Positions 1 through 39,276 of a stretch of DNA of 39,276 bases are shown here, piece after piece. This DNA is from an uncultured Kiloniellales bacterium (lineage in GTDB: Bacteria; Pseudomonadota; Alphaproteobacteria; Kiloniellales; JAKSDN01). Under the pieces are notes generated by a model that did not search any database, had not been told where the DNA came from, and saw only the letters and a program-made list of their open reading frames with translations. The stretch's first letter is position 1; the number at the start of each line of letters is the position of its first letter. Position numbers and translations under genes: made by a program. Where the stretch lies: positions 1 through 39,276 of the forward strand of contig CAMYKD010000115.1 of the NCBI GenBank assembly GCA_947258885.1. Direction: 5' to 3'.

Positions 1-121
1 CCAGGCCGGCGGCCACGGCCGCGCGCACCTGCGCCGCATCGCATCCACTCGGCACATCGTATTCCAGAAAGGTGTTGCAGGGCGGCCCTTCGACAAAGAT
101 CCCCTCTTGCGGCGCGCTCAC
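1..121 (-). CDS. Possible Dyp-type peroxidase, N-terminal fragment cut by the window edge
   Basis: About 40 N-terminal codons are visible before the window edge. The peptide begins VSAPQEGIFVEG and continues NTFLEYDVPSG. Its arrangement (a short polar start, Gln-x-Gly-Ile, then a hydrophobic strand) resembles the start of YfeX-like Dyp-type haem peroxidases, but no catalytic region is present, so the family call is weak. The start choice rests on the ribosome-binding site. GGGAGGA lies directly against an ATG at 127 but 7 bases before the GTG at 121, so GTG is preferred and ATG is the alternative. It is divergent from the solute-binding-protein gene to the right. Confidence 0.4.
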   Translation of the reverse strand, partial: MSAPQEGIFVEGPPCNTFLEYDVPSGCDAAQVRAAVAAGL

Positions 122-223
122 GGACATTCCTCCCGGTTGGCTGACGGCAGCTCCGATGATGCAGAATTCCAGGAGCAGAGACAATCGCCGGCGCATCGGA
201 ACCGAAGGGTGACGCGATGACGG

Positions 224-1243
224 ATGGCCCTAGAGCGGCAAATTATCGTGCTTCTTCCACGGGTTTTCGAGCTGCTTGTCGCGCAGCATGGCGAGGGCGT
301 TGCAGAGGCGCCGTCTTCACCCTGGGCGCTTTCGCCCCGCGTCCTGGGCCTGGCCCAGGACGCGGGGCACGGCAAGGACTACCGCACCTTCCACGCCGAC
401 GGGCGGATCGACTACGGCAAGATCGGCGACTCCTACACGGCCCAGCTGGTGCTCTATCTGGCGGGCAACCAGTTCATGGTCATGGAAGAGCTGATCCGCG
501 ACTTCCAGGCCAAGCATCCCGAGGTCTCTACCGTCTATGTCGAGACGATACCGCCGGGGCAGATCCTCAAGGGCCAGATCCTCAAGCAGGGCCAGATCGA
601 CGGCCAGGACACGGCGCAGAACCCCGACGTCTACGCCAGCGTCAACTTGAGTCACCTCAAGACGCTGAAGAGCAAGGGCTTGATGGACCAGTACATGATC
701 TACATCCACAACAAGCTCGAGCTGATGGTCGCGCAAGGCAACCCTAAGGGCATCCTGGGCGCCAAGGACCTGGCGCGCGACGACCTGGTGCACTCCCACC
801 CCAACCCGCTGACCGAAGGCATCTTCAAGTTCTACGGCGCGGCCATGCTGCGCGATCTGGGGCTCTACGAGCAGGTCACCGGCAACGCGGAGTGCCGCGG
901 CTGCTGGGCGATCGAGGGCAAGACCTGGTTCACCAACCGCCACCACCGCGAGACCCCCGACCGGATCGAGAAAGGCGAGGCCGACGTCGGCATCGTCTGG
1001 ACCACCGAGGTGGTCGAGGCCAGAAAGCACGGCCGCAGGATCGACGGCGTGGCGATCGCCGCGCCGCTCAACAAGGCGGGCGAGGTCGGCTATGCGATCG
1101 GCCGGCTCGAGACCGGGCGCAACCCGGCCAACGGCAGGGCCTACCTCGACTACCTGGCGAGCGACGCGGCGCAGAAGATCTATGCCGAGTACGGCTTCGT
1201 CAACGCGACGGAGGAGGAGCTGAAGCTCAGGCCGATTCCATAA
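224..1243 (+). CDS. ModA-like periplasmic solute-binding protein, 5' end replaced (probably broken)
   Basis: From about residue 48 the protein resembles type-2 periplasmic binding proteins of the molybdate/tungstate kind. It has a LAGNQFMVMEELIRDF lobe, an LMVAQGNPKGI crossover strand, a PNPLTEGIFKFYG ligand-loop motif and a C-terminal helical part ending in YGFVNATEEEL. Such proteins bind a ligand in the periplasm for an ABC transporter, and no transporter subunits are nearby. The first 30 or so codons of the ORF are the antisense strand of the pccB 3' fragment (230-313). No normal Sec signal peptide is visible, so the native 5' end appears to have been lost. If translated from 224 the product would stay in the cytoplasm. 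It is convergent with the chemotaxis receptor gene. The ligand cannot be read from the sequence. Confidence 0.65.
   Translation: MALERQIIVLLPRVFELLVAQHGEGVAEAPSSPWALSPRVLGLAQDAGHGKDYRTFHADGRIDYGKIGDSYTAQLVLYLAGNQFMVMEELIRDFQAKHPEVSTVYVETIPPGQILKGQILKQGQIDGQDTAQNPDVYASVNLSHLKTLKSKGLMDQYMIYIHNKLELMVAQGNPKGILGAKDLARDDLVHSHPNPLTEGIFKFYGAAMLRDLGLYEQVTGNAECRGCWAIEGKTWFTNRHHRETPDRIEKGEADVGIVWTTEVVEARKHGRRIDGVAIAAPLNKAGEVGYAIGRLETGRNPANGRAYLDYLASDAAQKIYAEYGFVNATEEELKLRPIP
230..313 (-). repeat. pccB 3'-end fragment, copy A
   Basis: This 84-base stretch matches the last 27 sense codons plus stop of the intact pccB (5894-5977) with 7 mismatches. Read on the minus strand it encodes the same 27 amino acids as pccB, ending KKHDNLPL and a TAG stop. 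All seven differences are synonymous (for example TTG for CTA, AAT for AAC, GAA for GAG). Similarity stops abruptly at 313/314, where the sequence becomes the 5' part of the solute-binding-protein ORF on the other strand. The silent divergence implies that the fragment came from a functional but different pccB allele or species rather than from a recent copy of the local gene. Confidence 0.93.
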
Positions 1244-1263
1244 CCTCGGGTCCAAGCGAGGTT
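1242..1263 (+). terminator. Hairpin after the solute-binding-protein gene
   Basis: A perfect 7-bp stem (AACCTCG/CGAGGTT) with an 8-base loop starts inside the TAA stop codon. A GC-rich weaker hairpin follows. There is no U-tract, so intrinsic termination is plausible but not proven. It lies in the 78-bp gap between two convergent genes. Confidence 0.35.
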
Positions 1264-1321
1264 CCGGTGCGCCGGCGTTCGGATGCCGGGGACGCCGGGT
1301 GCAAGACGATGTCTCGGCGGG

Positions 1322-3598
1322 TCACATGGCCCGGACTTCGGTCAGGAACCTGCCCATCTCGCGGTGCAGGACCTCGGACTGCTCGGTCAGCTGCCTGGCG
1401 GCCTCCAACACACGGTGGCCCAGCTGCCCGGTTTCGCCCGCCGTCTGGGATACGCCGACGATGGTCGAATTCACCTCGTCGGTCCCCCGCGCCGCCTTTT
1501 GCACGTTCTGGGCGATCTCGCGGGTTGCCACGCCCTGTTCCTCCACCGCCGAAGACACGTGCTCGGAGATGTCGTTGAGCTCAACGATGGTAGCGGAAAT
1601 GTGCTGTATCGCGTTGACTGCATTGCCAGTAGCGGACTGCATTGAGCTCACTTGAGAGGAAATCTCTTTGGTCGCCTCCCCTGTCTGGTTGGCCAGGCTC
1701 TTCACCTCAGCAGCAACGACCGCAAAGCCTTTGCCGGCCTCGCCGGCCCGCGCTGCTTCGATTGTGGCGTTCAGCGCCAGCAGGTTGGTCTGCTCGGCGA
1801 TGTCGTTGATCAGACCGACGACCTCGCCGATCTTCTCGGCCGCGTGGGCCAAGCCCTCGACAGTGGTGTTGGTGTTATCGGTTTCCTGCACTGCGCGCGC
1901 AGCAATCGTGGCGGATTTCTCCCCCTCTCGGCCGATCGCATCGACGGACTTCGCCATCTGGTCGGCCGCGGCGGCCACAGACTGCACGTTTGCCGAGGCC
2001 TGCTGCGACGCCGACAATACCGTGTCCGCCTGCTGCCTGGTCTGATCCGCGGTCGCAGACATGGCCTGGGCAGTGGATTCCATCTCGGCCGCCGCCGAAC
2101 GAACGGCCTCGACCACGCTGCCGACGCTTCCTTGGAGCGAGTCCGCGAGGGCGGTCAGCGCTTTTCGCCTCTCCTTTTGGGCGCGCTCCTCGGCCCGGCG
2201 TTCGGCTTCCAGCTGTTTTTGGTCTTCCTCTCGCCGCTCCTGCTCGCGCCGCTCCTGCTCGCGCTTGCGCTCCAGCTCTGCCTGTTCCGTCTTGCGATGC
2301 TCCTCGGCCTCGCGGCGGCGGTCGAGCTCGGCCTGTCGCATCTTCTCCTCGGCCATGTGCCGCATGTCGATCTGGGCTACCCGGAAGCTGTCGATGGAGA
2401 GCCTGATCGCCTCGAACTCGCGCAGCCGTGTTGCCGGCATATGAGCCTTGACATCGCCCTGACTCAGGAGGTCGAGCGCCCGGCTTGCGTACACCAAGGG
2501 CACGAAGATCGCGCGCCGGCCGACCGCCATCAGGAACAGAAGACAGGCCGCGAGGAAGCCGAAGGCGCCGAACACTGTCCACTGCACAACCGTCGTTTCG
2601 TCGGCGATTCTCTTGACGCTTTCGCTCGCCAGCTTCGCCGCGTCTGAGGACAGGGATGCCGCGACCTCGGTGAGCACCGCCCTCGCCTGCTGGCTCGCCA
2701 CCTCCGCGTTCTCCTGCTCGGCCAGGAACGCCGCCCGCTGTTCGAAAACGCTGGCCAGGGCCAAGAACTCCTCGACGAGTGGCGGCAGGTACTCGTAGTC
2801 ACCGCCACCCGGCAGCGCGCCGACCCGGGCTTCGAGCAACTTCGACAGGGCCGCGAAGCGCTCGGCAGTAGATTTCAAATCCTCGCTGTCGGTCACCGTC
2901 ACTGCGACCACGAGGTGGGCCCGGCTCTTGCGCAGGATACCGAGCAGATTGCTGCTGGCCGTGCGTATGCGTAAGTTGGCCGCGAAGTCGTGCTGCAGCC
3001 TGCCGAGCTCGTTTTGCGAGGCCTGGTCGAGGCCCTCGATCATCTCTTCCAAGCGTGATCCCGAATCCTCGGCGATCGAGCCGAGATTTTCGTCGATTTC
3101 CCGAATCAGCGCGCCGGCGCGGTCGAGCTGTCCGGCCGTCTGGGTCTCCAACGTGTCGGCAGCCTCGGCATGAGTCGTGGCCTTGCGAAGGAGCTGAAGC
3201 GCCTGTTCGACGTGGGTGCGCTGGGCCGTCTCGAGCTCGCCGGTCAGATTGGCAGCAAGCTCGACCGCCTGGCTGAGAATCCGATTCCGATTCTCAGTGC
3301 CCCGTGCGACGAGAATCTGCTGGGCGAACCGGATCATGCGTTCGGTTGCCAGGGCCTGACGCTGTTGCGTGACCGAGTGGGGAATGGCCTCGGTCTGTGT
3401 CCGGTTGGCGAGCTCTTGAATGCCGAACAGCCGCAAGCCGCTGATCGCGGCCACGGCCGCGAAGACGAAGACGAACATGGCACAGACGACCGCCGCGGTG
3501 CGGGACAACCGGATGCCTCGCGGCACCGAGCGTTGTGCCGATTGCTGGGATGTCTCGGTGTCAGGCTGTGTCGCTGCGCCCCGATTGGCCGATGGCAT
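1322..3598 (-). CDS. Methyl-accepting chemotaxis protein
   Basis: This is a membrane chemoreceptor that would control CheA/CheW signalling. Its order is: a short cytoplasmic N-terminus; TM1 at about residues 35-57; a helical periplasmic sensing region of about 280 residues without a recognisable PAS or Cache motif; TM2 at about 337-362; HAMP; and a long charged linker (about 415-480) rich in Glu, Arg and Gln. The signalling domain follows, with the conserved hairpin tip [20 protein letters not shown] and then [15 protein letters not shown] (about 590-640). There is no C-terminal CheR-binding pentapeptide; the protein ends FLTEVRAM. The ATG at 3598 is preferred because AGGG lies 8 bases upstream; an in-frame GTG at 3607 is the alternative. 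It follows the haem-domain gene on the same strand after a 60-70-bp gap containing a strong hairpin, so the two may be co-transcribed. Confidence 0.93.
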
Positions 3599-3629
3599 GG
3601 GAGTCACCCTGGCGGCTGAACCGGATAGT

Positions 3630-3660
3630 GCGGGAGGCCGGCGAGCGCGCGGCCTCCCGC
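3630..3660 (-). terminator. Intercistronic hairpin between the haem-domain gene and the chemoreceptor gene
   Basis: A perfect 10-bp GC-rich stem (GCGGGAGGCC/GGCCTCCCGC) with an 11-base loop lies just after the stop codon of the upstream gene and before the receptor start. No run of T follows. It may terminate transcription partially or stabilise the upstream message, which would make the two genes differently expressed. Confidence 0.5.
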
Positions 3661-3668
3661 TCGAAGGT

Positions 3669-4568
3669 TCAGGACGAGTTGCTCTGGGTCTTCAAGACGA
3701 GCTTCTCGGAGACGCTGTGCTTTGCGCCGCCGACTGAGTCGAACGCCGCGATCGAGATCTCGATCGACCCCGAGGCCGGGATCACCGCGTCATCCGAGTT
3801 GCCGGTGTCGAGCTTGCGCGCGAGCTCGAGATACCAACGGCCGTCGCGCCAGACGCCCTTGGCCTTGACGTCGGCGATGCTACCGCTGGGGCTCATATTG
3901 ACCTCGTATCGCGGCATCACATCGCCCTGCTTGACGTCGTACTTGACCGGCTTGTACAGGCGGTCCCCGGCGTCGCTGGGGCGGGCGATATAGAGCGGGC
4001 GTCCGTCCGTGGTCTTCAGCTCGCGACCCTGTTCGTCAACGGCCTTGCCCTTCTCGAAGGGCTTCAGGGAAACCTTCCACATCTTGTCGTGCGCGACGCC
4101 CGCCGGGTTGGAGCGCGACGCCTTCCAGTGCCACACGTCGGCCACGAACTCGCTGCCATCCGTCTTGTCGTGCGAGAAACTCCCCGACATCCTGAGCGAG
4201 ATCGCCAAGCGGTCCTCCATCCGTTTCAGCTTCTTGTAGGACTGGCTGGCCTCGTCCCAGCCATAGGGCTTGTGTAGGATGTCTTCGGTGGAATCGACCC
4301 AAACGGCCAACATGTAAATGGTATCGCCCCGTACGACAGCTTTGATTTCGACGGCGTCGACGCCGCCTTGCCCCGTGAGCGGCACAGTGATGCCGGAGAT
4401 GCCGTTCCAATCAGAAGTATTGCCATCGAGCGTGATGGGGTCGCTCGCGGCATTGGCTTGGAGCGTGGCCTCGGCCGTCGCGGCCGGCGCAGCGAACACG
4501 ATGCCGGCCAGCGGAACGGCTAAAACAGTCAGGTGCTTAAGCAGACCGAGGTTGTTCGGAATGGTCAT
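3669..4568 (-). CDS. Exported ethylbenzene-dehydrogenase-type haem-binding domain protein (intact paralogue)
   Basis: This 299-residue protein has a Sec signal peptide (hydrophobic core about residues 12-28, likely cleavage after Ala-Thr-Ala at 32). A single beta-rich domain follows, of the ethylbenzene dehydrogenase gamma/cytochrome c-552-like haem-binding family. Visible family features are an [13 protein letters not shown] start, a [16 protein letters not shown] strand pair, an [12 protein letters not shown] segment and a DVWHWKASR motif. Family members bind b-type haem in the periplasm and pass electrons for molybdenum enzymes of the DMSO reductase family, but no such enzyme gene is in the window. 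The haem ligands cannot be assigned with certainty. GAGAGGA precedes the start. The upstream 293 bp is AT-rich over its first part and probably holds the promoter. A truncated paralogue lies at 4862-5572. Confidence 0.75.
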
Positions 4569-4861
4569 GATTGATGCAGTCCTCTCGTGAATCTGCGGGG
4601 AAGCGTAGGCGTAACATCTTTGATACGTAGTCCTTAAAAACTATCAAATCATTAAAACACGATTAGTCGTTCTCTACTATATCTAATCCACAGCTAGGTT
4701 GTGGTCTTTAGGTTTGTCGCAACAGCCGCTCTCCAACTTGGCAAATCTTGTGTCCCCTCGCCCGCACATGCGCAGCCGCTGCCCTGGACCGATAGGCCGC
4801 AATATCCCCGAGTAGCGGCCAGTCATATTCGGTTCGAGGGTGACGCTCAGGGCTCTGCGAA

Positions 4862-4915
4862 TTAGAGCGGCAGGTTGTCGTGCTTCTTCCAGGGATTCTC
4901 GAGCTGCTTGTCCCG
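4862..4915 (-). repeat. pccB 3'-end fragment, copy B
   Basis: These 54 bases match the pccB 3' end with 6 mismatches. They encode the same last residues (R, then [16 protein letters not shown]), and even the stop codon is a silent change (TAA for TAG). Upstream of this, similarity switches to the haem-domain gene at a short shared stretch (ATGCCGCGG against ATGCTGCGC). Copies A and B also share AGGGTGACGC 14-15 bases beyond their stop codons (206-215 and 4837-4846); the intact pccB lacks this, so A and B may share an origin. Confidence 0.92.
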
Positions 4916-5572
4916 CGGCATTACGTCGCCCTGTTTGACATCGTACTTGACCGGCTTGTACAGGCGGGGTCCGGCGTCGCTCGGGCGGGCGATATGGAGC
5001 GTCCGTCCGTCGGGAGTCTTCAGGTCGCGGCCCTTCTCGTCGACGTTCTTGTCCTTCTCGAAGGCCTTCAGGGAAACCTTCCACATCTTGTCGTGCGCGC
5101 CGCCGGCCGGGTTCGAGCGCGCCGCCTTCCAGTGCCACACGTCGGCCACGAACTCGCTGCCGTCCATCTTGTTCTCGGAGAAGTTCCCGGACATCCCGGG
5201 CGAGTTCGCCAGGCGGTCCTCCTTGTTCTTCCGCTTCTTATGGGACTGGCTGGCCTCGTCCCGGCGGTCGGGCTTGTGCTGCATGTCCTCCGTGGGATCG
5301 TCCCAGACGGCGAGTACATTAATGGAGTCGCCCCGCACCGCGGTCCGGAGCTCGACGGCAGCAACGCCGCCATCGCCGGCGAGCGGCGCCGTGATGCCGG
5401 ACACGCCGTCCCAGTCGGAGATAATACCATCGAGCGCCATGGGAGCGCCCGCCGCGGCAGCCTGGAGAGTGGCCTCGGCCCGGGCCGTAGGCGCAGTGCA
5501 CGCGATGCCGGCCAAAACGGCGGCCAAAACGGCCGCGCCTTGCAGCAGGCCGGAGTCCTTCAATTTGGTCAT
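4862..5572 (-). CDS. Truncated haem-binding-domain paralogue fused to a PccB tail
   Basis: Residues 1-220 are clearly paralogous to the intact 299-residue neighbour. They include the signal peptide of the same length (cleavage after Ala-Arg-Ala at about 32), the MALDGIISDWDGVSGI start, the DVWHWKAARSNPAG motif and the [15 protein letters not shown] segment. The neighbour then continues for some 75 residues of domain core. This ORF instead joins in frame to the last 16 residues of PccB and stops. The C-terminal strands of the haem domain are therefore missing, and the protein probably cannot fold like its paralogue. It is best regarded as a recombinant pseudogene, although it still has an open frame, a signal peptide and an AT-rich promoter region. 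The start used is the ATG at 5572. A duplicated start region lies immediately upstream. Confidence 0.7.
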   Translation of the reverse strand: MTKLKDSGLLQGAAVLAAVLAGIACTAPTARAEATLQAAAAGAPMALDGIISDWDGVSGITAPLAGDGGVAAVELRTAVRGDSINVLAVWDDPTEDMQHKPDRRDEASQSHKKRKNKEDRLANSPGMSGNFSENKMDGSEFVADVWHWKAARSNPAGGAHDKMWKVSLKAFEKDKNVDEKGRDLKTPDGRTLHIARPSDAGPRLYKPVKYDVKQGDVMPRDKQLENPWKKHDNLPL

Positions 5573-5620
5573 GGCTGATGAATTCTTCTCGCTTTTTAGT
5601 CATAGCTGATGAATTCCTCC
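5567..5620 (-). repeat. Duplicated start region of the truncated paralogue
   Basis: Two 23-bp units (5567-5589 and 5598-5620, offset 31 bp, 4 mismatches) each contain a start codon and its GAATTCATCAGC leader. The distal unit carries the better ribosome-binding sequence (GGAGG), but its ATG at 5603 opens a different frame, because 31 is not a multiple of three. Only the proximal ATG at 5572 gives the exported protein. Confidence 0.8.
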
Positions 5621-5702
5621 AGTATTTGCACAACGTAAAGGTCGCGAATCGTTCGCAGAAAATAACATCCGACTATTACCATCTAGTAAAAACAATCTAG
5701 CT

Positions 5703-5708
5703 ATTATA
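5703..5708 (-). promoter_or_regulatory. Candidate -10 element upstream of the truncated paralogue
   Basis: A perfect TATAAT on the minus strand lies in a markedly AT-rich stretch (about 5640-5715) in an otherwise GC-rich region, about 130 bases before the start codon. No convincing -35 hexamer is seen at 16-18 bases. Short CTAGAT repeats surround it. Confidence 0.3.
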
Positions 5709-5893
5709 GATGTATCCAATCTTTGTTGCATGTCAGGCGTCGTTCGGGCGCCACCCGAGCCCCGGCCGGACCGGCCTTAATCCATACTTTTCTTATGGAA
5801 ATGCGTGGAACCGCGATTGCGCCGCCTGTGCCGCAGCCCGTTCCGGGGGCGAGCGGCGACCCGCGGTTCGCGGAAGGCGCCCTTCGCCACCCA

Positions 5894-7426
<1,533 letters not shown>

Positions 7427-7646
7427 GGCCGCCCCCTGCCAACCGGTCCAAGTCTTGGCCCTAGCTGATAGCACGCGCGCGCCAGACGCGCCAGACGGCG
7501 GCAGGCCGCGAAGCCACGGTGTCGCTGGGCCCCACTTCGTGCTATCGTCGATTTTGCCCGGACGGCAGCCTGCAAATCTCGATTGAGGTCTCTTGCCGGG
7601 GCGTTGCCGGGGGCGGCGTGGCGGTCAGGCCACGAACGAGGGGGAT

Positions 7647-9547
7647 ATGAGGAAGGTCCGGAGAGATCGGCCCGTTCGCCGCTGCGCAGAAGCGTTCGGC
7701 AGGCGAGCGCGTCTGGCATCTTGGCTTCTGGCCGGCGTCCTGACCGCTTGCGCGAGCCCGCACTATCCGGTGCTGGACGAAGACGACGCCGACTACAAGG
7801 CGCACATGGAACTTGTCAGGCGCTGCGCCTTCGGCGGGCAAGACACCGGCCCCTACCCGGGCTATGCCGTCGAGAACCATATCCTGGAAGCCTCCGAACA
7901 GGGTGCCGTCGTCTACCGTGCAAAGGGCGGGGCCCGGAACCAGTTCCGCCCGAATTTCCTGCGGATCTTCTCTTGCTATCGGAAATTCCTCGCATGGAAG
8001 AAGGACGCCGGATGGGACGATACGACTCCCGGACAGGTTCTCATCTATTTCAATGGCGGTTTGAACTCGGCCGACGTCCTGCACGAACAAGCCGCCGTGC
8101 AGGTGCCGCGCATGCTCGAGGACGGCTACTACCCGATTTTCCTCGCCTGGCCGACCGGTGCCTTGGACACCTACCTCGAACAGATCGCCTTCGTGCGGAA
8201 TGGAACCCGTCACAGCAGCCCACAGTACCTGAGCGCGCCGCTCTATCTGCTCGGTGATATCGGTCAGGGCCTGGTCAGGGCGCCGGTCAACTATCTGAAT
8301 CAGCTTCAGCGCTTCGTCTCGGCCAAGAATCCCTTCGACGATTCGGACAAGCGGGAGTTCTTTCTGACCAGGGCCGCGGAGATCTGTCGAGACGCCGAGC
8401 CCGCGGAGGACGGCGGCACGGGACACGCGGCGGCATCCGAAAACAAAGTCTGCGAAGAGACGGACGTGGACAAGTTCGGCATCGCGAACTGCGAGGTGAC
8501 CGCCGAGAAGAACCTCCTGACGGGGCAGGCCCCCGACCAGAACCCCGGCCCGTCGCTGCTCAGCGTTCCCTACTACGGGCTCCTTCCCGTGCGTTTCGTT
8601 GCCACGCCGTTGGTGGACGCCTTCGGCAAGACGATGTGGGAGAACATGGTGCGGCGCACCCGAACCACCGTTCGCAGCCCCGTCGAGTACAACATTCACC
8701 TGGTCGACGATTTCAAGCCCCGTGAGATCAGCGCCATAGAGCACGACAAGCGGCGCTTTCCCAACGGCATCGGCGCCTTCGCCCGCTTCTTCACCATGCT
8801 GCAATACTGCATCGACGGGGACGGGGACGACGGCAAAGGCGCCGCCGCCGGAAGGGCCTGCTATCCGGAGGTGGACCAGGCCCTGCGCAACAGCTGGCGC
8901 AACGTCGAACTGACGATCATAGGACACAGCATGGGCTCGATCGTGATGAACGAACTGATCCCAGCGCATCCGGACCTGCCGTACAGAAACCTCGTCTTCA
9001 TGGCGGCGGCGGCCAGCGTCCGCGAAACGGGCCCTGCCCGCGCGGCGATTGCGGCGACAAGGCGCCGAACGGGCCCGCCCGGGCGCCGCTTCGATTCTAC
9101 AATCTGATGCTCCATCCCCGAAACGACGCGCTCGAGCTCGAGTCTTTCGGGGCCCTGCCCTCGGGCAGCTTGCTCGAGTGGGTGGACGAGATGTTCGAAG
9201 GACCCAAGACGGTGATCGACCGTACCATGGGAAAATGGCGCAACCTGCGGGCCACCAAGCACGTCTTCCCCAGAGAGGCGCAGGAAAACATGCTGTTTCG
9301 CGTCTTCAGCTGGGACGACGCCTGGTCGAGCAACCAGGTTCCCAAAACTGCCTGCGACCAAGCCCCCTCCGGCGGCGCCTCCCAGGCGAGTGAACGGCAA
9401 TTCAAGCCCCCGACGACCCACGGCGCATTCAACGATAACCGCGCGCGTTTCTGGTGCCCGTACTTCTGGGGCGCCGACACGGTCGGCTGGTGGCGAGGCG
9501 AAAGCGATTGGAACCCCGGGCTCTGCGGGACCGGGGCCGGTTCCTAG
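7647..9547 (+). pseudogene. Alpha/beta-hydrolase lipoprotein, frameshifted near 9020-9045
   Basis: The reading frame begins at the ATG at 7647 after GAGGGGG. It encodes an Arg-rich start, a hydrophobic stretch and the lipobox LTAC with Cys35, so the product should be a lipid-anchored envelope protein. A large N-terminal domain follows, with an IYFNGGLNSAD strand. A GHSMG nucleophile elbow (Ser428) marks an alpha/beta hydrolase, perhaps lipase-like. The frame then runs into low-quality residues and stops at 9107. The natural continuation (APLRFYNLMLHPRND, GSLLEWVDEMFEG, and a Trp-rich C-terminus) is in another frame from about 9041 to 9547. One base appears to be missing (or two inserted). This is either a real inactivating mutation or a sequencing error in GC-rich DNA. 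The substrate is unknown. It is divergent from pccB. Confidence 0.75.
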
Positions 9548-9619
9548 CCGCGCGGTGGATCCAAGACCTTCGCCGTTGGCCGGCCCGGGGCCGTGCTGAC
9601 GACGAGCGGACCCTAGCTC

Positions 9620-9648
9620 TTGACGGCAAGACCGTCCTGCCTTATATT
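9620..9648 (+). promoter_or_regulatory. Promoter of the ArsR-type regulator operon
   Basis: TTGACG (9620-9625) and TATATT (9643-9648) are separated by exactly 17 bases. The expected transcription start, about 7 bases after the -10, falls on or next to the A of the ATG at 9656. There is no ribosome-binding sequence before that ATG, so the message is predicted to be leaderless. Confidence 0.7.
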
Positions 9649-9667
9649 TAACCATATGGTTAAATAT
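9644..9667. promoter_or_regulatory. Palindromic operator over the -10 and the start codon
   Basis: A perfect 24-bp inverted repeat has the half-site ATATTTAACCAT and is centred between 9655 and 9656. It covers the -10 element, the predicted transcription start and the first codons. Its position immediately at the 5' end of an ArsR-family gene strongly suggests autorepression by the encoded dimer. Confidence 0.8.
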
Positions 9668-10039
9668 CAAAACGATCCTTTGAGCATGACCTTCCAGGCG
9701 CTGGCCGATCCGACCCGGCGGGCGATCCTGGCGCGGCTCGCCCTGGGCGAGGCCTCGGTCGGCGAGCTGGCCGAGCCCTACGCCATGTCCCTGCCTGCGG
9801 TCTCCAAGCATCTCAAGGTGCTGGAGGCGGCCGGCCTGCTGGCGCGCGAGCGGGACGGCCGGGTGCACCGTTGCCACCTCCAACCGCAGGCGATGCGCGC
9901 GGCCGCCGACTGGATCGCCGAGTACCGCCGCTTCTGGGAGACGCAGCTGGACCAGCTGGCCCGCTACCTGGAGCACAGTCCCGCCCCATTGTCCCCAATG
10001 AAGGAGAATTCCGATGAGCCTGGCGAACCCGAAACCTGA
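9656..10039 (+). CDS. ArsR-family winged-helix transcriptional repressor
   Basis: This 127-residue regulator has the order FQALADPTRRAILARL (helix 1-2), GEASVGELAEPYAMSLPAVS and KHLKVLEAAGLLARER (recognition helix and wing). It ends in a helix with an acidic tail. The metal-binding Cys motif of ArsR/SmtB metal sensors is absent, which fits the subgroup that accompanies AHSA1/SRPBCC genes. The start at 9656 is chosen because the family N-terminus is short and the promoter places the transcript start there; an upstream in-frame ATG at 9620 would lie inside the promoter. The 3' end overlaps the next gene by 26 bases, implying translational coupling. The inducing signal is unknown. Confidence 0.9.
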   Translation: MVKYQNDPLSMTFQALADPTRRAILARLALGEASVGELAEPYAMSLPAVSKHLKVLEAAGLLARERDGRVHRCHLQPQAMRAAADWIAEYRRFWETQLDQLARYLEHSPAPLSPMKENSDEPGEPET

Positions 10040-10466
10040 GCCTCAAGTCCTGCACCTCACGCGTCGTCTTACGGCGACCCGTGAGGCGGTCTTCGGCGCC
10101 CTGACCGAACCCGACGCCTTGGGCCGGTGGTTTGGGCCCAAGGGGTGCACGGTGAAGGTTATCTCACTCGATCTGCGGCCCGGTGGGGCATACAGCCTCG
10201 AATTCCACGGCGATAGCGGCAGCTTTCATCCGCTGACCGGCACCTATCTCGAGATCGAGGCCCCGGAGCGCTTGGTGATGACCTGGATTTGGGGCAAAGG
10301 CGGTTATGCCGGCATCGAGACCCGCGTTACCTTCGAGCTGAGCGGCGTCGACGGCGGCACGGAGCTTTCCCTGACCCATGAAAACCTGGCCGGCCTCGAG
10401 GCGCGCGATGAACACCAAGGCGGCTGGACCAGTACGCTGGATTGCCTCGAGAGCTATTTGGCGTGA
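10014..10466 (+). CDS. AHSA1-like SRPBCC domain protein
   Basis: This 150-residue single-domain protein is of the START-like SRPBCC fold, AHSA1 branch. It has VLHLTRRLTATREAVFGALT at the start, then DALGRWFGPKGC, RPGGAYSLEFHG, PERLVMTWIWG and GGWTSTLDCLESYLA at the end. The fold makes a hydrophobic cavity for a small ligand. Members next to ArsR-type regulators are common, but their substrates are mostly unknown. AAGGAG lies just upstream of the ATG, which itself lies within the end of the regulator gene. Confidence 0.87.
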   Translation: MSLANPKPEPQVLHLTRRLTATREAVFGALTEPDALGRWFGPKGCTVKVISLDLRPGGAYSLEFHGDSGSFHPLTGTYLEIEAPERLVMTWIWGKGGYAGIETRVTFELSGVDGGTELSLTHENLAGLEARDEHQGGWTSTLDCLESYLA

Positions 10467-10514
10467 CCCATCGGATCCCAACGCAATGTTGTTGAACAGG
10501 GAGGCCTCTTCTCC

Positions 10515-10928
10515 ATGACCACAGCCTATACCGGCGGCTGCCGCTGCGGCGCCGTGCGCTACGAATGCTCCGCCGAACCGATGTTCCCCGGAAACTGCTA
10601 TTGCCGGCAGTGCCAGAAGGCCAGCGGCTCGGGGCATGTCTCCGCCTTCGCCGTGCCACGGGAGGCCCTCACGATCACGGGCGAGGTCAAGTATTTCGAC
10701 CACAAGGCCGACAACGGAAACACCGCCAGCAACGGCTTCTGCCCCACCTGCGGCGCGCCGGTGCTCGGCAAGTCCTCGGGGATGCCGGGCCTGATGGCGA
10801 TCAAGGCCGCGAGCCTGGACGACCCTTCGTGGTTCAAGCCCGGGATGAACATCTTCACGGAAAGCGCGCAGCCCTGGGACCCCATGGACCCGGACCTGCC
10901 CAAGTTCGAGGGAATGCCCGAACTATAA
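10515..10928 (+). CDS. GFA/CENP-V family zinc-binding protein
   Basis: This 137-residue protein carries the cysteine pattern of the glutathione-dependent formaldehyde-activating (GFA) family: Cys9-x-Cys11, Cys28-x-Cys30 with Cys33, and Cys76-x-x-Cys79. These bind two zinc ions in the family. The GGCRCGAVRY start and the CPTCGAPV segment are typical. Some members add glutathione to formaldehyde, but most homologues have no proven reaction, so only the fold is claimed. It is the third gene of the ArsR-type operon, 48 bases after the SRPBCC gene. AGGGAGG precedes the ATG at some distance. Confidence 0.87.
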   Translation: MTTAYTGGCRCGAVRYECSAEPMFPGNCYCRQCQKASGSGHVSAFAVPREALTITGEVKYFDHKADNGNTASNGFCPTCGAPVLGKSSGMPGLMAIKAASLDDPSWFKPGMNIFTESAQPWDPMDPDLPKFEGMPEL

Positions 10929-10979
10929 ACGCCCGGCCCCAGACAAGGCCGGAACCGACGACCTAGGGAGAAAGAGCCC

Positions 10980-11672
10980 ATGTCCACGACCCCGTTCGAA
11001 TGGCAAAGCGACGACTACAGGCGCGTGCGCGAGGAACTGCTGGCGGCGGAGACCGCGCTCAAGAACCGGCGCGAGGAGGTGGCCGCGCTGCGGCGGAGCT
11101 TGCCGGCCACTGTCCTGGAAAGAGAGTACGAATTCGAGGAGGGGCCGGCGGACCTGGCCGACGACAAGCCCTCGGGCTTTCGCCGAACGCGGCTCTCCGA
11201 GCTGTTTTCGGACGGCCGGAGCGACCTGATCGTCGTGCACTTCATGTACGGTCCCGATGACGACCACCCCTGCCCGATGTGCACCATGTGGGCGGACGGC
11301 TACAACGCGGTCGCGCGGCACGTCGCCGACAAGGCCGACCTCGTCGTGGTCGCCAAGGCCGAGGTCGGCAAGTTCCGGGCCTGGGGGCACAAGCGGGACT
11401 GGACCGGCCTGCGGCTTCTCTCCAGTCGCAACAACACCTTCAACGCGGACTTCGGCGTCGAGGCGGAGGACGGCAAGGCGCAATACCCAGGAGTCAGCGT
11501 CTTCACCCGCGGCGGCGACGGCAGAACCCGTCATTTCTACACGGGCACCGCCTTTCTCGGCCCAAGACATTTTCGCGGCATCGACCTGTTCACCCCCGTC
11601 TGGCACCTGTTCGACCTGTTACCCGGCGGGCGCGGCGATTGGATGCCGAAACTGGACTACGGCGAAGCCTAA
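10980..11672 (+). CDS. DUF899 thioredoxin-like family protein
   Basis: This 230-residue protein matches the DUF899 family. It has a helical start with YRRVREELLAAE, LPATVLEREYEFEEG, a strand DLIVVHFMYGPDD, then the CPMCTMWADGYN active-site-like segment (two cysteines as in thioredoxin folds) and the C-terminal LFTPVWHLFDLLP. Function in the family is not established; a redox or chaperone role is inference. A ribosome-binding sequence (AGGGAGAAAG) lies upstream. It is the last gene of the operon and is followed by two strong hairpins. Confidence 0.85.
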   Translation: MSTTPFEWQSDDYRRVREELLAAETALKNRREEVAALRRSLPATVLEREYEFEEGPADLADDKPSGFRRTRLSELFSDGRSDLIVVHFMYGPDDDHPCPMCTMWADGYNAVARHVADKADLVVVAKAEVGKFRAWGHKRDWTGLRLLSSRNNTFNADFGVEAEDGKAQYPGVSVFTRGGDGRTRHFYTGTAFLGPRHFRGIDLFTPVWHLFDLLPGGRGDWMPKLDYGEA

Positions 11673-11705
11673 GCCGCGGGCGGTCGCACTGGCCTCGCCC
11701 GCGGC
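11673..11705 (+). terminator. Hairpin after the DUF899 gene
   Basis: A perfect 10-bp stem (GCCGCGGGCG/CGCCCGCGGC) with a 13-base loop begins directly after the stop codon of the operon's last gene. There is no T-run. With the hairpin at 11742-11765 it separates two convergent transcripts. Confidence 0.5.
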
Positions 11706-11741
11706 ATTCAACGTCCTTGAACGCCGGGATCTCCGGGCAAC

Positions 11742-11765
11742 CGAACGCGGCGCTTGGCGCGTTCG
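11742..11765 (-). terminator. Hairpin after the CBS-BON gene
   Basis: A perfect 8-bp stem (CGAACGCG/CGCGTTCG) with an 8-base loop lies 9 bases beyond the stop of the minus-strand CBS-BON gene. It probably acts as its terminator. There is no clear T-run. Confidence 0.4.
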
Positions 11766-11773
11766 CCCGCGCC

Positions 11774-12472
11774 TCAACCCACCCAGGCCCAGGGCGGGAC
11801 GCGTCCGATGTGGCTCTCGACGCCGCGGACGCCGGGCACGTTCTCCGCGGCGACGCGCACGGCGTTTCTTATGTCGTCCGACTCGACCACGCCCCACATG
11901 TGAACGACGCCCTCGGTGACGATGACGTTGACGTTGCCCGTCCTGACCAGGCCCGTGGAATCCAGGGTCTGCAGCAGCGTCTGCCGGATCGTCTGGTCGC
12001 CCTCGGGCGACGCGGGGGCCGGCTCGCCCTTCGGACGGCTGGCCAGGGCGCGGACAAGGTCGGCCCGGCTGACGATGCCGACCAGCTTGCCGTCCCTCGT
12101 GACCGGAACCCGTTTGATCCGCCGCTCCTCCAGCACCTGTGCGATCTCCGCGAGCGAGGTGTCTTCCTCGACCGTCACCACGTCGCCCGTCATCACGTCG
12201 GAGGCCCGCACGCCGTGCGATTTGACGTAGTCGCGCGCGGTGTCCTCGACGGTGGCCACCAGGGAGAGCCACCAAGAATGCCGGTGCTCGGTGTCCGTTT
12301 CGGCGCGGTGCAACAGGTCGCCTTCGCTGACCATGCCGAGGATGCGCTGCTCGGCATCGACGACGGGAACGGCGCTGATACGGTGGCGCAGCAGCAGGTT
12401 GGCGAGGTCGGATATCGCGGTGTCCGGCGATACCGTGACGACCTTCGTTGACATGACGTCTTGTGCCCTCAT
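11774..12472 (-). CDS. CBS-domain pair with C-terminal BON domain
   Basis: This 232-residue protein has two CBS motifs (residues about 1-60 with VMSTKVVTV and ISAVPVVDAEQRILGMVSE; about 90-150 with VMTGDVVTVEEDTSLAEIA and RVPVTRDGKLVGIVSRADL). A BON domain follows (about 160-228, with GNVNVIVTEGVVHMWGVV and GVRGVESHI). CBS pairs bind adenine nucleotides and BON domains are thought to contact membranes or other proteins; the combination is common in stress-related proteins of alphaproteobacteria. No signal peptide is seen, so it is cytoplasmic. It stands alone, convergent with the DUF899 operon. A GGGAGGG-like sequence precedes the ATG. Confidence 0.9.
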   Translation of the reverse strand: MRAQDVMSTKVVTVSPDTAISDLANLLLRHRISAVPVVDAEQRILGMVSEGDLLHRAETDTEHRHSWWLSLVATVEDTARDYVKSHGVRASDVMTGDVVTVEEDTSLAEIAQVLEERRIKRVPVTRDGKLVGIVSRADLVRALASRPKGEPAPASPEGDQTIRQTLLQTLDSTGLVRTGNVNVIVTEGVVHMWGVVESDDIRNAVRVAAENVPGVRGVESHIGRVPPWAWVG

Positions 12473-12984
12473 GGTTCCCTCCTTGCACAGCGTCTCAAAC
12501 CCTCGTGCCGGTCATTTCCGGCGATCTGCATCCTCCCGACTCTGCCAGTCTTGGCGGTTTCGTGCGAGAAGCCCCGCCCTCTGCTTGTCTGTCCCGCCAC
12601 CGTCCCATTGTCGCTTGGTTACATATGTGGGCGCGTGGGGTCCTCGTGTCAGGGGCCGTCGAAAACGAAACCTTCCCCTGCGCCCTTTGCTCTAGGATCC
12701 CCCGAATTCGTAGTTCCGGCAATGTGCGAAATCAAATTGACCCCGATTCGGACCAGGACATCGTGAAGCGCCCGGAATGCCGAATGCCGCGCCATGGGCG
12801 CCATCCGGTTCTTCCCGCGTCTGGGCACGAGTGCAAGCCGTGACCCGAGCACCCGCGGACAGGCAAGAGTTTCCTGCTTAACACTCCGGTAATGTTTGCT
12901 AGTATTAGATGGCTATGAGATATGCTCGGATTTGTTGAAGCCGTGTCGGCCGGTCCTTTGCACCGCCACTACCCGGGCTGAACG
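12473..12984. other. Long intergenic region between the CBS-BON and histidine kinase genes
   Basis: These 512 bases lie between two divergent genes. Open frames of about 100-125 codons on the plus strand have no ribosome-binding sequence, no family signature and frame-like composition only by chance. An AT-richer stretch at about 12875-12935 probably holds the kinase promoter. No tRNA, repeat or hairpin stood out. Confidence 0.5.
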
Positions 12985-14097
12985 ATGTCGCCTCTCGGTC
13001 TCGTACTGCGCATAGCTTTTGTCGTCTTTGCCGTGGAGGGCCTGATCATGCTCGCCCTCATGGTGGTGGGACCCACCCTTTATCCTGCCGACTTCGACGC
13101 TCATTGGAGCATGGCGGCGGTCGACGCTGCCGTCCTGATACTGGTCTGCACCCCGATCATCTATCTCTGGGTGATCCGGCCTTACGTCGTGGCGCGGCAC
13201 TCCGCCGAAACGGAGAGCCAGCGCCACGAGCACGCCCTGCAGGAGCGCGTCACCGAGCTCGAGGACGCGCAGCGCAAGCTCGAGCAGCAGGGAGCGGATC
13301 TGGTCCGCTTGGCGGCGGAACTCAAGATCGCAAGCGATCGGGCCAAGGCGGCGAGCCGGGCCAAGTCCGAGTTCCTGGCGGCGATGAGCCACGAGTTGCG
13401 AACGCCGCTGAACGCCATCATGGGTTTCTCCGATATCATCAAGAGCGAGAACTTCGGGCCGGTGGGCAGCCTCAAGTATCGTGGCTATGCCGAGGACATC
13501 AACGCCTCGGGCCAACATCTGCTCGAGCTCATCAACGACATCCTGGACCTGTCGAAGGTCGAGTCCGGGTCGGACGAGCTCCACGAGGAGGACGTCGCGG
13601 TGACGAAGGTCGCCCGCTCCGTTCTGAACCTGGTGAGGCAGCGCGCCGAGAAGGGTGGGGTCGCCCTGGAGTTGGACCTTGCCGAAGACCCGCCCTTGCT
13701 GCACGCCGATCGGCGCAAGCTGACGCAGATCCTGCTCAACCTCCTGACCAATGCGATCAAGTTCAGCCATGCCGGCGGCAAGGTGACGCTCGGGATCCGG
13801 CTCTCGCCGGACGGCGGCTATCTGTTCGAGGTCGTCGACACCGGAATCGGCATGGCGCCCGAAGACATTCCCAAGGCCCTCTCGCAGTTCGGCCAAGTCG
13901 CCACGGACTTCGACCACCAGCTGGAGGGCACCGGCCTCGGCTTGCCCCTGACCAAGGCCTTCGTCGAAATGCACGAAGGATCCCTGGACCTGAGCAGCGA
14001 GGTCGATGTCGGCACCACCGTAAGCGTGCGCTTTCCCGCAGAGCGCACGGTCTGGCCGCAGGACGAGCTGGGGCCCTCGGGCGTTGCCGCCGGCTGA
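12985..14097 (+). CDS. Membrane-bound sensor histidine kinase
   Basis: This 370-residue protein has two membrane segments near the N-terminus (about residues 7-29 and 44-65) with a very short loop between them. A coiled coil follows (about 73-115). Next comes a HisKA domain with the phospho-acceptor motif AAMSHELRTPLNAIMGFS (His136), then an HATPase domain with the N-box QILLNLLTNAIKFS, the G1 box VVDTGIGMA and the G2 box GTGLGLPLTKAFVEMHEG. It should autophosphorylate and pass phosphate to a response regulator; none is adjacent, so it is an orphan here. The short periplasmic part suggests sensing within the membrane or cytoplasm. The start lacks a strong ribosome-binding sequence, so it is somewhat uncertain. 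Confidence 0.93.
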   Translation: MSPLGLVLRIAFVVFAVEGLIMLALMVVGPTLYPADFDAHWSMAAVDAAVLILVCTPIIYLWVIRPYVVARHSAETESQRHEHALQERVTELEDAQRKLEQQGADLVRLAAELKIASDRAKAASRAKSEFLAAMSHELRTPLNAIMGFSDIIKSENFGPVGSLKYRGYAEDINASGQHLLELINDILDLSKVESGSDELHEEDVAVTKVARSVLNLVRQRAEKGGVALELDLAEDPPLLHADRRKLTQILLNLLTNAIKFSHAGGKVTLGIRLSPDGGYLFEVVDTGIGMAPEDIPKALSQFGQVATDFDHQLEGTGLGLPLTKAFVEMHEGSLDLSSEVDVGTTVSVRFPAERTVWPQDELGPSGVAAG

Positions 14098-14138
14098 TTC
14101 CGGTTCTCCCCGACCGCCCCCCGACCCCCGCCCCGCGC

Positions 14139-14834
14139 CTATGCGCGCAGCAAGTCCAGGAACCGTCTGGCCGCCCTGAGGTCGTTCATGACCGTCGCGC
14201 GGCGGCGCGCGGCCTCCGGATCCTCGCCCCAGGCCTCGATCTGATGGCTCGCGTCCAGCTCGGCGGCCTCGAAGGCTGCCGCGGGGTCGAGCCGGCCGGC
14301 GCCGAGCGCCAGGGCGATCACCAGCGAGCCCGAGGCCTTGACCGCCGTCGCCAGCGCCGCCAGCGCCATGTCGTCGTGCCCTTCGACGGCGCGGCCGAGC
14401 GCGGCCAGGGAGCCCTCCGGCTGGGCCACGGCGAGCGCGCCCTCGGTCGTGCTCAAGGGGGCTTCCAGGGCCTGGGCCGCCCAGTCCAGAAGCGGTTGCC
14501 AGTGCGCGGCCTGGCGCTCGGCCAGGGCCGCAGGAGCCGCCGCCCGGTAGCAGAGCAAGTCGGTCGCGCCATAGTCCGTCAGCTCGGCCACGACCTCGGC
14601 GCGCCGCGGCCGGATCAGGTCGATGGCCGTGCAGGCCAGGCTCGTCAAGGCCATGGCCTGGGGCTGGATTTCGCCCTCCTGGGCCGCCCATTCGCCGGCG
14701 ATCGCCTCGGCGAGCGCCCGGGTCGGCAGCGCCAGGAGCGCCCGTCCGGGCGTGCGCACGGCCCGCCCATCGAGCAGGACCGTAAAGCCCGCCTCGGCCT
14801 CGGCCGCCTCCGCCGTCTTGTAGAAGCGCTTCAT
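14139..14834 (-). CDS. ATP12-family chaperone
   Basis: This 231-residue homologue of ATP12 (the assembly factor for the F1-ATPase alpha subunit in mitochondria) starts MKRFYKTAEAAEAEAGF. It continues VLLDGRAVRTPGRALLALP and IAGEWAAQEGEIQP, with SLACTAIDLI and a helical C-terminal half. The ATG at 14834 is chosen by family N-termini; an in-frame GTG at 14882 lies nearer the end of the upstream gene. It lies downstream of the HAD phosphatase gene with a gap of about 55 bases, as in other alphaproteobacteria, and converges on the histidine kinase gene. Its role in bacteria is inferred from the mitochondrial protein. Confidence 0.9.
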   Translation of the reverse strand: MKRFYKTAEAAEAEAGFTVLLDGRAVRTPGRALLALPTRALAEAIAGEWAAQEGEIQPQAMALTSLACTAIDLIRPRRAEVVAELTDYGATDLLCYRAAAPAALAERQAAHWQPLLDWAAQALEAPLSTTEGALAVAQPEGSLAALGRAVEGHDDMALAALATAVKASGSLVIALALGAGRLDPAAAFEAAELDASHQIEAWGEDPEAARRRATVMNDLRAARRFLDLLRA

Positions 14835-14889
14835 GCCGCGGGCTGTCGCCGTCAGGCCCGGAAAGCCCTGGCCAGGGGCCACCCAGGCG

Positions 14890-15570
14890 TCACGACCGCC
14901 CGTTCTCCAGGGCCGCCAGCGCCGGCACCAGCTCGTCGAAGCTGTCGATGACCCGCGCGGCGCCGGCCGCGGTCAGTTCCGCGGCCTCGTGATAGCCCCA
15001 CGAGACCCCGAGCGCTTGCGCCCGGGCGCTGCGGGCCATCTGTACGTCGAAGGTGGTATCGCCGACCATGACCGTATCCCATGGCTCGACGCCGAACTCG
15101 GCCATGGCGTTCTGCAAGATCCCCGGGTGGGGCTTGCTCGGTCCGTCGTCCGCGGTCTTCAAGGTTACAAAGCGCTCGGCCAGGTCATGCCGCTCCAGGC
15201 TGTTCAGCAGGCCCCGGCGGTGCTTGCCGGTGGCGATGCCGAGCAGGACCTCGGGGTGATCGAGCGACTCCAGCGCCGCGCGGGCGCCGGGAAACAGCGG
15301 CTCGTGGAAATCCGGCCGGTTGCGCAGGCTCAGGAAGGCGTCGCGGTAGCGTTCGACCACCTCGGCCACGGTGGCGGTCTCGGCCTCGGGCATCAGCACC
15401 TCGATCGCCGTCGTCAGGCTGAGCCCGACGACCCGACGCACGTCCAAGGGGTCCGGATCGTCGAGGCCGGCCCCACGGAAGGCTTCGGTCATGGCGGCGA
15501 CGATGCCACCCTGGCTGTCCACCAGGGTGCCGTCGAAGTCGAACATGATGAGTTTCAAGGAGTTGAACAT
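14890..15570 (-). CDS. HAD-superfamily hydrolase (phosphoglycolate-phosphatase-like)
   Basis: This 226-residue haloacid-dehalogenase phosphatase has motif I MFDFDGTLVDS (Asp11 nucleophile, Asp13), motif II in LLGIATGK, the motif III Lys in GPSKPHPGIL, and motif IV VMVGDTTFDVQMA. An alpha-helical cap lies between motifs I and II. The start at 15570 is set by GGAGGG three bases upstream and by family length; the longer frame to 15672 has an unrelated Arg-rich extension. The substrate is a small phosphorylated metabolite, not determinable from sequence. It belongs to the minus-strand block with ATP12 and the RluA-type gene, from which it is separated here by inserted genes. Confidence 0.92.
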   Translation of the reverse strand: MFNSLKLIMFDFDGTLVDSQGGIVAAMTEAFRGAGLDDPDPLDVRRVVGLSLTTAIEVLMPEAETATVAEVVERYRDAFLSLRNRPDFHEPLFPGARAALESLDHPEVLLGIATGKHRRGLLNSLERHDLAERFVTLKTADDGPSKPHPGILQNAMAEFGVEPWDTVMVGDTTFDVQMARSARAQALGVSWGYHEAAELTAAGAARVIDSFDELVPALAALENGRS

Positions 15571-15774
15571 GACCCTCCGGTCTTCGCTAGGGTCGAGGGC
15601 CCGGACAGGGTCCGGCCGCGCGCCGCGCGCCCCTTGCGCCGATGGACGCCTTTGTCGATGAGCGGAGCGCATTTGTAAAGCTACAGATGGCGCTTGGCGG
15701 CGGCGGCCGCAACGTCGTGCGAGCCAAGAAGGTTCGCGTCGGGCCGCCGTCGGCGTTCAGGCTGCCGCGGCGGC

Positions 15775-15969
15775 TCAGGCGTGGCCCCATCCGGTCTGGC
15801 AGTACTCCGCCTGAACCAGGCGATCTAGACGCACCGCGGCGACCACGCCGTTATCGAGCTGCGCCAGGATCAATTCCAGCTCACCGCACATCACCGGCTC
15901 GGCGTCGATGATCTCGACCGGACCATCGTAGTCCGAGGCGCAGAGGTACCAAGTTTCTCCTGCCATCAT
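15775..15969 (-). CDS. Small conserved-looking protein of unknown function, 64 residues
   Basis: I do not recognise the family. The 64-residue frame starts MMAGETWYLCASDYDG and has a strand-rich acidic sequence with three cysteines (CASD, MCGE, YCQT). There is no signal peptide or membrane segment. A good ribosome-binding sequence (TTAGGAGA) lies 9-10 bases before the first ATG, which supports it as a real gene. It lies between the HAD phosphatase gene and a divergent secreted-protein gene, inside what is usually a compact housekeeping block. Confidence 0.6.
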   Translation of the reverse strand: MMAGETWYLCASDYDGPVEIIDAEPVMCGELELILAQLDNGVVAAVRLDRLVQAEYCQTGWGHA

Positions 15970-16215
15970 CGCCTTGCTCTCCTAAGGAAGACCAGGACGT
16001 CTGCAGGAGAGTCTACCCATGGGCCGTTTACGACCCCTTAAGATATGCATCAAAATGTACGCGATTGCGGCGCCGGACCTCGCATTTTTCCCCGAATCCA
16101 TGGCCGTCCCCGTGCCCAGGGTCCGGGAGGCGCCGTCGCTCGACCGGGACCGCGGGCCGGACTGCGGTTTTCCGCCCAAAGCATTTCTTAATCTATCGGT
16201 GAAAGAACCATCGAT

Positions 16216-16977
16216 ATGCATCGATTGGCACTGAAGTTTCCGGCGATCAAGACAACCGCGGTCTCCATGACGGGACTCTGGCTTTCGCTCGCCCTCTTGC
16301 CGGCCGCGGCCGGGTCCGCCTTGGCCGGCAGCTATCGCGTGGCCGAGCGCTCCCTGATCATCGAGCCGCCGCAGTCCTACTGCCTGATCGACCGCAAGGT
16401 GAAGGCGGAGGCCGATCTGTTTCGGTTCATGGAGGAGATCAACGCCGATCTGAACCGGGTTCTCGTCGTGTTCGTCGACTGCGCCGAGCTGCAACGCTGG
16501 CGCGACGGCGAGGTCGCGTTTCTCGAGCGCTACGGAAACGTCCTGACGCCGATCGAGGAAACCTCCTACCCGGGAATGGCGCGCGGCGCCTTCCTCGAGG
16601 AGCTGCGCAAGGTCATGGACAGCGCGCTGCCGCTCGACCTCGAGGCCGGCCAGGCGCGCCTCGAGGCGACCATGCCGGAGTTGGAGGTCGGCCAGTCCGA
16701 GAACCTGGGGATCGTCGAGGCCGACGACGCGGCGCTCTACGCTGGCATCGTCCAAAGGCTCGAGTACGACGGGCGGACCTTCGTCATGCTCGGCATCTTC
16801 GCCATGACCCTGGTCAACGACCTGCCGCTCAGCGTCAACCTGTATCGGCCGCTGAAAGACAAGCAGACGGTCACGCGGCTGATCTCCGAACAACGGCGCT
16901 TCCTACGACAGCTGCTGGAGCGGAACCGGAACCTCCAGGGCCGCACCGAGGGCCCGGCCACACCCGGCCCGGGCTGA
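16216..16977 (+). CDS. Secreted protein of unknown function, 253 residues
   Basis: A Sec signal peptide is clear: a basic start, a hydrophobic core at about residues 17-36, and Ala-x-Ala near residue 37. The mature part of about 215 residues starts SYRVAERSLIIEPPQSYC. It alternates charged helices and strands and has two cysteines (YCLID and VDCAEL) that could form one disulphide. A strand TFVMLGIFAMTLVNDLPLSVNLY near the end is hydrophobic but too polar to be a clear membrane helix. The tail is rich in Arg, Pro and Gly. I recognise no catalytic motif. It is on the plus strand, opposite to the surrounding block, and convergent with the RluA-type gene. Confidence 0.75.
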   Translation: MHRLALKFPAIKTTAVSMTGLWLSLALLPAAAGSALAGSYRVAERSLIIEPPQSYCLIDRKVKAEADLFRFMEEINADLNRVLVVFVDCAELQRWRDGEVAFLERYGNVLTPIEETSYPGMARGAFLEELRKVMDSALPLDLEAGQARLEATMPELEVGQSENLGIVEADDAALYAGIVQRLEYDGRTFVMLGIFAMTLVNDLPLSVNLYRPLKDKQTVTRLISEQRRFLRQLLERNRNLQGRTEGPATPGPG

Positions 16978-17000
16978 TCTCTCGCGACGGCCCCTTCCCG

Positions 17001-18047
17001 TCAGGACTTCCTGCGCCTCGCCCCGGCCGGCGCCGCCGACCGCTCGCGATTTTCCAACGCGGCGGCCGCGGCTTCGCCCACGGCCGGATCGAAGTCCAAG
17101 GCGGCCCAGGTCTCCGCCATGTGCGGCGGCAGGGGCGCGGTGATCCGCAAGGTCGTGCCGTCGGCCGGATGCGGACACGCGACCTCGCGGGCGTGCAGCT
17201 GTAGGCGCTTGGCCAGGGGCGCGCCCGCCGCCCCCTTCGGGAACGCGTCCCGGCCGCCATACTTGCCGTCGCCCAGGATCGGATGGCCGAGCGCCGCGCA
17301 GTGCACCCGAAGCTGATGGGTCCGGCCGGTCAGCGGAGAGAGCACCAGCCAGGCGGCTTTCTTGCCGCGCCGCGCGGCCACCCGATAGAGCGTCACCGCC
17401 TCCTTGCCGCCTTGGGTCGCGCCGACCTTCTCGCCGTCCCGGCCGGCCCGCTTGCCGATCGGCACGGCGATCCGGCCAAAGGCCTTCTTCGGCACGCCGG
17501 CGACCGCCGCCCAATAGAGCTTGCGCACCTCCTTGCCGCGGAATGCCGCGGTCAGGGCCCGCGCGGCCTGGGCCGTGCGCGCCAGCAACAGGACGCCGCT
17601 GGTGTCCTTGTCGAGCCGGTGCACCAGGCGCGGCGGCTCGTCCGCGCCGAAACCGAGCGCCTCCAGCATGGCGTCCAGGTGCCGGCGCTGCCCGGTGCCG
17701 CCCTGCACGGCCAGCCCGGCGGGCTTGTCGATCGCGATGACCCAGTCGTCGCGATAGAGCACGGCTTGGTGCAGTGCCTCGAGATCGTGTTCGTTCAGCA
17801 CCGTGGCGCGCCGCGTCTTGGCCGCGGGCGCGGCCGCGCCTTCGGGCAGCGGCGGGACACGCACCGTCTGGCCCGCGTCCAGCCGAGTACCCGACTTGGC
17901 GCGTTTGCCGTCGACCCGGACCTGGCCGGTTCGCAACAGCTTTTCCAGGTGGCCGTGGCCGAGCTCCGGAAAACGCTGTTTGAACCAGCGGTCCAGGCGC
18001 AACCCGGCTTCCTGTTCGCCGACCGTCAGATTGCGGACGGCACTCAC
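17001..18047 (-). CDS. RluA-family rRNA pseudouridine synthase (RluC/RluD-like)
   Basis: This 348-residue enzyme isomerises specific uridines in 23S rRNA. It has an N-terminal S4 RNA-binding domain (about residues 17-65, LDRWFKQRFPEL and GQVRVDGKRAKSG). The catalytic domain follows, with VIAIDKPAGLAVQGG and HRLDKDTSGVLLLAR carrying the catalytic Asp146, then PLTGRTHQLRVH and HPILGDGKYGG. The start is a GTG at 18047 that overlaps the crcB stop (GTGA), so the two are translationally coupled; the longer open frame to 18491 is only the shadow of crcB. Which uridines are modified cannot be told from sequence. The C-terminus is a basic Ala/Arg tail. Confidence 0.94.
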   Translation of the reverse strand: MSAVRNLTVGEQEAGLRLDRWFKQRFPELGHGHLEKLLRTGQVRVDGKRAKSGTRLDAGQTVRVPPLPEGAAAPAAKTRRATVLNEHDLEALHQAVLYRDDWVIAIDKPAGLAVQGGTGQRRHLDAMLEALGFGADEPPRLVHRLDKDTSGVLLLARTAQAARALTAAFRGKEVRKLYWAAVAGVPKKAFGRIAVPIGKRAGRDGEKVGATQGGKEAVTLYRVAARRGKKAAWLVLSPLTGRTHQLRVHCAALGHPILGDGKYGGRDAFPKGAAGAPLAKRLQLHAREVACPHPADGTTLRITAPLPPHMAETWAALDFDPAVGEAAAAALENRERSAAPAGARRRKS

Positions 18048-18424
18048 GCCAGGACCGCGCGGACCAGGTGCAGGCCGGCGAAGAGACCGGCGATCGAGAG
18101 GATCACCGAGGCCACAATATAGGCCAAGGTCAAGGCCAGCTCGCCGCGTTCGATGTGCAGGACCACGTCCATCGAGAACGTCGAGAAGGTGGTGAAGGCG
18201 CCGAGCACGCCGACGACGAGCAGGGCGCGCAACTCGGCCGGCGGCGACCAGGCCAGCGCCATGACCTCGACCAGGGCCCCGAGGATGAAGGAGCCGGCCA
18301 CGTTGACCGCCAGCGTGGCAAAGGGAAAGGCGGTGCCGAGCAGGTGCCCGACCTGGATCATGACCAGATAGCGCCCCATCGCGCCGAGGGCCCCGCCCGC
18401 GGCGACCGCCAGCAACATCTTCAT
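18044..18424 (-). CDS. crcB: Fluoride exporter CrcB/Fluc
   Basis: This 126-residue protein with four membrane helices belongs to the Fluc fluoride-channel family, which works as a double-barrelled dimer lowering cytoplasmic fluoride. Family motifs are GGALGAMGRYL near the start, NVAGSFILGAL in the second helix and GAFTTFSTFSMD in the third (usually GGFTTFSTF). It overlaps the RluA-type synthase gene by four bases. No fluoride riboswitch was recognised in the 115 bases upstream. A tandem 12-base CCCGCCGACGGA-like repeat lies there. Confidence 0.95.
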   Translation of the reverse strand: MKMLLAVAAGGALGAMGRYLVMIQVGHLLGTAFPFATLAVNVAGSFILGALVEVMALAWSPPAELRALLVVGVLGAFTTFSTFSMDVVLHIERGELALTLAYIVASVILSIAGLFAGLHLVRAVLA

Positions 18425-18659
18425 GGCCCACCCGCCCTTCGCTCCCGTGACCCGCCGACGGACCCGCCGACGAGCGCCGGTTTCCTAGCAAAGCCTCGCG
18501 GGCAAAGCAAACCGCCCGGCGGGGGTAATATCTCAGTTTGAGTTAGGACGTGCTGAAAGCACGAAGCGGACTCTCATGTCGGCCTCGTGTCCGACAATTG
18601 TCATCGTTCCGGTGCGGTGATTGAGTCGGGGATTAACCAAGGAACGGACTCTCGTATCG

Positions 18660-19202
18660 CTAGGAATCCGGTGAACGGCCACCGAGGCGTGCGTTCATCA
18701 GCATCTGAGCCAAGAAGAGAGCGGTTGCGGGAAGTGCAGCCGCAAACACCTCGTCGCCACGAAACGCAACCGAACAAATCAACCCGCCGGCCGCCAGCGC
18801 GAGCAAAGCAAAGGAATAGCCGCGAACCCGCTTTTGATCTTCGTGGTCAATCGTCAGCAATCCTCTCTTCGACAACGCAAGGTAACTCGCCCCAACCACA
18901 ATTACAGCCACGAACAAGGCCGATTCCCGCAAGGCTTGCAGCACTTGTACTAGCGAGGGCACGTATACAATGAACGCGAACGCCTCGATACACAGCCAGA
19001 TGTTCACTGCAATTAGTAGGGGATTTGGTCTCCGCCGGAAAACTACGAGGATCGGAACTATTGCAACCACCGTCCCGGCACCCCAGAAAAACCTCTCGGA
19101 TAGGTCGGCCTCAAACCGTCCCGAATAGACAAATGCCATAAGCGGCAGAAATTCCGCAGTGCCAAGAAGCAGACGAACCACCCTGGTGTCCTGTGGGAAC
19201 AT
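18660..19202 (-). CDS. Small integral membrane protein of unknown function
   Basis: This 180-residue frame contains five or six hydrophobic segments separated by short Arg-rich or acidic loops (VFRRRPN, LSKRGLLTIDHEDQKR), as expected for an inner-membrane protein obeying the positive-inside rule. No family was recognised. Its base composition is clearly lower in GC than the genes on either side and codon use is more mixed, suggesting transfer. The ATG at 19202 has GGGAA-like sequence upstream only weakly. It sits in a low-GC patch (about 18540-19580) between crcB and a broken isochorismatase gene. Confidence 0.6.
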   Translation of the reverse strand: MFPQDTRVVRLLLGTAEFLPLMAFVYSGRFEADLSERFFWGAGTVVAIVPILVVFRRRPNPLLIAVNIWLCIEAFAFIVYVPSLVQVLQALRESALFVAVIVVGASYLALSKRGLLTIDHEDQKRVRGYSFALLALAAGGLICSVAFRGDEVFAAALPATALFLAQMLMNARLGGRSPDS

Positions 19203-19581
19203 GTGAAGATACTAGACCTTCGTACTCTGCATGAGAAGCAGCGCGCAATTCCTCCTATCCACACGCATTGCCGTCACGATGCCTTGTGCTGTCGTCCGCT
19301 GCGGGTCGGGACATCCAAGTACCAGTTCAAGATGCAGTGGCAGGATGAGGCCTGAACAAGAGAAAAACGGCATCCCGACTTCTGTTCGGGGTCACTCGAG
19401 GCCAAGCGCCGCAACCACCCGGCTCCGGCAGGGGTCGGACAACCCTTAACACGACCGGCTGTGCCGATGGCCGGGGGGGTCTGCCGCCGGGCGAAAAGCA
19501 GACATGATCTGCTAGGAAGCGGACGTTCCGTTTGTTGTTTCGGCAGTATTTCGAACTGAGGCACGACCGGCGGGGAGTGCC
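19203..19581. other. Lower-GC intergenic region without recognised genes
   Basis: These 379 bases hold only short chance frames. The composition resembles the adjacent membrane-protein gene rather than the chromosome around it. No terminal inverted repeats, transposase remains or tRNA were seen. Confidence 0.45.
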
Positions 19582-20183
19582 TCAGGCGGCGTCGGACCTC
19601 GGCGTGGCGGCCAGCCAGTGCAGGCAGTTTTCCGCGTTCATCAGGTAGACGCCGATCCGGCCCATTTCGCAAACGCATTCCTCGCGCGCGCCGGACAAGG
19701 CGTCGGTCGCCAGGATGACGCGGAAATCCCGGGCGCCGGCCTCGTAAACCGTGGCCCGGCCGCTGGTCGCGAAATTGCAGCCGCAGACCACGAGCGTATT
19801 GATGTCGAGGGCCTCCAGCCGCTCGGCCAGCGCGGTCTTGTGAAAGGCGCCCCAACGCGGCTTGTAGAAGACCCACTCCCTCGGCCCGATCTCCTGGAAC
19901 TTGGCGTTCATCAGCCCGTCCGGATCGAGCCGCGCCGTCGTGTGCGGCTTGATATCGTCGACCAGCTCGGCGCCGAATGTCCCCGGCATCAGGATCCGCA
20001 CCGGACCGCGTGAAACACCGGCGCGCCCTGATCGCGGAACCCCTGGACCAGGGCCCCCATGGCCGGCAGCGCCCCATCGACCCCGCAGGCCTTGAGGGTC
20101 GATCCCGGCAGGGTGAAGTCGCGCTGGGCGTTGACGGTCAAGAGGGCGACGCGCCCGCGCTCGGGCGCCGTGTAATCGGGCAT
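19582..20183 (-). pseudogene. Isochorismatase-family hydrolase, internally deleted and frameshifted
   Basis: The first part (from the ATG at 20183, with AAGGAGAT 8 bases upstream) encodes ERGRVALLTVNAQRDFTLPG up to APVFHAVR. A second frame then continues VRILMPGTFGAELVDDIKP, REWVFYKPRWGAFHKT and VVCGCNFATSGRATVYEA. Homologues as I know them have about 20 further residues between HAVR and the ILMPGT segment, so a stretch not divisible by three is missing. Two catalytic positions also look altered: the usual Asp in DxQ is Asn (VNAQRDF), and the nucleophilic Cys usually seen near NFPNCPR reads NFATSGR. The Lys in FYKPRWG is kept. The gene is almost certainly inactive as this enzyme type. Confidence 0.75.
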
Positions 20184-20312
20184 CGAACCGATCTCCTTAG
20201 TGGGGCAGCAGCCGGGGCCGGCGCGCCATCCGATTGCAGGAAGACACTTAACGTCCCTGCGCCGCCAGGCAAGGGTCAAGACGGCATGGCAGGACCGCGC
20301 GATTCGCAGGGC

Positions 20313-21146
20313 TCAGGATCGGGACCGAGCCTCGGCGCTGTAACCGGGCTTCGCCGGGTCTGTCGACCGCAAGGACCGCGGCACGAGCTCCTCAAGGCCG
20401 CTGGCAAGCAAATTCAGCCCCAAGAGCAGAAGGCCGAGGGCGGCCATCGGCGCGAGCATCACCTGCGGAAAGCTGAAAAACCAGATCCGCGCCTCGGCGA
20501 CCATCCACCCGAACCCGGGCACCGGTGGGAACCAAGGCCCGATGCCGAGAAATCCCAGGCACTCGGCAATGGCGGTGTAGAAGGCCAGGCGCCTGAGAGC
20601 ATCGACCAGCATCCATATCATGATCCGATTGCGCCCGGGCCGGTCGGGCACCGCCAAACTGCGCGCCTGCCGCCAGGCGAAACAACCGTCCGTCAGATTG
20701 GGCAGGGCGGCGAATGCGAGTACGGCCGCCAATGTAAGCTGCCAGACGCCGAAGCCGGTCAGCAGAACGACATAGCTGACAATGACCGGTACGGCCCGGG
20801 CGACCGCAACCACGGCACTTGCCGACACGGCAAGTGCCCTTTGCCTGCCAGTGGCCGCCAAGGCGACCGGCAAGCCGTAGACATAGACAAGGAGAAGCGT
20901 GCCGACCATCCCGAACAACACCGCCCGGCCGGACCAGAGGACCCCGGAAAGCCTGTCTCGGCCGGCATCATCCGTGCCCAGCCAGAAGGTGCTGCCCTCC
21001 GGGCCGGGCGTCCCCGGCGGCATCAGAGGAGCCGATATCGCATGCGGGCCGACCGGGGCCAGCCAGGGCCCGATCAAGGCCATCAGGACCCAGCAACCGA
21101 GGATCACCGCGCCGATAGAGACCAGAATACGACCGTAAAGACTCAT
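20313..21146 (-). CDS. Orphan DppC/OppC-like ABC transporter permease
   Basis: This 277-residue membrane protein has an N-terminal helix (GRILVSIGAVILGCWVLMAL), the WLGTDDAGRDRLSGVLWSGR motif typical of dipeptide/nickel-type DppC permeases, and several more helices. The usual cytoplasmic EAA loop is poorly conserved, and the region where it should be reads RSLAVPDRPGRNRIMIW. No DppB partner, ATPase or binding-protein gene is adjacent. Its ATG overlaps the rarA stop (ATGA), so it is translated after rarA. It may be a degenerate or repurposed permease; transport activity is unproven. Confidence 0.7.
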   Translation of the reverse strand: MSLYGRILVSIGAVILGCWVLMALIGPWLAPVGPHAISAPLMPPGTPGPEGSTFWLGTDDAGRDRLSGVLWSGRAVLFGMVGTLLLVYVYGLPVALAATGRQRALAVSASAVVAVARAVPVIVSYVVLLTGFGVWQLTLAAVLAFAALPNLTDGCFAWRQARSLAVPDRPGRNRIMIWMLVDALRRLAFYTAIAECLGFLGIGPWFPPVPGFGWMVAEARIWFFSFPQVMLAPMAALGLLLLGLNLLASGLEELVPRSLRSTDPAKPGYSAEARSRS

Positions 21147-22450
21147 TCCGTCTCCGGCCTTTCCCTGCCCTTCCCCGCGCGCAGCTTGGCCCAGTAGTCC
21201 AGGCGCTTCTTCACCTCGCGCTCGAAGCCCCGGTCGACCGGACGGTAGAACCTCGGCCGGGCCATGCCCTCGGGGAAATAGTTCTGCCCCGAGAAGCCTT
21301 CGGCGGCGTCGTGGTCGTAGGCATAGCCGGCGCCGTAGCCGAGCTCCTTCATCAGGCCCGTGGGGGCGTTCAGGATGTGCTTGGGCGGCATCAGCGAGCC
21401 GGTCTCGCCGGCCGCCCTCCCGGCCGCGCCGAAGGCCTTGTAGGCGGCGTTGGACTTGGGCGCCGTGCCCAGGTAGATGACCGCCTGGGCCAGCGCCAGC
21501 TCGCCCTCGGGCGAGCCCAGGCGCTCGTAGGCCTGCCAGGCGGCCGTGGCCTGGACCAGGGCCTGCGGATCGGCCAGCCCGACGTCCTCGACCGCGAAGC
21601 GGACCAGGCGGCGGGCGACATAGTTCGGGTCCTCGCCGGCGGCCAGCATGCGCGCCAGCCAGTAGAGCGCGGCGTCGGTGTCCGAGCCGCGCAGCGACTT
21701 GTGCAGCGCCGAGATCAGATTGAAGTGGCCGTCCTGGCTCTTGTCGTAGAGCGGCGCGCGCTTCTGGACGACCTCGGCCAGGCCGGCGTTGTCGAGCGGC
21801 GCGCCCTCCGGCAGGGCGAGCAGCTCCTCGCTCAGGTTGAGCAGGTAGCGGCCGTCGCCGTCGGCCATGGCGATCAAGGCGCCCCGGGCGTCGCCGTCGA
21901 GCGGCAGGCCCCGTCCGGCCTCGGCCTCGGCCCGGGCGACCAGCTCCTCCAGGGCCGCGTCCGACAGGCGCTTCAGGACGAAAACCTGGCAGCGCGACAG
22001 CAGGGCCGCGTTCAGCTCGAACGAAGGGTTCTCCGTGGTCGCGCCGACCAGGACCACCGTGCCGTCCTCGACATAGGGCAGGAAGCCGTCCTGCTGGGCG
22101 CGGTTGAAGCGGTGGATCTCGTCGATGAACAGCAGGGTGCCGCGCCCCATGCCGCGCCGCTCCCGGGCCCGCTCGAAGACCTTGCGCAGGTCGGCCACGC
22201 CCGAGAACACGGCCGAGAGCGGCTCGAAGGCGAGCCCGCCGACATCCGCCAGCAGGCGGGCAATCGTCGTCTTGCCGGAGCCGGGCGGCCCCCAGAGGAT
22301 CATCGAGGCGAGCCTGCCGGCCGCGACCATGCGCCCGATCGGGCCTTCGGCCGCCAGCAGGTGGTCCTGCCCCACGACCTCGCCGAGCGCCGCCGGCCGC
22401 AGGCGGTCGGCCAGCGGCCGCGGCGCCTGGCTTTCGAACAGCGTCGTCAC
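21143..22450 (-). CDS. rarA: Replication-associated recombination protein A (AAA+ ATPase)
   Basis: This 435-residue AAA+ protein of the RarA/MgsA/WRNIP1 family acts at stalled replication forks. Visible are ADRLRPAALGEVVGQDHLL, Walker A GPPGSGKT (54-61), Walker B LLFIDEIHRF, sensor 1 VGATTENPSFELNAALLSRC, and the C-terminal RGSDTDAALYWLARML, KHILNAPTGLMKELGYG and YFPEGMARPRFYRP segments. The GTG at 22450 is chosen because GGAGGT lies 7 bases upstream and the family starts about here; a longer frame to 22513 lacks support. It is divergent from the spermidine-synthase-like gene and overlaps the permease gene by 4 bases. Confidence 0.95.
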   Translation of the reverse strand: MTTLFESQAPRPLADRLRPAALGEVVGQDHLLAAEGPIGRMVAAGRLASMILWGPPGSGKTTIARLLADVGGLAFEPLSAVFSGVADLRKVFERARERRGMGRGTLLFIDEIHRFNRAQQDGFLPYVEDGTVVLVGATTENPSFELNAALLSRCQVFVLKRLSDAALEELVARAEAEAGRGLPLDGDARGALIAMADGDGRYLLNLSEELLALPEGAPLDNAGLAEVVQKRAPLYDKSQDGHFNLISALHKSLRGSDTDAALYWLARMLAAGEDPNYVARRLVRFAVEDVGLADPQALVQATAAWQAYERLGSPEGELALAQAVIYLGTAPKSNAAYKAFGAAGRAAGETGSLMPPKHILNAPTGLMKELGYGAGYAYDHDAAEGFSGQNYFPEGMARPRFYRPVDRGFEREVKKRLDYWAKLRAGKGRERPETE

Positions 22451-22541
22451 TCGCCGTACCTCCGCGAAAGCGGCATCCCGGCCGCAAGGATACCAGGACA
22501 CGAAGGGAATCAATACGGTCTATGGCGCCCCGGGGGCCGGG

Positions 22542-22621
22542 GTTGGTAGACTGGCCGCGGTGAAGGAAGGCAGCCGGACCAGTTGGTAGACTGGCCGCGG
22601 TGAAGGAAGGCAGCCGGACCA
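22542..22621 (+). repeat. Exact 40-bp tandem duplication of the spermidine-synthase leader
   Basis: Two identical 40-bp units (22542-22581 and 22582-22621) each carry GAAGGAAGG, the probable ribosome-binding sequence. The second unit ends at the A of the start codon, so only it is correctly placed for translation. The repeat is exact, indicating a recent event or an assembly artefact. Confidence 0.9.
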
Positions 22622-23514
22622 TGACCGAATCCGACCGAACCTCCGCCGCGCCGGCCTGGTGGCGCGAGCGTTCCGACGGCCTGGGCGTCGCCCAGTCGCT
22701 GGAGGTCACGCTGCTGCACCGGGAAGAGAGTCCCTTCCAGGTCATCGAGATCTTCGAGCACGCCGCCTTCGGCCGTATCCTCGTGCTCGACGGCTACGTC
22801 CAGGCGAGCCAGGCCGACGAGTTCATCTACCACGAGATGGCCCTGCACGTTCCTTTGTTGGGTCGGGAACGCCGGGACACTTCCGTCCTGATCGTCGGCG
22901 GCGGCGACGGCGGCGCCCTGCGCGAGGCCCTGGCCCACGACTTCGTCAGCCAGGTCACCATGGTCGAGATCGACCGCCGGGTGATCGAGCTTTCGAACCG
23001 GTACTTATGCGTCAACGGCGACTACGACGATCCGCGTGTGACTCTGGTGGTCGACGACGCCGGCAGCTTGATCCGCGCCGCCAGGGCCGAGGGCCGGACC
23101 TACGATGTCGTCGTCCTCGACCTGACCGAGCCGGTCGGCCCCTCGGCCAACCTCTTCACCGAGGAGTTCTGCGCCGAGCTCGCCGCCGTCGTCTCGGAGA
23201 CCGGCGTGATCGTCGATTCCGACAGTATCTTCCTGACGCGCGACGGCGGGCGGTTCCTGCAGGAGGTGAGCGGCGGCGGCGAGAACCTGGTGAGCGTCAT
23301 GCGCCGCACCCGGCTGCTACCCCATATCGAGGTCTACCGGACCAAGATCCCGCTCTATCCGGGCGCCGATTTCGGCTTCTTCCTCTACAGCCGCGACGGC
23401 GTCTCGCTGCGCCGGCCGGTGGCGGCCTACCGGGGCCGCCACTACGACCCGGAGGTCCACCGGGCCGCCTTCGCCCTGCCCCGCTGGCAGCGCGACTGGC
23501 TGGGCCTGAGTTAG
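22621..23514 (+). CDS. Spermidine synthase-like aminopropyltransferase
   Basis: This 297-residue protein of the SpeE family uses decarboxylated S-adenosylmethionine to add an aminopropyl group to putrescine. Family parts seen are LLHREESPFQVIEI, LDGYVQASQADEFIYHEM, the nucleotide-binding IVGGGDGGALRE (92-102), VEIDRRVIEL, the acidic VVDDAGSLI and the catalytic-loop region VVLDLTEPVGPSANLF (Asp167). The second acidic residue of the usual D-S-T-D-P motif is Glu, a conservative change. There is no speD (SAM decarboxylase) gene beside it. The ATG at 22621 is chosen because GGAAGG lies just upstream in the second leader repeat. It is convergent with the Do-type protease gene, 4 bases apart. Confidence 0.88.
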   Translation: MTESDRTSAAPAWWRERSDGLGVAQSLEVTLLHREESPFQVIEIFEHAAFGRILVLDGYVQASQADEFIYHEMALHVPLLGRERRDTSVLIVGGGDGGALREALAHDFVSQVTMVEIDRRVIELSNRYLCVNGDYDDPRVTLVVDDAGSLIRAARAEGRTYDVVVLDLTEPVGPSANLFTEEFCAELAAVVSETGVIVDSDSIFLTRDGGRFLQEVSGGGENLVSVMRRTRLLPHIEVYRTKIPLYPGADFGFFLYSRDGVSLRRPVAAYRGRHYDPEVHRAAFALPRWQRDWLGLS

Positions 23515-23518
23515 GGTA

Positions 23519-24943
23519 TCACCCCTCGACTTCTATCGTGCGGACCCGGCCGTTGCGGTTCAGGGTGATCTCCCAGGTCCCGACCGGCCGGCGCAGGACC
23601 GATTCGAGGTCGCGGATCCGCCGGATCTCCTTGCGGTTGACCGCGACCACGACGTCGCCCGCCCGGATGCGCAGGCGGTGGGCCGGGCTGCCACGGCGAA
23701 TCTTGATCACGACGACCCCTTCCCAGGCGCCCGGCCGGTCGATCTCCTCGGCCAGGGCCGGCGAGAGATTGACGACCACGGCGCCGGCCAGCGGCTGTCG
23801 GCCGCCCAGCAGGGTCTCGTTGCGCGGCGGGGTCTCCGGCGCCTGGACCAGCGGCAGCGTGACCGTCTTGGTCTTGCCTTTGCGCCGGACCTCGACCTTG
23901 GCGCGGTCGCCGAGCCGCGCGGTGGCAACCCGGAAGCGGAAGGACTCCAGGTCGTTCACCGGCTTGCCGCCGACCGCCAGGATCACGTCGCCCTTGCGGA
24001 TCCCCGCCTGATCGGCCGGTCCGCCGTCGTAGACCTGGGTGACGACGACCCCGCCCGGGCGGTCCAGGCCGAGCCCCTCGGCCAGGTCGGCGTCAACCGT
24101 CTGGCCGGTCAGTCCGATCCAGGGACGTACGACCCGCCCGCCGTTCTGCGCGCTGGCGACCACGGTGCGCACCATGTTGGACGGCACCGCAAAGCCGATG
24201 CCGATCGAGCCGCCGCTGCGCGAGTAGATCGCCGTATTGATGCCGAGCAGCTTGCCATCGAGCGTAACCAGCGCCCCGCCGGAGTTGCCGGGATTGATCG
24301 CCGCGTCGGTCTGGATGAAGAAGTTGAAGTCGTTGATGCCGACCTGGGTGCGCGCGAGCGCCGAGACGATGCCGCTGGTCACAGTCTGGCCGACCCCGAA
24401 GGGGTTGCCGATGGCGAGGACGAGGTCGCCGACCTCCACCTGATCGGAATCCTTGAAGGGCACGCTCGGCAGCGTCTCGCCCTCCGTCTCGACGCGAAGG
24501 ACCGTGAGGTCCGTGCGTTCGTCGTCGACCACGATCTCGGCCGGAAACTCGCGCCGGTCCGACAGCACCACGGTGATCTCGGTGGCGCCCGCGATGACGT
24601 GGTGGTTGGTCACCACGAGGCCTTCGCCGTCCACGATGACCCCCGAGCCGAGCGAGTTCTGGACCTTCTCGCGGGGCCGGCCGAACAGACCGAAGTCCTC
24701 GCCGAAGAAGCGCTTGAAGAAGGGGTCTTCGAACAGCGGCGAGACCGGCCGCTGCGCCACCACCCGCTTGGCGTAGATGTTCACGACGGCCGGAGCCACC
24801 TGGCGGACGACCGGCGCAAAGGACAGTTCGAGCTCCGCGCGCGAACCGGGTACGGCCTTGGTCTGGGCCGAAAGCGGTGCGGAAAGCAGGAGCAGCGTTG
24901 AAATCAGCAGGCCCACGGCCAGCAAGCGGTGCAGCATCGACAC
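23519..24943 (-). CDS. Do-type (DegP/DegQ-like) periplasmic serine protease
   Basis: This 474-residue exported protease/chaperone has a signal peptide (residues 1-26, SAPLSAQ). The trypsin-like domain has the catalytic triad His115 (TNHHV), Asp145 (RTDLTVL) and Ser221 (NPGNSGGAL), and two PDZ domains follow (about 280-370 and 385-470). It degrades or refolds damaged envelope proteins. The LA loop region (PLFEDPFFKRFFGEDFG) is typical of the family. It lies directly after rplQ on the same strand with a hairpin between, a position also seen in relatives. A second ATG six bases inside the ORF is possible. Confidence 0.94.
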   Translation of the reverse strand: MSMLHRLLAVGLLISTLLLLSAPLSAQTKAVPGSRAELELSFAPVVRQVAPAVVNIYAKRVVAQRPVSPLFEDPFFKRFFGEDFGLFGRPREKVQNSLGSGVIVDGEGLVVTNHHVIAGATEITVVLSDRREFPAEIVVDDERTDLTVLRVETEGETLPSVPFKDSDQVEVGDLVLAIGNPFGVGQTVTSGIVSALARTQVGINDFNFFIQTDAAINPGNSGGALVTLDGKLLGINTAIYSRSGGSIGIGFAVPSNMVRTVVASAQNGGRVVRPWIGLTGQTVDADLAEGLGLDRPGGVVVTQVYDGGPADQAGIRKGDVILAVGGKPVNDLESFRFRVATARLGDRAKVEVRRKGKTKTVTLPLVQAPETPPRNETLLGGRQPLAGAVVVNLSPALAEEIDRPGAWEGVVVIKIRRGSPAHRLRIRAGDVVVAVNRKEIRRIRDLESVLRRPVGTWEITLNRNGRVRTIEVEG

Positions 24944-25013
24944 GTCCCCGGAAACCCTCGATCTAGCTGTATCTAGGCACGCGGGGAAGAGCTTGCCAGG
25001 GTGAATCCGGTCT

Positions 25014-25032
25014 GCGGGGGCGCCGCCCCCGC
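25014..25032 (-). terminator. Hairpin after rplQ
   Basis: A perfect 8-bp GC stem (GCGGGGGC/GCCCCCGC) with a 3-base loop starts 4 bases after the rplQ stop. There is no T-run beyond it. It is the natural end of the ribosomal operon before the protease gene. Confidence 0.55.
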
Positions 25033-25036
25033 GCCC

Positions 25037-25459
25037 TCAGGACTCCTCGTCCGCCTCCTCGGCGCTCTGGGTCGGTCCGGAATCCTGGCCCTTGGCCTCG
25101 GGATTGCGGTCGACCAGTTCGATCAAGCCCATGGGCGCCATGTCGCCGTAGCGGAACCCGGCCTTGAGCACCCGGGTGTAGCCGCCGGCGCGATCCTTGT
25201 AACGCTCGGCCAGCTCGCCGAACAGCTTGCTCGCGATGTCGCGGTCGCGCAGCACCGAAAGCGCCTGCCGGCGGGCGTGCAGGTCGCCGCGCTTGCCCAG
25301 CGTTATGAGGCGCTCGACAACGCGGCGCAGGTCCTTGGCCTTGGGCAGGGTCGTCTTGATCTGCTCGTGCTTGATCAGGGCCACCGCCATATTGGCGAAC
25401 ATCGACTTGCGATGGGCGCTGGTCCGGTTGAACTTGCGGCCGCTCAAACCGTGGCGCAT
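25037..25459 (-). CDS. rplQ: 50S ribosomal protein L17
   Basis: This 140-residue L17 binds 23S rRNA near the exit tunnel. The start [20 protein letters not shown] is near-invariant in the family. [16 protein letters not shown] and [21 protein letters not shown] follow, and it ends with an acidic tail rich in Glu and Ser (ESAEEADEE-like) longer than the minimal family length. It is the last gene of the ribosomal cluster. Confidence 0.97.
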
Positions 25460-25535
25460 GTCGAACTCCTCTCGTCACCGGGCCTCTCGGAAGAGACCGA
25501 TTGCCGGGTCCGCGCGCCGCGGCGGGCCGAACCGG

Positions 25536-25571
25536 CCGCCGTGTACGGCGGAGTGGGGCCACCGCGGCCCC
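25536..25571 (-). other. Hairpin-rich rpoA-rplQ spacer
   Basis: The 134-bp gap between rpoA and rplQ holds two clear stems: CCGCC/GGCGG within 25536-25551, and GGGGCC/GGCCCC with a 5-base loop at 25555-25571. A weaker one lies upstream. They could attenuate transcription or protect message ends between the two genes. Confidence 0.4.
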
Positions 25572-25593
25572 GGTACCTCCTGTTCGCCTGCCG

Positions 25594-26637
25594 CTAGAAA
25601 GGCTCTTCCAGCTTCTTGGCGAGCTCCTCGATGTTCTCCGGCGGCCAGTTGGGAATCTCCATGCCGAGGTGGAGCCCCATCTGGGCCAGAACTTCCTTGA
25701 TCTCGTTCAGCGACTTGCGGCCGAAGTTCGGGGTCCTGAGCATCTCCCCTTCCGACTTCTGAACCAGGTCGCCGATATAGACGATGTTGTCGTTCTTGAG
25801 GCAGTTGGCCGAACGGACCGAGAGTTCCAGCTCGTCGACCTTGCGCAGCAGGTTCTTGTTGAACGGCGATTCGGCCGCCAGCTCCTCGGCGACCCGGGCC
25901 TGCGGCTCCTCGAAGTTGATGAAGAGCTGCAACTGGTCCTGCAGGATGCGCGCCGCGAGCGCCACCGAGTCCTCCGGCGTGACCGCCCCGTTTGTCTCGA
26001 TTTCCATGGTCAGCTTGTCATAGTCGGTGACTTGGCCGACGCGGGTGTTCTCCACCTTGTAAGCCACCTTGCGGACCGGCGAGAACACGGCATCCACCGG
26101 GATCAGACCGATCGGCGCGTCGTCCGGCCGGTTCTGCGAGCCCGGGACGTAGCCCTTGCCGGTCTCGACCGTCAGCTCCATGTCGAGGTGCGCGCCGTCG
26201 TCGAGGGTGCAGATCATCAGGCCGGGGTTCATGACCTCGATATCATGGCCGGTCTCGATCTGGCCCGCGGTCACCTCGCCCGGCCCGTCGGCGCGCAAGC
26301 GCATGCGCTTGGGTCCTTCGCCATGCATGCGCAGCGCAACCGCCTTCACGTTCAACACGATATCGGTGACGTCCTCGCGCACGCCGGGGATCGACGAGAA
26401 CTCGTGCAACACGCCGTCGACCTGTATGTTGGTCACCGCGGCGCCCTGGAGCGACGACAGCAGGACGCGCCGCAGCGCGTTGCCGAGCGTCAAGCCGAAG
26501 CCTCGCTCGAGCGGCTCGGCCACGACCTTGGCCACCCGCTGGGCATCGTCGCCGGGGTGAACGTCGAGCTTGTTGGGCTTTATCAAGTCGGTCCAGTTCT
26601 TCTGCAGTACGACTGCACCCTCATGACTGAATTGCAC
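25594..26637 (-). CDS. rpoA: DNA-directed RNA polymerase subunit alpha
   Basis: This 347-residue alpha subunit has the assembly domain ([46 protein letters not shown]) and the C-terminal domain with the helix-hairpin-helix ([20 protein letters not shown]). Family members usually begin at about MIQKNW. Here that place reads VLQKNW without a standard start codon. An in-frame GTG at 26637 with GGAAGGA 7 bases upstream gives a protein about 9-10 residues longer; the ATG at 26694 is a less likely alternative. It is preceded by two hairpins in the gap after rpsK. Confidence 0.96.
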
Positions 26638-26675
26638 GTGATTGTCCTTCCGAGTGATAACCTCGAATGCCAAGA

Positions 26676-26730
26676 GGCCGGTCACGCCGGCCACGCCTTC
26701 CCGTCCCGCGTCCCCCGCCGAAACCGGCGG
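26676..26730 (-). other. Two hairpins between rpsK and rpoA
   Basis: GGCCGG/CCGGCC with a 5-base loop (26676-26692) and CCGCCG/CGGCGG with a 4-base loop (26715-26730) lie within the 111-bp rpsK-rpoA gap. No T-run follows either. They may tune rpoA expression relative to the upstream genes. Confidence 0.4.
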
Positions 26731-26748
26731 ACCGGGACCAACAGACCG

Positions 26749-27138
26749 CTAGACCCTGCGCCGCTTGGGCGGCCGGCATCCATTGTGCGGAATCGGCGTC
26801 ACGTCCCGGATCGCGGTGATGGTGAACCCGATGGACTGGAGCGCGCGTAACGCCGATTCACGCCCCGAGCCCGGTCCCTTGACGTTCACTTCAAGGGTCT
26901 TGACGCCATGCTCCATGGCCTTGCGCCCGGCATCCTCGGCCGCCATCTGCGCGGCATAGGGAGTCGATTTACGGGATCCCTTGAATCCCTGACTGCCGGA
27001 CGAGGACCACGAAATGGCGTTGCCCTGAACGTCGGTGATGGTGATCTTCGTGTTGTTGAATGTCGCGCTGACATGCGCGATGCCGGAAGTGATGTTTTTC
27101 CGCTCCCGGCGGCGCAAACGCGCTTGCGGCTTCGCCAT
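26749..27138 (-). CDS. rpsK: 30S ribosomal protein S11
   Basis: This 129-residue S11 belongs to the platform of the small subunit. Typical stretches are [38 protein letters not shown] and the C-terminal [19 protein letters not shown]. Length is normal. It follows rpsM by about 28 bases. Confidence 0.97.
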
Positions 27139-27166
27139 GCTTTGGCCCTTGCTCCTGCTGTCCGGC

Positions 27167-27535
27167 TTATTTCTTCTTGCCGGCGATCGGTCGTGCCGGC
27201 CCCTTGCGGGTGCGGGCGTTGGTATGGGTGCGCTGACCGTTCACCGGCAAGCCTTTGCGATGCCGCAATCCGCGATAGCAACCCAGGTCCATCAAGCGCT
27301 TGACGTTCATGGCCACCTCGCGGCGCAGATCGCCCTCGACCGAGTAATCGCGGTCGATGCACTCGCGAATTCGCACCACTTCGTCGTCGGTCAGTTCGTT
27401 GACCCGCCGTTCGGCGGGGATGCCGACCTTGCCGCAGATTTCGCTCGCCTTGGTCCGGCCGATGCCGTGGATGTAGGTCAGCGAGATCTCCACCCGTTTT
27501 TGCGTCGGAATGTTGACGCCCGCAATACGTGCCAC
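27167..27535 (-). CDS. rpsM: 30S ribosomal protein S13
   Basis: This 122-residue S13 of the small-subunit head starts [20 protein letters not shown], with [14 protein letters not shown] and the C-terminal basic stretch [20 protein letters not shown]. It is separated from adk by about 106 bases with no clear hairpin, so it could have its own promoter. Confidence 0.97.
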
Positions 27536-27641
27536 GCCGCGGTCTCCTTGAACGTTTTCTGGTTAACTTTTCTGGACAGGCCTATCGGCCCGGACGCGCC
27601 AACGCCGGGGCGCGCGGATTATAGGACCCGTCGTCCAGGTG

Positions 27642-28298
27642 TCAAGCGCCATGCCCGGCCAGGGCCCCTTCTATCTGTCTAGCCACCTCATCGATCTCCG
27701 CCATGCCGTCGACCGAGGCCAGAATACCCTTTTCTTCGTAGTACGGAAGGATGGGCTCGGTCTGCGCATGGTAGGCTTCCAGGCGCCGGCGCACGGTGGC
27801 CTCCTTGTCGTCGTCGCGCCGCGTGAATTCGGTCCCGCGGCAGGCGTCGCAGACCCCGGCCTGCTTCGGCTGTTTGAAACGCTCGTGATAACCCATCCCG
27901 CACTTGGCGCAGGTGAACCGGCCGGAGATCCGCTCGACAAGGTCATCCTCGTCGGCCTTCATCTCGACCACATGGTCGAGCTGAAGACCCTTTTCGCCGA
28001 GCATCTGGTCGAGCGCCACCGCCTGCGGCGTGGTGCGCGGAAAGCCGTCCAGGATGAAGCCCTTGCGACAATCGGGTTGATCGATCCGGTCGCCGATCAT
28101 CAGGATCATCAGATCGTCGGGCATGAGCTGCCCGGCATCCATGATTTTCTTGGCTTTGCGGCCCAGCGGGCTGTCCGAGGCCACGGCCTCGCGCAGCATG
28201 TCGCCGGTCGACAGCTGGACCAGCCCGAAGCGCGTCTCGAGCCGTTTGGCCTGGGTCCCCTTCCCGGCGCCCGGTGGTCCCAGCAGTATGATGTTCAT
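27642..28298 (-). CDS. adk: Adenylate kinase, zinc-type LID
   Basis: This 218-residue enzyme interconverts ATP + AMP and 2 ADP. It has the P-loop GPPGAGKGT (7-15), the AMP-site STGDMLREAVA, FILDGFPRTTPQA and the long LID. In the LID four cysteines (130, 133, 150, 153; CAKC and CDAC) replace the usual hydrogen-bonding residues and would bind zinc, as in many Gram-positive and some alphaproteobacterial enzymes. The ATG overlaps the secY stop (ATGA). Confidence 0.97.
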   Translation of the reverse strand: MNIILLGPPGAGKGTQAKRLETRFGLVQLSTGDMLREAVASDSPLGRKAKKIMDAGQLMPDDLMILMIGDRIDQPDCRKGFILDGFPRTTPQAVALDQMLGEKGLQLDHVVEMKADEDDLVERISGRFTCAKCGMGYHERFKQPKQAGVCDACRGTEFTRRDDDKEATVRRRLEAYHAQTEPILPYYEEKGILASVDGMAEIDEVARQIEGALAGHGA

Positions 28299-29629
28299 CC
28301 CCGCCGGCCCTTGAGCTTGGCCTTCTTGATCAAGCCCTCGTACTGGTGCGCCAGGAGGTGGGAGTGGATCTGGCCGACCGTGTCCATGGTGACCGAGACG
28401 ACGATCAGCAGGCTGGTGCCGCCGAAGTAGAACGGCACGGCGAACTTGGAGATCAGGATCTCGGGCAGCAGGCAGACCAGGGCCAGATAGGCGGCGCCGA
28501 CCGTGGTCAGGCGGGTCAGCACGTGGTTCAGGTACTCCGCCGTGTTCTTGCCCGGCCGGATGCCCGGGATGAAGCCGCCGTGCTTCTTGAGGTTGTCCGC
28601 CGTATCGGCCGGGTTGAACACGATCGCCGTGTAGAAGAACGCGAAGAACACGATCAGCCCGATGTAGATCGACAGGTAGAGCGGCTGGCCGCGCCCCAGG
28701 GTCGTGGTGATCCAGGTCAGCCACTCCGGCCCGCCGCCGCCCGAGAAGCCGGCCACCGTGAGCGGCATCAACAGCAGCGAGGAAGCGAAGATCGGCGGGA
28801 TCACCCCCGAGGTGTTCAGCTTCAGCGGCAGATGGCTCGCCTCGCCGCCGAACATCTTGTTGCCCACCTGGCGCTTGGGATACTGCACGATGACCCGGCG
28901 CTGGGCGCGCTCCATGAACACGATGAACGCGATCACGACCACCGACATCACGACCAGCACCAGGATCAGGGCCGTCGGCAGGGCCCCGGTGCGCCCCAGC
29001 TCGAGCGTGCTGGCGATCGCCGCCGGCAGGTTGGCCACGATGCCCGAGAAGATGATCAGCGAGATGCCGTTGCCCACCCCGCGCTGGGTGATCTGCTCGC
29101 CCAGCCACATCAGGAAGATGGTCCCGCCGGTCAGGGTGACCACCGTCGAGAAGCGGAAATAGAGGCCCGGGTCCAGCACCGCCCCGCCGCTCGCGCTCTC
29201 CAGTCCGACCGCGATGCCGTAGGACTGGAAGAGGCACAGCAGCACCGTGCCGTAGCGGGTGTATTGATTGATCTTCTTGCGCCCGGCCTCGCCCTCCTTC
29301 TTGAGCGCCTCGAGCTGCGGCGAGACCGCGGTCAGGAGCTGCATGATGATCGCCGCCGAGATGTAGGGCATGATGTTCAGCGCGAAGATCGTCATGCGGC
29401 CCAGGGCGCCGCCCGAGAACATGTCGAACATGCCCAGGATCCCGCCCGCCTGCTGCTTGAAGACATCGGCCAGGATCACCGGATCGATGCCCGGGATCGG
29501 GACGTAGGTCCCCAGGCGGTAGACCACCAAGGCGCCCAAAGTGAACCAGATGCGCTTCTTCAGCTCGGTCGCCTTGGAAAGCGCGCCGAAGTTCATGTTT
29601 GCAGCCAGTTGCTCGGCGGCAGATGCCAT
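28295..29629 (-). CDS. secY: Protein translocase subunit SecY
   Basis: This 444-residue channel subunit of the Sec translocon has ten membrane helices. Visible landmarks are the GTYVPIPGID start of the plug region, MPYISAAIIMQLLTAV, GGTIFLMWLGEQITQRGVGNGISLIIF, RRVIVQYPKRQVGNKMFGGE and the C-terminal LIVVSVTMDTVGQIHSHLLAHQYEG. Its gene overlaps adk. It follows rplO by about 38 bases, as is usual in the spc operon. Confidence 0.97.
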   Translation of the reverse strand: MASAAEQLAANMNFGALSKATELKKRIWFTLGALVVYRLGTYVPIPGIDPVILADVFKQQAGGILGMFDMFSGGALGRMTIFALNIMPYISAAIIMQLLTAVSPQLEALKKEGEAGRKKINQYTRYGTVLLCLFQSYGIAVGLESASGGAVLDPGLYFRFSTVVTLTGGTIFLMWLGEQITQRGVGNGISLIIFSGIVANLPAAIASTLELGRTGALPTALILVLVVMSVVVIAFIVFMERAQRRVIVQYPKRQVGNKMFGGEASHLPLKLNTSGVIPPIFASSLLLMPLTVAGFSGGGGPEWLTWITTTLGRGQPLYLSIYIGLIVFFAFFYTAIVFNPADTADNLKKHGGFIPGIRPGKNTAEYLNHVLTRLTTVGAAYLALVCLLPEILISKFAVPFYFGGTSLLIVVSVTMDTVGQIHSHLLAHQYEGLIKKAKLKGRRG

Positions 29630-29667
29630 GCGTTTCTTCCTCTGGCCTCAGCGGGACGGTCGCGCCA

Positions 29668-30168
29668 TCAGGCTGGTGGTGCCGCCTCCGCGGCGGCCGC
29701 CTTCCGGGCCGGCGCGCTGAGCGTCACGCTGCCGCCCGCCTTTTCCACGGCCTCGATCGCCGCCTTGGAGGCACCGGCCACCGATACCTTCAGTTTGGCC
29801 TTCAACTCGCCTTTTGCAAGAAGCCGCACGCCATCGCGCGGATTCTTTATCACCCCGGCCGATTTGAGCGCCCCGGCGTCGATGTCCTGTTTGGCGTCCA
29901 GCTTGCCCGCGTCGATCGCCTGCTGCAGGCGGCCCAGGTTCACGACGGTATAGGTCTTGGCGAAGATGTTCTTGAAGCCGCGCTTGGGCAGACGCCGGTG
30001 CAGCGGCATCTGGCCGCCCTCGAAACCCTTCAAGGCGACGCCGCTGCGCGACTTCTGGCCCTTGTGGCCCTTGCCCGAGGTCTTGCCCGTGCCCGACCCG
30101 ATGCCGCGGCCGATGCGCTTGCGCGCCTTGCGGGCGCCTTGGTTGTCGGACAACTGATTCAGCTTCAT
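29668..30168 (-). CDS. rplO: 50S ribosomal protein L15
   Basis: This 166-residue L15 starts [20 protein letters not shown] with the [20 protein letters not shown] stretch typical of its rRNA-binding tail. [18 protein letters not shown] follows, with an Ala-rich C-terminus somewhat longer than minimal forms. Its ATG overlaps the rpmD stop (ATGA). Confidence 0.97.
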
Positions 30169-30401
30169 CGTTCTTGGTCCTTGCTCGCGGCTCGCCCGGC
30201 GGCCGGTCTGCCGCCGTCCTCGACCCTCACCAGGTGCTGCACCTTGTTGATCATGCCGCGCACGGCCGGCGTGTCCTCGAGCTCCCTGGTCCGGTTCATC
30301 TTGTTCAGACCGAGGCCGATCAGCGTCGCCCGCTGGTCCTTCCTGCGGCCGATCGGGCTGCCGGTCTGGGTCACCTTGATGGTCTGCTTCGTCTCGGCCA
30401 T
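30165..30401 (-). CDS. rpmD: 50S ribosomal protein L30
   Basis: This 78-residue L30 has [20 protein letters not shown] and [22 protein letters not shown]. It is about 15 residues longer than most L30 proteins because of a C-terminal Gly/Ala/Arg tail ([16 protein letters not shown]) that runs to the rplO start. It follows rpsE by 6 bases. Confidence 0.95.
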
Positions 30402-30407
30402 AACCGC

Positions 30408-30995
30408 CTACTCCTGGGCCTCGGCGCCGGTCTCGCGCCGGCCCAGAATCTCCGACACCTTCTTGCCGCGGCGTTGGGCCACCATGCGCGGACTGGCGCA
30501 GCGCGAGAGACCGTCGAAGGTGGCCTTGATCATGTTGTGCGGATTGGCCGTGCCAACGGACTTGGCCACGACATCGTGCACGCCGAGCGCCTCGAAGATG
30601 GCGCGCATCGGGCCGCCGGCGATGATCCCGGTGCCCGGATCGGCGGCGCGCAGCACGACCCGGCCGGCCCCGTAGTGGCCGAGCACGTCATGGTGCAGCG
30701 TACGCCCTTCGCGCAGCGGCACCCGCACCAAACCACGCTTGGCCTGTTCGGTCGCCTTGCGGATCGCCTCGGGCACTTCCCTGGCCTTGCCATGGCCATG
30801 ACCGACCCGCCCGCGTCCGTCGCCGACCACGACCAGCGCGGCGAAACCGAATCGCCGACCGCCCTTGACCACCTTCGCAACGCGGTTGATGCCGACCAGC
30901 TTCTCGATCAGCTCGGGCTCGTCCTGACCGCCACGCTGGTCGCGCGACCCCCGCTGGTCCCTGCGCGGCCTCGAATCTCGTTGTCCTCGTGCCAT
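30408..30995 (-). CDS. rpsE: 30S ribosomal protein S5
   Basis: This 195-residue S5 has an Arg-rich N-terminal extension ([20 protein letters not shown]) and then [42 protein letters not shown] and [21 protein letters not shown] complete it. The start at 30995 is chosen by family N-termini and a GAGGA about 10 bases upstream; the longer frame overlaps rplR and has no homology. Confidence 0.96.
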
Positions 30996-31008
30996 GATCC
31001 CGCTTTCC

Positions 31009-31371
31009 TCAGAATGACAGGCCGGCTTCGCGCGCGGCCTCGGCCAGCGCCTTGACCCGGCCGTGGAACAGATAACCGCCTCGGTCGAACACCACCTCGC
31101 CGAGGCCGGCGGCCTTGGCCCGCGCGGCAATCAGCTTGCCCACCTCCTCGGCGGCGGCCTGGTCGGCCCCGGTCTTGAGCTTGGCCTTGAGATCCTTGTC
31201 CAGCGAGGACGCCGCCGCCACGGTGACGCCCTGCCGATCGTCGATCACCTGGGCGTAGATGTGCTTGCTCGAGCGAAAGACCGAGAGACGGACCCGGCCG
31301 CGGCTCTTGCGCTTGATCTGGGAGCGGTTCCGTTGCTTGCGGCGGTCACGCAGTTGTTTCGATGTCAACAT
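31009..31371 (-). CDS. rplR: 50S ribosomal protein L18
   Basis: This 120-residue L18, which binds 5S rRNA, starts [47 protein letters not shown] and [20 protein letters not shown] follow. It lies 4 bases after the rplF stop; the longer upstream frame is a shadow of rplF. Confidence 0.96.
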
Positions 31372-31375
31372 GGCA

Positions 31376-31909
31376 TTACTTCTTCTTGCCTTCCTTGCGC
31401 AGGATGGTCTCGCCCACGTAGCGAATGCCCTTGCCCTTGTAGGGCTCCGGCTTTCGGTAGGCGCGAATCTCCGCTGCGACCTGGCCGACGCTCTGCTTGT
31501 CGGCGCCCGAGACCTTGATGCTGGTCGGCTTCTCGCAGTGAATCGAGATGCCCTCCGGGATCGCATGGTTGACGTCGTGGCTGTAGCCGAGTTGCAGGAT
31601 CAGGGTCTGGCCCTGCACGGCGGCGCGATACCCCACGCCGATGATCTCCAGCTCCTTGGTAAAGCCTTCGGAGACACCGGTCACCATGTTCTGCAGCCGC
31701 GCGCGCGTGGTGCCCCACATGGCCCGCGCGGTCTTGGATTCGTCGACCGGCTTGACCACCACTTGGTTGCCCTCGAGCGCCGCCGAAACGGCATCCGTCA
31801 TTTCGTAGCTGAGCTCGCCGAGCTTGCCCTTGGCCGTCACCATACGTCCGGTGATGGCGAGCTCGACGCCGCTTGGTACTTCGACCGGATTCTTGCCTAC
31901 GCGAGACAT
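31376..31909 (-). CDS. rplF: 50S ribosomal protein L6
   Basis: This 177-residue L6 has two similar domains: [20 protein letters not shown] at the start, [20 protein letters not shown] in the middle and the C-terminal [20 protein letters not shown]. Length is standard. Confidence 0.97.
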
Positions 31910-31919
31910 GGCTCTTCCT

Positions 31920-32318
31920 CTAGAAGACGCGGCACAGGACCTCGCCGCCGACGTTGGCGGCGCGCGCTTCGTGGTCCGACATCACGCCGCGCGGTGTCGA
32001 CAGGATCGCGATACCCAGGCCGTTGTAATACCTGGGCAGTTCCTTGATCTTGGAATAGACCCGGCGGCCAGGCTTGGAGACGCGCGAGATCTCCCGGATC
32101 ACCGGCTCGCCCTCGGCGTACTTCAACTCGATCTCGAGCTCGGAAATCCCCGGGCGCACCTCCGTGCTGTAATATCCGCGGATATAGCCCTCGCGCTTCA
32201 AGACCTCGAGCACGTTCGACCTCAACTTGGAGGCCGGCGCACTCACCTTGGAAAAACGCGCCCGCTGGCCATTGCGGATCCGGGCCAGCATATCCCCGAG
32301 GGGATCGCTCATCGCCAT
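31920..32318 (-). CDS. rpsH: 30S ribosomal protein S8
   Basis: This 132-residue S8 starts [20 protein letters not shown]. The C-terminal [20 protein letters not shown] stretch is invariant in the family. In E. coli S8 represses the spc operon by binding its message; I did not identify such a site here. Confidence 0.97.
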
Positions 32319-32333
32319 ATTGCGGCTCCTCTG

Positions 32334-32639
32334 CTACCAGCTAGACTTGACCATGCCAGGGATCTGGCCGATGGAGGCCAGCTCGCGCACGGCAATGCGC
32401 GACAGGCGGAACTTGCGGTAAAAGCCCCGCGGCCGTCCGGTCAGCTGGCACCTGTTGCGTACGCGCACCGCAGCGCCGTTGCGCGGCATCTCCGCCAGTT
32501 TCAGGTAGGCCTGAAATCGCTCCTCCGGGGGAAGCTCACGATCGCGGGCGACCGCCCTGAGGCGGGCCCGCTTGGCCGCGTGCTTCTTGACCAAGCCGGC
32601 GCGTCTGGCGTTCTTCTCGACAGCGCTCTTCTTTGCCAT
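32334..32639 (-). CDS. rpsN: 30S ribosomal protein S14
   Basis: This 101-residue S14 is of the long, zinc-free type (no CxxC pairs), with [40 protein letters not shown] and the basic end VKSSW. The position between rplE and rpsH is standard. Confidence 0.97.
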
Positions 32640-32666
32640 CTTCCTATTGTCCTCTCGTTCCGCCGC

Positions 32667-33169
32667 TCACTTGGGAAACGGCATGTCGAAGCCCGTGAGA
32701 AGAGCCTTGGCCTCCTCGTTGGTCTTCGCGCTGGTGCATATCACGATGTCCATTCCGCGAACCTCGTCGACCTTGTCGTAGTCGATCTCCGGAAAGACGA
32801 TCTGTTCCTTCAAACCCATCGCAAAGTTGCCGCGCCCGTCGAAGCTCTTTGCCGGGACGCCTCGAAAGTCGCGCACCCGCGGCAGGGCGACGGTGATCAA
32901 GCGGTCCAGGAATTCGAACATCCGCTCGCGCCGCAGCGTCACCTTGCACCCGACCGGCATGCCCTCGCGCAGCTTGAAGGTGGCGATCGACGTCTTGGCC
33001 CTCGTGATGATCGGCTTCTGCCCGGTGATCAGGGCCAGATCGCCGGCGGCGGCCTGCACCTTCTTCGCGTCCTGCACCCCGGCGCCGACGCCCATGTTGA
33101 CCACGATCTTCTCGAGCCGCGGTACCTGCATGGCGTTCTTGTAGCCGAACTGTGCATTCTCGTCGTCAT
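32667..33169 (-). CDS. rplE: 50S ribosomal protein L5, N-terminal coding region deleted/frameshifted
   Basis: From [20 protein letters not shown] onward the protein is a normal L5 ([69 protein letters not shown]), which holds 5S rRNA in the central protuberance. The expected start ATG at 33169, 13 bases after the rplX stop, opens MTTRM like a normal L5. It is then out of frame with the rest: only 38 bases separate it from the conserved MQVP, where about 75-78 are usual. Roughly 37-40 bases seem to be missing. In-frame starts are either 33239 (inside rplX) or 33131 (MQVP), the latter losing helix 1. Since L5 is essential, a sequence error or an unusual start must be considered. Confidence 0.85.
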
Positions 33170-33183
33170 GGCCTTGGCCCCGC

Positions 33184-33507
33184 TCAAACGTCGATGATTT
33201 CGCCGGAGCGCTTGGCGTAGCGCACCTTGCGGCCGTCATCGATCACCTTGTAGCCGACCCGTGTCGGCTCGGAGGTCTTCGGGTCGATGTGCGCAACGTT
33301 GGAGATGTGCAGCGAGGCTTCCTTCTCGATGATGCCGCCGGGGCTCGCCTGGCTCGGCGCGGTATGGCGCTTGACCATGTTGACCCCCTGGACGAGCACG
33401 CGGTCCGCGTCGCGCAGCACCCGCAGCACCTCGCCGGTCTTGCCCTTGTTCCTGCCGGTCGTGACCACGACCCGGTCGCCTTTCTTGATCTTGAACTTCT
33501 TGGCCAT
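33184..33507 (-). CDS. rplX: 50S ribosomal protein L24
   Basis: This 107-residue L24 initiates large-subunit assembly. It starts [20 protein letters not shown] with the KOW motif [10 protein letters not shown], then [20 protein letters not shown] and [20 protein letters not shown]. The start codon shares its A with the rplN stop (TGATG). Confidence 0.97.
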
Positions 33508-33875
33508 CACAGCACCTCGGGTGCGAGCGAAACGATCTTCATGAATTTCCGGGCCCGCAGCTCGCGCGTGACCGGGCCGAAGATACGCGTGCCGATCGGC
33601 TCGTTCTGCCGGGTGATCAGCACCGCTGCGTTGTTGTCGAAGCGGATCGAGCTGCCATCCTGCCGGCGGATCTCCTTGGCCGTACGGACGATGACGGCGC
33701 GGTGAATATCGCCCTTCTTGACCCGGCCGCGCGGAATGGCCTCCTTGACCGAAACGACAATCACGTCGCCGACGCCGGCGGTCTTTCGCTTGGAGCCGCC
33801 CAGCACCTTGATGCACTGCACGCGCCGGGCACCGGAGTTGTCGGCCACGTCAAGCGAGGTTTGCATCTGGATCAT
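33507..33875 (-). CDS. rplN: 50S ribosomal protein L14
   Basis: This 122-residue L14 starts [20 protein letters not shown], with [29 protein letters not shown] and [20 protein letters not shown]. The sequence is standard for the family, at the interface with the small subunit. Confidence 0.97.
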
Positions 33876-33890
33876 GAGTGGCGTTCCTCG

Positions 33891-34142
33891 TCAGCTCTGA
33901 GGTCCGGGTGCAACATCTTCCACGACCTCCCAAGTCTTGCTCTTCGAGATCGGCCGGCACTCGCGGATCTTCACCGGATCGCCCACCTTGCAGCGGTTGG
34001 CCTCGTCGTGGGCGTGATAGCGCTTCGAACGCTTGATGAACTTCTTGTAGACGGGGTGCATGACGCGCCGTTCGACCAAGACGGTTATCGTCTTGTCGGC
34101 CTTGTCGCCAACCACCACCCCTTGCAAAGTACGACGCGGCAT
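33891..34142 (-). CDS. rpsQ: 30S ribosomal protein S17
   Basis: This 83-residue S17 starts [20 protein letters not shown], with [20 protein letters not shown] and [17 protein letters not shown]. It lies 7 bases after rpmC. Confidence 0.97.
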
Positions 34143-34149
34143 GAGCTCG

Positions 34150-34353
34150 CTACTCCTGGGATTCGCCCTGCCGCTTGGCGTGCAGGACGGTTTTGATGCG
34201 CGCGATATCGCGCCGCACCTGGCGCACCCGCGCCGTGTTCTCGAGTTGTCCGCTGGCCCTCTGGAAGCGCAGGTTGAACTGCTCCTTCTTCAGGCCGAGC
34301 AGGGAATCGTTCAGCTCGTCCGCTGTCTTGCCGGTCAGATCGGTGGCCTTCAT
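34150..34353 (-). CDS. rpmC: 50S ribosomal protein L29
   Basis: This 67-residue all-helical L29 has [40 protein letters not shown] and [20 protein letters not shown]. It sits next to the exit tunnel, is 3 bases after rplP and is of normal length. Confidence 0.96.
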
Positions 34354-34356
34354 CGT

Positions 34357-34776
34357 CTAACCCTCCTCGCCCAGACGGGTGACGAAGCGGGTGTCTATCG
34401 GCAACTTGGCCGCAGCCAGGACGAAAGCCTCCTCGGCGATCTCCTTGCTGACGCCGTCGAGCTCGAACATGATGCGCCCCGGCTTCACCCGTGCGGCCCA
34501 CCATTCGGGCGAGCCCTTGCCCTTGCCCTGGCGGACCTCGGCCGGTTTGGAGGATACCGGCACGTCGGGGAAAACCCGGATCCACAGCTTGCCGACGCGG
34601 CGCATGTGACGGGTGATCGCCCGGCGGGCCGCCTCGATCTGGCGCGCCGAAACCCGTCCCGGGCTGGTCGCCTTCAGGCCGTAGGCGCCGAAATTCAGCA
34701 CGGTCCCGCCCTTGGCGAGGCCGTGAATCCGACCCTTGTGGGCCTTGCGGTACTTTGTCTTCTTCGGCTGCATCAT
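34357..34776 (-). CDS. rplP: 50S ribosomal protein L16
   Basis: This 139-residue L16 starts [80 protein letters not shown] and the C-terminal LPIDTRFV complete it. The Arg-rich loop that faces the peptidyl-transferase centre is intact. Confidence 0.97.
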
Positions 34777-34805
34777 GGCAGTCGTTCCCTTGGTCTAGCC
34801 TGGCC

Positions 34806-35483
34806 TCAGCGCCCGGGCTGGGCTTCCTGGAGGCGTTTGTCCTGGGCCATGGGGTCGTGGGCGACGATTTCGCCCTTGAAGACCCAGACCTTGACGCCGC
34901 AGGTCCCATAGGTGGTCAACGCCGTGGCCTCGCCGAAGTCCACGTCCGCGCGTAGCGTATGCAACGGCACGCGGCCCTCGCGGTACCACTCGGTGCGGGC
35001 GATCTCGGCGCCGCCCAGACGGCCGCCGCAGTTGATCCGGATCCCCTGCGCGCCCAAGCGCATGGCCGACTGCACGGCGCGCTTCATGGCGCGGCGGAAG
35101 GCGACGCGGCGTTCGAGCTGCTGGGCGATGTTCTCGGCGACCAGCCGCGCGTCGATCTCCGGCTTGCGGATCTCGACGATATTGAGGTGCACGTCGTTGC
35201 CGGTCATCTGCTGCAGGTCGCGGCGCAGCTTCTCGATGTCGGCGCCTTTCTTGCCGATCACCACGCCGGGACGCGCCGTGTGTATCGTGATGCGCGCCTT
35301 CTTGGCCGGCCGTTCGATGATGATACGCGACACGCCGGCCTGTTGGAGGCGCTTGCGCAGGACCTTTCGGATCTCCAGGTCGTCGTGCAGCATGTCGCCA
35401 TAGCCGCTGTCCGCATACCAGCGCGAATCCCAGGTCCGATTGATACCGAGACGCAGCCCGATCGGATTGACTTTATGACCCAT
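34806..35483 (-). CDS. rpsC: 30S ribosomal protein S3
   Basis: This 225-residue S3 starts [20 protein letters not shown]. The KH domain contains [19 protein letters not shown], and the C-terminal domain has [20 protein letters not shown] and [15 protein letters not shown]. It forms part of the mRNA entry site. Its ATG shares a base with the rplV stop; the longer upstream frame is a shadow of rplV. Confidence 0.97.
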
Positions 35484-35863
35484 TACGCCTGCTCCTCGCG
35501 TTCTCGCACCACCACCCTGAGGCGGCTCCAAGGCTTCTGAATGCGGCCCGCCCGGCCGCGCGCCCGCGGGCGAAAACGCTTCATGACGAAGGCTTTGCCG
35601 ACCGACGCCTCGGCCACGTAGAGCCGGTCGACGTCGAGCTGATGGTTGTTCTCGGCATTGGCGATGGCCGATTCCAGCACCTTCTTGACCTGGCCGGCGA
35701 TCCGGCGCTTGGAGAAGGTCAGCTCGGCCAGGGCCGACTCCGCCTTCTTGCCGCGGATCGTCTGGCACAGCAGGTTGAGCTTCTGCGGGCTGGTCCGCAT
35801 GGCGCGCACCATGGCCATGGCCTCGTTGTCCGCCAGACTGCGCGGTCGCTTGGGCTTGCTCAT
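35483..35863 (-). CDS. rplV: 50S ribosomal protein L22
   Basis: This 126-residue L22 lines the exit tunnel. [56 protein letters not shown] and the basic hairpin [10 protein letters not shown] are typical. The N-terminus is a little longer than minimal ([19 protein letters not shown]). Confidence 0.97.
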
Positions 35864-35866
35864 GAC

Positions 35867-36145
35867 CTAACCCCTTTTCGCCTTCTTGTCGGCGGCGTGC
35901 CCATGGAAGGTCCGGGTCGGCGCAAACTCGCCGAACTTGTGGCCGACCATGTTCTCCGTCACCAGCACCGGCAGGAACTTGTGGCCGTTGTAGACGCCGA
36001 AGGTCAGGCCGACGAACTGCGGCATGATGGTCGAACGTCGCGACCAGGTCTTGATGATCTCGTTTCGGCCCGACCCGCGAGAGACTTCGGCCTTCTTCAT
36101 CAGATAGCCGTCGACAAACGGGCCTTTCCAGACAGAGCGTGCCAC
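35867..36145 (-). CDS. rpsS: 30S ribosomal protein S19
   Basis: This 92-residue S19 starts [60 protein letters not shown] and [18 protein letters not shown] follow. Length is normal. Confidence 0.97.
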
Positions 36146-36157
36146 GTTTCCGTTCCT

Positions 36158-36988
36158 CTACTTCTTCTTGTGACGGCGCCGGACGATCAGCGCGTCACTC
36201 TTCTTCTTGCCGCGCGTGCGCGCGCCCTTGGTCGGCTTGCCCCAGGGGGTCACCGGATTGCGACCGCCCGAGGTACGGCCCTCGCCGCCGCCGTGCGGAT
36301 GGTCGACCGGGTTCATGGCCACGCCGCGCACCGAGGGGCGCTTGCCCAGCCAGCGCTTGCGCCCGGCCTTGCCCAGCTTGATGTTGGCCTGGTCTTGGTT
36401 GGACACGGCGCCGATCGTCGCCATGCACTCGGCGCGAACCATGCGCACCTCGCCCGACGACAGGCGCAGCAGCCCGTAACCGGCATCGCGGCCGACCAGC
36501 TGTACGTAGGTACCGGCCGAGCGGGCCAGTTGGCCGCCCTTGCCCGGCTTCATCTCAACGTTGTGGACGATGGTGCCGACCGGTATCGCAGCCAGCGGCA
36601 TGGCATTGCCCGGCTTGATATCGGCCTTGGCGCCCGAGACCACGGTATCGCCCGGCCCGATACGTTGAGGTGCCAGGATGTAGCTCTGCTCGCCGTCCTC
36701 GTATTCGATCAACGCGATGAAGGCCGTGCGGTTGGGATCGTGTTCCAGGCGCACTACCTTCGCCGGCATGTCGAACTTGCGCCGCTTGAAGTCGACGAGA
36801 CGGTAGCGCCGCTTGTGGCCGCCGCCGCGCCGGCGCGCCGTGATCCGGCCCACGTTGTTCCGGCCACCCTTGCCGGTCAGGCCCTCGGTCAACTTCTTGA
36901 CCGGCTTGCCCTTCCAGAGCGCCGAGCGGTTGACCAGAACCAGGCCGCGGCGGCCCGGCGTGACCGGATTGAAGTTTTTCAACGCCAT
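36158..36988 (-). CDS. rplB: 50S ribosomal protein L2
   Basis: This 276-residue L2 starts [20 protein letters not shown]. It has the RNA-binding core ([40 protein letters not shown]) and the conserved C-terminal [19 protein letters not shown] containing the functionally important His. It is essential for subunit joining. Confidence 0.97.
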
Positions 36989-36992
36989 GACT

Positions 36993-37325
36993 CTAGATCC
37001 CCGTCGTCACGTCGATGTTGTGACCTTCTTCAAGCGTCACGTAGGCTTTCTTGATGTCCGAACGCTTGCCCGGCCGGCCGCGGAACCGCTTGGTCTTGCC
37101 CTTCTGGCGCAGCGTGTTGATCGCCTTGACCTTGACCTTGAAGAGGTCCTCCACGGCGGCCTTGATCTCCGGCTTGCTGGCGTCCAGGGGCACCCTGAAG
37201 ACCACCTGGTTGTGCTCGGAGGCCAGGGTCGACTTCTCGGTCACCAGCGGCGCGCGAATCACCTCGTACAACCGCTGGCTCGAGACCTTCTTGACGACCG
37301 GCGTGCGTGGGCGTGCCCTGCTCAT
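36993..37325 (-). CDS. rplW: 50S ribosomal protein L23
   Basis: This 110-residue L23 docks chaperones at the exit tunnel. It has [40 protein letters not shown] and [20 protein letters not shown]. The N-terminus ([18 protein letters not shown]) is about 10 residues longer than minimal forms. Its ATG overlaps the rplD stop (ATGA); the longer upstream frame is a shadow of rplD and rplC. Confidence 0.96.
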
Positions 37326-37942
37326 TTCAGTCGCGCCTCCAGCGCTTCCACAGCTTCCTTGGTCAAGGCCAGCGTATCGCGGCGCAGGATGTCGTACACA
37401 TTGGCGCCGATCTGCGGCAGCACGTCGATTCCCGGCAGGTTGTGCGCCGCCCGCGCCAGGCCGTCGTCGACCGCCGCACCGTCGATTACCAGGACGGAGG
37501 ACCAGCCCAGCTTGCCGAGCTTTTCGGCCAGTTCCTTGGTCTTGCCCTGCTTCAGCTCGGCGGCCTCCAGGACGATCAGCTTGCCTTCCGCCGCCTTGGC
37601 GGACAGCGCCGTCTTGAGCGCCAGCTTGCGCACCTTCTTCGGCAGCTTGTGCGCGTGATCGCGGGGCGTCGGACCGAAGACGGTGCCGCCGCCGCGGTAC
37701 TGGGAGACATCGCCCGCGCCGATCCGGGCCCGGCCGGTGCCCTTCTGCCGGTACACCTTGCGGGTCGACTTGGAAACCTCGCTTCGGGTCTTCACCTTGT
37801 GCGTGCCGGCCCGCCGCTTGGCGAGCTGCCAGTTGACCATGCGCGACAACAGGTCGGCACGCAGCGGCAGGCCGAAGACCGCGTCGTCCAGAACGACCTC
37901 GCCCGCCTTCTTGTTGTCCAGCGTGGTGACCGCGCACTTCAT
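37322..37942 (-). CDS. rplD: 50S ribosomal protein L4
   Basis: This 206-residue L4 starts [20 protein letters not shown]. The tunnel loop is [20 protein letters not shown] with [20 protein letters not shown], and [20 protein letters not shown] follows. In E. coli L4 also represses this operon. It lies 3 bases after rplC. Confidence 0.97.
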
Positions 37943-37945
37943 GGC

Positions 37946-38788
37946 CTATCTGTCCTTCTTCTTCTCGGCGGCCTCGGTCGGCGCCTCCGGCGCCCCGGCA
38001 CTCTCGTCTTCCGCGGGATCCCCCGCCGCCGCTTCGACCGGCGTCTCCGGCGTTTCGACGGCCTCTTCGGCCGCCGGTTCCGTGGCGGCGTCCTCGGCCG
38101 GCATCGGTGTGCCCTCGGCGCGCAGGCCCGCCGGGAAGGGGGCGCCTTCCGGCGGGGTCTTCTTGACCGCGTCGCGGATCAGGACCCAACCGCCTTCGGC
38201 ACCGGGCACCGCGCCCCTGATCAGAATGAGGCCCCGCTCCTCGTCGGTCGAAAACACCATGAGGTTCTGGGTCGTGACCCTCCGGTCGCCCATGTGACCG
38301 GCCATCTTCTTACCCTTGAACACCTTGCCCGGGTCCTGGCTGTTGCCGGTCGAGCCATGGCTGCGGTGGCTAAGCGACACGCCGTGGCTGGCGCGTAGCC
38401 CATGGAAATTGTGCCGTTTCATGACGCCGGCAAAGCCCTTGCCGACCGAGGTGCCGGTCACATCGACGAACTGCCCGGACACGAAATGGTTGACCGAGAG
38501 CTCCGCCCCGAGATCCAGCAGGGCCTCGTCGGAGACCCGGAACTCGGCGATGCGGCGTTTCGGCTCGACCTTGGCCTTGGCGAAATGGCCGCGCTGCGCC
38601 TTGCTCAGGTTCTTGACCTTGATCTTGCCGGCGCCGAGCTGCACCGCGGTGTAGCCGTCGTTGTCCCGGGTCCGCCGGCCGACCACCTGACAGCCCTCCA
38701 GCCGCAACACCGTGACCGGCACATGGGAGCCCTGGTCGTCGAAGACCCGGGTCATGCCGAGCTTTTGCGCGATCAATCCCGTGCGCAT
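37946..38788 (-). CDS. rplC: 50S ribosomal protein L3 with acidic C-terminal extension
   Basis: This 280-residue L3 has the core [46 protein letters not shown]-like [20 protein letters not shown] and [20 protein letters not shown], ending about residue 224. About 56 extra residues follow, made mostly of Glu, Ala, Pro and Asp (from [14 protein letters not shown] to EAAEKKKDR), which the usual 210-230-residue L3 lacks. The extension is probably disordered and solvent-exposed. Confidence 0.97.
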
Positions 38789-38792
38789 GGCC

Positions 38793-39107
38793 TCAACCCT
38801 TTAGCTTGATCTCGACATCGACCCCGGAGGCGAGGTCGAGTTTCATCAATGCGTCCACCGTCTGCGGTGTCGGATCGACGATGTCCAAGAGGCGCTTGTG
38901 CGTGCGGATCTCGAACTGCTCGCGGCTCTTCTTGTCGATGTGCGGCGACCGCAGCACCGTGAATTTCTCGAGCCGCGTCGGCAGCGGGATCGGGCCGCGC
39001 ACGCGCGCGCCGGTCCGTTTCGCCGTATTGACGATCTCCGTGGTCGACTGATCGAGGACCCGGTGATCGAATGCCTTGAGGCGGATACGTATGTTTTGGC
39101 TGTCCAT
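38793..39107 (-). CDS. rpsJ: 30S ribosomal protein S10
   Basis: This 104-residue S10 has [60 protein letters not shown] and [20 protein letters not shown]. It is a small-subunit head protein that also takes part in antitermination with NusB. It is the first gene of the S10 group, after tuf. Confidence 0.97.
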
Positions 39108-39125
39108 CAGGAAGCCCCATCTGGC

Positions 39126-39165
39126 GCCCGGCCTTCCGATCCCCCATGGATCGGTCGGGCCGGGC
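39126..39165 (-). promoter_or_regulatory. Strong hairpin between tuf and rpsJ
   Basis: GCCCGGCC pairs perfectly with GGCCGGGC (8 bp). Inside it CCGATCC pairs with GGATCGG (7 bp), around a small internal loop and a 5-base terminal loop. There is no T-run, so it looks more like a processing or attenuation structure than a full terminator. Confidence 0.55.
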
Positions 39166-39177
39166 TGTCTGCTGTAT

Positions 39178-39276
<99 letters not shown>

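Follow-up and report, generated by a model that had tools for sequence, protein, structure and literature searches.

Read along the minus strand, the start of the window (the whole stretch of DNA analysed here, 39,276 nucleotides of contig C115 from an uncultured Kiloniellales bacterium) carries pccB, a first spacer, a chimaeric reading frame, a second spacer, a full-length haem gene, a methyl-accepting chemotaxis protein (MCP) gene, an inverted SBP gene, a displaced pccB 3′ end and the beginning of a dyp-type peroxidase gene. The genome (G000) is a draft of 236 contigs with a contamination estimate of 1.99%, and the window begins at a contig end. Its features are listed below, with G001 and G002 denoting two congeners; the name EB_dh haem protein stands for a sequence match to that family, which binds haem.

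5894–7474, minus strand: pccB, propionyl-CoA carboxylase beta subunit, intact (PF01039, E = 1.2e-199)
5894–5977, minus strand: tail C, the 3′ end of the intact pccB
5573–5893, minus strand: spacer 1, from pccB to the chimaera; about 70% identical to the G001 spacer, with an extra copy of a 31-nt tandem duplication
4862–5572, minus strand: chimaeric ORF, 236 aa
4913–5572, minus strand: haem-domain (EB_dh) part of the chimaera, residues 1–220; N-terminus signal-peptide-like as judged by eye
4913–4921, minus strand: junction B zone ATGCCGCGG, from haem gene to pccB tail
4862–4912, minus strand: tail B, the end of a pccB comprising its final 16 codons plus the stop, which is TAA vs TAG
4569–4861, minus strand: spacer 2, from tail B to the full-length haem gene; no relationship to spacer 1 or to the spacer of G001
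3669–4568, minus strand: full-length EB_dh haem-domain protein, 299 aa (PF09459, E = 1.5e-24)
1322–3607, minus strand: MCP gene (PF00015), adjoining the haem gene as in G001
314–1243, plus strand: SBP gene lacking the native start and signal peptide (PF13531); 90.9% to the G002 gene
334–368, no strand: perfect inverted repeat of 17 nt (loop of 1 nt), within the part of SBP that corresponds to the signal peptide
307–313, no strand: junction A microhomology CGGCGCC (pccB-sense strand), common to SBP and pccB
230–313, minus strand: tail A, the displaced end of a pccB, 28 codons long with the stop; 92% to pccB over 84 nt
1–123, minus strand: beginning of the dyp-type peroxidase gene, truncated where the contig ends

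Joints and displaced pccB 3′ ends

The initial annotation had described the ORF at 4862–5572 as an in-frame chimaera of a haem gene and the PccB C-terminus, and this holds. The frame has no internal stop, its last 16 residues are the exact C-terminus of the PccB encoded at 5894–7474 (minus strand), and the 59-nt match between this tail and pccB has E = 2.3e-16 in G000 and is therefore not due to chance. PccB itself shares 99.8–100% amino acid identity with the G001 protein. Residues through ...QGDVMPR align to the 299-aa ORF (3669–4568, minus strand), with 78.1% identity at the DNA level over 654 nt. A third pccB 3′ end, the 84 nt of tail A, had been missed.

At junction B the chimaera reads ATGCCGCGG|GAC, where pccB has ATGCTGCGCGAC and the full-length haem gene has ATGCCGCGATAC. 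Because the fifth base of ATGCCGCGG is haem-like, the sure overlap is short (GCG), and it extends to at most nine positions (ATGCyGCGn) with one or two mismatches. At junction A, tail A is joined to the truncated, inverted SBP gene within an exact 7 nt common to both genes. Illegitimate joining at a short similarity, proposed earlier for the chimaera, is thus supported at junction B, and a second joint of this kind lies nearby. The 17-nt inverted repeat lies 20 nt from junction A and has no counterpart at this position in either G001 or G002; one explanation would be fold-back copying near the joint. Elsewhere in the window, at 22542–22621, there is an exact 40-nt tandem duplication, with two identical copies and a length that is not a multiple of three.

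Both displaced tails differ from the working gene at synonymous positions only: tail A by seven nucleotides in its 28 codons, and tail B by five in 51 nt (17 codons, stop included, a count that leaves out the codon in the junction zone). In simulations of dead DNA the chance of synonymous-only differences was 3e-5 for tail A (7.5e-5 with more transitions) and 3e-4 for tail B (7e-4 with more transitions; 1.8e-3 to 3.6e-3 without the stop codon). Given these low values the tails would have diverged mostly whilst they were the ends of working pccB genes, which suggests that the fragments come from such genes and not from local duplication. Tail A appears to mark the old pccB–dyp boundary, since dyp lies directly behind pccB in G002 and window positions 1–313 (dyp start, intergenic region and tail A) match the G002 boundary at 88.8%.

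Additional tails are rare in related genomes. A tail match was found in six of the seven genomes searched in the family, with more than one match in the window's genome only, and in 34 of 61 genomes of the order (33 of the 60 others plus G000), again with more than one, namely three, in G000 only; at most 14 candidates were scored per genome in this survey. Across the class, 222 of 385 genomes had a match to a tail peptide of 27 residues; among the matches listed, each genome had one except G000 and G263 with three each, two of the places in G263 lying in open frames of 575 and 535 residues that are probably whole paralogues. A class-wide attachment site at the tail was considered and rejected on these counts. 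When the chimaera was searched against contigs of relatives, the best 80 of at least 475 relatives gave mainly PccB-tail matches, along with some that were weaker and somewhat longer (up to residues 146–236), and no second chimaera was recognised among these listed matches.

Divergence of the segments and arrangement in congeners

The two haem copies relate differently to the single G001 gene. At the DNA level this gene shares 88.1% identity with the haem part of the chimaera and, across the region compared, 83.9% with the full-length copy. Spacer 1 can be aligned with its G001 counterpart, whereas spacer 2 reached 44% in forced alignments with either of the two, and its only blastn matches were in loci cut from the window's own contig. 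Synonymous divergence (dS) from G001 was 0.24 for the haem part of the chimaera, 0.41 for the full-length haem gene and 0.50 for the MCP gene, compared with 0.148 for pccB, 0.175 for pccA, 0.143 for ORF 7593–9107, 0.113 for arsR, 0.076 for srpbcc, 0.216 for gfa, 0.097 for duf899, 0.108 for the 3′ part of dyp and 0.228 for SBP (a CBS-protein piece of 25 codons, dS 0.174, was left out as too short). The block comprising tail B, spacer 2, the haem gene and the MCP gene is thus probably of more distant origin than the 5′ part of the chimaera, and a pccB end probably came along with it, which would be why the hybrid has one; differences in rate between genes could explain part of the higher dS in haem and MCP, which is not by itself proof of foreign origin.

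These comparisons change how the truncation is to be seen. The reading of one paralogue as cut stands as far as the truncation after VMPR is concerned, but it hides that the truncated copy is the closest to the congener's gene and that the full-length copy is the one that looks foreign. A simple break in one of two paralogues is not supported, as the spacers, the dS values and the synonymous-only tail differences point to different DNA sources. A simple tandem duplication of pccB tail, spacer and haem gene within G000 was likewise tried and rejected, with spacers that are unrelated and haem copies that relate differently to G001.

No donor of the block was recovered. In a sample of 385 genomes from the class, the 384 besides G000 gave no match to the full-length haem protein at E ≤ 1e-20, and 72,556 plasmid records gave none either; among 37 other relatives G001 alone matched it well, four further matches being weak (E 3e-8 to 6e-6) and confined to the C-terminal part. 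Against solved structures (E ≤ 1) its only matches were nitrite oxidoreductase subunit C (E = 0.012) and ethylbenzene dehydrogenase gamma (E = 0.94), and a structure prediction from three sequences had a mean pLDDT of 30.8 and was set aside.

The initial annotation had suggested looking for a full-length version in relatives, and G001 does carry one full haem gene behind pccB. Its order is pccB, spacer, haem and MCP on one contig and MCP, dyp, SBP and pccA on a second; the two meet within the MCP gene, the first ending at residue 681 and the second starting at residue 686. There is no pccB tail before dyp in G001, where homology with G002 starts about 30 nt beyond the pccB stop; two different joints are seen behind the same haem–MCP module within one genus. 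In G002 (a contig of 6409 bases) the order is pccB, dyp, SBP and pccA, with a full-length SBP gene between dyp and pccA. The G002 pccB is read in two pieces (residues 1–309 and 336–510; positions 1004–1008 of locus L047), through a deletion, a frameshift or an assembly error. Between SBP and pccA of the same locus (about 3717–4045) lies a member of a repeat family that looks dispersed; its copies are numerous in G001 and G002, whilst for G000 and G004 two apiece are listed.

In the window's own genome, contig C168 opens within dyp, of which it holds the final 81 residues, and continues to pccA with no SBP gene between. Since C115 ends in dyp, the two contigs are apparently neighbours, with about 540 bases missing between them as estimated from G002. 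Elsewhere in the order the distance from pccB to pccA is about 20 bp (G007, G021), 50 bp (G015), 0.35 kb (G005), 0.64 kb (G014), 1.0 kb (G019), 2.2–2.7 kb (G004, G031, G037, G002) or 6.1 kb (G018), and this range across 11 other genomes indicates that the gap tolerates inserts; in G024 pccA was not found in the roughly 11 kb fetched beside pccB.

Coding capacity of the hybrid frame

That an exported hybrid could still be made had been proposed from its intact frame; the frame is indeed kept, but the product is doubtful. The EB_dh match (PF09459) of the chimaera covers profile positions 21–148 of 236 and scores 31.3 bits, below the Pfam cut-off of 33.3, whilst that of the full-length neighbour covers positions 2–228 and scores 87.8 bits, above it; the chimaera lacks half of the haem domain. 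Furthermore, the 31-nt tandem duplication around its start (5564–5619) creates a second, out-of-frame ATG at 5601–5603, upstream of the hybrid and behind GGAGGA, a better Shine–Dalgarno-like sequence than the hybrid's own GAGAAGA (GAGAGGA in G001 and in the full-length copy). With half the haem domain gone and an out-of-frame ATG placed before it, the hybrid ORF is probably a relic or by-product of recombination and not a working protein.

A three-sequence parsimony count assigned 33 nonsynonymous and 22 synonymous changes to the chimaera branch, part of whose history may predate the truncation. The nonsynonymous share was 60% against a neutral expectation of 74% (P = 0.03), and 49% in the full-length copy; constraint on the chimaera may be relaxed, but the two branches (33N/22S vs 40N/42S) did not differ significantly (P = 0.22). 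The hybrid contains no stop, the chance of which is about 0.2 (55 changes at 2.8% each), weak evidence either way. Decay of the hybrid is suggested by these values, not demonstrated, and the hybrid would have lost its function. The SBP ORF (224–1243) starts inside the antisense of tail A (MALERQIIVLLPRVFELL...), having lost the native SBP start and signal peptide, and is a second accidental in-frame hybrid.

Origin of the arrangement

We favour, with somewhat more confidence than doubt, the reading that one-sided recombination displaced the pccB 3′ end serially. Twice, incoming DNA with a pccB 3′ region and the genes behind it would have entered the locus. At one end homologous recombination, most simply in pccB, would have left pccB intact with one 3′ end; at the other a microhomology joint would have been made to the resident pccB tail, shifting it outward to persist as a dead fragment. 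The first of these joints to be considered here, in an event of its own, would have placed SBP and tail A before dyp, and another event would have joined the truncated haem gene to tail B as the chimaera, whose frame would have been kept by chance (1 in 3) and which would now be decaying. For junction B the opposite polarity, with the homologous anchor in dyp–pccA and the left end joined illegitimately, would fit as well. Two events are the simplest reading and not a result, and their order, like the mechanism, is inferred. Merodiploid formation by transformation would be a possible route to a short duplication. Serial displacement would explain the three tails, the two microhomology joints, the intact pccB, the mixed divergence of the segments and the varied joints of the congeners. 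Against it count the missing donor, sought in class genomes, plasmid records and relatives, and the even identity of pccB to G001 (94–98% per 200-nt bin over 6000–7399), with no trace of a crossover. The draft state of the assembly and the position of the window's start at a contig end also weigh against it.

The same final order and the same joints would be reached from a larger duplication, or the single-crossover integration of a circle, giving a tandem pccB–haem/pccB′–haem′ from which microhomology deletions then removed the body of pccB′ and the end of the truncated haem gene. Circular intermediates have been proposed for Rhs tips (Jackson et al., 2009; PMC2935791). We consider this route unlikely, though not far-fetched: simple duplication within one genome is disfavoured by the unrelated spacers, by dS of 0.41–0.50 against 0.08–0.23 and by the synonymous-only tail differences, and G000 has only one pccB, its other PccB matches at E ≤ 1e-5 being a 37% paralogue (C97), a 26% match (C6) and tail A, and just two matches to the haem protein (E ≤ 0.001), both in the window.

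An assembly artefact, in which pieces of co-occurring strains were misjoined at the conserved pccB tail, would suit the number of contigs and the contamination estimate, and the tails differ as alleles of different strains would. The perfect 17-nt hairpin also adjoins junction A, and a hairpin beside a joint is a pattern known from amplification chimaeras too. We nevertheless judge a misjoin improbable. C115 ends in dyp and C168 leads from dyp to pccA, the arrangement expected from the gene order of G001 and G002; searches of the rest of the assembly found no second pccB or haem fragment, the window holds no N, and the joints share only about 3–9 nt, shorter than usual assembler overlaps. Site-specific integration by a tyrosine recombinase at the pccB 3′ end, with the tails as att-site copies, would give the intact gene with a replaced 3′ end, the older ends downstream and the synonymous-only differences, but is very improbable, as no integrase occurs among the five main ORFs scanned in 1–7474 (224–1243, 1322–3607, 3669–4568, 4862–5572 and 5894–7474), extra tails occur in only one of the 34 matching genomes of the order, and the three right-hand joints lie at three different places (51–60 and 77–84 nt from the stop in the window, about 30 nt beyond it in G001) with no common crossover core, which fits one-sided homology.

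Serial displacement has relatives among known systems, so that the type of event is known and the locus is new. In homology-facilitated illegitimate recombination (HFIR) one end is anchored by homology and the other joined illegitimately, foreign genes are gained, and the product as described includes a deletion (PMC3240628). The present locus shares the illegitimate joint at short microhomology (CGGCGCC at A; GCG to ATGCyGCGn at B). The truncated haem gene lacks its 3′ end and C168 has no SBP between dyp and pccA; depending on the polarity, these losses may or may not be deletions of the HFIR type, and the pccB tails are duplicated. The locus differs in that the recipient gene has been duplicated over a short length and the anchoring crossover is not visible, and the likeness is drawn from a genome and not from a cross. 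At rhs loci, sequential insertions behind the constant part are described as pushing old, dissociated 3′ ends downstream (PMC2935791). Dissociated 3′ ends of the anchor gene likewise stand in series here, tails B and A downstream of tail C; the anchor, however, is a housekeeping carboxyltransferase (PF01039) whose tails of 51–84 nt encode the same PccB peptide, whereas Rhs swaps variable tips. Orphan immunity arrays of the Vibrio T6SS are described as growing by repeated additions on one flank of a conserved anchor, older genes being shifted outward in a process proposed to be akin to HFIR (PMC5361080). One-sided successive addition beside a conserved anchor would be common to both, but no effector or immunity genes were recognised here and what has been displaced are gene tails with no function that is evident. 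Genomic islands inserted so as to replace a protein-coding gene's 3′ end also regenerate an intact gene and leave the displaced end at the far side; the pccB locus differs from them in the lack of an integrase among the five ORFs scanned, of a common core and of constant joints.

A tentative and rather doubtful extension is that the pccB–pccA gap serves neighbouring lineages as a cargo slot free of integrases, with the pccB 3′ end as the homology anchor for repeated loading; each load would then regenerate an intact pccB and leave the old tail as a scar. A literature search for pccB as an insertion site gave nothing relevant among the papers listed. For annotation, the locus cautions against taking every uninterrupted in-frame hybrid ORF for a gene. 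A constant housekeeping gene may, through its fossil tails, preserve a record of insertions that followed one another at a single site, and new genes flanked by orphaned 3′ ends of such genes would be a signature searchable in many genomes for estimating one-sided recombination in nature.
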